Source of the DNA: an uncultured Kordiimonas sp.
GTDB lineage: Bacteria > Pseudomonadota > Alphaproteobacteria > Sphingomonadales > Kordiimonadaceae
Reading direction: 5' to 3'
NCBI GenBank assembly: GCA_947503625.1
Contig: CANNEK010000003.1
Coordinates: forward strand, 434,001-498,000
Length of the DNA stretch: 64,000 nucleotides
Shown: piece after piece, positions 1 through 64,000 of the stretch
Position numbering within the stretch: position 1 is the stretch's first letter
How the letters are laid out: the number at the start of each line of letters is the position of its first letter
The notes under the pieces: model-generated
Told to the model about the DNA's origin: nothing
Databases searched by the model: none
Seen by the model: only the letters and a program-made list of their open reading frames with translations
Program-made: the position numbers and the translations under genes

Positions 1-1
1 T

Positions 2-787
2 CCTGTCGCCCTTCAGTTGGGCCCTGTTGCCATTCGCTGGTATTCACTGGGTTACATTGCGGGGCTTGGATTTGTATGGTGGTATATTCGCCGTCTGGCC
101 GCACAGCCACGAGCTGCCATGACAGCCGCCCACATTGATGACTTTGTCACCTGGGCCATGCTTGCCATTATCATTGGCGGGCGTCTCGGTTACGTACTCT
201 TCTATAATTTTTCAGCTTATCTGGCAGACCCCGTTGCCATCTTCAGGCTTTGGGATGGGGGCATGTCATTCCATGGCGGGCTGATCGGCGTTATCCTCGC
301 GGTCATCTGGTATGTGAAGAAAAACAAGCTTGATCTCATGCGCGTAGCAGATGTGCTTGCACTGGTCAGCCCGGTTGGTATCGGGCTTGTGCGCATTACC
401 AACTTCATTAACGGCGAGCTTTGGGGTCGCGCAACAGACGTACCATGGGCCATGGTTTTCCCGAACGACCCGACCGGCCTGCCGCGCCACCCCAGCCAGC
501 TTTATGAAGCGCTTGGAGAAGGCCTGTTTTTGTTCGTGATTCTGATGTTTCTCTATCACAAGACACGCCTTGCAAAGGAAGCACCGGGTGTAATCGCAGG
601 CGTGTTTTTTGCTGGCTACGGTCTTGCCCGGTTCCTCGTTGAATTTGTGCGCCAGCCAGATGCCCACATCGGCATCATGGAGATCGGGCTGACACGCGGA
701 CAATTGCTTACCATCCCGATGTTCCTGTTTGCTGCGTGGCTTGCCAGTCGCGGCATCAAAACCAAACGGGCCAGCGCCAAAGCATGA
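2..787 (+). CDS. lgt: Prolipoprotein diacylglyceryl transferase, 5' partial
   Basis: Lgt transfers diacylglycerol from phosphatidylglycerol to the lipobox cysteine of prolipoproteins in the inner membrane, the first step of lipoprotein maturation. The reading frame is open to the left edge and reads PVALQLGPVAIRWYSLGY, which is the usual family N-terminus, so the true start lies just outside. Family signatures visible are GGRLGYVLFYNF, WDGGMSFHGGLIG (essential His), an ELWGRATDVPW segment with the conserved Arg, and HPSQLYEA. About seven membrane segments are present. The stop overlaps the next start by 4 bp (ATGA), suggesting translational coupling with midA. Several lipobox proteins in this window would be substrates. 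Confidence 0.95.
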   Translation, partial: PVALQLGPVAIRWYSLGYIAGLGFVWWYIRRLAAQPRAAMTAAHIDDFVTWAMLAIIIGGRLGYVLFYNFSAYLADPVAIFRLWDGGMSFHGGLIGVILAVIWYVKKNKLDLMRVADVLALVSPVGIGLVRITNFINGELWGRATDVPWAMVFPNDPTGLPRHPSQLYEALGEGLFLFVILMFLYHKTRLAKEAPGVIAGVFFAGYGLARFLVEFVRQPDAHIGIMEIGLTRGQLLTIPMFLFAAWLASRGIKTKRASAKA

Positions 788-1872
788 CAGACTTGAAATC
801 CATTCTGGTTAAACAGATTCAGGCCACCAGCCCCATCACACTTGCCGAGTACATGGCGCAGTGCCTGATGCATCCCACGCATGGCTACTATCAGAAAGAA
901 CGCGTATTCGGCGCGGGCGGTGATTTCACCACGGCCCCAGAGGTTAGCCAGATGTTCGGTGAAATGATGGGGCTTTGGCTTGCTGACCGCTGGATCAAAA
1001 TGGGCCGTCCCAATCAGGTGAACCTGATAGAACTGGGCCCCGGGCGCGGCACTCTTATGGCGGATATTTTACGTGCCACCAATCCGGTTGAGGATTTTCA
1101 GGACGCCCTTGCGGTTCATTTTGTCGAGACAAGCAAACAACTGCGGCAGCAACAAAAAGAACGCGTGCCCCATGCGCAGTGGCACGACACACTGGCAAGT
1201 GTGCCGGACGGCCCTGCCCTGATCATCGCCAATGAGTTTTTTGACGCATTGCCCATTCATCAGTTTGAAAAACAAAACGGCCAATGGTTTGAACGACTTG
1301 TTTCCGCCGGCACCGGAGACGGCGTTGCCAAACTCGGCCTCGCGTTAGGACCTGCGGGGGTACATCTGTCACTGGTGTCCGACGCAGTCAAAAACGGACC
1401 TGACGGCAGCATAGCCGAGGTGTGCCCGGCAGCACTTTCGGTCATCGGAGACACCGCGCACAGACTGTCCGCACATGGTGGCGCGGCCCTGATCATTGAT
1501 TATGGCTACCGGAAGTCGGCTGCTGGCGACACGTTTCAGGCAGTGAAAAGCCATCAATATGTTGATGCCTTTGAAGAGCCCGGCAGAGCAGACCTGACAG
1601 CCCATGTTGATTTCGACCTGCTAAACAGAGCAGCGCGGGAAAAAGGCCTGAAGGCTTTTGGTCCAACGACACAAGGGCTGTTCCTTATGGCGATTGGCCT
1701 CGGTGCTCGGGCCCAGGTGCTGGCTCAGGCATCAGTCGGTGGTGACGAGGAAGCCCACCAGGCCAAGGTCCTGAATGACCTGAAGCGGCTGACCGCGACT
1801 GACCAGATGGGAACGCTTTTCAAGGTACTGGCCTTGCAACCCCACGATCTGGCCCCACCACCCGGTTTCTAA
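784..1872 (+). CDS. MidA/NDUFAF7-family SAM-dependent methyltransferase
   Basis: The 362-residue protein belongs to the DUF185/COG1565 family, whose mitochondrial member NDUFAF7 methylates an arginine of a complex I subunit; the bacterial substrate is less certain. The SAM-binding loop ELGPGRGTLMADILR lies near residue 85, followed by ANEFFDALPIHQF and IIDYGYRKS, all typical. The open frame extends 48 bases upstream, but the ATG at 784 overlaps the lgt stop and gives the standard family N-terminus (MTDLKSILVKQI). In many alphaproteobacteria this gene sits between lgt and pgeF; here pgeF lies about 2.9 kb further on. Confidence 0.9.
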   Translation: MTDLKSILVKQIQATSPITLAEYMAQCLMHPTHGYYQKERVFGAGGDFTTAPEVSQMFGEMMGLWLADRWIKMGRPNQVNLIELGPGRGTLMADILRATNPVEDFQDALAVHFVETSKQLRQQQKERVPHAQWHDTLASVPDGPALIIANEFFDALPIHQFEKQNGQWFERLVSAGTGDGVAKLGLALGPAGVHLSLVSDAVKNGPDGSIAEVCPAALSVIGDTAHRLSAHGGAALIIDYGYRKSAAGDTFQAVKSHQYVDAFEEPGRADLTAHVDFDLLNRAAREKGLKAFGPTTQGLFLMAIGLGARAQVLAQASVGGDEEAHQAKVLNDLKRLTATDQMGTLFKVLALQPHDLAPPPGF

Positions 1873-1880
1873 GCAGCCCT

Positions 1881-1906
1881 CAAGCCAAGCCTTCCTGTCT
1901 TGGTTG
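1881..1906. terminator. Weak hairpin between convergent genes
   Basis: An imperfect inverted repeat (CCAAG with CTTGG, extended by CAA/TTG across a one-base bulge) lies just after the midA stop and just before the end of the convergent oxidoreductase gene. It has no clear U-tract. It could serve as a terminator, but this is only a weak prediction. Confidence 0.25.
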
Positions 1907-1923
1907 AATGAATTTCCCAGCCC

Positions 1924-3141
1924 TTAGTAGCGTTTCACAAATTCGAAGTCACGGTCTGGCCGGTAAGGTCCCAGAGCCGGCTCCAACGCAGCCCCCAACA
2001 GCTCTCGCGCCGCCAGGTCGCCAGCAATCGGCGCAAGCGAAACGCCGCTGTGCATAATGGCGATATATACATCCGGCCGCGACACCGGCGCGCCCAAAAC
2101 CGGGTGACCATCAAGAGGTAGCGGGCGCCATCCAATGAAAACGTCCTCCACCTCAGCTTCCTTGATCGCGGGAACATACTGTTCTGCGATGGCGAGAATG
2201 CGGGCTCCGTGTTCGATGGCTACATCGCGGACCGGAAAGTCATTGGGACGCCCCTGAAGACGCATGGCATGCGCCTCGTTGTCAGGAGCACCGTCCTGCT
2301 CGCCCAACACAATACGGCCATCGCTTCTTTGGTGCAGATGAACACCGGGCGCCGCAACAATCCGATTGATGAGGCGAGGCATCGGCTTTGTGATCGTTAT
2401 AAAACCCGGGCGACTGCGCTGAGGGATATCCACGCCTGCGAACATTTGCGTGGCTTCAGGGTTTGCTCCTGTTGCCAGAACCAGCTTGTCTGCCTCAAAA
2501 CGCCCGCAACTGGTTTCGACCGCCACAAGTTTGCCGCGCAGATTATCGGTTGCAAGCAGTTCGCATGGAAAAACGACCCTGGCCCCATGCCGTCTGGCAG
2601 CCGCCAGCATCAGGTTTGTTGCAGAAACAGGGTCAACGGCGCCGTCATTGCCGGAAAAGGCTGCTGTATGTACACCTGAAAAATCAACTTTGGGCTCCAG
2701 AATCGCAAGTTCTTCAGCAGGGACCATGCGCGCTGGCTCGCCCCATTCAACCTGCTCGGCTATCTGAGACGCGAGCGTGTCTTGCCGCTGTGACGTATCA
2801 AACCACTCAAGGGAGCCACCCCAACGCACCTGCAACCCCAACTCGGCCTGCAGGTAATGCCAGCCCGAAACACTTTCCTGGGTTAGCGCGTGGTAATGAC
2901 GGGGTTGTTTTGCGTAAGTGGCGTTGATCCAGGCAAAAGTGCCCCGGCTGGCGTGGCTGGCAGGCCCTTTTCCATCAATGATGGTAACGGGCGCCCCTGC
3001 TTTTGCCAGATGATAAGCGATGGAAGCCCCGACAATACCAGCGCCCGCAACAACAACCCGCGGCATGCCTGCATGGACGACCCTGGTCGCGCCGGCGAGC
3101 GACGCCGCAGCCATAAACTGAAGTAACGTCCTTCGGTCCAT
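1924..3141 (-). CDS. Exported FAD-dependent oxidoreductase, DAO/DadA-like
   Basis: This 405-residue flavoprotein belongs to the D-amino-acid oxidase/dehydrogenase fold, which oxidises amino acids or other amines. A possible Tat signal (MDRRTLLQFMAAASLAGATR, twin Arg at 3-4) precedes the FAD-binding GAGIVGASIAYHLAKAG near residue 33. The C-terminal WRPLPLDGHPVLG and SGVSLAPIAGDLAARELLG segments are typical of the DadA/thiO-like group. Substrate cannot be read from sequence; D-amino acids, glycine or sarcosine are possible. It is convergent with midA and lies inside the otherwise conserved midA-pgeF interval, so it probably arrived as part of an inserted block. Confidence 0.8.
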   Translation of the reverse strand: MDRRTLLQFMAAASLAGATRVVHAGMPRVVVAGAGIVGASIAYHLAKAGAPVTIIDGKGPASHASRGTFAWINATYAKQPRHYHALTQESVSGWHYLQAELGLQVRWGGSLEWFDTSQRQDTLASQIAEQVEWGEPARMVPAEELAILEPKVDFSGVHTAAFSGNDGAVDPVSATNLMLAAARRHGARVVFPCELLATDNLRGKLVAVETSCGRFEADKLVLATGANPEATQMFAGVDIPQRSRPGFITITKPMPRLINRIVAAPGVHLHQRSDGRIVLGEQDGAPDNEAHAMRLQGRPNDFPVRDVAIEHGARILAIAEQYVPAIKEAEVEDVFIGWRPLPLDGHPVLGAPVSRPDVYIAIMHSGVSLAPIAGDLAARELLGAALEPALGPYRPDRDFEFVKRY

Positions 3142-3189
3142 TTGCTAACCTCCCTGCATTCCCACAGAAAAGCTAGAACCACACAGAGG

Positions 3190-3239
3190 AAGTGTCAATC
3201 AACAGGGGAAGTGTCAATCAACAGGGGAGGTGTCAATCA
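3190..3239. repeat. 19-bp tandem repeat, about 2.6 copies
   Basis: Two perfect 19-bp units (3190-3208, 3209-3227; AAGTGTCAATCAACAGGGG) are followed by a 12-base partial third copy with one mismatch. The partial copy contains the stop codon of the PAS gene on the minus strand, so the array begins at that gene's 3' end and runs towards the start of the oxidoreductase gene. It may vary in copy number through slippage. No function is evident. Confidence 0.85.
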
Positions 3240-3838
3240 GATGGATATAGTCGCTCGAGGGTCGCTGAGGCCATCGGCTTGCAGTCATCCTGCTCGGGCA
3301 GGCCTTCCGGCAAGCCAAATCCGATGTCGATGTAGCGCGTCTGAAAACAATCTGCAGAAATCAACAGCTCCTCTCGCGGATCATCAACCCGGTAAACTGC
3401 TGAAGCACGGGAGATCGCCATCAGGATAATGCTACCATCAGTTTGCTGAACCGGCAGCAAAATACATCGCCCGATACGGTTGGTACCATCAAGAAAACCC
3501 GTCGAAAACTGCATAATGCCCGCGCACGGTGTCGAGGTTAGCGTTTGCCACCACCGAAGGCCTGCCTCTCTTGTTTCAGGTGCGACGAAATCAAACCAAT
3601 TGATATCCGGACCATGAAACTTGATCCGCTCGGTAATAAGGCTGCCCATTAACCGGCATTTCAGGTTTGTCGGGCTTACGAGTTGGTACATAAGCAGCTC
3701 TGAAGCAAAAGAAGCGAAGTCCTGCAGGCGAACATCCCTCCTGTTGGGGAGCTCTTCGCCTTCGCGGAGTGCTTTCCAAGCCTGAAAGAACTGATCAAAG
3801 AACTGATCATCCAAAAGACTGTTGAAGTCTGAATTCAT
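3233..3838 (-). CDS. PAS_5-like sensory protein (paralog 1)
   Basis: A single-domain protein of about 201 residues resembling the alphaproteobacterial PAS_5 family: a helical FFDQFFQAWKALREGEELP start, then PNRRDVRLQDFASF, a PAS-like beta core, and a C-terminal RYIDIGFGLPEG motif. The ligand and partner are unknown, and there is no output domain. The open frame reaches 3922, but the ATG at 3838 gives an N-terminus that aligns with the neighbouring paralog; neither start has a convincing ribosome binding site. It lies downstream of, and in the same direction as, a second copy at 4031-4633, suggesting tandem duplication. The stop codon lies within the 19-bp repeat. Confidence 0.7.
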   Translation of the reverse strand: MNSDFNSLLDDQFFDQFFQAWKALREGEELPNRRDVRLQDFASFASELLMYQLVSPTNLKCRLMGSLITERIKFHGPDINWFDFVAPETREAGLRWWQTLTSTPCAGIMQFSTGFLDGTNRIGRCILLPVQQTDGSIILMAISRASAVYRVDDPREELLISADCFQTRYIDIGFGLPEGLPEQDDCKPMASATLERLYPSD

Positions 3839-4030
3839 ACCCAATGTGGCGAAAACCGCCCACCCAATTCCGTCTTTACTGCCTGCCAGCAGCTCAACTT
3901 CAGCCAATCCGCTGTTAGCCATATAGGCATAGGGTTGCTAAATCGTTAAAGCTACCCAGCATGTTACGAACGACTGCACCAAGTCCTTCGCATGTTTTTT
4001 CAGATATTGGAATTCATTCCTGCAAGTCAT

Positions 4031-4633
4031 TCAGGCTGTTCTTGGCTCATCATTGACCGGCTCAAGGTTTTTGGGTTTCGCGATCACAGGATTGTCACCA
4101 TCCGGCACGCCAAAACCGATATCAAAATAGTGACCCAAGGCATAATCCTGCCCGAACACGATTGTCTCACGTCGTTCTTCCACCCTTAGAATTCCCATCA
4201 TGTGATTAAGCGCAAGCAACAATGGCTCCCCGCGCTGCGACAAAATTGGCAGGGCAATGGCCATGCCCGCACGGGTGGTACCGTCAGTAAAGGCAGTCGA
4301 GAACTCCATAATACCACCACAGGGCTTGTCCATAATGGCATTCCACCAAATCTCACATGGCTCATGAATATCGGGGACAAAAAGATCGAAAAGGTTGATT
4401 TCCACACCAACATTGCGAACTCGTTCGGAAACACCACTACCAGTCAACCTGTAGCGCAAGTCTCTTGGACCACGTCGTTCGCAGATAATCAGGTTCTCAA
4501 GGTGGTCAACGAAATCGCGCAGATGGATATTCTGGCGTGCGGGCAAGCTGTCGCCTTTCCGTACCGACCGCCAGGTCGAAAGGAAAGACCTGAAGGGTTC
4601 TTTGTTAAGCGCTTCGTCAACAAATGGAGTCAT
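4031..4633 (-). CDS. PAS_5-like sensory protein (paralog 2)
   Basis: This 200-residue protein aligns with the adjacent paralog along its length: FRSFLSTWRSVRKGDSLP, PARQNIHLRDFVDH, GIMEFSTAFTDGTTRAG and the C-terminal HYFDIGFGVPDG. The start at 4633 has a good ribosome binding site (AGAAGGGG). PAS domains sense small ligands, redox state or light, but no haem or flavin ligand can be recognised and there is no fused kinase, cyclase or DNA-binding domain. It is divergent from pgeF and 192 bp upstream of paralog 1, so the two may be co-transcribed. Confidence 0.75.
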   Translation of the reverse strand: MTPFVDEALNKEPFRSFLSTWRSVRKGDSLPARQNIHLRDFVDHLENLIICERRGPRDLRYRLTGSGVSERVRNVGVEINLFDLFVPDIHEPCEIWWNAIMDKPCGGIMEFSTAFTDGTTRAGMAIALPILSQRGEPLLLALNHMMGILRVEERRETIVFGQDYALGHYFDIGFGVPDGDNPVIAKPKNLEPVNDEPRTA

Positions 4634-4765
4634 ACAGCCCCTTCTGATTGCATGAATACTACCCTATAACGTCACGGGCGCTGACGCAAATGGGACGATT
4701 ATGTTAAACTCAATAAGCAATAGATTTATATTTCCATTACGAGCAAGCCTTGGCAAACTGTCTTC

Positions 4766-5530
4766 ATGAATAGTCACCTCAAATTTCCCGAAGCCCTAAA
4801 GGTCCCGCACGGCTTCATGTCCAGAAACGACGGTGTCTCACTGGGGGTATATGAAGGATTAAACTGTGGACCCGGATCTGATGATGATCCTGATCTGGTG
4901 CGGGAGAACAGACGTATCGCCGCAAGCATTGTCTCGGGCAGACGTGATACGCCGCTGGTCAGCTGTTATCAGGTTCACGGCGCAACGGCGGTTCAGGTAA
5001 CAGCCGACTGGGCCGACGAGCGCCCAAAAGCGGATGCGATGGTGACAAAGCGGCCGGGTATCATCCTTGGGATCCTGACCGCGGACTGTACGCCGGTTTT
5101 GTTTGCAGACACGGATGCAGGCGTTGTTGGCGCAGCTCACGCTGGCTGGCAAGGTGCGCTCAAAGGCATCATCGAAAGCACAGTCGCCCTGATGGAGCAA
5201 CTCGGCGCACACCGCAAGTCCATCAGCACCGTTGTCGGGCCTACAATAGCGCAGCAAAGCTATGAGGTGGATAACGACTTTGAAGCTCGTTTTTTGAAAC
5301 AGAGCGCTGCTTATTCCCGATTTTTCGATACCGGAAAAGACGCCAGCCATCAGCAATTCAACTTGCCGGCGTTTGTGGTGCACAAGCTTTCGGAGGCGGG
5401 TATAGAGCACATTGTAGACAGCGGTATCGATACCTATAGCGATGAACAGTATTTTTCCTATCGGCGTACGACCCACCGGAATGAGCCGGACTATGGCCGA
5501 CAAGTCTCTGCCATTATGCTCGCGCGCTAA
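4766..5530 (+). CDS. pgeF: Peptidoglycan editing factor PgeF, YfiH/DUF152 family
   Basis: The 254-residue protein is of the YfiH (polyphenol oxidase/laccase-domain) family. In E. coli it edits peptidoglycan precursors by removing wrongly added L-Ser; other members are described as purine nucleoside phosphorylases. The metal-site motifs are present: CYQVHGATAVQV (His), LTADCTPVLFAD (Cys) and GAAHAGWQG (His), plus the C-terminal YFSYRRTTHRNEPDYGRQ. Length is normal. In related genomes it usually follows the midA-type methyltransferase; here it is separated by 2.9 kb of genes on the other strand and so needs its own promoter in the 132-bp divergent gap. Confidence 0.9.
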   Translation: MNSHLKFPEALKVPHGFMSRNDGVSLGVYEGLNCGPGSDDDPDLVRENRRIAASIVSGRRDTPLVSCYQVHGATAVQVTADWADERPKADAMVTKRPGIILGILTADCTPVLFADTDAGVVGAAHAGWQGALKGIIESTVALMEQLGAHRKSISTVVGPTIAQQSYEVDNDFEARFLKQSAAYSRFFDTGKDASHQQFNLPAFVVHKLSEAGIEHIVDSGIDTYSDEQYFSYRRTTHRNEPDYGRQVSAIMLAR

Positions 5531-5805
5531 TCCCGGCTACCGTTGATGCATAGGGCCTTGGCATTGTACCAAAACAGTCCGTTACTCGAATGCCGACAAT
5601 TCAGGTCTCCCAACCGATTCGCAGCCGACTGATAAAAATACCGATAATTTTCGCCCAATATACCGTTTCAGACAGCCTGAAAGAGGTTCACAAAGCAAAA
5701 TTTTGCGGAAAGATGACAAGAACATGACTGCTTGCTTTACAGTACAGGACCGCGCTGCTAAAGCTCCGCGTATCAGGGTCAATCTTCATCACCGCGGAGG
5801 CCAAA

Positions 5806-6744
5806 ATGGGCATGAAGATTCTTACGGGGAACGCCAATTCGGAACTGGCAGAGGCCATTGGTGCCTACCTCAATATTCCGCTTGCGAAAGCAGCGGTTAA
5901 GCGTTTTTCCGATCAAGAAGTCTTCGTGGAAATCCACGAAAATGTGCGCGGTGAGGATGTATTCCTCGTGCAACCGACCAATTTTCCCGCCAACGACCAC
6001 ATGATGGAACTGTTGGTGTGCATCGATGCGCTAAGGCGTGCATCTGCTCGCCGTATTACCGCTGTGATCCCTTATTTTGGCTATGCCCGCCAGGACCGGA
6101 AACCCGGCCCCCGGACGCCAATTTCGGCAAAACTGGTCGCCAATCTGATCACAACAGCTGGTGCAGACAGGGTGCTGACCATGGATTTGCACGCGGGGCA
6201 AATTCAGGGTTTCTTTGATATACCTACAGACAATCTGTACGCGATGCCCGTGCTTGTGCGGGATATGAAAGAAAAATACGCCGACAAGGAGGTGACCATC
6301 GTATCGCCGGATGTTGGCGGCGTGGTACGCGCGCGCGCGTATGCTAAGCGCATGGATGCCCCAATTGCCATCATTGACAAGCGTCGTGAACGCGCGGGGG
6401 TGTCGGAAGTGATGCACCTTGTTGGTGAAGTCGCGGGCACCCATTGTGTTCTGGTGGACGACATCGTTGATAGCGCAGGAACGCTGGTAAATGCTGCCCA
6501 GGCACTGATGGATGCAGGCGCGAAATCAGTGTCAGCTTATGTGGCGCACGGTGTTCTCTCCGGCCCCGCATATGATCGCATCAATAATGGGGTCATGGAC
6601 GAACTGGTCATCACGGACAGTATCAAGCCGACGCAGGATGCCAAAGACAGTCCAAAAATCCGGCCTGTTACCGTGGCGCCTTTGCTTGCCGAAGCGATGA
6701 ACCGGATCGCCCATGAAACGAGCGTTTCCAGCCTGTTTGACTAG
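5806..6744 (+). CDS. prs: Ribose-phosphate pyrophosphokinase
   Basis: Prs makes PRPP from ribose 5-phosphate and ATP for nucleotide, histidine and tryptophan synthesis. The 312-residue length is normal. Visible motifs are the [20 protein letters not shown] segment, [17 protein letters not shown], the [18 protein letters not shown] metal/ribose region and the PRPP loop [13 protein letters not shown]. The ATG at 5806 follows GGAGG at 5793-5797; a second ATG two codons later is possible. In many alphaproteobacteria rplY and pth follow directly; here about 6 kb intervenes. Confidence 0.97.
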
Positions 6745-6761
6745 TTGTTCTCGAAGGAGTT

Positions 6762-6791
6762 TTCGTCCGCAACCGTTGGTATGCGGACGAA
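6762..6791. terminator. Perfect 10-bp hairpin between prs and cytochrome b561
   Basis: TTCGTCCGCA (6762-6771) pairs perfectly with TGCGGACGAA (6782-6791) around a 10-base loop, in the 56-bp gap between two convergent genes. The position suits a bidirectional terminator, but neither strand has a good U-tract. Confidence 0.5.
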
Positions 6792-6800
6792 GAAGTCTGC

Positions 6801-7334
6801 TCAGGTCATTCTCGCGATAATGCCTGTTTTTTTTATGAACTGATGGTACAGAGCACCACAGAGATGCAGCAGCGTCAGTCCGGCCAGCGTGTACCAGCTG
6901 ATGACATGCAGGTCTTCCCATAAATGATGCAGGTCCATGTCGCGTTCATAGAGTGTCGGGATGCTGAACATGCCAAAGAATGGCAAATCCCACCCTACAG
7001 TCATCAGCGACATACTGCCCGAGACCACCTGAAACGCAATCACGGCATAAAGACCCCAATGTGTTAACCTGGCAATCCACTGCTGAACCGGCGGACTTTC
7101 CATCGGTTCAGGGCCATTGTTCATCAATTTCCAGACCAACCGAACAGCAAGCAGCATGATAACCAGCAGCCCCGATGATGCGTGCAGACGAATGATTGCT
7201 GATTTTTCATCGCCGCGTGGCATGTCACTCATGTAAAGGCCAACAGCCACAAGAGAGACCAGCATCACCGCCATACCCCAATGCAGGACTTTGGCAAGCC
7301 ATCCATAACTATCGGCCGTGTTTTTCAAAGCCAT
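6801..7334 (-). CDS. Cytochrome b561-family diheme membrane protein
   Basis: A 177-residue four-helix membrane cytochrome. The histidines expected to bind two b-hemes are in VLHWGMAV, IIRLHASSG, LTHWGLY and HVISWYTLAGLTLLHLCGALYH. Bacterial members move electrons between the quinone pool and periplasmic acceptors, or act as superoxide:quinone oxidoreductases. The start at 7334 is preferred over 7358 because GAGGAGC lies just upstream. It lies 42 bp beyond the end of the TonB receptor gene on the same strand, so the two may be co-transcribed and iron-regulated. Confidence 0.85.
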   Translation of the reverse strand: MALKNTADSYGWLAKVLHWGMAVMLVSLVAVGLYMSDMPRGDEKSAIIRLHASSGLLVIMLLAVRLVWKLMNNGPEPMESPPVQQWIARLTHWGLYAVIAFQVVSGSMSLMTVGWDLPFFGMFSIPTLYERDMDLHHLWEDLHVISWYTLAGLTLLHLCGALYHQFIKKTGIIARMT

Positions 7335-7376
7335 TTCATGCTCCTCAAAAAAAGTCACGCGTTGGTCAGTCGGGTC

Positions 7377-9497
7377 CTAGAAGCTTGATGTCCAGGAAAT
7401 CGTTGCGCGAAAGTTCCGGTTTGGCCCCGGTACGCCTCCGAAAGTACGTTCGGCGTTTGCATTGAAGACGTTATTGACCCCCGCATCGACACGCAAGCCT
7501 TTCAGGCCATCGTCAGAGGGCTGCCACACAACGTACGTATCCACGATTTCATAGGCCGCACGCTCATTCGCAACGTCATTCACCTTGGTAAGCGCACCGG
7601 CGATTTCCATGCGTGAGCCAATGCGGAAGTCTTTTTCCGGGAACTTGACTTCGCCAACAAGCTGCAGGCGATCCGGTGTCAGGATACCGACAAAATCACC
7701 TGTATCTTTATCCGTACCATCAATCGTGGAATAGGCGGCAGACAGGAACAGGCGATCACTGCTATATTGGCCTTCAACTTCAAAGCCCGAGATTTCTGCA
7801 CGTGCTGTGTTCACGTTGCGGCTGGTGCCCGAAGTACAGACGCCCGGGAAACCGGGGACAAAACAGGCTGGGGAAAATTCCACATTTACCTCAAGGTCAA
7901 TCAGGTTGGTGACGTCATTTTCGAAATAGCTACCTTTTACCACCAGCACATCGCCGTCCGCGACAAGGTTTTCAAAAGTCAGGCCAGCACCAAACTCATA
8001 AGCACTTGCTTCCTCTGGCTGTAGATCAAGATTGGGCACGAAGAAATTTGGCGCCAGCACACCCGGGCCAAGCGGGATGGTGAAATGCAGGTTGTCTGCA
8101 AAAATCTCGTTAAAGGAAGGTGCCCGGAATGCCTCTGAATAGTTTCCGAAGAATAGCAGCCAATCAATCGGCGCATAGGAGACGCCAATCTTGGGTGAGG
8201 TGGCACCGTCGCTCGTGTCCAGGTCCGGGTTCTGGTCTGATGTGTTTTCAAAGTGATCATATCGAACCGCCGGAATGACCCGAAACTCGCCAAAGGAGGT
8301 TCCAATCGCGATATCCGCCTGAATGAAGGCACCAAACGTTTCTGCCGTTGCGTTCGGGACACCGCCACGAGTGCCGTCAACCGTTGTATTGTCTGTGCCC
8401 GTTTGTACATCGCGGTAATACTCACCGCCATAAGTGAACAGCACAGAACTATTCTCGGCCAGCGTAAACTTTGACCGGTTGTCCAGAACCAGTCCATGAG
8501 TTTTCACCCGGCGTGAAATTTCGCGGGTGGTATCCAGTTCAGCCTCGTCAACACGGGACGTATTGATGTAACCAATGATGCCAAGATCAACCAGATCACT
8601 TGCAGGATTATAGGTAATTCGGCTGCGCCAGCTATCGGCCTTGATGTCCTTGCGCACGAGGTCACCCGTTGAAATGCCCTGCCCGTTATTGGGCTCCAGC
8701 GCATCATTGCTAAAACGCAGCCAGGAAGTTTCCAGCTTCAGGTCATCAGTCACCTGCGTGCTGAATTTCAGCAAGCCCGACGCAATCTCGTCATCGCCTT
8801 GCAAATCATCGCCCCGCGCCAGATTAATATCGCCCGAGTTCCGGAATGTCACACTGGCAACACCACTGGTTTTACCGCTTGCAGACTGGCCAAATACGGT
8901 TCCACCGTACATCCATTCGTCGCTGAGACCCTGAAACCCGCCCTTAACACGGTATCCAAACTGCGCATCGTCTTGCAGAAGGTCACTTGCGTTCACGGTT
9001 TCAAAGGCGATAACACCACCTAGTGCGCTGGAACCATAAAGTGCAGACCCGGGCCCGCGAACAACCTCGGCAGACCGAAGTAAATCGGGTTCGATAAAGA
9101 AACGGCCGTCATGGCCGGACAGGAAGTTTTGACGAACTCCGTCAAACAACACCAGCACACCTTCACCGGAGATTCCACGCAAAGCCGGGGTTTCGCCCGT
9201 TCGTCGCGGGCCGCCATCAAACTGCACACCGGGTGTGGACGCGAAAATCTCTGCAATACTAGCCGTTATCCGGCTTTCGATCTCGTCGCGGGACACGATG
9301 CTGATCGTGCCAGGGTAGCTGAAGGCATCTGACGGACCTCGCGTTGCGGTAACACTGATTTCCTCGATTTCCGTCGCTGCAAAATCCACATCAACATCCG
9401 CAGCAAGAGCACCCTGAGTGCTGGTTGCCAATGACAAAATGATAGTGGCAACAGACGTGCCAGACTTAAGCGGGTGCACAGGTCGCTTAAATTTCAT
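7377..9497 (-). CDS. TonB-dependent receptor, heme/hemoglobin-receptor type
   Basis: A 706-residue outer-membrane receptor. A signal peptide (to about ALAA, residue 33) is followed by a TonB-box-like EEISVTATRG, a plug domain with STPGVQFDGG, RGISGEGVLVLFDGVRQN and VVRGPGSALYGSSALGGV, and a 22-strand barrel ending in the C-terminal Phe (TISWTSSF) needed for outer-membrane insertion. The plug pattern resembles the hemoglobin/transferrin receptor group, so heme or another iron source is the likely cargo. Its upstream region has two Fur-like sites shared with the divergent DUF6607 gene, supporting iron control. The exact substrate is inferred. Confidence 0.88.
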   Translation of the reverse strand: MKFKRPVHPLKSGTSVATIILSLATSTQGALAADVDVDFAATEIEEISVTATRGPSDAFSYPGTISIVSRDEIESRITASIAEIFASTPGVQFDGGPRRTGETPALRGISGEGVLVLFDGVRQNFLSGHDGRFFIEPDLLRSAEVVRGPGSALYGSSALGGVIAFETVNASDLLQDDAQFGYRVKGGFQGLSDEWMYGGTVFGQSASGKTSGVASVTFRNSGDINLARGDDLQGDDEIASGLLKFSTQVTDDLKLETSWLRFSNDALEPNNGQGISTGDLVRKDIKADSWRSRITYNPASDLVDLGIIGYINTSRVDEAELDTTREISRRVKTHGLVLDNRSKFTLAENSSVLFTYGGEYYRDVQTGTDNTTVDGTRGGVPNATAETFGAFIQADIAIGTSFGEFRVIPAVRYDHFENTSDQNPDLDTSDGATSPKIGVSYAPIDWLLFFGNYSEAFRAPSFNEIFADNLHFTIPLGPGVLAPNFFVPNLDLQPEEASAYEFGAGLTFENLVADGDVLVVKGSYFENDVTNLIDLEVNVEFSPACFVPGFPGVCTSGTSRNVNTARAEISGFEVEGQYSSDRLFLSAAYSTIDGTDKDTGDFVGILTPDRLQLVGEVKFPEKDFRIGSRMEIAGALTKVNDVANERAAYEIVDTYVVWQPSDDGLKGLRVDAGVNNVFNANAERTFGGVPGPNRNFRATISWTSSF

Positions 9498-9519
9498 GAT
9501 AGTTTTCCCTAAATAATAT

Positions 9520-9540
9520 TGCGAGTCATTCGCATTTGCA
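9520..9540. promoter_or_regulatory. Fur-box-like operator 1
   Basis: Read on the minus strand, this 21-bp stretch matches about 13 of 21 positions of the Fur consensus and contains the imperfect palindrome TGCGAGTCATTCGCA. It lies 23-43 bp upstream of the TonB receptor start. Iron-responsive repression is expected; Irr or RirA cannot be ruled out. Confidence 0.55.
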
Positions 9541-9566
9541 TTACAGAGGGCTTAACAGTATGTTTT

Positions 9567-9587
9567 TGCGAATGCAAGTGAGTCTTA
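9567..9587. promoter_or_regulatory. Fur-box-like operator 2
   Basis: A second, weaker Fur-like site (about 12 of 21 matches, containing GCGAATGCAAGTGA) lies 45-65 bp upstream of the DUF6607 start. With site 1 it would allow one iron regulator to control both divergent transcripts. Confidence 0.4.
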
Positions 9588-9631
9588 CTATTAATTAAAT
9601 GATGTATCGATTGATCAGGGAGTCGAAAGTG

Positions 9632-10666
9632 ATGATGAAGAAATTTCAACAGTTAGCCGCTGTCGGGCTTGTGTTGGCATTAGGCGCCTGCGCCTCAGCA
9701 ACGCAGACCACCAGCCTGACAGAGGCCGCCACGCCGGCTACAAATATGGAACGCGACCGGCAGGCCATTCTGGCAATGGCCGGCGACTATAAAGTCACGT
9801 TCGATTTCAGGGAAACCGTGGCCCTTCAGGAAAAATACAAACTCAAAGACGCATATGTTACCCGCGCAGAAGAAGTTGTGCGCGTGATCGAGGACCGCGG
9901 CGACTTTATCAGCCTGCAGCATATTCTGCTGGTGGGCGGCGAACAGAAATTCCCCATCAAACACTGGCGGCAGGACTGGGTTTTTGAACCTGAGAGTGTG
10001 ACGCGGTTTGCAGGCGGCAATGTCTGGGAGAATGTATCGCTTGATGCGAATGAAGCCAAAGGCAAATGGGCTCAACTTGTCTATCAGGTGGACGATGGGC
10101 CCCGGTATGCCGGGCTGGCAGCATGGAGCCACGACAATGGATTGTCCGAATGGGCATCAGCACCGTCATGGCGCCCCCTGCCCCGCCGCGACGCCACCAA
10201 GCGTACTGACTATCATGCCATTGAAGCCGTAAACCGGCACGCCATTACACCAAATGGCTGGGTGCACGAACAGGACAATACCAAGCTTGTTCTCGAAGGC
10301 GGGGATGCCCGCGCGCTGGTTCGTGAAGTAGGCGTGAATACCTACATCCACACCGACGAGCTCAATTCTGAAGTTGCGATGGACTATTGGAACAAGACCA
10401 AGGATTTCTGGCAGGCGATCCGGGCAGAATGGACACGCCTTGAAACGGAAACGCCCGCTTTCGGCCTGACGGTTCAGGGAGAACCAGAAGAAGTCTATAT
10501 GCAAATCCTCGGTGTTGCCACAGGCCTTGTCGAGGGCGAGCTCTCGAACGAGCAAGCGACCAAAGACGCGATCAGGATAATCGAAGAATACACCTTGCTT
10601 GATTTCAAGCCACTGGCGACCCGCGTAGCGGAAACCCCTGAGATTGCGCCGCCAGCTGCCGACTAG
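9632..10666 (+). CDS. DUF6607-family lipoprotein
   Basis: A 344-residue exported lipoprotein: the signal peptide ends in the lipobox LALGAC, and the mature part (RQAILAMAGDYKVTFDFRET, IKHWRQDWVFEP, WAQLVYQVDDGPRYAGLAAW) resembles DUF6607 proteins of unknown function. The ATG at 9632 is chosen because AGGGAG lies 9 nt upstream; a longer frame from 9599 would put extra residues before the signal peptide. It is divergent from the TonB receptor and shares its control region, so a part in iron or heme uptake is likely. The mechanism is unknown. Confidence 0.75.
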   Translation: MMKKFQQLAAVGLVLALGACASATQTTSLTEAATPATNMERDRQAILAMAGDYKVTFDFRETVALQEKYKLKDAYVTRAEEVVRVIEDRGDFISLQHILLVGGEQKFPIKHWRQDWVFEPESVTRFAGGNVWENVSLDANEAKGKWAQLVYQVDDGPRYAGLAAWSHDNGLSEWASAPSWRPLPRRDATKRTDYHAIEAVNRHAITPNGWVHEQDNTKLVLEGGDARALVREVGVNTYIHTDELNSEVAMDYWNKTKDFWQAIRAEWTRLETETPAFGLTVQGEPEEVYMQILGVATGLVEGELSNEQATKDAIRIIEEYTLLDFKPLATRVAETPEIAPPAAD

Positions 10667-10698
10667 TCCCTGCACGCTGGCAACGAACCAGAACTTGC

Positions 10699-10729
10699 GG
10701 CCCGCTCTATCTTGGAGCGGGCCTTCTTT
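10699..10729 (+). terminator. Rho-independent terminator after the DUF6607 gene
   Basis: GGCCCGCTC (10699-10707) pairs with GAGCGGGCC (10715-10723) around a 7-base loop and is followed by TTCTTT. This is the best canonical terminator in the window, 33 bp after the lipoprotein stop. Confidence 0.85.
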
Positions 10730-10861
10730 GTATTTATACACGATGGTTACGCGGGCTTAATGCCCTGTTCTTCAAGTCAGGCAGGCCGAAGCTAACAAGG
10801 TTGATTGCTCTTTCGCCAGCCAGCTCAGCCGTCACTTTTTCACGAAACCTGAAACTATTCG

Positions 10862-11530
10862 CTATTGCCGCTTTACAAAAATCGGCCCAGGCACATCTGC
10901 ATCAGGGTACAGGCTTTCAATGCCCCTTTTTGCAAAATAGGAAAAAATCGGCGCAATGCGAACGTCTCTGGACTGGTCCAGGAACGCATACTCTGGGCCG
11001 TCGTAGTTCCACTGGCCAGTGAACTGCGGCACCAGCACCGTATCGATCTCTTCGCTTGCAACTGTCGCGCCCGAGGCATCAACAAGGCTGAACTTGCCTT
11101 TCATTCGGGTGCTGAACGTACTAAACCTGTTCAAGGAATAGTTTTGCACCCAGAAATTTTCGATCTCGACAACCAGCGTGTGATCGGGGTTGGCGTCCGC
11201 CACTTTTTCAAGGCTGTGTTCCAACACCGCATTCATCAGGGCACTGACCGAAAAATCATCAATTTCCGGGATCAGACGCTCGGTCGCGAACTCCGTGTTG
11301 TTGAAGCGGCTGCGGTTCAGGTTGCCTACATCACGTCGGTTTGCACCCTCAATGCGGTATTTGCGAAAAAACTTCTCTCGACGTAATTCAATCCGGTCGA
11401 TTGACTTCAAATTCTCCTGGATCCGGTCCGAGAATTTTATCTCCACGTCCGGCACATCCGCGTTCGCTGGCATACCGGTCGTGGCCCCCACCAGGGCACA
11501 CGCAATTGTTAGTGTTTTCCATATCTTCAT
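10862..11530 (-). CDS. Secreted protein of unknown function
   Basis: A 222-residue protein with a signal peptide (MKIWKTLTIACALVGATTG, cleavage near ANA-DVP). I do not recognise the family. The mature part begins with VEIKFSDRIQENLKSIDRIELRREKFFRKYR, then an alternating pattern consistent with a mixed alpha/beta periplasmic domain (HTLVVEIENFWVQNYSLN, STRMKGKFSLVDASGATVAS). The general look recalls periplasmic or outer-membrane assembly proteins, but no lipobox is present. It is convergent with DUF6607 and 113 bp downstream of the solute-binding protein on the same strand. Confidence 0.7.
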   Translation of the reverse strand: MKIWKTLTIACALVGATTGMPANADVPDVEIKFSDRIQENLKSIDRIELRREKFFRKYRIEGANRRDVGNLNRSRFNNTEFATERLIPEIDDFSVSALMNAVLEHSLEKVADANPDHTLVVEIENFWVQNYSLNRFSTFSTRMKGKFSLVDASGATVASEEIDTVLVPQFTGQWNYDGPEYAFLDQSRDVRIAPIFSYFAKRGIESLYPDADVPGPIFVKRQ

Positions 11531-11643
11531 CTCAGGCCTCCTATGCCATCAGGTCGATGCTGTCCATTGTGGCACCCTTACATACCAAAACCAAACTGAA
11601 CCAGATATGAACATGATATCGAGCCCCATCCGGTTTAAATGCG

Positions 11644-12462
11644 TCAAGGCTCGGTTCCACCGGTCCTATCACGCTCACCCGGATCAAAAATCACAAGATC
11701 AACAAGCCCGAAGCTACCAAAGAACGACTTCAGCGTGCCATCATCCAGCATTCGCGACAACAGGCTGGTCATCTCTTCAGACGAAATCGGCCCGCCCGCC
11801 CGAAGGATAATCGGCAATCTGTATTCATGATCAATTTTTGGCGCAACACGCAGTTCACTTGCAAGCTCGGGCTGCCGCTTTATCTCCCAGCGCAGGAATA
11901 TATTCGACATCAAGCCGACATCGACCCTGCCTTGTCGCACATAGTCCAGAATATGCTTTTGCCTGCTAAGGAATTGCGGGTCGACCAATTGTCCTATTGC
12001 CGACGGATTGGCATCAAAGTCGGCAAACGCATAATGATAACCCTGAGCCAAGGCAACCTGCCGCTCCGGAGTAAGCGCAAAAACGGCATCTCCGAGCGGG
12101 TTGTCTGCCTGTGTTACATACAGCTCCTCACCGCGGAGCAAAGGCGGCGTGACTTCGATACTGTCACTCAGGCTTTCCCAGCCCCAAACAGGCATTTCAA
12201 AAAACACAGCATCGATCTGCCGGCTTTGCAACATTCCATACCGGCGGCGAGCGGGCACCCTTACAAACTCAAACCGATACTGATTTTGATACCCGTTCAA
12301 GATGGTTAGAAAAGCAGGAGTTATGCCAAGGTCGCCCTCGACGAACGGTTCGAAATTATATTCACCGACTTTAACGGTGACAGGCTCGGCGCTCACCGAA
12401 ATGCCCGTAAAAAAGGCGATCAGCAACGGAACAACAAGCCTGATGACAAATCTCGGCGGCAT
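11644..12462 (-). CDS. Periplasmic solute-binding-like protein, family 3 (SBP_bac_3)
   Basis: A 272-residue protein with a signal peptide (MPPRFVIRLVVPLLIAFFTG, cleavage near VSA-EPV), then VKVGEYNFEPFVEGD, which is the first strand of the amino-acid-binding fold, and a region on reducing a residue set (SRQIDAVFFEMPVWGWES) typical of family 3 lobes. The open frame extends to 12552, but the Met at 12462 begins a good signal peptide. No ABC permease or ATPase is nearby, so it may be an orphan receptor or a non-transport ligand binder, as is common for such proteins in marine proteobacteria. Confidence 0.75.
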   Translation of the reverse strand: MPPRFVIRLVVPLLIAFFTGISVSAEPVTVKVGEYNFEPFVEGDLGITPAFLTILNGYQNQYRFEFVRVPARRRYGMLQSRQIDAVFFEMPVWGWESLSDSIEVTPPLLRGEELYVTQADNPLGDAVFALTPERQVALAQGYHYAFADFDANPSAIGQLVDPQFLSRQKHILDYVRQGRVDVGLMSNIFLRWEIKRQPELASELRVAPKIDHEYRLPIILRAGGPISSEEMTSLLSRMLDDGTLKSFFGSFGLVDLVIFDPGERDRTGGTEP

Positions 12463-12803
12463 CGAAACAAACCTACTGCGTTGACAACGTGCGCCTGTTT
12501 TCGTCAGGCGCCATAGATATGCTATAGAAACAAGGCATTCAGGTGAAGACAAACCGTGTTTCCGGCCAGCTCAGCAGGCATACTCAAAGGGGGAAATCCG
12601 CAAGCGCGCGCTCCAACAATTTTCTCCGCAGTATTTTGATACCCGCATAAACGCAATAGCCTTGCAATTTGGCGGGATACAGGCTAAACCGCGCCGACTC
12701 GTTCGGGACCGCCCGTCCGGGCAATCCGTCCTTGCATCCCTGGAGGAAGAGACGGTCGGTTTTCGGATGGTCCGACATACCGAACAAAGTTTGGAGAAAG
12801 TGA
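12463..12803. other. Divergent intergenic region upstream of rplY
   Basis: This 341-bp gap between the solute-binding gene and rplY has no credible coding frame. A possible promoter with a TTGCAA -35-like box lies near 12660. Close to rplY, GTCGG and CCGAC form a short stem, and GGAGAAAG precedes the rplY ATG. A leader structure is possible, but nothing definite can be claimed. Confidence 0.3.
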
Positions 12804-13463
12804 ATGGCTGACGTCATCACCATCGAAGCAGAAGCACGTGAGCGGATTGGCAAGGGAGCCAGCCGTGCAACACGTCGCGCTGGCTTCGTACCCGCTGTAA
12901 TTTATGGCGACAAAAAAGACCCTCTATCAATTCAGATCAAATCAAACGAAGTCGTACGGCTCCTGAACCGCGGCGGTTTCCTGTCTCAAACCTACGAGTT
13001 GATTGTAGACGGCAAGAAAACAACTGTTCTGCCACGGGACCTACAAATCCACCCCGTAACAGATGCACCGATGCACATCGACTTTCTGCGCCTCGGCAAA
13101 GGTTCCACCGTTACCATGGCGGTACCTGTGCATGTTGTTGGCGAAGAAGAGTCGCAGGGTCTCAAGCGCGGTGGTGTGATTAACCACACTCGCCACGACA
13201 TTGAACTGAACGTTCCTGCTGACGCGATCCCGGAATATATCGAAGTGAATGTTTCTGAACTTGATCTCGGCGAAGCCATCAAAATCTCGGATATCACGCT
13301 GCCTAAAGGCGCGATTCCAACGATTTCTGATCGTGACTTCACCATTCTTGCCATCGTTGCGCCAAGCGGCCTGAAATCTGCAGGCACTGGTGATGATGAT
13401 GAAGGCGAAGAAGGCGAAGTGGCTGAAGGCGAAGAAGCTGCTACAGAGGGCGGCGAAGAGTAA
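12804..13463 (+). CDS. rplY: 50S ribosomal protein L25/general stress protein Ctc
   Basis: The 219-residue long (Ctc-type) form of L25 binds 5S rRNA. The N-terminal L25 domain (EARERIGKGASRATRRAGFVPAVIYG) spans about residues 8-95, followed by the TL5 C-terminal domain (VPVHVVGEEESQGLKRGGV, SDITLPKGAIPTISDRDFTI) to about residue 190. The last 25 residues are a Glu/Asp/Gly-rich acidic tail, common in alphaproteobacterial Ctc. GGAGAAAG precedes the start. It stands next to pth, as in many bacteria. Confidence 0.96.
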   Translation: MADVITIEAEARERIGKGASRATRRAGFVPAVIYGDKKDPLSIQIKSNEVVRLLNRGGFLSQTYELIVDGKKTTVLPRDLQIHPVTDAPMHIDFLRLGKGSTVTMAVPVHVVGEEESQGLKRGGVINHTRHDIELNVPADAIPEYIEVNVSELDLGEAIKISDITLPKGAIPTISDRDFTILAIVAPSGLKSAGTGDDDEGEEGEVAEGEEAATEGGEE

Positions 13464-13473
13464 TCTTTGCCAT

Positions 13474-13496
13474 ACAGGGCGCGCACCGCGCCCTGT
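13474..13496 (+). terminator. Perfect 9-bp hairpin between rplY and pth
   Basis: ACAGGGCGC (13474-13482) pairs perfectly with GCGCCCTGT (13488-13496) around a 5-base loop in the 70-bp rplY-pth gap. No U-tract follows, so it is more likely an attenuator or an RNA-processing/stability element than a full terminator. Confidence 0.45.
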
Positions 13497-13533
13497 GAAC
13501 TTCAAAGCTGCATCCACAGCATGAGGGGTTTTC

Positions 13534-14259
13534 ATGAAACTTTTCGTCGGTCTTGGTAATCCAGGCGGCAAATATGAAAACCACCGGCACAACATCGGAT
13601 TTATGGCGGTGGACGAAATTGTTCGCCGCCATAATTTTTTGCCTGAAGCAGATGCCGGTAAAAAGCGTTGGCAATCGCTTACACACGAGGGCCGCCTCGG
13701 TTCAGAGAAAGTCGTGATTATCAAGCCCCAGACTTTCATGAACGAAAGCGGCCGCGCCGTGGGTGAAGCCATGCGTTTTTTCAAACTTGCACCAGAAGAT
13801 GTCGTTGTGTTTTACGACGAGCTGGATCTGGCTTTTGGCAAAATTAAAGCAAAACTCGGCGGCGGTAGCGCTGGTCACAATGGTATTAAATCGATCGCGA
13901 CCCATATTGGCCCTGATTTCGAACGTGTGCGCATGGGCATTGGCCATCCGGGGGATAAGGCGCGGGTTCATGGTCACGTACTGGGTGACTTTGCCAAGTC
14001 CGAGTTAATGGAGCGCGACGACATGATCAACGCCGTCGCGGCCGAAGCACACTGGATGGCGGAAGGTGACCGGGCGCGGTTCACAACCGAGGTCGCACGA
14101 AAGCTAAACCCGGCGGACCAGAAACCACGAGCAAAAGCTGTTACAGATGAAAAAACAGCCATACAAAAGAACAAGAACGAGCCGGATACGCAAAACAAGA
14201 GCGGACCAATGGCGTCCGCATTGCAGGCACTGGCGAACAAACTGAAGGGTGACAACTGA
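13534..14259 (+). CDS. pth: Peptidyl-tRNA hydrolase
   Basis: Pth recycles peptidyl-tRNA released from stalled ribosomes. The catalytic domain ([20 protein letters not shown] with the active-site His, then [23 protein letters not shown] and [12 protein letters not shown]) covers about residues 1-190. The 241-residue length exceeds the usual 190 or so because of a low-complexity Lys/Asn/Glu-rich tail, a common extension in alphaproteobacteria. Its stop overlaps the ychF start by one base (TGATG), indicating translational coupling. Confidence 0.96.
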
Positions 14260-15362
14260 TGGGTTTCAAGTGTGGTATTGTAGGATTACCGAATGTTGGT
14301 AAATCCACGCTTTTTAATGCGCTGACCAATACAGCAAATGCGGCAGCCGCCAACTATCCGTTTTGTACAATTGAACCCAATGTGGGGCAAGTGCCGGTTC
14401 CTGACGAACGTCTGTTCAAGCTTGCAGAGCTTGCCGGCAGCAAGGAAATCATCCCGACACAACTCTCGTTTGTCGATATCGCAGGCCTCGTGCGCGGTGC
14501 ATCCAAGGGCGAAGGGCTGGGCAACCAGTTTCTGGCCAACATCCGGGAAACCGATGCGATCTGCCATGTACTGCGCTGCTTCGAAGATGACGACATCACT
14601 CATGTAGACGGTCGGGTTGATCCTGTGTCTGACGCCGAGACCATCGAAACAGAACTGATGCTCGCCGATCTGGAAAGCCTTGAAGGCCGCATCCACGGCC
14701 TGGGCCGAAAAGTACGCGGCGGCGACAAGGAAGCTACGGTCACGATGGCTGTGATCGACAGGGTAATTCCGTTATTGAAGGATGGCAAAGCTGCACGAAT
14801 GGCCGAACTGGCCAACGAAGACGAAGAAAAAGCGTTCCGCGAACTCCAGCTCCTGACATCCAAACCAATTCTATACATCTGCAATGTCGATGAAGACAGC
14901 GCCGCCGAAGGCAACGAGTTTTCAAAAGCCGTCGAGGATATGGCGGCAAGACAGGGTGCTGGTTGCGTGGTGATCTCAGCCGCAGTTGAAGCCGAAATCG
15001 CCCAGCTTGATGACGAGGAAGAAAAAGGCGAATTTCTCGAAACCCTGGGCCTTGGGCAAACCGGCCTCGCCCGCGTTATTCGCGCAGGTTATGATCTGCT
15101 GGAGCTGATCACCTATTTCACGTGCGGCCCAAAGGAATCCCGAGCCTGGACCATTACCACAGGCACCAAAGCACCCCAGGCTGCCGGTGTTATCCACACC
15201 GATTTTGAGCAGGGCTTCATCAGGGCTGAAACAACCGCCTATGACGACTTCGTTTCATTGGGCGGCGAACAGGGAGCCAAAGACGCCGGCAAAATGCGGC
15301 TGGAAGGCAAAGAGTATATTGTGGCAGATGGCGACGTGTTGCACTTCAGGTTCGCAAACTAG
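14259..15362 (+). CDS. ychF: Redox-regulated ATPase YchF (Obg-like)
   Basis: YchF is a ribosome-associated P-loop NTPase of the Obg family that prefers ATP. The 367-residue length is normal. G1 is [16 protein letters not shown]3 is [22 protein letters not shown], and the altered G4 (NVDE in place of NKxD) accounts for ATP use. A coiled-coil insertion (residues about 130-190) and the C-terminal TGS domain ([28 protein letters not shown]) follow. It is coupled to pth, and its stop overlaps the stop of the convergent membrane-protein gene by two bases. Confidence 0.97.
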
Positions 15363-16015
15363 CCCTGAAACTTGTTTTCAGGCAGGTGTTTTTGCCGAAA
15401 CGCTTTCATCAGATAGGGTAAAGCGCCCTGCAGATAGAGCAAAACAGGCGTCATAACCAACCACCTGGTGCCGCCACCCGGCGCATCTATCAATAGAATA
15501 ACACCCAAGATAATTGCCGGGGTGTAAAACCTGATACCGCGGCGGATCGGATCCCTTTTGGAATATTTGTTTCGAAGCCGTAACAGTATGATCTGAACAA
15601 CAAGCGTCACCAGCCAGAAACCGACACCGAAAGCAAAAAAACTGGTGAATGTTGACGGGTTTGGACGAATTTCAAACCAGTTGTTCGCGGCAGAAATCGC
15701 TCCCAGTATGCTCGGCATCAACACCGACACAATGGCAAACGCACACAAAAGGATTTGCAGGCCTTTCACCCGGCCACTCGCATCACCGATCCGGTCACTA
15801 TAGCAAAACCATATCATACCGACGCTCAATAGCTGCAGGTTCAGAACGATTTCCCACCAAAGACGAGACCGGGTAATGGCGTTATCCGGCGCTGGCGAAG
15901 CCACATAGTGGTGAACCATCATAGCAACGATGGTGCCCGTGATCATGAGCGCCATAGCGGCCATCAACGCCCGACCATCCGTAACGCGAAAACCTAATCG
16001 GTTATCATTGGACAT
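15359..16015 (-). CDS. Multi-pass membrane protein, paralog A
   Basis: A 218-residue protein with about six membrane segments and no recognised domain. It shares a core with the gene at 16569: a [19 protein letters not shown] segment followed by IWFCYSDRI, then [13 protein letters not shown] and a C-terminal IDAPGGG motif. Function is unknown. The start at 16015 (MSNDNRLGF) is chosen because the longer frame from 16051 adds only an unlikely leader. It is the last gene of an apparent three-gene unit, and its stop overlaps the ychF stop. Confidence 0.7.
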
Positions 16016-16083
16016 GGATTGCCCTGTCAAAATGCTCTCCACCGCTACCAAACACCATTGTCATGGCTTTCATTAAAGCAAAC

Positions 16084-16557
16084 TCAGAATACCGCCAAAC
16101 CTAACTGGAAGAGGAAAAATCCCGCGAGAAGAACAAATAATATCTTCATCGGCACGGTAATATCCGGCCTGTTCACATCAAAGGCGTGCCCGCAGGTATC
16201 ACACTTGCGCTTTCTGCCGCCAATAGGTGCCATCAACAAGTCAGCGATCAGAAATACCGGCAACCAGATCATGGAACGGTGACGGGTCACCTGCCAGCCA
16301 CCGCAATTGGGGCATGTATCAATAGCATCGCCCTGTTCTGGCAGGTCTTGTGAAAGCGTCTTGTCGGAAATCAACCGCATGGCCGCGCCCACATCTTCAT
16401 CCGGCACCCACAAACGGTTACCGAGGGCAAGGCCAAGATGTGGCATTATGCTGGAAACACCTGCATTATCCATATGAACGAGAAACCCGGCCTGCTCCAA
16501 CAACCCCTTTTTAATCAAGGCTTCCGGATAGTCCGAGGTTTCGAACACAATCTGCAT
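16084..16557 (-). CDS. DUF2007 domain protein with zinc ribbon
   Basis: A 157-residue protein. The N-terminal DUF2007 (signal-transducing-protein-like ACT fold; VFETSDYPEALIKKGLLEQAG, NRLWVPDEDVGAAMRLI) covers about residues 1-70. Two Cys pairs, CPNCGG and CDTCG, follow on either side of a hydrophobic stretch (SMIWLPVFLIADLLMAPI), making a probable zinc ribbon, and a C-terminal membrane segment (MKILFVLLAGFFLFQLGLAV) ends the protein. Role unknown. It sits 11 bp from one paralogous membrane gene and 68 bp from the other. Confidence 0.8.
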   Translation of the reverse strand: MQIVFETSDYPEALIKKGLLEQAGFLVHMDNAGVSSIMPHLGLALGNRLWVPDEDVGAAMRLISDKTLSQDLPEQGDAIDTCPNCGGWQVTRHRSMIWLPVFLIADLLMAPIGGRKRKCDTCGHAFDVNRPDITVPMKILFVLLAGFFLFQLGLAVF

Positions 16558-16568
16558 TACCTGCTCCG

Positions 16569-17237
16569 TTACCGCCAGCCAAAAGCTTTGCTGATAAAAG
16601 GCATCGAGCCCTGAAAATAAGTGAGAAAAGGGATCGCCAGTATCCAGAGATCGCCTCCGCCAGGGGCATCAATCAATGTGATCAGCGCAAGAATAATGGC
16701 CGGGCCCAAAAAGGCGGCTCTATGCCACAAGCTTACTCTTCTGAGTATTGTGTTACGCTTCTTCATAACCAGATAGTTCAACCATAGACCCAGAAGCCAG
16801 TATGCCAGCACACAATAGGCAAACGCTGTTATGGCCTCGGCCGAAGGTTGAACGACAAACCAGTTGTTCCGTATCCCCATCAGCCCGAGTATGCTTGGCA
16901 GCAGCACCGTCACCAGCGCAAACCAGAGCCTTATACGTTGCAGGATTTTCACCTGTCCGCTCGAGCCGTCTATCCTGTCACTGTAGCAAAACCAGATAAA
17001 GGCCACACTGAGGACCTGGAGGTTCAGTGCTACTTCCCACCAGAACCGCGACCGCGTCAGCACACGGAAACCTTCAGCTGCCATTAAATACTGGTAGAGC
17101 ATCACCGTCAGGATAAAGCCGGTTATCCAAAGCGCCACAGCCCCAAGCAGCGCTTTGCCGTCCACAAGTGAGAACAGATCACCTTCCTCTGCAGCGTCTA
17201 CTGGCCTCTGGATCGCTGACCTGTCATTTGTGATCAT
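16569..17237 (-). CDS. Multi-pass membrane protein, paralog B
   Basis: A 222-residue membrane protein with about six hydrophobic segments, clearly homologous to the gene at 15359-16015: [41 protein letters not shown] and IDAPGGG occur in the same order. Function unknown. It is the first gene of the three-gene minus-strand unit, 11 bp before the DUF2007 gene, suggesting that the two paralogs and the DUF2007 protein act together. Confidence 0.7.
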   Translation of the reverse strand: MITNDRSAIQRPVDAAEEGDLFSLVDGKALLGAVALWITGFILTVMLYQYLMAAEGFRVLTRSRFWWEVALNLQVLSVAFIWFCYSDRIDGSSGQVKILQRIRLWFALVTVLLPSILGLMGIRNNWFVVQPSAEAITAFAYCVLAYWLLGLWLNYLVMKKRNTILRRVSLWHRAAFLGPAIILALITLIDAPGGGDLWILAIPFLTYFQGSMPFISKAFGWR

Positions 17238-17340
17238 CCGTCAAACTGCCTTCACGATGGTGATCGTATGGCCCCTCTCGGATGGGCCGGTGCCTGATGC
17301 ACGAAACACGGCGAAAGTGAAGACCACTCTGCGCGTGCTG

Positions 17341-17371
17341 TGGCGGGGCACGCAATTACCATGCCCCGCCA
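17341..17371 (-). terminator. Perfect 10-bp hairpin after the amidohydrolase gene
   Basis: TGGCGGGGCA (17341-17350) pairs with TGCCCCGCCA (17362-17371) around an 11-base loop, 6 bp beyond the amidohydrolase stop. It is very stable, but no U-tract follows on the minus strand. Confidence 0.5.
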
Positions 17372-17377
17372 AACACT

Positions 17378-18685
17378 TTAGTCCTTGTGGACTTTGCCGC
17401 TTTTCATAACGAACGTCACGTTCGTCAGTGCTGAAATATCGCTTAATGGACTGGTATCCATTGCAATGATATCAGCATATTTGCCAGCCTCCAAAGTGCC
17501 AAGGCTATCGCTCATATCAATGAGGTCTGCGGCATTAACCGTGGCAGACTTCAGAATATCCGACGCTGTCATCCCCGCCTGCTGCATCAGCAACGCTTCG
17601 TCCGCGTTGGTACCGTGCCGCGAAACACCGGAATCTGTACCAAAGGCGATCTTGACACCTTCCCGGTACGCGACCTCAAAAGTCCCCATCATATCGGCGC
17701 CAACGCGCAGCGCTTTCTCTTTAATCGCCGGGCTCATGAAATCACTGTTAGTGGCCATCTTCACAACCGTATCGCCTGCAAGCAGTGTTGGAACCATATA
17801 AGCGCCGGTTTCCTTGAACAAACGGATCGATTCTTCATCCGCGTATGAACCGTGTTCGATGCTATCGACGCCTGCCCGCAAAGCAGCATTGATGCCTTGA
17901 GCAGCATGCGCATGCGCAGCGACCTTCCGGCCAAGAGAATGCGCCGTGTCCATCACTTCCTTCAGCTCATCGTCGTACATCTGCTGGCCGGTGCCGGTGT
18001 TTGTATCGCTTAAAACACCACCCGTCGCAGTGATTTTAATGACATCGGCGCCAAACTTCACCGCGCGCCGGGTTGCCTTGCGGCAATCATCACCGCCATC
18101 ACAGATGGTCTTAGAGGTATATTTTTCCAGAAGATCAGGCCGCATACCGTCTACGTCACCGTGACCACCGGTTACAGACACACCGCCCGACCCGATAATG
18201 CGCGGACCGTCAATCCAGCCTTTTTCAACACCGTCCCTGAGCGCATAAAGCTGCTCGGGTCTGGCGCCCAGGTCACGAACGGTGGTGAAGCCCGCCATCA
18301 GTGTTTTTCTGGCATAATGCACGCTTTGCATCGCAATATCGGCGTCAGACATCCGCAGCGCCTGGCTGTCAGCGTTTGGACCCAGCTCCATCTGGATATG
18401 CACATGCATGTCCATCAATCCAGGCATAACAAACTTGTCTTTCAGATCGATCGCGACGGCATTTTCGCCGAACTCACCGGCGTCGCGGTAGCCGTCCATG
18501 ACAGCGGTGATGCGCCCGTCTTCAATCACCACCGTCTGCTCGGACTTTGCACCCGAGCCAGGCACAGCCAACAGCTCACCGGCATGAATGACCTTCACAT
18601 CTGCTGCCTGTACAGCCGACAGCCCCAACAGAGCCATTCCCCCAACAACCACTGCTTTACCCAGCGGTACTCCAACCTTGACCAT
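17378..18685 (-). CDS. Exported amidohydrolase, Xaa-Pro dipeptidase/imidazolonepropionase-like
   Basis: A 435-residue metal-dependent hydrolase of the amidohydrolase superfamily. A signal peptide ends near VQAADV (residue 28). The metal-binding MPGLMDMHVHIQ is near residue 92, followed by TTVRDLGA, the VIKITATGGV segment expected to hold the bridging Lys, AAHAHAAQGINAALRAGVDSIEHGSY (two His) and the FGTDSGV Asp. Related enzymes cleave Xaa-Pro or carboxypeptidase-type dipeptides (molinate hydrolase and Sgx9260-like group). Periplasmic peptide or small amide hydrolysis is likely; the substrate is unknown. Confidence 0.87.
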   Translation of the reverse strand: MVKVGVPLGKAVVVGGMALLGLSAVQAADVKVIHAGELLAVPGSGAKSEQTVVIEDGRITAVMDGYRDAGEFGENAVAIDLKDKFVMPGLMDMHVHIQMELGPNADSQALRMSDADIAMQSVHYARKTLMAGFTTVRDLGARPEQLYALRDGVEKGWIDGPRIIGSGGVSVTGGHGDVDGMRPDLLEKYTSKTICDGGDDCRKATRRAVKFGADVIKITATGGVLSDTNTGTGQQMYDDELKEVMDTAHSLGRKVAAHAHAAQGINAALRAGVDSIEHGSYADEESIRLFKETGAYMVPTLLAGDTVVKMATNSDFMSPAIKEKALRVGADMMGTFEVAYREGVKIAFGTDSGVSRHGTNADEALLMQQAGMTASDILKSATVNAADLIDMSDSLGTLEAGKYADIIAMDTSPLSDISALTNVTFVMKSGKVHKD

Positions 18686-18976
18686 ATGTAATTCCCCACC
18701 TTGCGGCTAACCGCTTGAATTTTAGATATCAACCAAACCCTATCACTCCGGCAGCGGTCATTATCCCGAACACACCGGAGGCCTGGTCAACGGGCACACG
18801 ATTGCGCCCAAGCCCGCGAACCGAAGACAATTGTGGTTTCGGCTCTGCAAATGGAGTGTGGCATAGCCGCATGAAATGTCAAATATCCGCAGGGTATTTG
18901 TCGCCTGCCCCACGGCAAATGAAAAACCACAATTTATGCGGGTTTATTGCACCCAACCGGGCAGTCGCTTACGGCT

Positions 18977-19912
18977 CTAGCGAGACGAATCTGCGTCCAT
19001 TATTTCAGCGGTGTCAACGGTGAGGGCATTGGCCCGCTCAACGGTAACCGGCATGCTTTCAGAGACATCAAGTGAAGACAGATACATCACCACACGGCCC
19101 ATCCCGGTTGAGACTTCGGCGCGAACAGGCAAAATATAGGCACCATCCATGAATGACTGCACCCACATCTTTGGTGGCTTTTCTTCCTCAACCTTGCCTT
19201 TAGCCCGGCGTTTTTCTTCTTTTTTGCGACGCTTTTCAGCCTTTTTTTTCTGCTTTTCCGTCAAAATCCGCTTCCCGGCAACCAGTTCACCGTCAAAGCC
19301 ACACTCATAGGCCTCGCCGCTGAAGGGGGATTTACCGGATTCGTCAAGCTCTACGGGGTCAGGCAGGCACGTGATACCCCAATCAAAAACACTGTCCCCG
19401 TCAAAGGACCGAACAACCACGCCCTCGTTGCTGGTCACATTCTCCAGAGGCATGCTGATCAGTTTGACCACCAAAGACGCCGGATCAGGACCAACCTGCA
19501 TATCATCCGGGACGGGTTCTCTCTTGCTTTCTTCCAGCCACTTTTCCGGCCAGTCCAGCTTTTGCTCGACAAGCGCGCCATCACTGTCGAACGTCATGGT
19601 CTGTGCATAATCGTCACCATCCCAGCGGCCATCGGTTTCATAGAGTGCCGGCACTGGCCCTGTATCATCCAGACGCCCTTTCACCCGCACAGAGCTGCGG
19701 CCATTGGCGAACAGCTTGGCGATCCCACGCATGCGAAAATCGATTTCCAAGTCGTAGTTTTCGGGTGAAAGTGTTGCACTCGTGTCCGCCTGGGAAACCA
19801 GAATTCCTTTCCAGTAAAACTTGTAAGTCGCGTCCATCTTTTCGCCCGCAAACGCGGCCGGAGCATAAGAAAGCGCAACCAGAAGGCCTAAATGAAAAAG
19901 CCGGTTTTGCAT
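18977..19912 (-). CDS. DUF3108 family exported protein
   Basis: A 311-residue protein with a signal peptide (MQNRLFHLGLLVALSYAPAAFA) and the DUF3108 pattern: ATYKFYWKGILVSQADTSATL, a DLEIDFRMRGIAKLF strand, GRWDGDDYAQTMTFDSDG and a long basic Lys/Arg/Glu stretch (KKKAEKRRKKEEKRRAKGK) near residue 225, unusual for a periplasmic protein. Family function is unknown. The start at 19912 is preferred over 20005 because AAAGGA precedes it and a signal peptide follows directly. Confidence 0.8.
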   Translation of the reverse strand: MQNRLFHLGLLVALSYAPAAFAGEKMDATYKFYWKGILVSQADTSATLSPENYDLEIDFRMRGIAKLFANGRSSVRVKGRLDDTGPVPALYETDGRWDGDDYAQTMTFDSDGALVEQKLDWPEKWLEESKREPVPDDMQVGPDPASLVVKLISMPLENVTSNEGVVVRSFDGDSVFDWGITCLPDPVELDESGKSPFSGEAYECGFDGELVAGKRILTEKQKKKAEKRRKKEEKRRAKGKVEEEKPPKMWVQSFMDGAYILPVRAEVSTGMGRVVMYLSSLDVSESMPVTVERANALTVDTAEIMDADSSR

Positions 19913-20017
19913 GTCGTGTCCTTTGGTTTTATTTTCTCTATGCTTTACGCAAATTGCGGCGAGATCAAGGAGAAAGTCTTTGCCATCGCGTGCACCACCA
20001 CACATCCAAAGCCGTTG

Positions 20018-21169
20018 TCACCTGTAACGAAGCATGTCCCTGTTGATCTCTTCAACATTTCTAACGCCGAGAAGCTTCATATCCCTCTCAATTTCGCTTC
20101 TCATGTTCCCCAGCGCGCGTTCAACACCTGGCTGCCCCGCAGCAGCGAGCGCGTAGAGATACATCCGTCCACCCGAGCACGCCGTGGCCCCTGCGGCCAG
20201 AGCCTTCAGCACATGTGTACCCCGCCGGATACCGCCATCAAGAATAATTTCAATCCTGCCGTCCACTGCATCTGCAATTTCGGCAACCTGATCAAAAGGC
20301 GCGCGAGAGCCATCGAGCTGGCGGCCACCGTGATTGGATATCATAATAGCACTGGCACCAATATCAACTGCACGCTTTGCGTCTTCAACGCTCATGATGC
20401 CCTTCAGGCAAAACGGTCCACCCCACTTCGTGCACAATTCCGCCGCATCGTCCCAGTTCATCGACTGATCCAACATGGTCGAGAAATAGTCGCCAACCGA
20501 AACGGCGACATTGGAGCCTTCCTGCACGTGATCCTTGAGTTCCGCCAGTTCGAATGCCTCGTGCGTGAAATAGTTGAACGCCCATCGGGGATGAGCGGCA
20601 AAACTCATCAGGCTTTTCAAGGTCAGTCTCGGAGGTGAGGTAAAACCGGTATGCAGGTCTCGTTCGCGGTTTCCGCCCGTGATGGTGTCAACCGTTAGCG
20701 CCATGGCATCAAACTTCGCTGCTTTTGCCCGCTCCACCATCGCGTCGTTCAGACCACGATCCTTGTGGAAATAGAATTGAAACAGCTTGGGCGAATTTGT
20801 CAGCGCGCCAATTTCCGCGAGACTGACCGTGCTAAGCGAAGAAACACCAAACAATGTTCCAAACTTCTCCGCAGCCCTTGCAACAGCCCTTTCGCCATCA
20901 TGATGAAACAGTCGTTGAAGCGCTGTCGGCGAGCAGAAAACCGGCATATCAAGCTTTTGGCCCATGACAGTCACAGACATATCAATGGCGTCAACACCGG
21001 CCAGCACGTTAGGCACAAGGTCACAATCGTCAAACGCAGCGCTATTGCGCCGGTACGTCACTTCATCGTCCGCAGCACCATCAATATAGTGAAAAATCGG
21101 CCCGGGCAGCCGCTGTTTGGCAAGCTGGCGCAAATCATCAACGTTGTTACAATCAGTCAGGCGAACCAT
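20018..21169 (-). CDS. FMN-dependent alpha-hydroxy acid dehydrogenase (LldD-like)
   Basis: A 383-residue flavoenzyme that oxidises 2-hydroxyacids such as L-lactate. N-terminal GPIFHYIDGAADDEVTYRRN, FCSPTALQRLFHHDGERAVARAA, FQFYFHKDRG, LTVDTITGGNRERDL and the active-site SNHGGRQLDGSRAPFD (catalytic His) are all present, with the FMN phosphate site ILDGGIRRGTHVLKALAAGA. L-lactate dehydrogenase is the best guess; glycolate, mandelate or another hydroxyacid is possible. No lactate permease or LldR is adjacent, so the substrate stays open. Confidence 0.88.
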   Translation of the reverse strand: MVRLTDCNNVDDLRQLAKQRLPGPIFHYIDGAADDEVTYRRNSAAFDDCDLVPNVLAGVDAIDMSVTVMGQKLDMPVFCSPTALQRLFHHDGERAVARAAEKFGTLFGVSSLSTVSLAEIGALTNSPKLFQFYFHKDRGLNDAMVERAKAAKFDAMALTVDTITGGNRERDLHTGFTSPPRLTLKSLMSFAAHPRWAFNYFTHEAFELAELKDHVQEGSNVAVSVGDYFSTMLDQSMNWDDAAELCTKWGGPFCLKGIMSVEDAKRAVDIGASAIMISNHGGRQLDGSRAPFDQVAEIADAVDGRIEIILDGGIRRGTHVLKALAAGATACSGGRMYLYALAAAGQPGVERALGNMRSEIERDMKLLGVRNVEEINRDMLRYR

Positions 21170-21407
21170 CGCAAATCCCTGTCAGCATTTGCCGTTTACA
21201 CGACATCGGTGGCTTCTTGTTGTTGGTTACGGCTGGATACCATGCTGCTTCCGGTACTTTTTTTCCACATCAAACTAACCTGAACGGTCGAGGATCACTC
21301 TCTGATACTGAAAGCAAGCCAACAAAATTCGATGGCCGTTATTCATCTACCCGGCTTGACCCTATGCGACTGCGGACCATTTTCCGATAAAACAACGAGG
21401 ACACATC

Positions 21408-21857
21408 ATGTTTAAAATATTCTACGAAGACTTGGAAATCGGCAAGAAAGAATCGTTCGGTGCATATAAGGTGACAAAAGAGGAGATCATCGATTTTGCG
21501 TCAAAATATGACCCTCAGCCCTTTCACCTGGATGAAGACATGGCCAAAAAATCCGTGTTTGGCGGTTTGTGTGCCAGCGGATGGCACACTTGTGCCATGA
21601 CCATGCGGATACTGGTCGATCATATGGCCGAAGCCGGTATGGCAGGCATGGGGTCGCCGGGTGTTGATGGCATCAAGTGGAAACAACCTGTGTTTCCAGG
21701 CGACACATTGCATGTGCGCGGCGAGGTAACCGATAAACGAGAAAGCCAGTCGCGTCCCAACATCGGCCTTGCCAAGTCCACGTATGAGGTATTCAACCAA
21801 AAGGATGAATTGGTGATGCAGGTTATCACCAACTACATGATCCTCAAACGCGGATGA
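21408..21857 (+). CDS. MaoC-like (R)-specific enoyl-CoA hydratase
   Basis: A 149-residue single hot-dog-fold protein. YEDLEIGKKESFGAYKVTKEEIIDFASKYDPQPFHLDED contains the MaoC hydratase-2 motif with the Asp and His that form the active site, followed by FGGLCASGWHTCAM. It would hydrate 2-enoyl-CoA to (R)-3-hydroxyacyl-CoA, in fatty acid or branched-chain acid metabolism, or for polyhydroxyalkanoate supply. GAGGACAC precedes the ATG. It stands alone between lldD and msrQ, so the pathway is not indicated by its context. Confidence 0.85.
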   Translation: MFKIFYEDLEIGKKESFGAYKVTKEEIIDFASKYDPQPFHLDEDMAKKSVFGGLCASGWHTCAMTMRILVDHMAEAGMAGMGSPGVDGIKWKQPVFPGDTLHVRGEVTDKRESQSRPNIGLAKSTYEVFNQKDELVMQVITNYMILKRG

Positions 21858-21863
21858 ACCTGA

Positions 21864-22505
21864 TCATGTTCTTTGGGGCGCGCGCCGTCCCAAAACACTG
21901 CGCAACCTGAAGCCAAGCAGAAGCAGCAGTATACCCGCATAGATCAGGGGTTCTATCTGAAATCCCTTGCGCATCATGATGAAATGCACCACGGCCAATA
22001 CACCGGCAAGGTAGACAGCCTTGTGAAGCCCCTGCCATGACCGCGCACCGAGGCGCTTGATCCAGCCCTTGGTGCTGGTCACTGCAAGTGGTATCAGCAA
22101 CAGAAACGCGGAAAAACCAACAGTAATATAGATGCGCTTCAACACATCTGCCCAAAGTTCGGACCAGTCAAAAAGCATATCAAGCCACACATAGCTTGTG
22201 ATGTGCAAACACACATAGAAGAAGGCAAACAGACCGATCATGCGCCGAAACAAAATTGGTTTCGATGACCGGATTGTTTTCGAAAGCGGTGTAATCGCGA
22301 GCGACAAAAGCAAAAAACGCAGTGCCCAGTCACCTGTAAACCGGTTTGAGGTTTCCTGCGGGTTGAAACCAAGGTCGTTTGGCAGATATTGAAATGCCTG
22401 CCACCAGTTCCAGGCAAGCCACAAGGCGGGAACCATCATCAGGGCAAATACCAGCGGCTTTCCAAACCGTCGAAGATCGTTTGCACTTACGGAAAAGTTT
22501 GTCAT
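21864..22505 (-). CDS. msrQ: Heme-binding membrane subunit MsrQ
   Basis: MsrQ is the membrane cytochrome b partner that passes quinol electrons to MsrP for repair of oxidised methionine in the periplasm. The roughly 213-residue protein has six membrane segments with histidines in FYVCLHITSYVWLD, RSWQGLHKAVYLAGVLAVVHF, as in the family. A TTG at 22520 gives five more residues, but the ATG at 22505 is more usual. It follows msrP with a gap of 17 bp (2 bp for the longer form), as in the standard msrPQ operon. Confidence 0.9.
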   Translation of the reverse strand: MTNFSVSANDLRRFGKPLVFALMMVPALWLAWNWWQAFQYLPNDLGFNPQETSNRFTGDWALRFLLLSLAITPLSKTIRSSKPILFRRMIGLFAFFYVCLHITSYVWLDMLFDWSELWADVLKRIYITVGFSAFLLLIPLAVTSTKGWIKRLGARSWQGLHKAVYLAGVLAVVHFIMMRKGFQIEPLIYAGILLLLLGFRLRSVLGRRAPQRT

Positions 22506-22522
22506 GAACTGGTGCGGCAAAC

Positions 22523-23470
22523 CTAGTAGTTCGCCCGCAGGTCCATACCAGCGTACAGATCTGCGACCATTTCGCCGTACCCATTGAACTTCTGGGTTTC
22601 ACGCCGACCAAACTCACCAATTCGACGTTCACGACGCTGGCTCCAGCGCGGATGATCAACCTCGGGGTTTACGTTCGAATAGAAGCCGTATTCCCGAGGA
22701 GCGGAAATATTCCAGCTGGTTCCGGGCTGTTTGTCCGTCAGGCTGATACGTACGATTGACTTGATGGACTTGAAACCATATTTCCACGGCACCACAAGAC
22801 GAAGCGGCGCGCCGTTTTGGTTGGGTATTTCCTTGCCATACAGCCCCACGGCAAGCAGGGTCAGGTCGTTCATGGCCTCATCAATTCTCAAGCCTTCAGT
22901 ATAAGGCCAGTCGAGAACCGGCCAACGCAGCCCGGGCATCTGTTCTCTATCGGCCAGCGTTTCAAAGCGCACATATTTCGCACCAGACTGCGGTTCGATT
23001 TTCTTCAGAACAGAGGCAAGCGATACACCGATCCATGGCACCACCATCGACCAGGCTTCCACACACCGCAAACGGTAGATGCGGTCTTCAAGGGCGTTAA
23101 AGTCCACCAGGTCCTCAAGAGCATATGTGCCGGGTTTATCAACAAGCCCGTCCACCGTTACCGACCATGGCTTTGGCTGTAGCCGCCAGGCGTTCTCATA
23201 GGGGTCGCCTTTACCGGTTCCAAACTCATAATAGTTGTTATACTGGGTCACAGCCGCTTCAGGTGTAAGCGACTCGGTCGAGCGATAGTCGGTTGGACGC
23301 GCGGCAAGCGGACCTAAAACTCGATCACGTTGCGCAAAAACTGATGGCGCCGCAACGGCGGCTCCAATGGCTGCCGCACCGGCAAGCACAGTCCGCCGGT
23401 TCAGATAAGCAGTTTCCCCCGTTACGGAATTTTCGCTTTCCTGCCAGGTTTCTTTACGCTTGATCAACAT
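22523..23470 (-). CDS. msrP: Protein-methionine-sulfoxide reductase catalytic subunit MsrP
   Basis: MsrP is a periplasmic molybdopterin enzyme that reduces protein-bound methionine sulfoxide. The 315-residue protein has a Tat signal (NRRTVLAGAAAIGAA near residue 25) and the sulfite-oxidase fold: KPWSVTVDGLVDKPGTYALEDL, the molybdenum-ligand Cys in YRLRCVEAWSMVVPWIG, and GAPLRLVVPWKYGFKSIKSIV. The C-terminal KFNGYGEMVADLYAGM is typical. It is first in the pair with msrQ and divergent from a PAS gene. Hypochlorite or copper stress often induces it elsewhere; the window also contains copper proteins. Confidence 0.93.
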   Translation of the reverse strand: MLIKRKETWQESENSVTGETAYLNRRTVLAGAAAIGAAVAAPSVFAQRDRVLGPLAARPTDYRSTESLTPEAAVTQYNNYYEFGTGKGDPYENAWRLQPKPWSVTVDGLVDKPGTYALEDLVDFNALEDRIYRLRCVEAWSMVVPWIGVSLASVLKKIEPQSGAKYVRFETLADREQMPGLRWPVLDWPYTEGLRIDEAMNDLTLLAVGLYGKEIPNQNGAPLRLVVPWKYGFKSIKSIVRISLTDKQPGTSWNISAPREYGFYSNVNPEVDHPRWSQRRERRIGEFGRRETQKFNGYGEMVADLYAGMDLRANY

Positions 23471-23692
23471 GATGTAATCCTTTCAGAGCCTAGATAGGCA
23501 TTCTCGGCGATAACGTCCAATCACGAACATGTTGTAATTGACGTGAATTATGGTTAACAACGCGCCGCTACCCGCGACCAGACTACGGGGAAGGCTTGAG
23601 ATTCAAGCGAAAGGCAGGTGTTGTTGTTTTGACCCTGTCGGGACTGGCGTGTGTTGTTTTTTAGTACTTGTTTTGAGTTAAGGCCCCGAGGA

Positions 23693-24253
23693 ATGAATAG
23701 TTTATATGAAGAACTGCGCTTTTATACGAGCGCAGATGTGCTTGTGGATCACTGGCTTGATCTTCTGGCGCCGGATCAGACTTGCCCTTTCAAAAAAGAC
23801 TTCGCCCCGATGCTGATGGGGAGACATTTGCCAGATGTGTTTCTGGCCGAATGGCTGGACGACAATCATATTATGATTCGAGTTGCCGGATCGAGAACTA
23901 CAGACGTCACGCGCGAAGACGGTACCGGCAAAAACATGCTGGATATATGTTTGCCGGAGCACAGGGAACCGTTGCGCGAATTCTATGGGAAAATGCGTAC
24001 CGGGTTATATGCCGGTGTTACAGAACATGCACTTTCGCTTACCTCGTTGCCATCGGCAGCAAAGGGCTTGCAACTGCCTCTTTTGGATGAAAACAGTGAA
24101 GCCCGGTTCTTTGTTGGCGTAACCAAAGTTGAGCCCATGCAAAAAAACCAGCAAGACTTCCGGCGGAAAACCGAAAAGTCTGCAGTCAGTTTAAATATGT
24201 GGTTCACCAACCTAAGCGTACAAGGCGTATCGACAAATTCGAAAATAGGCTGA
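23693..24253 (+). CDS. PAS_5-like sensory protein (paralog 3)
   Basis: A protein of about 186 residues, the most divergent of the five. It keeps a helical start (ADVLVDHWLDLLAPDQTCP), an FKKDFAPMLMGRHLPDVFLAEW segment, the strand HIMIRVAGSRTTDVTRED and TGKNMLDICLPEHREPLREFY, matching the TGKN motif of the next gene. The C-terminal DIGFG-like motif is absent. The ATG at 23693 follows AAGG by 9 nt; the longer frame from 23651 is less likely. It is divergent from msrP and 81 bp upstream of paralog 4. Confidence 0.65.
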   Translation: MNSLYEELRFYTSADVLVDHWLDLLAPDQTCPFKKDFAPMLMGRHLPDVFLAEWLDDNHIMIRVAGSRTTDVTREDGTGKNMLDICLPEHREPLREFYGKMRTGLYAGVTEHALSLTSLPSAAKGLQLPLLDENSEARFFVGVTKVEPMQKNQQDFRRKTEKSAVSLNMWFTNLSVQGVSTNSKIG

Positions 24254-24334
24254 AAAATCAAACCCTTCGTTTGCCTTCCTTTTTGAATATTTTCCTCCTA
24301 TAGTTGCAGAGCATTAGCTAGGGATTTTCTACGA

Positions 24335-24907
24335 ATGCCGGAATTTTATTGGTCGGAAGCTTTTTTTCAGGCGCTGAGCTATAGCGAAGCATCCGAAACG
24401 CTTGCGCGCTATTGGCATAACCTGCCAAGAAATGATGGGCACATATGTCCTCATCGGCGCGATTTCCGTCTGAATGAGATAGCAACACACCTTGATGAAA
24501 CCTACATGAGCAAAAGGATCGGCCCCAAAGAGCTGATCATTCTCGCTTCGGGCAGCCGGCTGGTCAGAATTTTAGGAGCTGATATCACCGGCAAAAACAT
24601 TTTCGAGTTAGTACCGCCCGAAAATGTAGTACCTCAGCAAGACTACTATCAGACACTACACTCGCAACCATGCGCAGGTGCCTTAACCCGCTGGGGCGCA
24701 AGCCTTAAAGAGCGCCCTTTTGTATACAGAACCATGCAGCTGCCGTTGCTTGGTGATAGCGACACAGTTGAATTTTTTGTCGGAACCGGAGTGATTAAGA
24801 CGACCTTCAGAGTGGGCGACCAGCTCTCTATTTCCGACAAAGTTCATGTGGAACAACATGAACAGGTTTTCATTGATATCGGCGCAGGCGTTCCACCAAG
24901 CAAATGA
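24335..24907 (+). CDS. PAS_5-like sensory protein (paralog 4)
   Basis: A 190-residue single-domain protein: ASETLARYWHNLPRNDGHICP, HRRDFRLNEIATHL, the PAS core ELIILASGSRLVRILGADITGKNIFELV and the C-terminal VFIDIGAGVP, related to DIGFGxP in paralogs 1, 2 and 5. It is in tandem with paralog 3 and convergent with astB. No cofactor ligands are recognisable. Its role is unknown; the paired arrangement of PAS genes here and at 3.2-4.6 kb suggests that they duplicate or act in pairs. Confidence 0.7.
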   Translation: MPEFYWSEAFFQALSYSEASETLARYWHNLPRNDGHICPHRRDFRLNEIATHLDETYMSKRIGPKELIILASGSRLVRILGADITGKNIFELVPPENVVPQQDYYQTLHSQPCAGALTRWGASLKERPFVYRTMQLPLLGDSDTVEFFVGTGVIKTTFRVGDQLSISDKVHVEQHEQVFIDIGAGVPPSK

Positions 24908-24945
24908 CTGGTCGGCGCCGAGCGAACCCGGCACCGGTCAAGGCT

Positions 24946-26280
24946 TTACTTCTGAAAGTCGTAGATGCTGCCCAGGTTCAGAATTCCGGTCAGTTCGTCC
25001 AATGCAGCAAAGCTCTCTTCCATTAGCTTTGGGTCACCCAGATCTTCTGCTACCACCCTGTCGCGGTAATGTTTGCCGGCCCAGTCCTGCAGACGCGCGA
25101 CAAGCGTATCATCAAGAACCGCATTGGCGCCCATCGCTGCCAACTGCTCATCAGAGAGCGCAACACGCAGTCTCAGGCACGCCGGGCCACCGCCATTGCG
25201 CATGCTTTGACGCACATCGAGAAAATCAGCGTCCCCGACAGGGCCGTTCGATGCCAGCAAATCCTCGACATAGGCACGTGTGCTCGCAGTCTCCTGCACT
25301 TCAACAGGTAAGATCAACCGCATCTTGTCTGCGCCCGGCACCGATATCAGCTGGCTGTTGAACAGATAAGATGCAACGGCGTCACAAAGTGGCACTTTTG
25401 CAGAAGGAACCTCTACAAATTCGAAATCGATCTCGGGCGCTGCCTCACGCAGCTCCCGCTGTAGCGAAATCGGATCTTCAAACGCATTTTCATGATAGAA
25501 AAATACGTTCTTGTTTGAAACTGCAACAACGTCGTTATGAAACGCGCCGGCATTGATCGCCGCCGGGTTCTGGCGAACAAAAATGGCTCGCCCATCCTTC
25601 AATCCGTGCTGGCGAGCAATCGCTTCACTGGCTTCCAGGGTTTGGCGACCCGGGAAGGTAAGGTCCGTGGCATTTTCGAATGCACTGCGTCCATAAACAT
25701 ACAGTGCAACACCTTCATGGCCATAATCTGTACAGAAGCGGTTATGGTTGGCTGCGCCCTCGTCGCCCATATGCGTGCCCCCGGGCAAAGCCGGATGGTG
25801 CGCAAAGTGCTTCCCTTCCGGGAAATAAGCCTGCAGGACTTTGCCCGTTGTTTCATGCTCAATTGAGCGATGATACATCGCCGCCAGGTTTGCCGGTGTG
25901 AAATGGGTTTTGCCATCTGTCGTATCCGGTGACGGCGAAATCGTGCCGGCATTGGCGGTCCACATTGTCGCAGATGACATCAGGTTCCGCACGAGCGCCG
26001 GACTGGATGTCCAGGCGGCAGAGAGCATTTCCGCGTCACTACCGGTGAACCCGAGTGCTCTGAGCGTTGCAAGATGAGGCCGGTCGTGCGGGGGCAAAAC
26101 GCCCTGCATCATACCAAGACCACGAAGATGCTGCGCTTTCTGCAGGCCCTGAAGCACGCCTTCGCGAGGGTTGGCAATCAGGCCTTGGTTTTTTGCAGAC
26201 GCAACGTTGCCATAGGAAAGGCCCGCATAATTGTGCGTTGGGCCAACGATGCCGTCAAAATTTACTTCACGCCAATTCAT
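24946..26280 (-). CDS. astB: N-succinylarginine dihydrolase
   Basis: AstB converts N2-succinylarginine to N2-succinylornithine, two ammonia and CO2, step 2 of the ammonia-producing arginine succinyltransferase pathway. The 444-residue length is normal. The N-terminal NFDGIVGPTHNYAGLSYGNVAS and NPREGVLQGLQKAQHLRGLG are family signatures; GGGPACLRLRVALSDEQLAA holds the catalytic Cys and GAFHNDVVAVSN a catalytic His. Its start overlaps the astD stop by 4 bp (26277-26280), so it is the third gene of the coupled astA-astD-astB unit. Confidence 0.95.
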   Translation of the reverse strand: MNWREVNFDGIVGPTHNYAGLSYGNVASAKNQGLIANPREGVLQGLQKAQHLRGLGMMQGVLPPHDRPHLATLRALGFTGSDAEMLSAAWTSSPALVRNLMSSATMWTANAGTISPSPDTTDGKTHFTPANLAAMYHRSIEHETTGKVLQAYFPEGKHFAHHPALPGGTHMGDEGAANHNRFCTDYGHEGVALYVYGRSAFENATDLTFPGRQTLEASEAIARQHGLKDGRAIFVRQNPAAINAGAFHNDVVAVSNKNVFFYHENAFEDPISLQRELREAAPEIDFEFVEVPSAKVPLCDAVASYLFNSQLISVPGADKMRLILPVEVQETASTRAYVEDLLASNGPVGDADFLDVRQSMRNGGGPACLRLRVALSDEQLAAMGANAVLDDTLVARLQDWAGKHYRDRVVAEDLGDPKLMEESFAALDELTGILNLGSIYDFQK

Positions 26281-27755
26281 GCTTCATCCCTTTCTTCAGC
26301 CAGTCCCTTGGGCATGGCAGCAACCGTTACTTTTCCTTCCGCCTGTTCCATGGTGGCCACCGCGTAGGCACAGTAATCTGCGGCATAATAGGCACTTGGG
26401 CGATGGTTGCCCGACCAGCCGATACCCCCAAACGGAGCCGTGGAAGCCGCACCAGTCAACTGTTGGTTCCAGTTCACGATACCCGCACGGGACCGAGGAT
26501 AGAAATAATCATAGTTTTTGCGGCTGTCGGAAATCAGCCCCGACGCCAGACCATATTTGGTATTGTTCGCTTCATTGATTGCCGCGTCGAAATCCGCAAC
26601 ACGGATCAATTGCAACATTGGCCCGAACACTTCCTCATCCGGTCGGTCAGCTGCCGCGGTGACATCGATCAAACCGGGGGACAGAAAGGCATCGCCTTGT
26701 GGCAGGCGCTCAACCCGTTTGAGTACAACAGCACCTGACGCCTCAAGCGCATCCTGAGCCTTCAGAACATTCTCGGCAGCAGCGCCGCTGACAACTGGCC
26801 CCATAAAAGGTTCAGGATCAGCGGTGCCAGGCCCAACCTTGATGGTGCCGATCAAATCGATCAGCGTTTCGACAAAGGCATCGCCCTCAGAACCCGTTGG
26901 CACAATCAAACGTCTGGCACATGTACAGCGCTGCCCCGAACTCACAAACGCGGACAGGACTGTCAGCACTGACGCCGCATGGTGGTCTTCAACATCATGC
27001 ACAATCAACGGGTTGTTACCCCCCATCTCCAGAGCCTGAATGACCTGTGGCCTATCCAGAAGCTGGCGCGCGATTGCAAGGCCGGTGTTGGCACTGCCGG
27101 TAAACAGCAAGCCATCAATATCGTTGCTGGCGGCAAGTGCCGCGCCTGTGTCCCGTGCACCCTGAACGAGATTGAGCACGCCGCCCGGAAGGCCTGCCTC
27201 CTGCCAGATACGAACCATTTTCTCCGCAACTGCCGGCACCAGTTCACTGGGCTTGAACACAATCGTGTTGCCTGCAATCAGCGCAGGAACGATATGGCCG
27301 TTTGGCAGGTGCCCCGGAAAATTATATGGACCAAACACAGCCATCACCCCGTGAGGCCGATGCGAAAGCTTTGAACGAATAGCGCCGTTTACAGCTTCTC
27401 GTGTGCCAGTGCGTTCTTCAAAAGCCTTCAGCGATATCTCGATTTTGTTTGCCATCGCCGTGGCTTCACCAAGTGCGTCCCACATGACTTTTCCGGCTTC
27501 CGCAGAGATCAAAGCAGCCAGCTCTGGCTTTTGTTCGTTTACCAATTCGGCATAACGCCGGATAATGATGACCCGTTCTTCAAGCGACATCATCGACCAG
27601 TCGGGGAAAGCCGTCCTCGCGGCGGCAACCGCCGCATCAACGTCCTCTGCCGTTGCTGAATTGCCCTGCCAGACCACTTCACCTGTTGCCGGGTTACCTG
27701 ACACAAAAGAAGCACCAGCCCCCTCCAGCCATTTACCACCAATAAACTGTGTCAT
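26277..27755 (-). CDS. astD: N-succinylglutamate 5-semialdehyde dehydrogenase
   Basis: AstD oxidises succinylglutamate semialdehyde to succinylglutamate with NAD, step 4 of the pathway. The 492-residue aldehyde dehydrogenase has FGPYNFPGHLPNGHIVPALIAG, FTGSANTGLAIARQL, the general base region ALEMGGNNPLIV and the catalytic Cys in FVSSGQRCTCARRL. The opening MTQFIGGKWLEGAGASF is typical of AstD rather than of general aldehyde dehydrogenases. It is coupled by 4-bp overlaps to both neighbours. Confidence 0.94.
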   Translation of the reverse strand: MTQFIGGKWLEGAGASFVSGNPATGEVVWQGNSATAEDVDAAVAAARTAFPDWSMMSLEERVIIIRRYAELVNEQKPELAALISAEAGKVMWDALGEATAMANKIEISLKAFEERTGTREAVNGAIRSKLSHRPHGVMAVFGPYNFPGHLPNGHIVPALIAGNTIVFKPSELVPAVAEKMVRIWQEAGLPGGVLNLVQGARDTGAALAASNDIDGLLFTGSANTGLAIARQLLDRPQVIQALEMGGNNPLIVHDVEDHHAASVLTVLSAFVSSGQRCTCARRLIVPTGSEGDAFVETLIDLIGTIKVGPGTADPEPFMGPVVSGAAAENVLKAQDALEASGAVVLKRVERLPQGDAFLSPGLIDVTAAADRPDEEVFGPMLQLIRVADFDAAINEANNTKYGLASGLISDSRKNYDYFYPRSRAGIVNWNQQLTGAASTAPFGGIGWSGNHRPSAYYAADYCAYAVATMEQAEGKVTVAAMPKGLAEERDEA

Positions 27756-28822
27756 TTGCGGCCCTCCGGTTTTGTGCGGGATTTTTCTGCATCCATATCA
27801 ACATACCTGATGGTTGACCCTTCGGTAACTTTAAGTGCTGTTGCTGCGGTTTCGGGCAACCAGAGACCGCTTGTGCCTTCAATAACGCTGGTTGCAACAA
27901 CACGGAAGTTTTCCAGTTCCACATTGGCGGCAAGATGATGGTGGCCACTGCCACTACCCTCGACACTTCCCGCGAGGGTGCCTTCAACGCTGCTGCGCAC
28001 GGTTTCAATCATATCAACGCGCGCGTCCAAAAGCGGCCCGGCATCAAAAATGTCAACAGCACCAGAGAAACGAAAGCCTTCCTTTTCAAGCAACTTTGCA
28101 GCAGGAACGGCACCGTCATGAGGGCGACCGATCACATCCTGTGCCTCTTTCGGCAAGATTGTTGTGTAAATCGGGAATGTGGGCATGAGATCCGAGATAA
28201 ACTGGCTGTTACCCTGGCCATTGATGTCGTCCGCTTCATAGAAATCGAGATTGAAGAAATGTCGCCCGATTGCATCCCAGAAAGGCGAATTGCCTTTTTC
28301 GTCCACCCAGCCTCTAATTTCAGCGACGACCGTCTCGGGAAACCGCTCCATATGGGCTGCCATCAGGAGATAACGCGATTTCGCCAGCAGTTTACCCAGC
28401 TTGGCTGGTCTATATTCTTCAGTTCGGTAGTCCGGATCGAGGAACAGCGTCGCCACTTCGGTTGCACCAACAAAGTCATTGGAAAGCTGCAACAGCTCGG
28501 TGTCAATGCGAATAGGCGGTTCCGTGCTGGTTTGCGTATGGTGCAATATTCTGTAGCTATAAAATGGTTTATCGAGCCCGATACCCACGATCAAAGCGCT
28601 GGTGCCGATTATCTTGCCGCTATCTGTATCTTCCAGCAGCAACAGGTAATTCGATTTCTTCGCAAGGTCGACAGGCTCGGAAAAGGCAGCCACTGACTGC
28701 TCAAGCCGTTCGGTTAATTGTTCTTCATTGCTTGGGAAGGTTGTCATGCCTGGCGCTTTGATACGCGCAAGTCTCATCAACCCTTCAAGATCATCCAATC
28801 GTGCAGGTCGCACTACAAACAT
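27752..28822 (-). CDS. astA: Arginine N-succinyltransferase
   Basis: AstA transfers succinyl from succinyl-CoA to arginine, step 1 of the pathway. The 356-residue protein starts MFVVRPARLDDLEGLMRLA, a GNAT-type opening, and shows the family's FLDPDYRTEEYRPAKLGKLL acyl-CoA site and FVGATEVATLFLDPDY. The length is normal. Only astA, astD and astB are present here; astC (aminotransferase) and astE (desuccinylase) are missing, so other genes must supply steps 3 and 5. An M20 hydrolase gene lies 105 bp upstream on the same strand. Confidence 0.94.
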   Translation of the reverse strand: MFVVRPARLDDLEGLMRLARIKAPGMTTFPSNEEQLTERLEQSVAAFSEPVDLAKKSNYLLLLEDTDSGKIIGTSALIVGIGLDKPFYSYRILHHTQTSTEPPIRIDTELLQLSNDFVGATEVATLFLDPDYRTEEYRPAKLGKLLAKSRYLLMAAHMERFPETVVAEIRGWVDEKGNSPFWDAIGRHFFNLDFYEADDINGQGNSQFISDLMPTFPIYTTILPKEAQDVIGRPHDGAVPAAKLLEKEGFRFSGAVDIFDAGPLLDARVDMIETVRSSVEGTLAGSVEGSGSGHHHLAANVELENFRVVATSVIEGTSGLWLPETAATALKVTEGSTIRYVDMDAEKSRTKPEGRK

Positions 28823-28873
28823 AGGATTTTCCTTCTTTTTGGTCCGGGCAACTGAAGGGCCCCGGTCGCCTTC

Positions 28874-28889
28874 GGCTTGTCTCCAAGCC
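28874..28889. other. Small hairpin between the M20 hydrolase and astA
   Basis: GGCTTG and CAAGCC pair around a 4-base loop in the 105-bp gap between the hydrolase and astA on the minus strand. It is too short for a confident terminator. It may mark RNA processing or partial attenuation between the two genes. Confidence 0.3.
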
Positions 28890-28927
28890 TGAGGTCTGGC
28901 TTAAAATCACCTGAAAATGCAGTGATC

Positions 28928-30190
28928 TTAAGCCTTTTGGGATTTTGCTGCGAGCACGTCGTCCAGAGCACCGGCGGCAAAAGCCATAAGAATCAAGGCG
29001 GACAGTTTGGCGCGCTCTGCGAAACTGTCAACCAGAACAAATTCATCCGCAGAATGGATAAGCCCACCCCGTACACCAAGCGTGTCGACATTGGGCAATC
29101 CGGCGGCAGCAAGATTGTTTCCCTCACAGCATCCACCCGTAGCAACATAGTCAACTTTAATGCCTAATTCAGCGCCGCAGTCGGCAATGGCATCCATCAA
29201 CAACTGGTTTGCTTTTGATATAGCTTTGGGAGGTCGGTTAATACCTCCGTGCAAACGCACGGAGAAGCCATCTCTTGCACCAAACTGTTCCACAATTTTG
29301 GCAAGCCGGGCTTCAAACCAGCCCGCATCGTCGGGTTGCTCAAGCCGGACATTGAACCGGCAAACCGCCCGGTCCGGAACAACATTAGGCGCAACACCAC
29401 CCGACACGACAGCAGGGTTCACCGTTAGTCCCGGCTTGCCGTTTGTAAGAGCCGAAAGCGCGCCGATGATCTCCGCCATCAACACAACAGCGTTACGACC
29501 TTCGAAGAACTCCCGCCCGGCATGGGCCGCTTTGCCTTCAACCACCATCACAAAGTTGCCACTGCCTTTGCGGGCACCGGCAAGCGTACCATCGGCGAGT
29601 GCTGGCTCATATGTCATGCCGATGTCGGCGGCAACCGCACGTTCCGCCAGCACCACAGCAGATCCCAGCGAGCCGGTTTCCTCATCAGGCGACAGGATCA
29701 CTTCCCATCCGGTTGACAGCGCATAGGGTGACGCCTCAAATGCTTTCAACGCATTCAGCATTACGAGAATGCCGCCTTTCATGTCGGCAACACCTGGGCC
29801 GTTCAACGTGTTATCATCCAGCCACTTCGGTTCCTGAAAATCATGATCTATGGCAAAAACAGTATCGGTGTGCCCGGTCATCAAAACCCGCCGATTGGCA
29901 TCAGGCCGTTTGAAAAGCCGAATACAGCGCCCGTTTTTATTGATGATGACATCGCCCGAAGGTGTAACACCTTCCCCGTCAGGCAGATCAATGAACTCAA
30001 TCTCGGGCTCAAGCTCGGCAAAGGCTTCCAGGATCAGCGTTTCCATCGCAGCCAAACCATCAAGGTTGCGGCTACCGCTATTGACCCGGGACCAGGCTAT
30101 AACGGTATCGACCATTTCTTGCTGGCGCGCCTCAACTTCAGACAGGAGTGCGCGCACGGCCGGCTCCACGGCTATTGCTGACGGTTTCAA
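28928..30190 (-). CDS. M20-family hydrolase, CPG2-like, upstream of astADB
   Basis: A 420-residue cytosolic (no signal peptide) zinc hydrolase. VLMTGHTDTVF (metal His, Asp), GPGVADMKGGI and ILSPDEETGSLGS (Glu) are the active-site motifs, with a central dimerisation domain and a C-terminal metal His (near GGLIHSADEFV). The VNSGSRNLDGLAAM opening resembles glutamate carboxypeptidase G2. No astE gene is present, so it may hydrolyse N-succinylglutamate to glutamate and succinate; this is inference. The start at TTG 30190 is preferred because GAAGAGG lies 7 nt upstream; 30208 (TTG) is the alternative. It is related to the exported M20 gene at 53917. Confidence 0.8.
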   Translation of the reverse strand: MKPSAIAVEPAVRALLSEVEARQQEMVDTVIAWSRVNSGSRNLDGLAAMETLILEAFAELEPEIEFIDLPDGEGVTPSGDVIINKNGRCIRLFKRPDANRRVLMTGHTDTVFAIDHDFQEPKWLDDNTLNGPGVADMKGGILVMLNALKAFEASPYALSTGWEVILSPDEETGSLGSAVVLAERAVAADIGMTYEPALADGTLAGARKGSGNFVMVVEGKAAHAGREFFEGRNAVVLMAEIIGALSALTNGKPGLTVNPAVVSGGVAPNVVPDRAVCRFNVRLEQPDDAGWFEARLAKIVEQFGARDGFSVRLHGGINRPPKAISKANQLLMDAIADCGAELGIKVDYVATGGCCEGNNLAAAGLPNVDTLGVRGGLIHSADEFVLVDSFAERAKLSALILMAFAAGALDDVLAAKSQKA

Positions 30191-30595
30191 TAGTTTACCT
30201 CTTCCCAATCCGGGCCTTTAGTTAAGAAAGACCAGTTTAGCAGGGCCGTAAAAACCCCTTTATCATTGCCCGATGCTTGAACCCTCAGGGGCGCGAAGTC
30301 AATTATCTTGATTGATGATTGGCCGCGATAAAGACCGGCAGCATGATTCGGACACTGTGTTCTCCTGTTCAACTTTCGAAATAAAACTGAACAATGGTCA
30401 TTGATATTTAGTCATAAACCAATTGTTTATACCGCTGTTCGTCGCATCGGTCACACGTTTCGTCTCATGAATTGGTCATCAGCAGGGACAGGGAGACTAG
30501 GCTTTGACTACTGTTGCCAGCGAAGGCAACGGATTTATGCCCCAAATGGCCACAGAGCAAAAAAACAAAAAGGGGCCTGTACAGTGAGGACCAAA
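30191..30595. other. Intergenic region, M20 hydrolase to LuxR regulator
   Basis: A divergent 405-bp gap, expected to hold the promoter of the arginine-related unit on the minus strand and that of the regulator on the plus strand. An open frame from 30401 extends into the regulator, but its residues upstream of 30596 resemble no known domain and the ribosome site is at 30596. I see no RNA gene or repeat here. Confidence 0.3.
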
Positions 30596-31312
30596 ATGAA
30601 AGCTCTTATAGTAGACGGCGAGGAACTATTCAGATTATCGATGCGGGAAGTTGTTTCTGTTTCAACGACATTCAACGAGATCATTGAAGCGGGCAGTGAA
30701 AGCGAATTTATTTCGGTAACGGCAAAACACGATTCCCTGGATCTGGTGGTAGTTCACCCCAATGGTCTGGGTAACAGCAATTCCCCCCAGGGTTCAGAAG
30801 AAGGCCGCAATTGCCTGAATTTGGTGAAGCGGCTATACCCATCAGCCGCCATTGTCATCATTACCGATAACACGCAAATCCCTCCCAGTTGGCAAGGCAC
30901 GACAATGGTTGGCCGCGGCGCAAGTGTTTCCACAATTGTGAACAAGATCAGGCGGTCACTTAATTTACCCACGGATACCACGGCGCAAGCGCCAACACGG
31001 CCAGCTACTCCCAATGTGCGTGCCTTCATGCACGACAACCTCAGACCTACGAACTCCGGAGAAGATGCCTACGTAGACCTGGGGCGCCTGTCTTTCCGCC
31101 AAAAACAGATTTTAGCCATGGCAGCGGATGGCTTGCCCAACAAGGAAATTGCCGCCAGACTGGGCATCGCGGAAGGTACCGTAAAGGCCCATATGCACGC
31201 GATTTTCAAAGTCCTTGATGTATCAAATCGCACACAGGCGGTGATCAAATACGGCGCTTTGAACCAGATTGTTGCGCCCGCCGGCGGCCTGGTGCACCAA
31301 AGCGCCATGTAA
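30596..31312 (+). CDS. LuxR/NarL-type regulator with degenerate receiver domain
   Basis: A 238-residue protein. An N-terminal receiver-like domain (residues 1-125) opens with KALIVDGEELFR, but the phosphorylated Asp is replaced: LDLVVVHPNG has His54 where the family has Asp, and the conserved Lys appears to be lost (MVGRGAS near 107). Thr90 (IVIIT) is kept. A linker rich in Thr, Ala and Pro leads to an intact LuxR HTH (LSFRQKQILAMAADGLPNKE, then GTVKAHMHAIFKVL) at residues 165-225. The ATG at 30596 is preceded by GTGAGGA; an open frame from 30401 is not supported. Target genes are unknown; the chemoreceptor gene follows. Confidence 0.83.
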   Translation: MKALIVDGEELFRLSMREVVSVSTTFNEIIEAGSESEFISVTAKHDSLDLVVVHPNGLGNSNSPQGSEEGRNCLNLVKRLYPSAAIVIITDNTQIPPSWQGTTMVGRGASVSTIVNKIRRSLNLPTDTTAQAPTRPATPNVRAFMHDNLRPTNSGEDAYVDLGRLSFRQKQILAMAADGLPNKEIAARLGIAEGTVKAHMHAIFKVLDVSNRTQAVIKYGALNQIVAPAGGLVHQSAM

Positions 31313-31643
31313 AGTCTTTCAAGCTGCTGGACGAGATTGCAGGCCGACAGTCACGTAGATCAGGTGCGTGACTGTTGGTTATACCGCCCTGCCCCGCTGT
31401 CGCATAAAATGAGCAAAACGATCCCTGAAGCTTTCCCCCAAGTCTTTTCGGACAAAGTTGCCCAAAAGCCACCTCTATTTCTTTTCACTCTACGCCACAT
31501 CACCCTAAACAGCGTACCATTAAGCCATTATTTACCAATGGCGCATAGCTTGGCACGTCTAAACTGTGGGGTATCCCTCGAAATTTTTTAAGTTATTCAA
31601 GCAGGTCCAAGACTTGGCTCTATTGCATCTTTAGGGGCATGCA
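31313..31643. other. Intergenic region upstream of the chemoreceptor gene
   Basis: A 331-bp gap with no credible coding frame. It contains the hairpin at 31347-31375 just after the LuxR gene, and a TTAA-N7-TTTA element (31520-31534) that weakly resembles a CtrA site, about 110 bp upstream of the chemoreceptor start. Promoter elements for the chemoreceptor must lie here. Confidence 0.35.
31347..31375 (+). terminator. 9-bp hairpin after the LuxR-type gene
   Basis: ACAGTCACG (31347-31355) pairs perfectly with CGTGACTGT (31367-31375) around an 11-base loop, 34 bp after the stop. There is no U-tract, so termination is only probable. Confidence 0.45.
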
Positions 31644-33863
31644 GTGCGCATTAGATTTAAGATACCGGTGTTTTTCATCGGCCTTTTGTTGATTTCAACC
31701 ATTGTTTTGGTCGCACTTGCGTCCAATCAGATGCAATCAGCTTTGCTGGAAGAAGCGAAAAACAAGCTCGACCTCAGCCGGGTAGCCAAGTCAATTGAGG
31801 TCCGGAACTATTTTTCTGCTCTGGACGATAATCTTCTTCTCATTGCCTCCAACCCCAACACAGTTGGCGCTCTAACCGATCTGAATGACGCCTGGCTGGA
31901 TATGGGCGACAACCAGACCGAACAACTTCAAGACCTGTACATACATCAAAACCAGTTTGGCCCCGGTAAACGCCAGATGTTGGATGCAGCGCCAGATGAC
32001 AGTTATTACAGTTCAGTACACGCCGTCTTCCACCCCTGGTTTCGTTCGCTACAAAAAGCTCGGGGGCTTTATGATGTGTTCCTTTTCGATCTGGACGGTA
32101 ATCTGGTGTATAGCGTCTCGAAAGAAACCGATTTCGCCACCAATTTCCTGCAGGGACAATGGAAAGACAGCGGCCTTGGCTCTGTGTACCGTACGGTCCT
32201 GCAATCGAACAATCCCGAGTACGTAGGGTTCAGTGATTTCGCTCCTTACGGCCCAAGTGAAGGGGCACCAGCAAGTTTTCTGGCACGGGCTGTTTTTGAT
32301 GCGGACGGCACCATGATCGGTGTCATGGCATATCAATTGCCGCTTGATCAATTGAACGTAACCATGACACAGCGCGCAGGAATGGGCGAGACAGGCGAAA
32401 CCTATCTTGTCGGACCCGACAGGCTCATGCGGACCGACAGTCGGTTCTCTGAGAAATCAGCGGTGCTGAGGCAGCGGGTCGATACGGAAGCGGCCCGCAA
32501 GGCGATTGCGGGAAAGCCCGGGGTCGAGGTCATAGAAAACTACACTGGAACAACCGTGGTGTCCTCTTTCCAGCCGATTGATTTCAGAGGGACGCGCTGG
32601 GGATTGATTGCGGAGATCAGCGAAGCTGAATTGAGGTCGCTGATTGAACAAAAAATATGGGTTGTCTTTCTTACATCCCTTGGCGTCATTCTTGTGTTGG
32701 GCGCGGCAGGCTATGTCATTGGTGCCCGTCTGGTGACACCAATATCCAACATATCAGATGTGGCGGGCGCGCTGGCAAACGGGCAACTCGAGACCGCAAT
32801 TCCCTATGGCAACAATAAGGATGAAGTGGGTGAACTTGCAGTTTCAATCAGCAAGTTCCGCGACAGTGTACTCGAAGCAATACAGCTGCGTGAAGACGCC
32901 GAAGAGGCAGACCGTGCACGACAAATTGCGGAACAGAATGCCAAAGAAGAACAACGGCAACGAGCGGCAGAGCGAGAGAGGCAGCAAATAGAACATGACA
33001 GGCAGTTGATCGAACAACAACATATGGAACGCAGCAAGATGGCGGACCAGTTCGAGGCAGCGGTCGCATCGATCATTACGGACGTTATGGAAAAAGCCGA
33101 ATTGCTCAAGCAATCTGCCAATCTGGTCGACCAGTCCGCTCGCGATACGGCACAGCGATCCAGCGAAAGCTATAAAGACAGCCAGGAAGCTGGCACAAGC
33201 GTCAATTCGGTGGCTGGTAGCGCAGCTGGTATGAGCCAGGCGATTGAGGAAATTAATGCACGGGTCCAGCAAGCATCCGACAATACGCGCTCGGCCAACA
33301 CCGCTGCTGCGGATGCCGTTGGACAAGTTGATCTGCTGGACGGTGTGGCACAGAAAGTCGGTGCGGTGGTGAAACTGATCAACGATATTGCCGAGCAAAC
33401 CAACCTTCTGGCCCTAAATGCCACGATAGAGGCAGCCCGCGCCGGCGATGCTGGCAAAGGGTTTGCTGTAGTTGCATCTGAAGTTAAAAGCCTTGCCAAT
33501 CAGACTGCCAGCGCAACTCATGAAATTGAGCAACAAATCGACGAAATGCTGGCAGCAACCCAAAACGCCACAACCTCCGTGCGCGGAGTAACCAGCAAGA
33601 TATCCCTGATCGATGAAATCGCTGCTGAGATCTCCAGCGCTGTGCAGCAGCAGTCCTCGGAAACATCTGAAATTGGCCGCGCAGCCGCTGTTGCGGCCGA
33701 AATGACCAACCGGGTTGCCGACAGCATTGATGCGGTTGGCCTGGCAGCAAGAGCGAATGCCAGCACCATGTCTTCGGTCGAAGAAGCCGCCAGCGAACTG
33801 CTGGAGCTGGCCGTTGGCCTTGACGGTCAGGTCAAGGAATTCGTGGCTGAAATGAGAAGTTAG
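31644..33863 (+). CDS. Methyl-accepting chemotaxis protein with extracytoplasmic sensor
   Basis: A 739-residue chemoreceptor. TM1 ([19 protein letters not shown], about residues 9-28), a large periplasmic Cache-like sensor (to about 335), TM2 ([19 protein letters not shown]), a HAMP domain ([20 protein letters not shown]), a Glu/Gln/Arg coiled coil (about 425-475) and the signalling hairpin with [20 protein letters not shown] near residue 595 are in the usual order. No C-terminal CheR/CheB pentapeptide is seen. GTG at 31644 follows AGGGGC. No che operon lies nearby; the ligand is unknown. Confidence 0.93.
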
Positions 33864-33898
33864 GAACCAAACCTCAGGGGGTCTTGGAAAAGGGTATC

Positions 33899-34915
33899 AT
33901 GATGACAAAAAAAGATATGACACATAAACGAATTACAAGCTGGATTGTTGCTCTGGGCCTGGTTGGCGGCGCGGCATCCGCCGCCGACACTGACTACCGC
34001 GAAAACTATCAGCGGCCAGCAGACATACCGTTTCCCGAGGAAAACCCCCACAGTGACGCCAAGGCCGAGCTGGGTAAAATGCTGTTTTTTGATCCGAGAC
34101 TGTCACGCGAAAACAACTTGACGTGCGCATCTTGCCACAACCCGAGTTTTGCGTGGGAAGATGCACAACCGACAAGCGTTGGCACGCCGATGTCGCGCCT
34201 TGGCCGCCATACCCCTACGGTTTTGAATCTGGCATGGGGCGAGCTGTTTTTTTGGGACGGCAGAGCGGAATCGCTGGAAGAGCAGGCGCTTGGTCCCATT
34301 CAGGCTGGCGGCGAGATGGCACAGGATATGGGCGAACTTTTGTGGGAACTGAAGGCTGTACCGGGCTACGTAGAGATATTTGAGCAGGTCTTCCCGAAAG
34401 AAGGGGTCACGGAAGAAAACATTGGCAAAGCGATCGCTACTTACGAACGCACCCTGATCTCAGCAGAAGCCCCTTTCGACCGCTGGCTGCAAGGTGATGA
34501 AGCCGCCATCAGCGACGAAGCAAAACGAGGTTTCAACCTGTTCAACACCAAAGCGAAGTGCGTAAGCTGCCATGAGGGATGGAACTTCACTGACTGGGGC
34601 TTCCATGACATTGGTCTGGGTGACCAGGATGAAGGTCGCTATGAAATACTGGACTTCGACGCCCTCAAGCATGCGTTCAAGACGCCAGGTCTGCGGAATA
34701 TTGTGGAGCGTGCGCCTTACATGCATGACGGCAGCCTGAAAACCCTCGAGGAAGTGATTGACCATTACAACGACGGTTTCGTTAACAGGCCTTCACTATC
34801 AACCGAAATGGAACGCCTTGGCCTGTCGGAAACGGAAAAATCCGACCTGATCGCCTTTCTGCAGACGCTCAGCAGCGAAGACCCTGCTGTAACCCTGCCA
34901 AAACTCCCCAATTAA
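33899..34915 (+). CDS. Diheme cytochrome c peroxidase (CcpA/MauG family)
   Basis: A 338-residue periplasmic protein with a signal peptide (ITSWIVALGLVGGAASAAD) and two heme c motifs, CASCH (76-80) and CVSCH (221-225, counted from the start at 33899). FFDPRLSRENNLTCASCHNP, RHTPTVLNLAW and APYMHDGSLKTLEEVIDHY (Met275, the expected distal ligand of the electron-transfer heme) are typical. It would reduce hydrogen peroxide with electrons from a small redox protein. The TTG at 33884 is an alternative start, but AAAGGG precedes the ATG at 33899. A cupredoxin gene follows 11 bp later and may encode its electron donor. Confidence 0.9.
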   Translation: MMTKKDMTHKRITSWIVALGLVGGAASAADTDYRENYQRPADIPFPEENPHSDAKAELGKMLFFDPRLSRENNLTCASCHNPSFAWEDAQPTSVGTPMSRLGRHTPTVLNLAWGELFFWDGRAESLEEQALGPIQAGGEMAQDMGELLWELKAVPGYVEIFEQVFPKEGVTEENIGKAIATYERTLISAEAPFDRWLQGDEAAISDEAKRGFNLFNTKAKCVSCHEGWNFTDWGFHDIGLGDQDEGRYEILDFDALKHAFKTPGLRNIVERAPYMHDGSLKTLEEVIDHYNDGFVNRPSLSTEMERLGLSETEKSDLIAFLQTLSSEDPAVTLPKLPN

Positions 34916-34926
34916 GAGGACAAACC

Positions 34927-35259
34927 ATGAAACGTAAACTTCTCTTCGTAAGTGATATCGCGCTTGTAGCAGCAATGGCAATAACCACGGCAGCTATTGC
35001 GCAGGACCCCGTCAGGATAACGCAAAAAGGAAAGCAATTTTCTCAGGACAAGGTGTCACTTTCCGCAGGACAATCAATTCTGTTTGTGAACGACGACACA
35101 GTCGCTCACAATGTCTATGCTATTGTTAAAGGCAAGAAACAGGACCTTGGCCTGCAAAAACCAAGCGAAGAAGGCGGCATCACTTTCGATAATGCAGGCA
35201 CATACCGCGTTAGATGCGCCATTCACCCGAAGATGAAAATGTTAGTCAAAGTCCAATAA
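34927..35259 (+). CDS. Small type-1 copper protein (plastocyanin/amicyanin-like)
   Basis: A 110-residue periplasmic cupredoxin with a signal peptide (cleavage near AIA-QDP). Expected copper ligands are His61 (DDTVAHNVYAIV), Cys97, His100 and Met103 or Met105 in the RCAIHPKMKM loop. The short ligand loop resembles amicyanin-like proteins. GAGGACA precedes the start, and it is 11 bp downstream of the diheme peroxidase, as donor-acceptor pairs often are. It could carry electrons to that peroxidase; this is inferred from position. Confidence 0.87.
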   Translation: MKRKLLFVSDIALVAAMAITTAAIAQDPVRITQKGKQFSQDKVSLSAGQSILFVNDDTVAHNVYAIVKGKKQDLGLQKPSEEGGITFDNAGTYRVRCAIHPKMKMLVKVQ

Positions 35260-35289
35260 TCGACGGGTTCCGTGAGAGAGACAAAACCT

Positions 35290-35322
35290 CAAGCGCGCTG
35301 GCATAGTTTGCTATCGCGCTTG
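35290..35322. terminator. Bidirectional terminator between the two cupredoxin genes
   Basis: CAAGCGCG (35290-35297) pairs with CGCGCTTG (35315-35322), with an inner ATAG/CTAT stem. On the minus strand the stem is followed by GGTTTTG, on the plus strand by CATTTCTC. The two flanking genes are convergent, so a shared terminator is likely. Confidence 0.65.
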
Positions 35323-35328
35323 CATTTC

Positions 35329-35826
35329 TCAAGGCTCTACATTGCGCCGGACCGCGTCAGGCATAATGCCAAATTCCTCGGAGTCAAAAAACTCCAGCAG
35401 TTTGTTCCGGTACGCAACCAATTCGTCTTTTGATGGCTTGTGGAAACCTCGCTGAGGCGTTGGTTTTGATACAGTTACCACTCCCCGCATTCCCATCAGT
35501 ATATGGGGAATACAGTGGTATTGATAAGTGCCTTCATTGTTGAAGGTATAGGACCAGCTGTCCCCGGCGTTTTCAAAATACGGGCTCTCAAACCCCTGAC
35601 TGCCCGCAGGAAACCCATCCGGGTAAGTAATGACATTGTGCAAATCATCAACCTTATTCACCCACGTTACGGTGTCGCCTTTTTTAATCGTGAGGAACTT
35701 TGGCTGAAAAGCTGTAATGCCATTTACGTTGTCAGTCACAACTTCAACGATATGATCGGTTGCCGAGGCGACGAAACTGCACACCATCGCGCACACGATC
35801 AGAGTTACCCTGCTTAGACTTTTCAT
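35329..35826 (-). CDS. Plastocyanin-like copper protein with C-terminal extension
   Basis: A 165-residue exported cupredoxin. The signal peptide ends near SATDHIVEVV, then copper ligands His63 (VDDLHNVITYPDG), Cys105, His108 and Met111 or 113 in the YHCIPHILMGMRG loop. After the cupredoxin fold (about residue 120) a charged tail of about 45 residues (KPSKDELVAYRNKLLEFFD, then PDAVRRNVEP) has no known match. The start at 35826 is preferred over 35877 because AAAGGT precedes it. It is convergent with the peroxidase-cupredoxin pair. Confidence 0.85.
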   Translation of the reverse strand: MKSLSRVTLIVCAMVCSFVASATDHIVEVVTDNVNGITAFQPKFLTIKKGDTVTWVNKVDDLHNVITYPDGFPAGSQGFESPYFENAGDSWSYTFNNEGTYQYHCIPHILMGMRGVVTVSKPTPQRGFHKPSKDELVAYRNKLLEFFDSEEFGIMPDAVRRNVEP

Positions 35827-36006
35827 TCTCGATATACCTTTTGGCCAATACTCACGGGTGAGTGGTACGTGCGGCACACATCACGTCACCATAGGCAAAA
35901 ACCCTTACTGCACTGTTAACGCTGCACTTTTAACCAGCAACTTGCATATGGTGAAACCATGAGCCGATGCATTGTCAAACCGTCGTTGACAATCACTCTT
36001 TTTTAT

Positions 36007-36022
36007 ATAACCATTTGGTTAT
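36007..36022. promoter_or_regulatory. Inverted repeat overlapping the ArsR-family start
   Basis: ATAACCA and TGGTTAT flank a 2-base spacer, making a near-perfect 16-bp palindrome that ends on the ATG of the ArsR-family gene. No ribosome binding site is visible there. It could be an autoregulatory operator. Confidence 0.5.
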
Positions 36023-36380
36023 GAATGAGTTGAAACTGGATCTGGTTTTTGGTGCGCTATCAGACGCAACCCGCCGCGGCATGCTGGCGCAGCTGGCACA
36101 CGGCGAGGCAAACATCACAGCGCTGGCGGCACCATACGATATGTCGCAGCCTGCGATATCAAAACACCTTCGGGTTCTGGAAAAAGCCGGACTGGTTGAG
36201 CGCACGCGCAGAGGTCGGGAACATTACATTCGCGCCCTGCCCGGCCCGGCAGACGAAGCCGGTGGATGGATCGCCTATTATGCCAAATTCTGGAAACAGC
36301 AGTTTGCTGCGGTAGATGACTATTTAAAGGCGAACAACCAGCTGAATGCCAATGAAGGGCCAAAAAAAGGAAACGACTGA
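36021..36380 (+). CDS. ArsR/SmtB-family winged-helix regulator
   Basis: A 119-residue DNA-binding protein: LDLVFGALSDATRRGMLAQL, HGEANITALAAPYDMSQPAISKHLRVLEKAGLV and a wing (RTRRGREHYIRALPG), typical of the ArsR group that is paired with SRPBCC proteins. No metal-binding CxC motif is present, so metal sensing is unlikely. The longer frame from 35967 would include the palindrome upstream of the ATG. Its stop overlaps the next gene's ATG by one base (TGATG), a coupled pair, and the operator-like palindrome lies on its start codon. Confidence 0.88.
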   Translation: MNELKLDLVFGALSDATRRGMLAQLAHGEANITALAAPYDMSQPAISKHLRVLEKAGLVERTRRGREHYIRALPGPADEAGGWIAYYAKFWKQQFAAVDDYLKANNQLNANEGPKKGND

Positions 36381-36856
36381 TGGGCACGAAAACCGAGTAT
36401 GACAACAATGGTACACTGGTTGTAATCCGCGTTTACGACGCACCGCGCCAAGCTGTCTTTGATGCCTGGATGGAAACCAGCAAGGTCCAGGACTGGTGGG
36501 GTTGTGCTGATACTGTTGAGGTCAAATCAGAAATTGAGCCCAAACTCGGCGGTAAATACTGCCACGAGATGACACTCAGGAACGGTTATGTGCAGCCGGG
36601 CCGGGCCGAATTTATAGAGTATGATCCCCCACGCGTGTTTGCCTATGCAGCGCCGCGGTCAGACGAAATGCCCGAAGGCGAAGGCATGGATATGAAAGTC
36701 CGCGTGGAGTTTATCGAGCTGAACGACAATCAAACCGAAGTACGCCTCACGCATACAGGTATTCCGCACGAGTTTAGCCCCTTTATCGAGGACGGCTGGA
36801 CAGCGGCCTTCGGCAAACTATTCCGGTTTCTGGTCACTCAGGCGCATGCGGCCTGA
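36380..36856 (+). CDS. SRPBCC/AHSA1-like domain protein
   Basis: A 158-residue single START/Bet v1-fold protein: VVIRVYDAPRQAVFDAWMETSKVQDWWG, a GGKYCHEMTLRNG strand and a TEVRLTHTGIPHEFSPFIEDGWTAAFGKLF C-terminal helix. Such proteins bind small hydrophobic ligands; this one is coupled to an ArsR regulator, a common pairing whose ligand is not known. It has no signal peptide. Confidence 0.85.
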   Translation: MGTKTEYDNNGTLVVIRVYDAPRQAVFDAWMETSKVQDWWGCADTVEVKSEIEPKLGGKYCHEMTLRNGYVQPGRAEFIEYDPPRVFAYAAPRSDEMPEGEGMDMKVRVEFIELNDNQTEVRLTHTGIPHEFSPFIEDGWTAAFGKLFRFLVTQAHAA

Positions 36857-36882
36857 CTTGATACAACCGGTTTTAAAAAGAG

Positions 36883-37323
36883 CTACTGGCTGGCGAGGCG
36901 GGCGATACGTTGATCGTGACGTGTTTCATAAATCTTCTTGAATGACGGAAACACAAGAGATGTAAACCAACCCGCATCCAGATCAAGCGTATCTGTATAC
37001 CGGCACGTATCCGGCCCGGTCGGCACAACTTCCAAACGATGACGATAACACTTCACCAGACCACCGTGTTCTTCACTTTCCAGTATGTAATTTTCGTTGT
37101 CCCGGCGAACAACTTTCATCGTCCATTTGCCCATGGGAAACCAGCCCCACCTTTTTAGCCGGACAACAATCTCCTGCCCTTCGTATACGGGCTCTGTCGG
37201 CAGGCCCTCATAAGTCACAACACCCTTCATGGAATCCGAAAGGGAAGTCGGGTCAAGAATATCCGCCCAAAGTGTTTCAATACTGACGGGATAGTCCCGG
37301 CTAATCGTATGTTTATGGCCCAT
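36883..37323 (-). CDS. SRPBCC family protein, polyketide-cyclase-like
   Basis: A 146-residue protein of the same broad fold as its neighbour but convergent with it: KHTISRDYPVSIETLWADILDP, an EIVVRLKRWGWFPMGKWTMKV strand and the C-terminal DAGWFTSLVFPSFKKIYETR helix. Ligand and role unknown. It lies 62 bp before the valine pathway genes on the same strand, and could be co-transcribed with them at the 3' end of that unit. Confidence 0.78.
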   Translation of the reverse strand: MGHKHTISRDYPVSIETLWADILDPTSLSDSMKGVVTYEGLPTEPVYEGQEIVVRLKRWGWFPMGKWTMKVVRRDNENYILESEEHGGLVKCYRHRLEVVPTGPDTCRYTDTLDLDAGWFTSLVFPSFKKIYETRHDQRIARLASQ

Positions 37324-37385
37324 ACATTATCCTTGGATTTTGAGTATTGTTGGTACGATAGAGCACTGAGCTCAAAGACAGTGGA

Positions 37386-38276
37386 CTAGAGCTCGCCTGC
37401 CAGTTTTTTGATGACACCCGAGAAGTCCACGTTTCCGTGGCCTTCATCATTCATTCCGGCATAAATGTCAGCAGCCAAATGGCCCATGGGCGTGTTGGCA
37501 CCGGCTGATGCGACTGCTTCCATCGCAAGGCCTAGGTCCTTGTGCATCAGTGCTGTTGCGAAACCGGGCTGATAATCGTTGTTGGCAGGCGATGTTGGCA
37601 CCGGGCCTGGCACCGGGCAATAACTGGTCAGCGACCAGCACTGGCCGGATGCATTGGCTGCAACATCGTAAAATGTCTGATCATCAAGCCCCAGCGCACG
37701 GCCGAGGTTGAAAGCTTCAGAAACACCGATCATCGAAATCGCAAGCAACATATTATTGCAGATTTTCGCCGCCTGCCCGTTACCAGATGCCCCGCAATGC
37801 ACGATTTTTGCTCCCATAGGGTCCAGAACCGGCGACGCCTTACTGAAGGCCGAAGCTGTGCCGCCCACCATAAAGGCGAGTGTGCCTGCCGCCGCACCGC
37901 CAACGCCGCCCGACACCGGCGCATCGACCATATCGAAACCGTGTGCTTTGGCTTCCTGAGCAACATCGCGTGCGGTAGCCACGTCAATTGTCGAGCTGTC
38001 GATCATCAACGCACCGGACCTGGCGTTTTTGAACACGCCGCCATCGCCTTCATAAACCGCCTTCACAATCGCACCAGATGGCAGCATGGAAACCACAACG
38101 TCAGCGCCCGCGACGGCGTCTGCAACAGTTTCAAATGCCGAACCACCTCCGGCTACCAACGCAGCGCGTGCATCTGCCGACAAATCAAAACCCATTATGG
38201 TATGACCTGCCGCCAGAAGGTTATTGGCCATAGGCAGGCCCATATTACCAAGCCCGATAAATGCGATGTTTGTCAT
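37386..38276 (-). CDS. mmsB: 3-hydroxyisobutyrate dehydrogenase
   Basis: MmsB oxidises 3-hydroxyisobutyrate to methylmalonate semialdehyde with NAD in valine breakdown. The 296-residue beta-hydroxyacid dehydrogenase has the Rossmann motif FIGLGNMGLPMANNLLAAGH, the substrate-binding DAPVSGGVGGAAAGTLAFMVGG and the catalytic Lys in GNGQAAKICNNMLL. YCPVPGPVPTSPANNDYQPGF is typical of the alphaproteobacterial MmsB group. It is 16 bp from the hydrolase gene that makes its substrate. Confidence 0.94.
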   Translation of the reverse strand: MTNIAFIGLGNMGLPMANNLLAAGHTIMGFDLSADARAALVAGGGSAFETVADAVAGADVVVSMLPSGAIVKAVYEGDGGVFKNARSGALMIDSSTIDVATARDVAQEAKAHGFDMVDAPVSGGVGGAAAGTLAFMVGGTASAFSKASPVLDPMGAKIVHCGASGNGQAAKICNNMLLAISMIGVSEAFNLGRALGLDDQTFYDVAANASGQCWSLTSYCPVPGPVPTSPANNDYQPGFATALMHKDLGLAMEAVASAGANTPMGHLAADIYAGMNDEGHGNVDFSGVIKKLAGEL

Positions 38277-38291
38277 TGTGTTTTCCTTGGT

Positions 38292-39350
38292 CTAGTCGGC
38301 GATTTTCAGCTCATCAGCGCCCAAATTCTCGAAATAGTGCTCAATATCTTCTGTTGAAACCCGATCCAGTGTGTTGGGGTCCCATTGCGGTGTATTGTCT
38401 TTGTCGATCAGAATGGCACGCACACCCTCGTAAAAATCCTTACCTTCCATCACACGGGTAACCATGCGGTACTCCATGCGCATATTGTCCCGGAAATCAT
38501 CCAGAACTTCGCCACGCCGCAGTTGGTTGAAAGTCAGCTTCAGGCTGGTAGGCGACTTGGTGACCAGAGTTTTGAACTGTTTCTGCGCCCAATCGCTTTC
38601 GTCCAGTTCAAGCGCATGAAAAACCTCGTCCACGCGCACACCCGCAAATGCACCATCAATATCGTCCATCACCTGTGCAAGCGGCGCAGGCTCCGGGTCA
38701 TGATGAAAACCATCCAGCACATCTTGCGCATCCCGGTTATCTTTGATCTCTGCGCTAGCGAGTGCCGCCACAACATCATCAATCCGGTCTGACGCCACCA
38801 CTTGGCTGGCAATCCCAAGTGCAAAGAGATCGGGCGCTTTGATCCGGGCTCCCGTGAGCGCCAGATACATACCGGTTTCACCGGGAAGGCGCGGCAGGAA
38901 CCAGCCGCCGCCTACATCCGGGAACAGGCCCAATCCGGTTTCCGGCATGGCAAACAGGGTTTTCTCCGTTGCAACCCAAAAATCCCCAGGAATGGAAACA
39001 CCCACACCGCCGCCCATGGCAATACCGTCCACGAGGCTGATGTATGGCTTGGGGAATTCATGAATGGCGATGTTCATCAGATATTCGTCATGGAAAAAAT
39101 CCCGCCACTCGGTGGTACCCGCCTTGTAGGACCGGGTAACTTTCACAACATCGCCGCCAGCGCAAAAAGCCTTGTCGCCCGCGCCCACGACGACCACTGC
39201 ATGAACGGATGGCATGGTTTTCCACTCGTCAAGCTGGCGCTTGATCTCAACGCACATGGCATGTGTCAGGCTATTGAGCGCCTTTGGCCGATTTAGCGTG
39301 ATAAGGCCAATATTGCCCCGGGTTCCAAACAATACTTCTGCGTCATTCAT
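38292..39350 (-). CDS. 3-hydroxyisobutyryl-CoA hydrolase
   Basis: A 352-residue crotonase-fold enzyme that removes CoA from 3-hydroxyisobutyryl-CoA in valine breakdown. VVGAGDKAFCAGGDVVKVTRS and ISLVDGIAMGGGVGVSI make the oxyanion hole; PETGLGLFPDVGGGWFLPRL with the catalytic Glu/Asp is the hallmark of HIBCH proteins versus plain hydratases. The C-terminal domain (SLKLTFNQLRRGEVLDDFRDNM) completes the long form. It is 3 bp downstream of the acyl-CoA dehydrogenase. Confidence 0.9.
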   Translation of the reverse strand: MNDAEVLFGTRGNIGLITLNRPKALNSLTHAMCVEIKRQLDEWKTMPSVHAVVVVGAGDKAFCAGGDVVKVTRSYKAGTTEWRDFFHDEYLMNIAIHEFPKPYISLVDGIAMGGGVGVSIPGDFWVATEKTLFAMPETGLGLFPDVGGGWFLPRLPGETGMYLALTGARIKAPDLFALGIASQVVASDRIDDVVAALASAEIKDNRDAQDVLDGFHHDPEPAPLAQVMDDIDGAFAGVRVDEVFHALELDESDWAQKQFKTLVTKSPTSLKLTFNQLRRGEVLDDFRDNMRMEYRMVTRVMEGKDFYEGVRAILIDKDNTPQWDPNTLDRVSTEDIEHYFENLGADELKIAD

Positions 39351-39353
39351 GAA

Positions 39354-40493
39354 TTAGTCCTTCAACAGATCGCGGGCGATCACCACACGCATGATTTCAT
39401 TGGTGCCTTCAAGGATTTGATGTACCCGCAAGTCACGCAAAATCCGCTCAATCGGATAGTCCTGCAAGTATCCATAACCGCCATGCAATTGCAGTGCATG
39501 GTTGGTGACATCAAAACCAACATCTGTCGCAAACCGCTTGGCCATTGCCGCATGGGCGGCAGCCCCGGGTGCGCCGTTTGATACCTTCTGTGCTGCACCA
39601 TAGAGAAGCAGCCTTGCGGCTTCCAGTTCCGTCGCCATGTCAGCGAGTTTGAACTGTGTCGCCTGAAAATCAGCAATCGATTTCCCGAATTGCTTGCGGT
39701 CTTTGGTATAGGCAACCGCCTCGTCGAGCGCGCGCTGTGCGCCGCCCAGCGAGCAGGCCGCAATGTTAAGCCTGCCACCATCAAGACCCATCATCGCAAT
39801 TTTAAACCCTTGCCCCTCTTCACCCACAAGGTTCGCCGTGGGGATGCGGCAGTCATCAAACATAACAGCAGCGGTTGGCTGACTATGCCAGCCGAGCTTT
39901 TTTTCCTGCGCACCGAACGAAAGGCCCGGTGTATCCTTCTCAACAACGAAACAACTGATGCCGCGCGCGCCGTCATCGGAGGTGCGTGCCATCACCACAT
40001 ACACATCGCTTGTTCCTCCACCAGAGATGAAGGCCTTGGAACCATTCAGGATATACTCGTCGCCATCGCGAACCGCTTTGGTTTTCAGGCTGGCGGCGTC
40101 GCTGCCGGCGCCCGGTTCCGTCAGGCAATAGCTTGCCATCCGGTCGAACGTGGCAAGGTCGCCTACAAAACGTTCTCGTTGCTCATGGTTGCCGAACCGG
40201 TCAATCATCCATGTCGCCATATTATGGATCGAGATCATCGCCGCCGTTGACGGGCAGCCCATTGATAGCTGCTCAAAAATAAGCACGCTTTCAACCCGGC
40301 TGAGGCCGCAGCCACCGCCCGCTTCCGATACATAAATACTGCCAAAACCCAGATCGCCTGCCGCGCGCGCCACATCTGCCGGCCAGATCTTTTCCTCGTC
40401 CCACTTATGGGCCTCTGGTGTTATCCGGTCTGTCGTGAATGCCCGGGCCATATCCTGAATGGCGCGCTGGTCTTCGTTAAGCGTAAAATCCAC
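39354..40493 (-). CDS. Isobutyryl-CoA dehydrogenase
   Basis: A 379-residue acyl-CoA dehydrogenase that oxidises isobutyryl-CoA to methacrylyl-CoA; the valine assignment rests on its neighbours. YCLTEPGAGSDAASLKTKA (FAD and substrate), GSKAFISGGGTSDVYVVMAR, HGGYGYLQDYPIERILRD and EGTNEIMRVVIARDLL (catalytic Glu region) are family motifs. The start at 40493 (GTG) is preferred over 40529 because AAGGGC lies 7 nt upstream and the sequence opens DFTLNEDQRAIQ. A further enoyl-CoA hydratase for the next step is not in this unit. Confidence 0.9.
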   Translation of the reverse strand: MDFTLNEDQRAIQDMARAFTTDRITPEAHKWDEEKIWPADVARAAGDLGFGSIYVSEAGGGCGLSRVESVLIFEQLSMGCPSTAAMISIHNMATWMIDRFGNHEQRERFVGDLATFDRMASYCLTEPGAGSDAASLKTKAVRDGDEYILNGSKAFISGGGTSDVYVVMARTSDDGARGISCFVVEKDTPGLSFGAQEKKLGWHSQPTAAVMFDDCRIPTANLVGEEGQGFKIAMMGLDGGRLNIAACSLGGAQRALDEAVAYTKDRKQFGKSIADFQATQFKLADMATELEAARLLLYGAAQKVSNGAPGAAAHAAMAKRFATDVGFDVTNHALQLHGGYGYLQDYPIERILRDLRVHQILEGTNEIMRVVIARDLLKD

Positions 40494-40526
40494 GTGTGTG
40501 CCCTTAAACTCGTGTGAAACCTGACC

Positions 40527-40558
40527 CACTGCCCGGCCTTGGCCAGGCAGTGTTTTTT
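40527..40558 (+). terminator. Terminator-like hairpin between M16 and isobutyryl-CoA dehydrogenase genes
   Basis: CACTGCC (40527-40533) pairs with GGCAGTG (40546-40552), with an inner GGCC/GGCC stem, and is followed by TTTTTT on the plus strand. Both neighbouring genes are on the minus strand, where the stem is preceded, not followed, by the tract. It would therefore terminate antisense transcription best, or work poorly as a bidirectional element. Confidence 0.5.
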
Positions 40559-40569
40559 CAAGAAACTGT

Positions 40570-43359
40570 CTACTCGATCACGTTGCCGTTCTGGTCCCAG
40601 ACCACAACATCACCGATACCCAGTGCCCGTACCTTTTCCTCTATCTGGGCACGGTCACCTACCACCAGCCAAACGAGCTTGTCGGGATGAATATGAGCAC
40701 GGGCCTCAGCCTGAACCGCTGCAACGTCCAGAGCCTCGTACCGGCCCTTCAGGTTTGGAACATAGTCGTTCGAGCGGCCAAAACGGTCGTTCGAAAGCAT
40801 ACTGCCCAGAACCGAATTCGCAGTCTCAAACTGGCCAGGCAAACTGCTGATGCGGTTACGCACCAAACGGTCGAGCTCTTCCTGTGTTGCAGGCCGGCCA
40901 CCAATGTATTCATTGATCTCCTTCTGGAGCTCAAGAATGGACTCTGTGGTTTTGTCGGTCTGAACCGGCGCGTAGGCAAGCCACATGCGTTGGCCACGAG
41001 CGTCGGTTGTGAAAGTAAACGCCCCGTAGGCCCAGCCTTTGTCTTCGCGAAGGTTCATGTTCACCCGGCTGGTGAACTCGCCACCCAGAATGTCTGTTGC
41101 CATCTCATCGGTCAAATATGCCTCTGCGCCGGTGGACGGGAACAAATGTCCTGCCAAAATCAAAGACTGCGGCGATCCCGGTTTGTCCATAATGATAACA
41201 CGGGCATTTTCAGGTAACTCGGCTTCGCCAATGTTCTTGGCTGGCACAGGTGACGCAGGTGCCTGCCAGTCACCAAACACACTTTCAAGCGAAGCCATAG
41301 CTTCATCAAGCGTGATATCACCCACCATGAAGATGGTTGCATTGTCCGGCCTGATCCAGTCGGTGTGGAAAGACACCAGATCATCCCGTTTTAACGCTGC
41401 AATGGCGTCAACCGTGCCTGAACCTGTGTAAGGCACGCTGTAGGAATGACCATCGCCGTAAAGAAGCGGCGGCAGTGTGCGAAGCGCAAGCTGAACCGGC
41501 TGTGCTTTTTCCTGGGCAATTGACGGAATCCAGCGGCTGCGCAGGCGGTCTATTTCGCCCTGATTAAATGCCGGGTTTCGAACAACATCTGCAGCAAGTG
41601 CCAACGACGCATTCAGATTTGGCTTCAGTGCCGACAGGTTAACCGTGCTCATATCGAGGTTGGAGCCAGTGCTGAGAGTTGCACCCAGCCGCTCGGCCTC
41701 CGCTGAAATCTCAAGCGCCGTGCGGTTTGCAGTGCCTTCATCCAGCATGCCAAGCGCAAAGCTTGCAGTCCCCAACGGTCGGCCTGCGTCAGCAGCGTAC
41801 CCGGCATCGAACTGCATGGCCATAGTGACAACCGGCACCGTCGGGCGGTTTGCCACCACAACCTTCATGCCGTTCGCGAGTGTTCCTTCTTTGAGTGTCG
41901 GGAACGTCAGGTCCGGCAGAGAGCCAACCTGCGGGATACCCGCCGAGCGGTCCACGATGGAACTGGCCGTTTGGTATTTCGGGTAAGGCCTCGTGGTGAT
42001 CTGATAATATCCCTGCCCCAGCCATGTATTGGCAGCAGACTGCACGTCAGCGGCAGGTGCTTCGTTCACCCATTCCATGGTTTTGGCGAAGAAACCCGGA
42101 TCACCGGCATAAAGCTCGCTTTGGGCAAGCGCAGTGGCTTTACCACCAAAACCGCCGATCTGTTCAATACCGCGCAGACGGCTTGAGATGATACCGGTTT
42201 TGGCGCGCTTCAACTCGTCTGCCGTCGGCCCGTATGCGAGGAAATCGGCCATCACACCATCAATCAGTGACTGGACTTCGTCCTCGTCCACATCCGGCTT
42301 CAGCGTGACCTGAATTTCAAAATTGCTGGCAAGTTCAAATGGCTGCATCTGCACTTCGACACTTACCGCCAGCGGGTTTTGGTAAACCAGCGCCTGATAA
42401 AGCCGGGAGTTTTTGCCACCACCCAGTATTTCAGATGCCAGTGTCAGCATGGACGCATCGCGCGTTGTACGCGGTGCCGCCGCCCAGCTGCGATTAACAC
42501 GCACCTGAGGTGCGGACTGGTCAACCATGTCTTCAATGGTGTTACGCTCGCGTGTTGGCACCCAGGCCTTGTGACGCGTGAGCGGGGGGCCAGCCTCGAT
42601 GTCGCTGAAATATTTTTCCATCAACGGCCTAGCGGTTTCCGCGTCGATATCACCTGCCAGAACAATCACTGTATTGGCCGCACCATAATACTCGCGGAAC
42701 CAGTCTTTAACATCGTCCAGTGACGCGTTCGACAAATCTTCCATCGACCCGATGGTGGAATGGCGATACGGATGCCCTACCGGATACAGCCCTTCAAGCT
42801 GGCGGTATTCCACCATGCCGTACGGCGCATTGTCTCCCTGGCGTTTTTCGTTTTGCACGACGCCAATCTGGTTATCGAGTTTTTCCTGTGTCACCGCACC
42901 AAGAAGATGACCCATGCGGTCCGATTCCATCCACAGCGCCATATCAAGCGCAGGCGTTGGCACGTTGGCAAAATAGTTGGTGCGATCAAACCACGTTGTA
43001 CCATTGAGGTTGGTTGCCCCCACGGCCTCAAACGGCGCAAAAAATTCACCGTCATAGTTTTCAGACCCGTTGAACATCAGGTGTTCAAACAGGTGGGCGA
43101 AGCCGGTTTTTCCTTCAGGCTCGTCTTTCGAGCCAACATGGTACCAAACTGAAACGGCAACAATCGGCGCTTTTCGGTCTTCATGCACGACCACACGCAA
43201 GCCATTGTCGAGCGTAAATTTCTCGTATGGAATATGAACTTCAAGGTCGATGCCTTTTTCCGCCACCTGTGCAGTGGTTGATTGCTGCCGCCCGGCCTGT
43301 TCGCACGCCGACAGCATGCCAACCGCCGCCGCGCCAATGAGTAATTTCCTGAGAATCAT
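40570..43359 (-). CDS. Exported M16-family zinc peptidase (pitrilysin-like), two-half
   Basis: A 929-residue lipoprotein-like protease (start at 43359, RBS GGGGAGA). The signal ends in the lipobox VGMLSAC near residue 18. The first half has the inverted zinc motif HLFEHLMFNG with the third ligand Glu in QNEKRQGDNAPYG; the second half (from about residue 490) is the inactive partner fold (VTMAMQFDAGYAADAG). Such enzymes degrade short peptides in the periplasm or outer membrane. It lies between two valine-pathway genes, which is unusual. Confidence 0.9.
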   Translation of the reverse strand: MILRKLLIGAAAVGMLSACEQAGRQQSTTAQVAEKGIDLEVHIPYEKFTLDNGLRVVVHEDRKAPIVAVSVWYHVGSKDEPEGKTGFAHLFEHLMFNGSENYDGEFFAPFEAVGATNLNGTTWFDRTNYFANVPTPALDMALWMESDRMGHLLGAVTQEKLDNQIGVVQNEKRQGDNAPYGMVEYRQLEGLYPVGHPYRHSTIGSMEDLSNASLDDVKDWFREYYGAANTVIVLAGDIDAETARPLMEKYFSDIEAGPPLTRHKAWVPTRERNTIEDMVDQSAPQVRVNRSWAAAPRTTRDASMLTLASEILGGGKNSRLYQALVYQNPLAVSVEVQMQPFELASNFEIQVTLKPDVDEDEVQSLIDGVMADFLAYGPTADELKRAKTGIISSRLRGIEQIGGFGGKATALAQSELYAGDPGFFAKTMEWVNEAPAADVQSAANTWLGQGYYQITTRPYPKYQTASSIVDRSAGIPQVGSLPDLTFPTLKEGTLANGMKVVVANRPTVPVVTMAMQFDAGYAADAGRPLGTASFALGMLDEGTANRTALEISAEAERLGATLSTGSNLDMSTVNLSALKPNLNASLALAADVVRNPAFNQGEIDRLRSRWIPSIAQEKAQPVQLALRTLPPLLYGDGHSYSVPYTGSGTVDAIAALKRDDLVSFHTDWIRPDNATIFMVGDITLDEAMASLESVFGDWQAPASPVPAKNIGEAELPENARVIIMDKPGSPQSLILAGHLFPSTGAEAYLTDEMATDILGGEFTSRVNMNLREDKGWAYGAFTFTTDARGQRMWLAYAPVQTDKTTESILELQKEINEYIGGRPATQEELDRLVRNRISSLPGQFETANSVLGSMLSNDRFGRSNDYVPNLKGRYEALDVAAVQAEARAHIHPDKLVWLVVGDRAQIEEKVRALGIGDVVVWDQNGNVIE

Positions 43360-43474
43360 ATCTGTGTCTCCCCGCGAGATAAGCACCTGAATGAAGGTCC
43401 GGTGCGTTGCTGTCAAACAGGACGCGATGCGGATTTCCCCCGCTTTTCTAGTCCTGTATTCAATGAGTTCCGTA

Positions 43475-43498
43475 CCTGACCCGGCAAACCGGGTCAGG
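43475..43498. terminator. Perfect 10-bp hairpin between mmsA and the M16 gene
   Basis: CCTGACCCGG (43475-43484) pairs with CCGGGTCAGG (43489-43498) around a 4-base loop, 22 bp beyond the mmsA stop. No U-tract follows. It may reduce read-through into the M16 gene. Confidence 0.5.
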
Positions 43499-43520
43499 AG
43501 ATATCAAAACAGCGGGTACT

Positions 43521-45026
43521 TTAACTGTTCAATGTGGGAATCACAAACTCTGCGCCCGACCGGATGCCTGTTGGCCAACGGCTGGTGACGGTTTTGGTTT
43601 TTGTATAGAAACGAACACCTTCCATGCCGTGCTGGTTGATGTCACCGAAAGCGGAGTTTTTCCAGCCGCCAAACGTGTGGAACGCAAGTGGAACAGGGAT
43701 CGGAACGTTCACGCCGACCATGCCAACTTCGACATTATTAACGTACGCACGCGCAGTGTCGCCGTCGCGGGTGAAGATCGAGGTGCCGTTGCCAAACTCG
43801 TGCTCGGATGGCAGGCGGATCGCTTCGTCGAAGCTTTCGGCACGCACGATTTGCAGCGTTGGGCCGAAAATCTCCTCGCGGTAGGTCCGCATGTCGGCTT
43901 TGACATTGTCAAACAGGGAGCCGCCAAGATAGTAGCCGTTTTCATAACCCTGCATGTTGTATTTGAAATCACGCCCGTCCACGACAACGTCAGCGCCTTC
44001 CTGCTCTGCAAGATCAAGATAGCCACGCACTTTTGCAAGGTGGTCGGCTGTAACAAGCGGGCCCATCTCTGCTTCCGGGTCCATTGAATGACCCACTTTC
44101 AGCGCTTCAACCCGCGGTTTCAGCATCTCAACCATCTTGTCGGCAACCTGCTGGCCCACCGGAACGGCAACCGAAATCGCCATACAGCGTTCGCCAGCCG
44201 AGCCATAAGCAGCACCGACAAGCGCATCTGCAACCTGATCGAGATCAGCGTCCGGCATGATGATCATATGGTTTTTGGCGCCGCCCATTGCCTGGCAGCG
44301 TTTGCCATGGGCTGTTGCTGTTGAGTAAACATATTGCGCGATCGGCGTCGAGCCAACAAACGAAACAGCTTTAACGCGCGGGTCGGTGCAGACGGTATCA
44401 ACGGCTTCCTTGTCGCCGTTGATCACATTAAACACACCGTCGGGCAAACCCGCCTCTTTCCAGATATCAGCAAACATCAACGGTACGGTCGGGTCTTTTT
44501 CGGAAGGCTTGAGTATAAAAGTATTGCCACAAGCGATCGCCATGCAGCTCATCCAAAGCGGGATCATTGCTGGGAAGTTAAACGGTGTGATACCCACCAC
44601 AACACCCAGTGGCTTGCGCATGGAGTACATGTCGATACCACCCGAAACATTGTCTGAAAACTCACCCTTCAAAAGATGAGGAATGCCCTGCGCAAACTCG
44701 GCCACTTCCAGCCCGCGCTGAACATCACCCTGAGCATCGGAGAAAACCTTGCCGTGCTCGGCAGAGAGTGCTTCTGCCAGCGCATCTTTTTCGCGGTACA
44801 GTATCTGGACAAGGTTTTGCAGAACGCGCGCCCTTTTGACAACCGACGTACCGGACCATGCTGGAAAAGCAGCATCCGCAGCTGCAATACCGGCTTCCAC
44901 TTCGGCCTTGGACGCCAGTGCCACCTTACCGGCCTGCTCACCTGTAGAGGGGTTATAGATAGGGCCAAAGCGGCCTGAAGTGCCTTCTACTGTTTGGCCG
45001 GAAATATAATGGTGACGCTCATACAT
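43521..45026 (-). CDS. mmsA: CoA-acylating methylmalonate-semialdehyde dehydrogenase
   Basis: MmsA converts methylmalonate semialdehyde to propionyl-CoA with NAD and CoA, the last step of valine degradation. The 501-residue aldehyde-dehydrogenase-fold protein has GRFGPIYNPSTGEQAGKVAL, FNFPAMIPLWM, FVGSTPIAQYVY and the catalytic Cys in YGSAGERCMAISVAVPVG, all typical of MmsA. The start at 45026 has AGGAGAG; the open frame to 45284 overlaps the LysR gene and is not supported. It is first in the minus-strand series and divergent from lysR. Confidence 0.95.
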   Translation of the reverse strand: MYERHHYISGQTVEGTSGRFGPIYNPSTGEQAGKVALASKAEVEAGIAAADAAFPAWSGTSVVKRARVLQNLVQILYREKDALAEALSAEHGKVFSDAQGDVQRGLEVAEFAQGIPHLLKGEFSDNVSGGIDMYSMRKPLGVVVGITPFNFPAMIPLWMSCMAIACGNTFILKPSEKDPTVPLMFADIWKEAGLPDGVFNVINGDKEAVDTVCTDPRVKAVSFVGSTPIAQYVYSTATAHGKRCQAMGGAKNHMIIMPDADLDQVADALVGAAYGSAGERCMAISVAVPVGQQVADKMVEMLKPRVEALKVGHSMDPEAEMGPLVTADHLAKVRGYLDLAEQEGADVVVDGRDFKYNMQGYENGYYLGGSLFDNVKADMRTYREEIFGPTLQIVRAESFDEAIRLPSEHEFGNGTSIFTRDGDTARAYVNNVEVGMVGVNVPIPVPLAFHTFGGWKNSAFGDINQHGMEGVRFYTKTKTVTSRWPTGIRSGAEFVIPTLNS

Positions 45027-45190
45027 GCTTCTCTCCTGAATTGGGATACCGAGCTTTCCATCTCGATGATTGCGCGCACCATAGCTTAAGCAATATCGCA
45101 CGTCACTGAGAAGTATTGCATTGTCTTTTGTGTATTTATGCACATTATACCCGATAAAATATCGACATAATTCGATCGGAAGAATGAACC
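45027..45190. promoter_or_regulatory. Divergent mmsA-lysR control region
   Basis: A 164-bp gap between divergent genes. GCAATA (45090-45095) and TATTGC (45114-45119) form an inverted repeat with an 18-bp spacer, a plausible LysR binding site. A second weaker pair, TGCAT and ATGCA, flanks 16 bases near 45117-45142. Both promoters should lie here. Confidence 0.45.
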
Positions 45191-46087
45191 ATGTTTGACT
45201 GGAACGACCTGCGGTATTTTCTGGAAGTAGCCCGTAGGGGAAAACTGTCCGCTGCGGCGCTACGGCTGGGTGTTGACCACACAACGGTTGCGCGCAGGAT
45301 CAGCGCTCTTGAAAAAGCGCTGGACACTGATCTTTTCGACAGGTCCAACCGGGTTTATACCCTGACAGCTGGCGGCAGACGGCTTCTTACTCATGCGGAA
45401 AAGATGGAAGCGGGCTCTATTGACCTGATGGATGCGCTCGCCCCCTCAACGGTTGGACCGGTTGGCACTGTTCGGCTCGCCACACCCGAGGCCTTCGGAA
45501 GCCAGTTTATCGCCCGCCATGCTGCGAGTTTTCACGCCTACAACCCAGGTATTCAGCTGGAACTGATTGCCGAAACCAGACCATTGTCGCTTACCCGGCG
45601 GGAGGCAGATGCCGCTATCAGCCTTGCGAAAACCGTGCAAGGCCGCGTGAATTCGGAAAAAATTGGCGACTACCGCCTGCGCCTTTATGCATCACCCGGA
45701 TATCTGCAAGGGCATCCGCCAATTGTTCGCCCCGGTGACCTTAAAGCTCACCAGTTCATTTGGTATGTGGACGACCTGTTGCCACTGCCACAGCTTAAAA
45801 TGCTGGACAAAATGATTGGCGCGCCAAACATTGTGTTTCGCACCACCAGCGTCACCGGGCAGGCAAACGCTGCGGCGGCAGGCCTGGGCCTTGCCCTGCT
45901 GCCCTGTTTTGTTGGCGACAGCATGACCTCACTGACGACAGTATTGCCCCGGGAAGTATCGATCATTCGCGACCTGTGGCTGACTGTTCATGCCGACCTT
46001 GTCGACGAAGTTCACATGCGCAGACTGGTTGATTTCCTGAAAACGCTGATTGTTTCGGAGCGCAGTACGCTTGTGGGTGACCGATAA
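45191..46087 (+). CDS. LysR-family transcriptional regulator
   Basis: A 298-residue LysR protein: HTH (YFLEVARRGKLSAAALRLGV, then DHTTVARRISALEKALDTDLF) at residues 9-60, an effector domain beginning VGTVRLATPEAFGSQF, and C-terminal NAAAAGLGLALLPCFVGDS. The position, divergent from mmsA, makes it the likely activator of the valine genes, with a pathway intermediate as effector. That is inference. The short spacing in the gap also suggests autoregulation. Confidence 0.88.
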   Translation: MFDWNDLRYFLEVARRGKLSAAALRLGVDHTTVARRISALEKALDTDLFDRSNRVYTLTAGGRRLLTHAEKMEAGSIDLMDALAPSTVGPVGTVRLATPEAFGSQFIARHAASFHAYNPGIQLELIAETRPLSLTRREADAAISLAKTVQGRVNSEKIGDYRLRLYASPGYLQGHPPIVRPGDLKAHQFIWYVDDLLPLPQLKMLDKMIGAPNIVFRTTSVTGQANAAAAGLGLALLPCFVGDSMTSLTTVLPREVSIIRDLWLTVHADLVDEVHMRRLVDFLKTLIVSERSTLVGDR

Positions 46088-46131
46088 CCGGAAAACGGTA
46101 TCGTCGCTTAAATCAGCGCATCAGTTTCCGG
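46088..46131 (+). terminator. Structured element after lysR
   Basis: CCGGAAA (46088-46094), starting directly after the lysR stop, pairs with TTTCCGG (46125-46131); inside it CGCT (46105-46108) pairs with AGCG (46115-46118). This two-level stem has no U-tract. It may end or stabilise the lysR mRNA. Confidence 0.4.
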
Positions 46132-46262
46132 GGAACATCAACATGTTTTGTTGTTTTCGGATTGAAGCAGCACAAAACATCAGCAATGACAGCCCGAGGG
46201 CTTTACAAGCAGTTGCCTGCCTGATCAGATAGTCTCCGGTTATCGACACAGAAGGGCAAACC

Positions 46263-47795
46263 ATGACAAGACAGATTATAAAGCTGTTTGCGGGAGCAAT
46301 GGTCGCAGCAGCAAGCAGCATGCTGGCAAGTGCTGCAGAAGACAAAGACTTTGGCAATCCGGTCATCGAAGAACCCAGTCTCTTTGTTAGTGAAAAATCC
46401 GGCCGGTTTGGTGGCCAGACAGTGAAATACACCACCATTGCAGGCGATACATTTGTGCGCGGCAAGGACGGTGAGCCGATTGCCTCATTCTTCTCCATGG
46501 CATACATCAAGCAGGACGTGAAGGACCCGGCAACGCGCCCCGTCACATTTGTGTTCAACGGCGGACCCGGCTCGGCATCAATGTGGCTGCATATGGGTGT
46601 CTTTGGCCCAAAACGGGTGGTTATCCCGTCAGACCCTGCCGATGACGGCGCACCGCCCTACCAAACAGTTGACAACCCGGAGACCGTTCTGGATGTGACA
46701 GATCTGGTATTTATTGATCCTGTTGGTACTGGCCTGAGCCGCGCGCTCAAAGACGAAGACCCGCGCAATCACTGGGGCGTATTGGAAGACGGTAAATCGG
46801 TTGCTGCTTTTGTTCGTCAGTGGATCGACGACAATAACCGCTGGAACAGCCCCAAGTTTATCGCAGGCGAGAGTTACGGCACGGTAAGGGCTTCCGTGAT
46901 GGCAGACGAACTGACCAACAGGCACAATATCGGTTTAAACGGCATCATGCTGATATCAGCCGTGCTGGACTATCAAAACAGCCGCATCCAAAACGGCAGC
47001 ATCATGAGCTATGTGTCGTTCCTGCCAAGTTACGCAGCAACAGCCTGGTATCACAACCAGCTACCCAACAAGCCCGAGGACCTGACTGCATTTCTGGACG
47101 AAGTACGGGATTTCGCGCGGAACGAATACGCCACAGCGTTAATTGAAGGCAATCGAATGAGCGCGGAACGCGAAGCTGCAATCATCGACAAACTACATGC
47201 CTACACCGGGCTAAGGAAATCATACCTGAAAGCAACCAACATGCGTATTCATGTGTTTCGCTTTTTCAAGGAGCTGATGCGCGACGAAGGCAAGGTGGTG
47301 GGCCGGCTGGACAGCCGCTATCTTGGCGAGGAACCGGATGCAGCAGGTGAATTCTTCTTGGGCGACCCCTTCTCTTATGCTTCGGGCAATGCGTTCAATG
47401 TGGCAATCAACGATCACCTGAAAAACTTCATGGGCGTTAATCTGAAAAACCGCATTTACAATATGTCGGCTCGCAACGAGAACCGCTGGAAATGGAACTG
47501 GAACATATGGGGCAAAAATGTTCCCAATGGTGGCCGGATGGTGAATGTTATTCCCCACCTTGGCAAAGCAATGCGCCGCAACGATGACATGCATGTACTT
47601 GTGACCTCGGGTTACTATGATTTCGCAACGCCTTTTTTTGGTGCTGAAAATGCCCTGGCTGAAGTGGATATCCTGAAAGACAAGGTTCACTACACCTATT
47701 ACGAGGCCGGGCACATGATGTATGTTCACGAACCTTCCCGGATACAGTTCCTGAACGATATTCGCAGTTTTATTGAGGACTATGACCGTCAGTAA
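46263..47795 (+). CDS. Exported serine carboxypeptidase, S10 family
   Basis: A 510-residue alpha/beta-hydrolase carboxypeptidase. A signal peptide (about 25 residues, ending near ASAAED) precedes FVFNGGPGSASMWLHMGVFGP (oxyanion hole), the catalytic Ser in AGESYGTVRASVMADEL, Asp in VTSGYYDFATPFFG and His in YEAGHMMYVHEPS. S10 enzymes remove C-terminal residues at acid pH, and are uncommon but found in proteobacteria. It is likely periplasmic and fits the other peptide-degrading genes here. Confidence 0.9.
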   Translation: MTRQIIKLFAGAMVAAASSMLASAAEDKDFGNPVIEEPSLFVSEKSGRFGGQTVKYTTIAGDTFVRGKDGEPIASFFSMAYIKQDVKDPATRPVTFVFNGGPGSASMWLHMGVFGPKRVVIPSDPADDGAPPYQTVDNPETVLDVTDLVFIDPVGTGLSRALKDEDPRNHWGVLEDGKSVAAFVRQWIDDNNRWNSPKFIAGESYGTVRASVMADELTNRHNIGLNGIMLISAVLDYQNSRIQNGSIMSYVSFLPSYAATAWYHNQLPNKPEDLTAFLDEVRDFARNEYATALIEGNRMSAEREAAIIDKLHAYTGLRKSYLKATNMRIHVFRFFKELMRDEGKVVGRLDSRYLGEEPDAAGEFFLGDPFSYASGNAFNVAINDHLKNFMGVNLKNRIYNMSARNENRWKWNWNIWGKNVPNGGRMVNVIPHLGKAMRRNDDMHVLVTSGYYDFATPFFGAENALAEVDILKDKVHYTYYEAGHMMYVHEPSRIQFLNDIRSFIEDYDRQ

Positions 47796-47821
47796 GGTGC
47801 CACGCGGAAGCGGGAAACGCT

Positions 47822-48958
47822 CTAGACAATGGAGACAACGTTGCTGGCGCCGTAGGTAACGTCAGCAACGTCTATTGCAGGCAGTTTTATCGTCACACAG
47901 GTGCCAAAATCCCGCCTTGAATCGATCATGAACTGCCCGTCATGCAACTCTATAAACTGGTTCGCCAGTGCCAGTTGAAGCGCAAGCCACTCATGTGAGC
48001 GCGCCACCAGGCTTTCGGTTGCCTGAAAAGGCGTTGTAGCCAGTTCGATATCTTTTGGGGACATGCCCCGCCCCGTATCCCGCACGATAATAACCGGTTT
48101 ACCGTCTGTTTGCTGCAAAACCACAAGCGACACTTTGCCATACTCGGGCGTGTGCTTAACCGCGCTCCTCAAAAGATTAAGAAGGACATGCAACAACATC
48201 CTGCTGTCGGCATACACCGTAAGATCTGCGGCAAAGTTCAAGTCCAACGTGATCCTTTTCGCTTCCACATCGGGCCTTAGCATGTCAATGCAGTCATTCG
48301 CCAAGTGCCGGAGCGAAACATCTGTACGGCTCAACTGCATCTGACCAGTGTGGATCTTGGACATGTCCAACATATCACTGATATTGTCATGTAACTGCTT
48401 GCTGCTTGTATTTATCGCAGCCAAATATTCCTTGTAACGTTCTGTTCCAAGCTTCCCGAACGTTTCAGCATGCATCATCTCGCTGAACCCCATGATGGCA
48501 TTCAAGGGTGTTCTGAGATCGTGGCTCATATTGGCCAGAAAGTTCGATTTGATCTTGTCCGCAGCTTCCGCACGCGCGACTTCTTGCTTTAACTGAGCCT
48601 GCACTGTCATAAGCTCGGCCTCAAGCGCCTCGCGTCTGCTTGTTTCTGCACGAATGGCAGACACTTCCCGCGCCCAACTTGCAAAACCGAACCCCACCAT
48701 TCCGGCCCCCGGGATAAAACCGAACAGAATCAGAAGAATGTGCTGTGGCGAAATATAGCCGGAAACGGCACCCTGACTATCGATAAACACGCGCAAACCA
48801 AAATCTGCGACACAGCTCAGCGAAAGAAGCAGGCAACCAAACGCTATGCTTTTACCCGAGGCGGTAACTTCAACAAATTTACCCGCGTGCAGCAAAACTG
48901 CAACGGGCACAACTGACACCACGAGGAAAAAGACCAACTCCGGATATAGATGCGGCAC
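47822..48958 (-). CDS. Membrane histidine kinase with degenerate ATP-binding motifs
   Basis: A 378-residue sensor kinase. Three hydrophobic segments (about residues 9-25, 38-57, 73-93) are followed by a coiled coil (105-135), the HisKA phosphoacceptor (NMSHDLRTPLNAIMGFSEMM, His146) and a HATPase domain (about 240-360). In the N box (NLLRSAVKHT), Ser265 replaces the magnesium-binding Asn. The G1 box DTGRGMSP is retained, but the GxGLGL box is replaced by HEWLALQL at 322-329. ATP use is therefore doubtful. The start at GTG 48958 has a perfect AGGAGG site; the frame extends to 49018. No response regulator is adjacent. Confidence 0.85.
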   Translation of the reverse strand: MPHLYPELVFFLVVSVVPVAVLLHAGKFVEVTASGKSIAFGCLLLSLSCVADFGLRVFIDSQGAVSGYISPQHILLILFGFIPGAGMVGFGFASWAREVSAIRAETSRREALEAELMTVQAQLKQEVARAEAADKIKSNFLANMSHDLRTPLNAIMGFSEMMHAETFGKLGTERYKEYLAAINTSSKQLHDNISDMLDMSKIHTGQMQLSRTDVSLRHLANDCIDMLRPDVEAKRITLDLNFAADLTVYADSRMLLHVLLNLLRSAVKHTPEYGKVSLVVLQQTDGKPVIIVRDTGRGMSPKDIELATTPFQATESLVARSHEWLALQLALANQFIELHDGQFMIDSRRDFGTCVTIKLPAIDVADVTYGASNVVSIV

Positions 48959-49479
48959 AAGCTGCCTCCTGCACCCACAAAAGACACGCTTGTCCTGTAC
49001 ATGAACAATACTGCGCACCGCGTCCCTATGGTAGTTCTATCGGCCTCGTTTTGTTGACCTCAATACTGAGGAGAGCGGGCCGACTTTCGTAAGTTTTCTT
49101 ACAAGCAACACTATTTTCCGATTCCCTTAATTGTAGCAAAATTAAAGCTGACTGAATAGTCAAATTCGACATAATTTTTAAATTATACAAATATTATAGA
49201 TGGTTAACAGAAAAATATGTCCTGAAACGAAACACTCAAGGGTTGTATTTTCTTCGGCCCGGGTAATTCGCCAGCCGTATATAGAATACGTCACACAAAG
49301 TGATCCCTCGGCTGACCATGAGAGAATAATACAATAGTCCCCCACCTGAATTTTGAACCTTCCATGAATATTTTATGTCATGGAAACCAGTCTTGTGCAC
49401 AACGGCTTTTTCAGGTGTATAACCATGGTTACTTTGTTCTATAACGCGGCCAGGCAAAACGATCCGGAAAGAACAGCTG
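48959..49479. other. AT-rich intergenic region
   Basis: A 521-bp gap between the kinase and the dioxygenase gene. It is richer in A and T than the flanks (around 49130-49230), with many T and A runs and scattered TTAA. No credible gene, RNA or repeat can be identified, though a promoter for the dioxygenase must lie here. Its composition could mark a transfer or regulatory region. Confidence 0.35.
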
Positions 49480-50517
49480 GTGCAAAAAAATCGCAAAAAC
49501 CGAACTCGACTTTATATGTTGCCCGTCTGGATATTGGCTATTTTCACATCGGCCAAATCGTTTCGCGACAACCCGATTATCGGATCCCGCCTTCTCAACG
49601 GGGCCGGGCTGCATATCATACGGGTACTGACCGCACGCGCCATTACATGGGTGCGCTGGCTGATACTAAGCCCACTTGCATCCAAAGATATCCGCAAGCA
49701 ACTTCATGAAAACGGGTTTGCCCTCATTGAAGATTTCCTCGATCCGGATCAGATTAGGGAAATTCGCCTGGAAATTAATCAGCACGAAGGTGAAGCGCGG
49801 CAAATGTTGCAGGGAGACACGGCAACGCAGCGTATTTTACTTGATGACAAAGCGCTTGAAGGCAAGCCTGTCCTTTCTTTACTGTGTAATGACAAAAAGT
49901 TACTTCACCCTCTTGCTTATGCTGCGGCAAAAGTCACTCCACCGCTTTTGTATGTACAGCGCATCAGAAACGGTGTTCGCAACAAAGGTGTAGATCCGCA
50001 AAAAACAATGCACGCCGACACTTTCCATCCCACCATGAAAGCCTGGATATTCCTTGAAGATGTGCCGCAGGAAAAAGGGCCCTTCACCTACGTGCGCGGT
50101 TCTAACCGAATGAACTGGCCACGTATCAAGTGGGAATACTACCGCTCCCTGACAGCAGCAAAAAATCCTGACGGGTACTCCGAGAAAGGGTCTTTCCGGG
50201 CGGGGCCTGATGACCTGAAGGCCATGGGTCTTCCAGACCCTGAGGGGATATGTGCCAAAGCTGGCACTCTGGTCATTGCTAACACAAACGGTTTCCATGG
50301 TCGCGGTCAGGCAGAAGACAACCAGTCGCGGCTTGAAGTCTGGGCCTACGCACGTCCCAGCCCTTTCAATCCCCTGCCCGGGCTACCGTTCAAATCAGTT
50401 GGCAAACTGCAAATGGCGCTCCTGAAAGGATACTGGAAACGAAAAGATCGCTCGGCGGAACAGCGAAACAGCCGTGCCAGCTGGCATTTAATTGACGCAA
50501 GCGAAATCAAAGACTAG
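49480..50517 (+). CDS. Phytanoyl-CoA dioxygenase (PhyH)-like protein
   Basis: A 345-residue member of the Fe(II)/2-oxoglutarate oxygenase family. His178-x-Asp180 (TMHADTFHPTMKAWIFLEDV) and the distal His273 (ANTNGFHGRG) form the iron triad, with Arg284 (QSRLEVWAY) in place for the 2-oxoglutarate carboxylate. The rest of the core (FALIEDFLDPDQIREIR near residue 80, KGPFTYVRGSNRMNW) is typical. Substrates of this family vary widely (lipids, natural products, nucleic acids, mercury-free small molecules), so the target is unknown. GTG at 49480 or ATG at 49516 may be the start. It stands alone in an AT-rich setting. Confidence 0.8.
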   Translation: MQKNRKNRTRLYMLPVWILAIFTSAKSFRDNPIIGSRLLNGAGLHIIRVLTARAITWVRWLILSPLASKDIRKQLHENGFALIEDFLDPDQIREIRLEINQHEGEARQMLQGDTATQRILLDDKALEGKPVLSLLCNDKKLLHPLAYAAAKVTPPLLYVQRIRNGVRNKGVDPQKTMHADTFHPTMKAWIFLEDVPQEKGPFTYVRGSNRMNWPRIKWEYYRSLTAAKNPDGYSEKGSFRAGPDDLKAMGLPDPEGICAKAGTLVIANTNGFHGRGQAEDNQSRLEVWAYARPSPFNPLPGLPFKSVGKLQMALLKGYWKRKDRSAEQRNSRASWHLIDASEIKD

Positions 50518-50695
50518 GGAATCCAGGCAGCAAAACGGCCAAAGCTGTTGATTTACCTGCCATAATCGGCACACAATTTTGTTTGCAAAATAATTCCACG
50601 CGTTATGCTTGCGCCAACGAAGCGGGGCAAGAAAGCGTACAGGTTGTTGAGGACATGAACCACAACGACACGGTCTTTTCAGGAAGGGGCGCATA

Positions 50696-52060
50696 GTGAA
50701 ACAGGAACTTGCAGCCGTTGTACTTGCCGCCGGGCAAGGTACTCGCATGAAATCGGACCTGCACAAAGTCCTGCATCCGATTGGCGGGAAACCCATGGTC
50801 ATGCACCTTCTGGACACGCTCGATACTTTGTCCCCATCCAGAAAAATCCTCCTTATCGGCAGCAACGCAGACCAGTTGCGAGAGGCGGTTGACGATGTCG
50901 AGTTTGCTGAACAAACCGAACAGCTGGGAACCGGGCATGCCGTGCAATGTGCCCTGCCTGCGCTTGAGGGTTTTGAAGGCGATCTTCTGGTATTGTACGG
51001 CGACGTACCATTTATCTCCGGCGACACCATGACCGCGATGGTCGAAACGCGCGATACCGACCCAAATTGCGGCCTGGTGGTTCTGGGTTTTGACGCTGCA
51101 GACCCTGGCGCATATGGCAGACTGGTTACCGCACACGATGGCTCTCTCGAACGCATCGTTGAATTCAAAGACGCAAGCGACAGCGAAAGAGATATCACTC
51201 TCTGTAACTCCGGGATGATGCTGATTGCAGGCGAACACGCCAACAAATGGCTTGCGCTGCTTGATAACAACAACGCCGCCGGCGAGTATTATTTGACTGA
51301 CCTTGTGGAGATTGCTCGCAAAGACGGTTTTTCAGCCGCCGTTGTTCAGACCACTGAGACAGAACTGATGGGCGTTAACAGCCGCGCCGAACTGGCAACT
51401 GCCGAGACTGTGTTCCAGAACAACGCGCGAGAAGCGGCAATGGCCGCCGGGGCGACACTTGTCGCTCCGCAAACAGTGTTCTTCAGCCATGATACAAAGC
51501 TTGGCAGAGACGTGACGGTTGAACCCAATGTGGTTTTTGGCCCCGGCACAGTTGTGGAAAATGGCGTCACGATCAAAGCGTTCAGCCATGTCGAAGGGGC
51601 AACTGTTCGCATTGGGGCAAGCGTCGGGCCGTTCGCCCGGCTACGTCCGGCAGCCGATATCGGCCAGGGCGCAAAAATTGGCAACTTCGTGGAAATCAAG
51701 AAAGCGACACTGGCTGAAGGTGTGAAAGTCAGCCATCTGACTTACATCGGAGACGCAACAATCGGGGCGCACGCCAACATCGGCGCGGGTACAATTACCT
51801 GCAACTATGATGGTTTCCTGAAGTATCAGACCCAAATAGGCGCTGGCGCTTTCATAGGCTCGAACTCAGCCCTGGTCGCACCGGTTAAAATCGGGGACGG
51901 CGCCATCGTTGGTGCCGGAAGTGTTGTCACGAAAGACGTGGACGCTGATGCGCTGGGTGTTTCCCGGGCCCGGCAGCGCAGCATTGCCGGTTATGCCGCC
52001 AGTTTCCGTGAGGAAAAGCAGGCGGAAAAAGAAGCAAAAACAGACAAAAAAGGGAAGTAG
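50696..52060 (+). CDS. glmU: Bifunctional UDP-N-acetylglucosamine pyrophosphorylase/glucosamine-1-phosphate N-acetyltransferase
   Basis: GlmU makes UDP-GlcNAc for peptidoglycan and lipopolysaccharide. The 454-residue length is normal. The N-terminal nucleotidyltransferase has VVLAAGQGTRMKSDLHKVLHP and TEQLGTGHAVQCAL; the C-terminal half is a left-handed beta-helix of hexapeptide repeats ending at NYDGFLKYQTQIGAGAFIGS, the acetyl-CoA site. GTG at 50696 follows AGGAAGGGG. glmS starts 3 bp downstream, so this is the glmU-glmS operon. Confidence 0.96.
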   Translation: MKQELAAVVLAAGQGTRMKSDLHKVLHPIGGKPMVMHLLDTLDTLSPSRKILLIGSNADQLREAVDDVEFAEQTEQLGTGHAVQCALPALEGFEGDLLVLYGDVPFISGDTMTAMVETRDTDPNCGLVVLGFDAADPGAYGRLVTAHDGSLERIVEFKDASDSERDITLCNSGMMLIAGEHANKWLALLDNNNAAGEYYLTDLVEIARKDGFSAAVVQTTETELMGVNSRAELATAETVFQNNAREAAMAAGATLVAPQTVFFSHDTKLGRDVTVEPNVVFGPGTVVENGVTIKAFSHVEGATVRIGASVGPFARLRPAADIGQGAKIGNFVEIKKATLAEGVKVSHLTYIGDATIGAHANIGAGTITCNYDGFLKYQTQIGAGAFIGSNSALVAPVKIGDGAIVGAGSVVTKDVDADALGVSRARQRSIAGYAASFREEKQAEKEAKTDKKGK

Positions 52061-52063
52061 CCC

Positions 52064-53881
52064 ATGTGTGGCATCGTTGGCATTTTGGGCAACAGCCCCG
52101 CAGTTCCCCGCATGATGGAAAGCCTGAAACGGCTGGAGTATCGCGGTTACGATTCAGCGGGCGTTGCGACGGTTACATCTGCAGGCCTGAACCGCCGCCG
52201 GGCCCCTGGCAAGCTGTCCGCACTATCGGATGTTTTGGCTGCAGCGCCCCTTGAAGGCGACAGCGGCATTGGCCACACGCGGTGGGCGACACACGGCGAG
52301 CCCACTGAAAACAACGCGCACCCGCATCAAACCGAACGCGTGGCGATCGTGCATAACGGGATCATAGAAAACTTCAAGTCTCTGAAAAACGAGCTGTCCG
52401 GCACGGGCGCCACTTTTGAAGGCGACACCGATACGGAAGTGGTGGCCAGGCTTCTGACCCGCTATCTGGAAGATGGCAATGCACCAAGAGATGCATTTCA
52501 GGCAACACTTGCACGCCTTGAAGGCGCCTTTGCCTTGTGTGTTCTGATCAACGGCGAAGAAAACCTGATGTTCGGCGCCAGAGAGGGCAGCCCGCTGGTT
52601 GTCGGGACTGGCCAGGGCGAAAACTTCCTCGGTTCGGATGCAATGGCCCTTGCAGGCCTTTCGAACCAGTTGATCTACCTTGAAGACGGCGACTGGGCAG
52701 AGATCACCCGCGACACAGTGCAGATTTTTGACCGCAACAACACCGCTGTCCAGCGCCCGGTCAGCATCAGCCAGGTGGCCGCGACAATGATTGACAAAGG
52801 CAATCATCGTCACTTCATGCAAAAAGAAATCTACGAGCAGCCAACTGTTGTTGCCCAGGCACTGGGGCGCTATCTGGACCCTATCAATGGCAGGGTAAAA
52901 CTGCCTGACGCACCGTTCGATTTAGCCACCATTCCCAAGATTACACTCGTTGCCTGTGGCACCAGTTTCTATGCAGCCCAGGTGGCCCGCTACTGGATCG
53001 AAAAAATCGCCCGGGTGCCTGTAGACGTGGATATCGCCAGCGAGTTTCGGTACCGGGACCCCGTGTACGCAGAGAACGGCCTGTCGATATTCATATCCCA
53101 GTCCGGGGAAACAATGGACACTCTTGCCGCCCTTCGGCACGCACGGGCGGCAGGGCAGCATATTGCCTCTATTGTCAATGTACTCGGCTCCACCATGGCC
53201 CGTGAAAGCGACATGGTTTTGCCGATCCATGCCGGACCGGAAGTTGGCGTTGCCAGCACAAAAGCATTCACGTGCCAGCTTTCCGTGCTCGCGGCTTTTG
53301 CTGTACAGCTTGCCTCAGCCAAAGGCCGCATTGATGACGCTGCCGTTGCAGCCTACGTTGCCGAGCTGGAGCATGCCCCTACGCTGATGGCAAAAATTCT
53401 GCGTAAAGATGAAGAAATCGAAGCCATCGCACAGGATATTTCAGGGGCCCGCGATATCCTGTTTGTTGGCCGTGGCATTTATTTCCCGATCGCGATGGAG
53501 GGCGCACTGAAGCTGAAGGAAATCAGTTATATTCACGCCGAAGGCTACGCAGCCGGTGAATTGAAACACGGCCCCATCGCGCTTATCGATGAAAATGTAC
53601 CGGTGATTGGCATCGCACCCAATGATGACCTGAGCGGCAAAACCATTTCGAACCTGCAGGAAATCATGGCACGTAAAGGCAAGGTGATCCTGCTTTCCGA
53701 TACGGATTCAACCGCTGCCGACAATATGTACGCACACTTCCAGATGCCCACGGCAGGGGACCTGATCACGCCGATCCTCTATGCCCTGCCGGTGCAGCTT
53801 CTTGCCTATTATGCCGCAGTGGAAAAAGGCACAGACGTGGATATGCCGCGCAACCTCGCCAAGTCTGTTACCGTTGAATAG
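52064..53881 (+). CDS. glmS: Glutamine-fructose-6-phosphate aminotransferase (isomerising)
   Basis: GlmS makes glucosamine 6-phosphate from fructose 6-phosphate and glutamine. The 605-residue protein starts MCGIVGILGN with the catalytic Cys of the class II glutaminase domain (residues 1-240), followed by two SIS sugar-binding domains (ACGTSFYAAQVARYW, FISQSGETMDTLAALRHA) and the typical C-terminal end LAKSVTVE. glmM is not here. No glmS ribozyme-like leader is expected or seen, since the gene follows glmU directly. Confidence 0.97.
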   Translation: MCGIVGILGNSPAVPRMMESLKRLEYRGYDSAGVATVTSAGLNRRRAPGKLSALSDVLAAAPLEGDSGIGHTRWATHGEPTENNAHPHQTERVAIVHNGIIENFKSLKNELSGTGATFEGDTDTEVVARLLTRYLEDGNAPRDAFQATLARLEGAFALCVLINGEENLMFGAREGSPLVVGTGQGENFLGSDAMALAGLSNQLIYLEDGDWAEITRDTVQIFDRNNTAVQRPVSISQVAATMIDKGNHRHFMQKEIYEQPTVVAQALGRYLDPINGRVKLPDAPFDLATIPKITLVACGTSFYAAQVARYWIEKIARVPVDVDIASEFRYRDPVYAENGLSIFISQSGETMDTLAALRHARAAGQHIASIVNVLGSTMARESDMVLPIHAGPEVGVASTKAFTCQLSVLAAFAVQLASAKGRIDDAAVAAYVAELEHAPTLMAKILRKDEEIEAIAQDISGARDILFVGRGIYFPIAMEGALKLKEISYIHAEGYAAGELKHGPIALIDENVPVIGIAPNDDLSGKTISNLQEIMARKGKVILLSDTDSTAADNMYAHFQMPTAGDLITPILYALPVQLLAYYAAVEKGTDVDMPRNLAKSVTVE

Positions 53882-53916
53882 AGCCCTTGAAATACAGCAG
53901 TGAAGCTTTTTCGCGG

Positions 53917-55230
53917 TTAGTTTGCACCCCGCTGCAGCAACCGGTGGATCAGGATGGCGCTCCGCACAGTCGCGAACTTGACGGAGGGCAAATCAACCCA
54001 TTCGTCGGGCGTGTGCGATCCGCCCCCAAAGCCACCGAGTGCGTCCATTGATGTAACTTGCGGTGCTACAAACGAAATATCTGCTGCCCCTCGCTGTTCC
54101 GGTGGGAATGCCTTCACCGGCGTTGCACCCAGCGCCACGGTTACATCATTTAACTCGGCCAGAAGCGCTCGGTTGGCTTCGGTTTCCTCCATGGCCGGAT
54201 ACGAGTCTGTAAAACTGACTTTCGCCTCTGTCTGCGGCAAACTTTCGGCCACGATTGCACGCATGGCAGCGCGGGCCCGTTCTTTCTGTGCCTCGTTCAT
54301 GAAACGCAGACCTCCATGCACGACAGCCGTTTGTGCCACCACATTGGTTTTGCCAAAAGCTTTCTGCTCGGCAGCATTCACCCCTTCTTCTACGAATGTA
54401 CCGCCAGCAATAACACCGGGGTTAAACGTCAGGCCATGTTCACCGCGCACTTCGTTATAGAAGCGGTGGAGAATACGTGAAATCTCAAAAACGGCTCCAG
54501 CCCCGACACTTTCCCGGAAAATACCCGATGAATGCGCGCGTTTCCCCGAAACCTCGAGTGTCCAGCCTGATGAACCCCGCCTGCCAATAACGGCATAACC
54601 TTCACTGCCACCTTCGAAGTTCAGGGCAATGTCGCTGTCTTTCGCTGTTTCGATTAAGTCTTGCCGGGCAACTGCAAGCGGCCGGCCAACAGACTCTTCG
54701 TCTCCGGTGAAGAAAACGCGGATGGTGCCGCGGTCCAGCTGCCCGTTTTCCGAAAGCGCCTTCAAGGCATAAAGGATAATCGCATCGCCGTCTTTCATGT
54801 CGGTTGCACCAGGGCCTGTTGCCCTGTCGCCGTCCCGTTCGAACTTCTGAAACGGGCTATCCATGGGAAAGACGGTATCAAGATGTCCGATCAATAACAG
54901 GCGCGGGCCTTCCGGTGCCGCGCGTTCGGCAAGAAAATGACCGGCCCTGTCCATGTCCTGTGGCATGTCGATCCAGCGCGAACCAAAACCCAGCGCATCG
55001 AACTCCCGGGCAAATACATCGCCGACAGCACGCACCCCATTCAGGTTGCGCGTACCACTGTTGATATTAACGATCTGCTCGAGAAACAATATCTGTGCGT
55101 CAAAGTTTGCTTCCACCCTGGCCTTTATCCGTTCTTCGGCAGGGGACAATGTCTGCTGGGGAAAAGAGGGTCCGGAAAGACCAAATACAACCCCGATGCA
55201 CACCAAAATACCTGCCCGAATACGTTTCAT
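53917..55230 (-). CDS. Exported M20-family peptidase (glutamate carboxypeptidase-like)
   Basis: A 437-residue zinc peptidase with a signal peptide (AGILVCIGVVFGLSGPSFPQ). Motifs are LLLIGHLDTVF (His, Asp), TGPGATDMKDGDAI and FFTGDEESVGRP (Glu), with the C-terminal metal His in GGSHTPDEWVDL. VNINSGTRNLNGVRAVG resembles CPG2-type enzymes and the cytosolic M20 gene at 28928, so the two are paralogs with different locations. It probably cleaves C-terminal Glu-like residues or acyl-amino acids in the periplasm. The start at 55230 is preferred over 55332, as it begins the signal peptide. Confidence 0.87.
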   Translation of the reverse strand: MKRIRAGILVCIGVVFGLSGPSFPQQTLSPAEERIKARVEANFDAQILFLEQIVNINSGTRNLNGVRAVGDVFAREFDALGFGSRWIDMPQDMDRAGHFLAERAAPEGPRLLLIGHLDTVFPMDSPFQKFERDGDRATGPGATDMKDGDAIILYALKALSENGQLDRGTIRVFFTGDEESVGRPLAVARQDLIETAKDSDIALNFEGGSEGYAVIGRRGSSGWTLEVSGKRAHSSGIFRESVGAGAVFEISRILHRFYNEVRGEHGLTFNPGVIAGGTFVEEGVNAAEQKAFGKTNVVAQTAVVHGGLRFMNEAQKERARAAMRAIVAESLPQTEAKVSFTDSYPAMEETEANRALLAELNDVTVALGATPVKAFPPEQRGAADISFVAPQVTSMDALGGFGGGSHTPDEWVDLPSVKFATVRSAILIHRLLQRGAN

Positions 55231-55342
55231 ACATTGTCTCTCTTGTTTCTGATCAGCCCGACAGAAGCATCCTATGTGACAGCCTGCCTTAAAAACAATG
55301 CCAATCGAAACCAAAAAGACTGCCCCAGCCAATAAACGGGCT

Positions 55343-55370
55343 TTAAGCCAAAAGTTAACGATCTGTTTAA
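55343..55370. repeat. Three TTAA motifs at 12-bp spacing upstream of PAS paralog 5
   Basis: TTAA occurs at 55343, 55355 and 55367, each 12 bp apart. The last ends 51 bp before the PAS start. The spacing is close to one helical turn, which suits a phased binding site. A CtrA site would need 11-bp spacing, so CtrA does not fit exactly. Confidence 0.4.
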
Positions 55371-55420
55371 TGAGCCTGATTATTGTGCACCTATTGCGCG
55401 ATTTGAACTAGGGTGTTCGC

Positions 55421-56011
55421 ATGATGACTTCTACCGTCCGCACAGAGCCAAGGGCTTTCACGGCTTTTTATGATCTGTGGCAAGCTGCCCGAATCGATGG
55501 TGCATTGCCTCTAAGAAAAGACCTGCGCCTGGACAAGTTCGCAGCATATGCCCCAAACTTGGTAATTATAGAGCGCACAAGTCCCGGATTTTTCACCGAA
55601 CGCCTGGTAGGTGGAGCGGTAGAAGACAGGTTTGGCCCGATTGAATCAGATGTGAATATTCTCGACTACCACGTACCAGACACACGGAAAAAAATACTTG
55701 TTTGGCTCAACACCCTTTTTGACCATCCGTGCGGCAGTATCGGGGATTTTTCCGTCAGCTACGAAGATGGCGTACACAGAGCATGTCAGGCCATTTCCCT
55801 GCCAATTTTGGGAACACACGGTCAGAGGATGCTGTTTTCATTCCATAAAGTCCTCCATATTATCGCTGTCGAGACAAAACCTGTCCGGGCCCGTATCGGA
55901 GGTTATTATTCGATCGGCCAGATGATGGATATAGGGTTTGGCTTGCCGGAAAGCGGCAGCGAATTTGTCATAAAACCAAAACCGGAAAACATGTCTATAC
56001 CAACTTCCTGA
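55421..56011 (+). CDS. PAS_5-like sensory protein (paralog 5)
   Basis: A 196-residue single-domain protein: FTAFYDLWQAARIDGALPLRK, DLRLDKFAAYAPNLVIIERTS, a GSIGDFSVSYEDGVHRACQA beta core matching GIMEFSTAFTDGTTRAG of paralog 2, and the C-terminal QMMDIGFGLPESG. It is alone, not in a tandem pair, between an exported M20 peptidase and an amidohydrolase. No cofactor ligands can be assigned. Two ATG codons stand at the start; the first is used here. Confidence 0.75.
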   Translation: MMTSTVRTEPRAFTAFYDLWQAARIDGALPLRKDLRLDKFAAYAPNLVIIERTSPGFFTERLVGGAVEDRFGPIESDVNILDYHVPDTRKKILVWLNTLFDHPCGSIGDFSVSYEDGVHRACQAISLPILGTHGQRMLFSFHKVLHIIAVETKPVRARIGGYYSIGQMMDIGFGLPESGSEFVIKPKPENMSIPTS

Positions 56012-56109
56012 TTGGCCCGGCCCGCGCATTCTGCCAGACTTCATTTTCGTGCGCCGCTGGTTACGGGCGACACAATTTATTGACGCACAAGCAGGAGCGT
56101 AAGCAAGGC

Positions 56110-57102
56110 ATGTTCGATAACAACGATTGGCTAGCACATGTTGAAGAACCCGTTATGGACCCGGCACGACGGATTATCGACCCTCACCATCATTTATGGG
56201 ACCAGAACAACCTGACCTACACGCTTGAGATGCTGCACAAGGACACGGGTGCGGGCCACAACATCGAGCAAACAGTATTTATCGAATGTAACGCAGGGTA
56301 CCTGACGGATGGCCCCGAGCATATGCGCCCTGTTGGCGAAACCAGATTTGTTGCGGAAAACGCCAAACGATCTTCAGAAAAAAACGGCCAGGCCAAAATC
56401 GCAGCCATTGTCGCGCATGCTGACCTCAGACACCCTGATCTCGACGCGGTTCTCGATGCGCATGAAGAAGCGGGTGCTGGCCTGTTCCGGGGCATTAGGG
56501 ATGCAGCAGCCTGGGACCCAAATCCCGAAGCGCTTCTGATCCCGCCACCGGCACCAAAGGGCCTGTTCGCGGACGACCGTTTCCGCGCAGGCGTTGAACG
56601 CCTCGGAAAACGTGGCCTGACATATGACAGCTGGCATTTCCATCATCAGAACATGGAGTTCCGCGACCTCGCTGCCGCTGTTCCGGACACCCTCATGGTG
56701 CTTGACCATTTCGGGACACCACTTGGTGTCGGGGAGTACGCCGGTCAGCGCGAAGAGATTTTCGCGCGCTGGAAAGATGATATCGCGGCTATCGCCGAAT
56801 GCCCGAACGTTGTTGCCAAACTTGGCGGTCTTGCAATGCCTGATAATGGCTTTGGGTGGTTTGGCCGCGATGTACCGCCCACTTCCGGCGAATTTGTTGA
56901 TGCACAAGCCAGATATTACCATCACACCATCGATTGTTTCGGCCCTGATCGTTGCATGTTCGAAAGCAACTTCCCCGTCGACAGGCTCTCAATCAGTTAT
57001 TCCGTTTTGTGGAACGCACTTAAAAAAATTGCCAGCCGCTATGGTGAAGTCGAACAGGAAGCCATGTTCCGGGGAACGGCGGCGCGTGTATACCGCCTTT
57101 AG
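56110..57102 (+). CDS. Amidohydrolase_2-family metal hydrolase
   Basis: A 330-residue TIM-barrel hydrolase without a signal peptide. IDPHHHLWDQ (metal His pair, residues about 22-28), TYDSWHFHHQNM, the LDHFGTPLG segment and FESNFPVDRLS (Asp) are typical of the amidohydrolase_2 group, which includes lactonases, decarboxylases and L-fuconolactonase-like enzymes. The substrate cannot be told. The start at 56110 is preferred over TTG 56080. No sugar or aromatic pathway genes are nearby. Confidence 0.85.
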   Translation: MFDNNDWLAHVEEPVMDPARRIIDPHHHLWDQNNLTYTLEMLHKDTGAGHNIEQTVFIECNAGYLTDGPEHMRPVGETRFVAENAKRSSEKNGQAKIAAIVAHADLRHPDLDAVLDAHEEAGAGLFRGIRDAAAWDPNPEALLIPPPAPKGLFADDRFRAGVERLGKRGLTYDSWHFHHQNMEFRDLAAAVPDTLMVLDHFGTPLGVGEYAGQREEIFARWKDDIAAIAECPNVVAKLGGLAMPDNGFGWFGRDVPPTSGEFVDAQARYYHHTIDCFGPDRCMFESNFPVDRLSISYSVLWNALKKIASRYGEVEQEAMFRGTAARVYRL

Positions 57103-57177
57103 CACCATTGTTTTTCTGTTTTCGCCCCATACATAAGACTGAAATAACAACGAAAAACACTTTAGCGAGGAAATTAC

Positions 57178-58293
57178 ATGCGTCTTTCAATCACAGCAGC
57201 CCTGGTGGCCGCAAGCCTGCCCTTTTGTCTCAACTTGGCTGCTCAAGCACAAAACAACGACGGGCACGCCTCTCTCCAAGAGGCAGTTGACCAGCAGATG
57301 GCCGCAGCCAGCATTGATGGCGCCGTTCTGGTTGCACTGGATGGGCAGGTTCTTTTTAAAGCCGGGTACGGGGAAGCAAACCGGGAGTGGCACGCACCAA
57401 ACACTGCAGAAACAAGGTTTCGCATTGCTTCCATGAGCAAATCCTTCACCGCTGTTCTCATCATGCAACTGGTAGAAGCCGGGAAAATTGATCTTAGCAC
57501 TCCGTTCCGCCGCTATTTGCCTGAATATCCAGGCGATCACGCAGACCGAATTACTGTTTTCCAGCTGCTAAGGCACCAATCGGGTATCAAGCATTATGCA
57601 GAACTGCCGGGCTGGCGTGACGGCAAATACCGCCCACCCATGACCGACGAAGCATTCACCGCTGTTTTTGCCAATGAACCACTTAACTTTGAACCGGGAT
57701 CCGAGAGCAGATACTCCAATTCCAACTATTTCCTGCTGGGACTGATTATCGAGAAGCTGACAGGAAAACCCTACGCCGACGTGTTGCAGGCTAAAATACT
57801 CTCTCCCCTTGGCATGGAGAATACCGGTGAATTCAGCGCAGGCACAATCGTGAAAGAGCTTGCCGCAGACTATATGCCAAACGGTGAGGAAATCAGTTGC
57901 GCACCGGCGAGCGCCACCTACTGCGCCAGCGGCTACGTGAATATGGACCTGTTTCAGGCTACCGGTTCGCTTCATTCCACCGTTGGCGATCTGCTGAAAT
58001 GGGACCAAGGCCTGTACGGCAATGACATTCTGTCAGACGACACCAAAGCGATAGTGTTTGACCCGGCCGCGCCGCTTGCCTGGAACATAGGCTCGCTGCC
58101 TGTAGGGGATGCCGGAAATACTGTGCCCGTGATCGCCTACAATGGCGGCATCAATGGATATACATCTTTCATTGCAAGGTTTCCCGAAACCAATCACACC
58201 ATTATTGTGCTGAACAACAATGGTGCCGGCTATAACGCACTGGTGCAGGCAACTGTCGGGATCGCGGGGCATTTGTTCAGGGAACAACGGTGA
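57178..58293 (+). CDS. Exported serine hydrolase, beta-lactamase class C-like
   Basis: A 371-residue exported serine hydrolase (signal ends near AAQA-QNN). Motifs are Ser85-x-x-Lys88 (IASMSKSF) and the Tyr-x-Asn motif in SRYSNSNYFLLGL, with a C-terminal GGINGYTSF equivalent to the KTG element. This family includes esterases, D-aminopeptidases and penicillin-binding-like proteins; drug resistance cannot be inferred. GAGGAAAT precedes the start. It stands between the amidohydrolase and a small membrane protein. Confidence 0.87.
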   Translation: MRLSITAALVAASLPFCLNLAAQAQNNDGHASLQEAVDQQMAAASIDGAVLVALDGQVLFKAGYGEANREWHAPNTAETRFRIASMSKSFTAVLIMQLVEAGKIDLSTPFRRYLPEYPGDHADRITVFQLLRHQSGIKHYAELPGWRDGKYRPPMTDEAFTAVFANEPLNFEPGSESRYSNSNYFLLGLIIEKLTGKPYADVLQAKILSPLGMENTGEFSAGTIVKELAADYMPNGEEISCAPASATYCASGYVNMDLFQATGSLHSTVGDLLKWDQGLYGNDILSDDTKAIVFDPAAPLAWNIGSLPVGDAGNTVPVIAYNGGINGYTSFIARFPETNHTIIVLNNNGAGYNALVQATVGIAGHLFREQR

Positions 58294-58376
58294 AACAACT
58301 GTCCTGACAAAATATGGCAGCTGGCTTGTGATAGCATCTTTATGCGCTCGGCAATTCTGCAAGAAAGCCTGATACG

Positions 58377-58757
58377 ATGAACAAGGAAGTTTTCGCAAAG
58401 ATTCTGTTTTTGATCGCCGGGCTGATTAATTTCGCGCCTGTCGCCGGAATTCTGGGCGACAGTCTGCTGACTTCCGCCTATGCCATAGACGTTGCCTCAA
58501 CTGACCTGTCGCTCCTGTTGCGGCACAGGGCGGTATTATTCGGAATTGTTGGTGGTCTTCTTTTGGTTGCTGCATTCCGGCCTGCCCTCAGGCCGGTTGC
58601 ATCGGTATGCGGCTTTGTCAGCATGATCAGTTTCGCGGCACTGTATCTGACGGGCGAACACGACAACGCCAAACTGGATCAGGTTTTCTGGTTCGATGTG
58701 GTCGGTATCGTCTCTCTTGCAGCGGCCATGCTCCTGCATAAACACCAGAACGTATGA
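58377..58757 (+). CDS. Small four-helix membrane protein
   Basis: A 126-residue protein with about four hydrophobic segments: ILFLIAGLINFAPVAGILG, LLLRHRAVLFGIVGGLLLVAA, SVCGFVSMISFAALYLTG and FDVVGIVSLAAAMLLH. I do not recognise a functional family, though similar small proteins are often mislabelled in databases as phosphopantetheine adenylyltransferase; this one has no nucleotidyltransferase motif. It follows the serine hydrolase by 83 bp. Confidence 0.65.
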   Translation: MNKEVFAKILFLIAGLINFAPVAGILGDSLLTSAYAIDVASTDLSLLLRHRAVLFGIVGGLLLVAAFRPALRPVASVCGFVSMISFAALYLTGEHDNAKLDQVFWFDVVGIVSLAAAMLLHKHQNV

Positions 58758-58810
58758 AGCATTTTGACCACACCCGAAAGGTATGGCCAAGATTGTTTTA
58801 GAGAAGCCAG

Positions 58811-60271
58811 CTAGCGCTGGGGTGCCAGATCAGGCAATTCAATGGTGATGGTATCCGACACCGAAGGCTTGCCCTCCATGAAGCGATTGATGGCATCCTG
58901 CACATCTGGCGATGTCATGAACAGGTTGTGGCCCGCATTCTCAACCGTGATCAAGGTAGCATTGCCAAGACCAGACACGGCTTCCCGCTGACTTTCAATA
59001 TAGGTCCGGCCATCTAGGGTCCCGCTCAGCAACAGTAGGGGAACATCACTGGTTGGCTTGGCGCGGAACTCATCCCCCAGATCCAGCTCGGGCACCAAAC
59101 CATCAAAATGATAGGTAAAGTTCAGATAGTCTTTCAGGAGAGCCGTTTTCGCCTGTTCCCTGATCTCAAGCTTGCGCGTAGCTGTCATGCCGGAGGCGAT
59201 ATCCGTTGCTACAGGCATCCCCCTGAATTCGATCGGATCGCCGGGTACAATAAAACGCGCAACCAGCTGCGCAAGTGGCTCATATACGTCGTTGTCAACA
59301 GCCAGATAAAGACTAAGGAGCATGCCGGCGCGCTGAGGGTCGGATACGAGAGCACTTGCAATATTCTGCATATCACGGCGCGCAAACAGATACTCGGCCT
59401 GTTGCCCGTCACGTAACTGTAATTGCAGCATCACCGGGTTTGCTTCCAGTTTGTCGTGCACACGCCTGATCATGGCTTTAATGTCAGGATAAGCGGCTTT
59501 GGCCGCAGGCTGTGTATCAACGGCTTTCTGCAAACGGTCGAAGTATCGGTCGGTTCTTGCAGGCATCTTGATCGTCTGGTTCAAGCCTTCGGCGCTTGCA
59601 ATAACAATACGATCGATACTGTCTTCGATGTACTTCAGCGCTGCAAGCGACAAGTGGCTACCATAAGAGATACCCCAAAGGGTGATCTTTTTGGCATCGA
59701 AGTGTTGGCGCAAGGCGTCGAGATCAAGCGCGTTTTCCCGCGTGTTGTATCCGGCAATATCCACGCCGTTTTCGCGCCAGAAGGAGAAGCACTCCATCAA
59801 TGCTTCCCGGTTATAGCGGAGATACGCGTCATCACTCACCGGTTCGGTATGAGGAACAACCTTCGATGATCGGCAGGCCGGGATATCGTTCGATGCACCT
59901 GTACCGCGTTGATCAAGGGCAATAACATCGCCGTATTGGCGAAGCGCCATAAACATGGCAAAACGCCTGACCCGAGCCGTGCGAATACCCGAGCCGCCCG
60001 GCCCGCCTGCCAGATACACGATCGGTGAACCGGCGTTTTCTGTTGTTGCCGGAAAACGAACATAAGTCAGGGGTATTTTGCGGCTATCAGGATCAGCCCG
60101 GTTTTCCGGCACAAGCAATGTGCCCTGAAAAGCACCCACGGGTTCACCGGACCGCGGTTCAAACTGAATTTCTTCCTCACCGGGAAAAGTGATGCGGGTT
60201 TTCGTATCTTGCGCGATGGACTCCGCAGACAGACACACAGACAATAGGGCCAGAGCAATTTGTTTTTTCAT
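58811..60271 (-). CDS. Exported alpha/beta hydrolase, TAP/prolyl aminopeptidase-like
   Basis: A 486-residue exported hydrolase: signal peptide, YLAGGPGGSGIR (oxyanion hole), VIALDQRGTGASND and the nucleophile elbow LWGISYGSHLSLAALKY (Ser in GISYGS). The C-terminal LLLLSGTLDGRTYIE (acid) and TVENAGHNLFM (His) complete the triad. It belongs to the tripeptidyl/prolyl aminopeptidase-like group that releases N-terminal residues or tripeptides. Divergent from the LytTR regulator, with a 120-bp shared gap, so that regulator may control it. Confidence 0.86.
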   Translation of the reverse strand: MKKQIALALLSVCLSAESIAQDTKTRITFPGEEEIQFEPRSGEPVGAFQGTLLVPENRADPDSRKIPLTYVRFPATTENAGSPIVYLAGGPGGSGIRTARVRRFAMFMALRQYGDVIALDQRGTGASNDIPACRSSKVVPHTEPVSDDAYLRYNREALMECFSFWRENGVDIAGYNTRENALDLDALRQHFDAKKITLWGISYGSHLSLAALKYIEDSIDRIVIASAEGLNQTIKMPARTDRYFDRLQKAVDTQPAAKAAYPDIKAMIRRVHDKLEANPVMLQLQLRDGQQAEYLFARRDMQNIASALVSDPQRAGMLLSLYLAVDNDVYEPLAQLVARFIVPGDPIEFRGMPVATDIASGMTATRKLEIREQAKTALLKDYLNFTYHFDGLVPELDLGDEFRAKPTSDVPLLLLSGTLDGRTYIESQREAVSGLGNATLITVENAGHNLFMTSPDVQDAINRFMEGKPSVSDTITIELPDLAPQR

Positions 60272-60391
60272 TATGTAATCCTCGAAGTTGTTTTGGCTCG
60301 GTTCCTGTTATCTGGATGAATGAGGGCGCGTTTTCATCTGGTTATCTGCAAGCGGTATAGTCTAGTCTGCAAAAGGTAGTGACTTATACAG
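60272..60391. promoter_or_regulatory. Divergent control region, hydrolase and LytTR regulator
   Basis: A 120-bp gap between divergent starts. No clear inverted repeat stands out, but LytTR proteins bind imperfect direct repeats and two TTATCTG copies occur (near 60310 and 60342), about 32 bp apart. These are possible binding sites, not established ones. Confidence 0.35.
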
Positions 60392-61906
60392 ATGGAAGAC
60401 TGGCGCATGAGACTGATCCGCGGCGTTTTTTGTGCCAGCATATTCGCGCTTTTGTCGTTTGCAGGTCAGGCCCAGCAGTTTACACGCATTGATACTCAAT
60501 CCGTTGTCGAATGCCCGGCAGAAAAAGCTGGAGAGGCGCCACCTTCTTTTAAAGGGCCATCCTGCCGCACTATTCCCGCAGTCGAAATAGACCCACAAAA
60601 CCGGCATATATGGATAAAAGCGTCCATAGCCCTGACGCCAGAGACACTGGAAGGTGATGATCCGCTCGGTGTATTTGTGGTCGGCAAAGCGTCCAGCCGC
60701 TTTTTTCTAAACGGTGTCTTTATCGGTGCAAATGGCACACCCGGTGCAACACCGGAAGAAGAAGTGCCCGGCAAGATGGATGCGGTCTTTTTTGCGGATA
60801 AAAACCTGCTGAAGGTTGGCAATAACGATCTGATACTGGAACTGTCCGGGCATCACAGTTTAATGACGCTCGGGTACCCGCTACATTTGATTGCGATAGG
60901 CCCCTATAGCGATCCGCAGCAAATGGTGCTCAGGACATATGTCCGGTCGCTGCTGCCGTTTGGCATTCTTCTCGTCGGTGCTTTCTATTTCGGAATACAG
61001 GCCTTCCGCCGTGACCGCGACCTGAATACCGTGCTGGTACCCCTGATCGCCTTTTTTGCAGCTGCACAGCTGGCCGCCGAGGTTTCGCGGGGGTTGATCG
61101 CATACAGCTATCCTTTTCATGACATGCGCCTGATTGCGGTGCTCGTGTGCGCTTTTGCCTGCGGTTCTTGTCTTACACTTCATATCGCGGACAGCTTTAT
61201 AAAAAGCCACAAAGCGCTGATTGCGGCCCTGTCTGTCATCGTAACAATTGTGGTGATCTGGTTGTCACCGGGATATGATGGCAAAACCATCATGGCGGTT
61301 CTGATGCCTGCGCTGGTGAGCCTTGCGATTGTGATCAAAAACGGACGGGCCCGTGGCAAAATCGCTTTGGCATACGCAATCGTATTATCCCTGTTTATCC
61401 TGCTAACGGTGCCAAACGGATTTCTGGATGTATATTTCTACTATAGTGTGGCCGGCCTTTTGCTTTTCCTGTTTCATCAGGAAATCAGGAAAATTTCAGA
61501 AGAAAACAAACTTCGGCTCGAAGAAAAAGCCCGCGCTGACCGATTACAGCTCGTGCTGGATGAAAGCCGGGAGAAAACATCGCCCAGTCAGTTGAAAGTT
61601 ACGCAACAGGGAAAAGTGGACCTGATACCTACGGACAAAATCAGTGTTTGCAAGGGCGCGCGCGACTATGTGGAACTGGAGATTGAGGGAACCGGCAGCA
61701 TACTGCACAGCAGCAGCCTGACTGAACTCGAGAAAGAACTACCCGCCACTTTCCTGCGGGTTCATCGATCATACATCGTCAACACATTCTTTATCCGGTC
61801 TCTGGAGCGCGATGCATCAGGTTCTGGCGTGCTCAAGCTGAACACCGGCGCAACAATTCCGGTAAGCCGCCGTATCCTGCCAAAAGTCCGTAAGGCGCTC
61901 TCGTAA
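60392..61906 (+). CDS. Membrane-integral LytTR transcription regulator
   Basis: A 504-residue one-component regulator. A signal peptide (MRLIRGVFCASIFALLSFAG after a short leader) leads to a periplasmic beta-rich domain (about 30-185), seven or so membrane segments (about 190-370), a short coiled coil (EEKARADRLQLVLDESREK) and a C-terminal LytTR domain with DLIPTDKISVCKGARDYVELE, FLRVHRSYIVN and the IPVSRRILPKVRKAL tail. The 7TM part resembles 7TMR-DISM sensors. No kinase step is needed. It is divergent from a TAP-type peptidase and probably senses a periplasmic signal. Start could also be ATG 60407. Confidence 0.85.
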   Translation: MEDWRMRLIRGVFCASIFALLSFAGQAQQFTRIDTQSVVECPAEKAGEAPPSFKGPSCRTIPAVEIDPQNRHIWIKASIALTPETLEGDDPLGVFVVGKASSRFFLNGVFIGANGTPGATPEEEVPGKMDAVFFADKNLLKVGNNDLILELSGHHSLMTLGYPLHLIAIGPYSDPQQMVLRTYVRSLLPFGILLVGAFYFGIQAFRRDRDLNTVLVPLIAFFAAAQLAAEVSRGLIAYSYPFHDMRLIAVLVCAFACGSCLTLHIADSFIKSHKALIAALSVIVTIVVIWLSPGYDGKTIMAVLMPALVSLAIVIKNGRARGKIALAYAIVLSLFILLTVPNGFLDVYFYYSVAGLLLFLFHQEIRKISEENKLRLEEKARADRLQLVLDESREKTSPSQLKVTQQGKVDLIPTDKISVCKGARDYVELEIEGTGSILHSSSLTELEKELPATFLRVHRSYIVNTFFIRSLERDASGSGVLKLNTGATIPVSRRILPKVRKALS

Positions 61907-62037
61907 AGAACCCGCGCCGGCGGCCGGAGTGACCGGACGATCGATTCGTCTTTCAAAAAAAACCACTCACATCATTTTTGTTCATCGAATTGCCAACCGC
62001 ATCTATGTCGGGGAGGAGTATTTTATGAGGATGTATC

Positions 62038-62529
62038 ATGCGCTATCTACCCGTGTTCTTTGTTTGGCTTGTGGCACTGTCACAGCTGGCAAAAGCCGAC
62101 GACATGACAATTGCTGAAATCAACCGCCAGGTCTGGCAACCCTTTGTTCAATCGTATGCAGAAAGCGACGGGGATTTGCATGCCAGTCTGTATAGTCAGG
62201 ATATTGTCCGTGTTAGCCGCGGCGAGGTTATTACCGGCTCCGCTTACATCGAGTCTATGCGCCGTTACGTCAATGGCCTGCACGCGCAAGGTGGCAGAAT
62301 CATTCAGTTCCGGTTCAACGAACGGTCACATAGCGAAGATACAGCATACGAATCCGGTGTGTTTCGGCTTATGCGCTCAGATGGGCGAGCCATGTACGGC
62401 GCTTTTACCGTTGTGCTCAAAAAGACCGACGGACAATGGAAACTGAGCTTTGACCGTGACGAAAGAACAGACAAAGCAGCATGGGACAGCGCCCAGCCAA
62501 TGGAGCCAATCCTGACGCCGGTCAACTGA
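62038..62529 (+). CDS. Exported NTF2-like/DUF4440 protein
   Basis: A 163-residue protein with a signal peptide (MRYLPVFFVWLVALSQLAKA) and a cone-shaped NTF2-like fold: INRQVWQPFVQSYAESDGDLHASLYSQDIVRVSRGEVI, with YGAFTVVLKKTDGQWKLSFD at the end. Such domains bind small ligands or act as enzymes; the role here is unknown. GAGGATGTATC precedes the ATG, and another possible start, ATG 62025, is out of frame. Confidence 0.75.
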   Translation: MRYLPVFFVWLVALSQLAKADDMTIAEINRQVWQPFVQSYAESDGDLHASLYSQDIVRVSRGEVITGSAYIESMRRYVNGLHAQGGRIIQFRFNERSHSEDTAYESGVFRLMRSDGRAMYGAFTVVLKKTDGQWKLSFDRDERTDKAAWDSAQPMEPILTPVN

Positions 62530-62559
62530 CGTCCGGTCAACTTACGACAGGGAGCGACT

Positions 62560-63450
62560 TCAGGGCCTCGCCTCGATGGGCAGCTGAGCTCTATATATAT
62601 CGCCTTCTCCTTGCGATGACGGTCGGTCAGACGAAAAATACAGCGTTTCGCCATCGTTCGCGATATAGGGCGCAAATTGAGCACCTTCATCGCCGTTGAT
62701 CGGCGCTGGCAACTCTTCAAAGGCCGCCCATTGGCCAGTGGCCTGACGGATGCTGAGATAGAGTTTCGGGCTGTCGCCCCTGGTGCCTGCGTCAACGATA
62801 ACACTGCCATTGGGCGAAATCGCCGGATTGCTGAGACGAAGCCCCTCAGGCTGCGTCTTGATTTCTCGCAGGCCCGAGAATGTGTTGCCATCCCGCATGG
62901 CTGTCATCAAGTGTGCTTTCCGTTCCCGGCCCCGGCCTTCGCCGAACCGCGTGAACACCGCTTGCCCGTTCGCACTTTCAGAGAAAAATGTTTCGGAATC
63001 GAAACTATTTATCACGGCACCAGAAAATTGGGGCTCACCCCAGCCTTGGCTGGTCTTCGAAGCAAACCACGTGTTGTTGTCTGGTGTTGGATCTTCACTG
63101 TCCGAACCCGGCAGCGGCCGATCACTGCTAAAATAGAGTCTGTCGCCTGAGCGACTGACAAACGGATCGACATCGCTATAGCGACTATCACTGAACCAAA
63201 GCTTGCTGGCAGCAGCCCGGCTCTCAAGGCCCGCCTGCCAAATATGCCAGACGCCCGGTACATCTGACCGATTGAAAAGGAGCTGACTGCCATCCCCCGA
63301 AAGGCTACTTGCAAACTCTCGGGTCGGAGTTGAAACAACACCTGCACCGACCAATTCAACGTCTGTTTCCGAACTGTCTCCTATGGTCGCCGCGCCAGAA
63401 ACCACCACGATCATCACTGAAACCGATGCGCCAACTACCAGCCTGTTCAT
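62560..63450 (-). CDS. Exported PD40/TolB-like beta-propeller protein
   Basis: A 296-residue protein with a signal segment (MNRLVVGASVSVMIVVVSGA) and several WD40-like PD40 repeats: SLSGDGSQLLFNRSD, DPFVSRSGDRLYFSSDRPLPG, PAISPNGSVIVDAGTRGDS and YIANDGETLYFSSDRPSS. The SxDGxxxyFsSDR pattern recurs. It may be a periplasmic scaffold; a TolB role is not supported by its context. The start at 63450 (AGGAGA) is preferred over 63657. It is convergent with the NTF2-like gene. Confidence 0.8.
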   Translation of the reverse strand: MNRLVVGASVSVMIVVVSGAATIGDSSETDVELVGAGVVSTPTREFASSLSGDGSQLLFNRSDVPGVWHIWQAGLESRAAASKLWFSDSRYSDVDPFVSRSGDRLYFSSDRPLPGSDSEDPTPDNNTWFASKTSQGWGEPQFSGAVINSFDSETFFSESANGQAVFTRFGEGRGRERKAHLMTAMRDGNTFSGLREIKTQPEGLRLSNPAISPNGSVIVDAGTRGDSPKLYLSIRQATGQWAAFEELPAPINGDEGAQFAPYIANDGETLYFSSDRPSSQGEGDIYRAQLPIEARP

Positions 63451-63610
63451 TGCCTGCTCTCCTGCGTGCCTAACCAGGCTATAGAAAACCACATTCAGGC
63501 ACCAGAAATCAATGATATTACATAACAATACACTAGCGGAAACGCTTGTCTGTATTTGCTGCAAACAAAGCATGGATAGCTTGACTGTTGTCGAGCGCCC
63601 ACTGCGCTGG

Positions 63611-64000
63611 CTATTCGGCGCCTCGCTGACGGCGACGGCGCTGCCGCCGCACAACATAGAACAACCCGGGCGCCATCAATAACAGTGCGGAAGGCTCGGG
63701 CACTGAAGCTACAGAAGTAACACTGAAACCTCTGGTTTCTGTGCCAAAAATACCACCGGACTGAACACCGAGATCACCAACCGGGCTCAGGCTTATCTCG
63801 TCGAAAAAGGCGGACGTGATTGTCAGGGTAAGGGAATAAGTTCCGGCAACATTAATAAAGTCCGAAACACCGCCGGTGGACAGTGGTACCGAATTGCCGT
63901 TGAAGGAGGTGGACTGCAAAGTCTGCTCGTTTACCAGTGTCCAGTCGAAAATGGCACCGCCAGTGACGATAACTTCCGGTAGCAACGGATCAGTGGAAGG
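63611..64000 (-). CDS. PEP-CTERM sorting-domain protein, 5' partial
   Basis: Only the C-terminal 129 residues are visible; the frame is open to the right edge and the start lies beyond the window. A beta-rich domain (WTLVNEQTLQSTSFNGNSV, YSLTLTITSAFFDEISLSPVG) leads to the sorting signal SVPEPSALLL, a hydrophobic segment and an Arg-rich tail ([14 protein letters not shown]). PEP-CTERM signals are processed by exosortase and target proteins to the cell surface or exopolysaccharide. This implies an exosortase elsewhere in the genome. Confidence 0.85.
   Translation of the reverse strand, partial: PSTDPLLPEVIVTGGAIFDWTLVNEQTLQSTSFNGNSVPLSTGGVSDFINVAGTYSLTLTITSAFFDEISLSPVGDLGVQSGGIFGTETRGFSVTSVASVPEPSALLLMAPGLFYVVRRQRRRRQRGAE

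Follow-up and report, generated by a model that had tools for sequence, protein, structure and literature searches.

A locus that encodes AstA, AstD and AstB of the AST pathway of arginine breakdown, with neither astC nor astE alongside, raises the question of which enzyme performs the last step. The locus lies within a window of 64,000 nucleotides (the whole stretch of DNA analysed), positions 434001-498000 of contig C3 in an alphaproteobacterial genome, G000. The answer proposed here is an M20 metallohydrolase of the NF005602/PRK07338 family encoded next to the three genes. This protein is very probably an N-succinyl-L-glutamate desuccinylase, which would catalyse the last AST step in place of the non-homologous AstE.

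In the proposed route, AstA would succinylate arginine (or ornithine) and AstB would lead to N-succinylornithine. An ArgD-type transaminase encoded elsewhere would act as AstC, and AstD would then form N-succinylglutamate, the putative substrate of the M20 protein. As a cytosolic di-metal amidohydrolase, the latter would convert N-succinyl-L-glutamate into succinate and glutamate. The cytosolic location is predicted from the lack of a signal stretch, as judged by eye.

Gene organisation at the locus

The genes are ordered M20 hydrolase, astA, astD, astB on the minus strand (Table 1). Overlaps of four bases are found at both the astA-astD and astD-astB junctions, and a gap of 105 bases separates the M20 stop from astA. 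The sequence-only reading had described a coupled astA-astD-astB unit with an M20 gene upstream on the same strand and intact metal motifs; this is confirmed by the overlaps and by the metal-site residues discussed below. The M20 reading frame is intact from its first TTG (28928-30208), and this longer version of 426 amino acids was used for the profile searches and the structure model. The TTG at 30190 looks the better start because it is the one preceded by the ribosome-binding-like stretch.

Table 1. Features of the operon in window coordinates
Feature	Position	Strand	Basis
M20 metallohydrolase, NF005602/PRK07338 (candidate AstE replacement)	28928..30190	-	profile match, fold, alignment; TTG start at 30190
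Ribosome-binding-like stretch GGAAGAGG before the TTG start at 30190	30198..30205	-	read off sequence, predicted
astA, arginine/ornithine N-succinyltransferase	27752..28822	-	TIGR03243 subfamily over cut-off, PF04958; TIGR03244 equivalog below
astD, succinylglutamate-semialdehyde dehydrogenase	26277..27755	-	TIGR03240 over cut-off
astB, N-succinylarginine dihydrolase	24946..26280	-	TIGR03241 over cut-off, PF04996

AstB and AstD score above the cut-offs of their NCBIfam equivalogs (597 bits against 538 and 728 against 579, respectively). AstA passes the cut-off of the arginine/ornithine succinyltransferase subfamily (376 bits against 284) and is below that of the narrower AstA equivalog (348 against 391). 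All three AST proteins are thus encoded at the locus, AstA at the subfamily level only. A scan for promoters and terminators stayed inside the shuffle range (5 vs 3.6 +/- 2.1; 4 vs 7.1 +/- 3.0).

Several other genes of the window were recorded. Just upstream of the operon lies a divergently oriented gene (30401-31312, plus strand), whose product has a LuxR-type (GerE) DNA-binding domain and is a possible regulator. Two tandem PAS_5-domain genes (23651-24253 and 24335-24907, plus strand) run towards the 3′ end of astB. Another M20 protein similar to CPG2 (53917-55332, minus strand) is 27% identical to the first, is below both family cut-offs and has a signal-like N-terminus, judged by eye.

Candidates elsewhere in the genome

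The absence of astE and astC held when the whole genome was searched. No protein of G000 exceeded the cut-off of the astE model (305.65 bits), the two matches scoring 26 and 24 bits, and Pfam PF04952 had no match. A standard astE, named beforehand as the finding that would speak against the M20 protein, was therefore found with neither model. There was no match over the astC cut-off either. The best match to the astC model is the argD gene beside argF, at 384 bits against a cut-off of 610, and its product is a plausible AstC of this genome.

The two weak astE matches, L001 and L002, are AstE/AspA-superfamily proteins (PF24827 at 125 and 135 bits). By eye, L001 has a signal-like N-terminus, and L002 follows a rimK-like gene. 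Such proteins could in principle perform the last AST step, with the M20 protein as an unrelated passenger of the operon, either a peptidase or a hydrolase of the folate type. The presence of two PF24827 proteins in the genome favours this alternative, but their scores stay far below the cut-offs, at 24-26 bits with the AstE model and 25-26 bits with PRK05324 (170 needed). The former score rules out either as a true astE. The alternative is also hard to square with the linkage and astE exclusion across 388 genomes described below, and is regarded as highly improbable.

Separate genes for DapE (L133, 533 bits) and ArgE (L146, 484 bits) are present in G000. The M20 gene of the window is therefore neither the DapE nor the ArgE gene of the cell.

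Family, active site and predicted fold of the M20 protein

With 548 bits against a cut-off of 357, the M20 protein falls within NF005602/PRK07338. This family is described by NCBIfam only as “hydrolase”, with no substrate or pathway given. Both PF01546 and PF07687, the catalytic and dimerisation domains, are over their cut-offs, which places the protein in peptidase family M20. The AstE family (TIGR03242) was absent from the best 25 of its 48 family matches, and the protein is not a member of it. It is likewise not a member of the glutamate carboxypeptidase family NF004788 (193.7 bits, cut-off 349) and is below the cut-off of the DapE/ArgE subfamily TIGR01910 (99.8 bits against 217.6). The DapE models gave at most 85 bits and the ArgE models at most 69, all below cut-off.

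The active site was compared in an alignment of 65 sequences, consisting of the window protein, 53 of the 80 relative loci considered below and 11 further loci. All 65 match the NF005602 family at E <= 1e-30. The residues H113, D142, E176, E177, E201 and H385 are identical in every sequence, the window included. Their roles as metal ligands and general-base Glu are assigned from carboxypeptidase G2 (CPG2), in which we take the metal ligands and general base to be H112, D141, E175, E176, E200 and H385. The equivalents of CPG2 H229, N275, R288 and R324, located by position count along a profile alignment with CPG2, are likewise the same in all 65 sequences. Many M20 enzymes share H229, N275 and the arginines, so their conservation agrees with the proposal and is no proof of it. 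K208 of CPG2 is not conserved among the 65 sequences, all of which have an R213 and a GGxCxGNN loop instead.

The AlphaFold model of the protein has a pLDDT of 95.6. Among solved structures, VIA-align placed CPG2 first (Z 43, rmsd 3.8 over 385 residues) and DapE next (Z 35), and CPG2 was also the top solved structure in Foldseek. The sequence profile gave the same order, with 177 bits for CPG2, 98 for the best other solved structure and at most 81 for DapE.

CPG2 is an M20 enzyme that releases a C-terminal glutamate, and DapE is an M20 enzyme that strips a succinyl group from an amine. The proposed reaction has glutamate as the leaving group in common with the former and succinate as the acyl group in common with the latter. 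CPG2 (1CG2; NF004788) is the closest solved fold, and its metal and glutamate-side residues are kept in the window protein. The two differ in K208, which is not kept, in the invariant R213, in the absence from the window protein of a signal stretch visible by eye and in the acyl group, which is pteroyl in CPG2 and is expected to be succinyl here. DapE has the M20 fold in common with the window protein but is the more distant structure by Z score, and the DapE cut-offs are missed.

The closeness to CPG2 also fits a CPG2-type enzyme that hydrolyses a broad range of N-acyl-glutamates, with the AST pathway as one of several roles. This reading overlaps with that of a succinylglutamate desuccinylase. 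It is considered unlikely, as the protein is well below the glutamate carboxypeptidase cut-off and has an invariant loop of its own, and the family occurs in the 388 genomes only alongside AstB (34) or astA-astD (1).

Gene neighbourhoods in relatives

At least 555 relatives were found by the M20 gene, of which the best 80 were used, with up to 8 kb of DNA on each side. Among the matches listed, a Kordiimonadaceae MAG comes first at 83% identity; alphaproteobacterial MAGs and species of Kordiimonas come next. By organism title, the best 80 span the Kordiimonadales, Maricaulales, Caulobacterales, Sphingomonadales and Rhodospirillales as well as 22 gammaproteobacteria, mostly Oceanospirillales (Neptunomonas, Marinobacterium, Oceanospirillum, Endozoicomonas, Amphritea).

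The predicted association with ast genes was observed in these relatives. At least one of astA, astD and astB is present at 75 of the 80 loci, and in 69 the start of astA lies no more than 300 bases downstream of the M20 gene on the same strand. Downstream DNA of 5 kb or more is available at 63 loci, of which 52 contain all three ast genes and 58 contain astA and astB. Four of the five loci with no ast gene extend downstream no further than 3.7 kb past the M20 gene; L092 (Endozoicomonas) has none despite 5.7 kb of downstream DNA. A search for astE in 50 M20-bearing genomes of the best 80, including 22 with gammaproteobacterial titles, found it in none.

The gammaproteobacterial operons often have the order argD/astC-M20-astA-(astA2)-astD-astB, and in 14 of the 22 the end of an argD/astC-like match lies at most 300 bases upstream from the M20 gene. 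Two tandem astA paralogues between the M20 gene and astD were noted at L052, L054, L059, L061, L062 and other Oceanospirillales loci; they presumably resemble the aruFG pair of Pseudomonas. The pathway forms a single run, argD-M20-astA-astD-astB, at L012 and L127. At L128 the order is astC-M20-astD-astB with no astA alongside, and the AstC is over the TIGR03246 cut-off and 60% identical to that of E. coli. In these three runs the M20 protein would stand where AstE is needed.

Other layouts are informative as to the substrate. Sphingomonad-type operons have the form M20-astA-astB with astD elsewhere, which would suit an enzyme that cleaves N-succinylornithine. AstA, AstB and the M20 protein would then form a short-cut from arginine to ornithine, with AstD used otherwise. 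ArgE, itself an M20 enzyme, takes an acyl group off ornithine, which also counts for this alternative. Against it, AstD is over its cut-off in all six tested genomes with M20 and AstB, including the sphingomonad-type G012 and G145, where astD lies elsewhere in the genome. In addition, G640, G556 and G642 have M20-astA-astD without an adjoining astB; in G640, which has no AstB match at E <= 1e-60, such an enzyme would merely undo the work of AstA. Operons with AstC and AstD would be left without an enzyme for succinylglutamate. A short-cut that makes astD unnecessary is ruled out by the six genomes with AstD and the layout of G640, and cleavage of succinylornithine in general is judged very unlikely. 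Units of M20-astA-astD without astB (L121, L123, L125) indicate that astD is the partner that the M20 gene keeps where astB is not alongside. N-succinylglutamate is therefore the best substrate candidate by inference from the operon layouts, since an enzyme for succinylornithine would reverse the AstA step in G640 and, wherever AstD acts, would not remove the succinylglutamate.

Co-occurrence with AstB and exclusion of astE

The distribution of the enzymes was examined in a draw of 388 Pseudomonadota genomes, with AstB counted at E <= 1e-60, M20 over the family cut-off and astE at E <= 1e-10. AstB was found in 100 genomes, the M20 family in 35 and astE in 76 (58 over the curated cut-off). Among the 100 genomes with AstB, 64 have astE only, 34 have M20 only, none has both and two have neither. 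Of the 64, 55 are over the curated AstE cut-off and nine are just under it at 269-299 bits. In the two genomes with neither enzyme, G110 and G621, AstB occurs without astA or astD nearby. Separately, an astE match without AstB was noted in 12 of the 388 genomes.

In 31 of the 34 genomes with both, the distance from the M20 gene to astB is at most 3.2 kb; the M20 gene heads M20-astA-astD in G556 and G642, where astB is elsewhere, and is apart from astD-astB in G422. The one M20 genome with no AstB match at E <= 1e-60 is G640, which has M20-astA-astD. An arginase/agmatinase-family gene is found about 0.6 kb past astD in G640 (L125), and ornithine made by arginase is possibly succinylated directly there.

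Fisher tests gave 2e-21 for M20 with AstB and 1e-24 for M20 against astE within AstB genomes, p-values that ignore kinship. Much of the contrast is between the class of the window and the rest of the phylum. Within the class, M20 is present in 32 of 34 AstB genomes; outside it, astE is present in 64 of 66 and M20 in exactly the other two (G477, G574). In a control set of 14 named genomes, Caulobacter vibrioides has AstB and M20 over cut-off with no astE match, and Escherichia coli has AstB and astE with no M20 match.

A second draw covered 240 genomes of the class. AstB is over its cut-off in nine (a match of 20.6 bits in G205 was discarded for falling short of it) and the M20 family is over cut-off in six, all among the nine and all with M20 beside ast genes. 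No astE over cut-off was found in the 240, the one sub-cut-off match being in G133 at 61 bits. The AstB genomes without M20 are G110, with AstB alone, and G116 and G220, both with astA-astD-astB.

It would be hard to explain this linkage and mutual exclusion by passive travel of the M20 gene. The comparative genomics supports the suggestion of the sequence-only reading that the M20 protein stands in for AstE, an activity that we infer from these patterns. That it would be the usual last enzyme in the sampled alphaproteobacteria that have AstB (32 of 34 and 6 of 9 in the two draws), and would serve some gammaproteobacteria too, is well supported.

Probable repeated replacement and a possible further solution

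A tree of AstB was built with 99 rows, those long enough among 103 AstB stretches found. The M20-associated gammaproteobacterial AstBs group among astE-associated AstBs, the starred set holding 15 M20 and 6 AstE rows, and at least four changes between enzyme types are required. On AstB alone, with four of the 99 rows dropped (L084, L016, L077 and L126, the first three flagged as long branches), the AU test did not exclude a single switch (p 0.22). The joint AstB-AstD data rejected it (p 0.0195) with a minimum of three changes, in a set of 50 rows (35 of 74 M20-type and 15 of 21 AstE-type) hand-chosen after the AstB tree was seen. In the M20 tree, a single fork (SH-aLRT 83) unites 18 of the 19 rows labelled gammaproteobacterial and includes one alphaproteobacterial row as well. 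Repeated swapping of AstE and M20 is likely.

The genomes G116 (99% complete) and G220 (87% complete) encode astA-astD-astB and contain neither the M20 family nor astE; a missing astE therefore does not always mean an M20 enzyme. A PF01546 inventory of G000, G116, G220, G621 and G640, followed by a scan of three proteins of G116 and G220 (L132, L136, L138), did not point to the enzyme of the last step in these two genomes. This group may have a third solution. A type III CoA-transferase gene was noted near astA in both (L014, L015), as was an HMG-CoA-lyase-like gene, for which the Pfam test was made in G116 (L014) only.

The wider picture in which PRK07338 serves most alphaproteobacterial AST pathways, has repeatedly changed places with AstE in gammaproteobacteria and is replaced by a further enzyme in the G116/G220 group is, taken as a whole, somewhat favoured.

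Relation to known enzymes and significance

The proposed reaction and pathway position are the same as those of AstE/AruE (TIGR03242), which sits in the complementary set of AST genomes. The two differ in domain, AstE being M14-like, and in gene position: astE is last in the operon of E. coli, whereas the M20 gene usually heads astADB. An M20 enzyme acting as a succinylglutamate desuccinylase was not found in the open-licence literature, among the matches listed. The main text of Price et al. 2022 (PMC9007349) does not contain the terms astE, astB or M20, and no treatment of the gap left by the missing last enzyme was found in it. The family and the pathway are each known and the NCBIfam description does not link them; the proposed link is the new element, adding a candidate substrate and pathway to the family of which the window protein is a member.

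If the proposal is true, a curated family called only “hydrolase” would gain a function, and the last gap in arginine breakdown would be closed in Kordiimonas-, Caulobacter-, sphingomonad- and Oceanospirillum-type bacteria. Pathway-calling tools that search for astE alone would be helped. The M20 protein would also provide a clear case of non-orthologous replacement within an operon.
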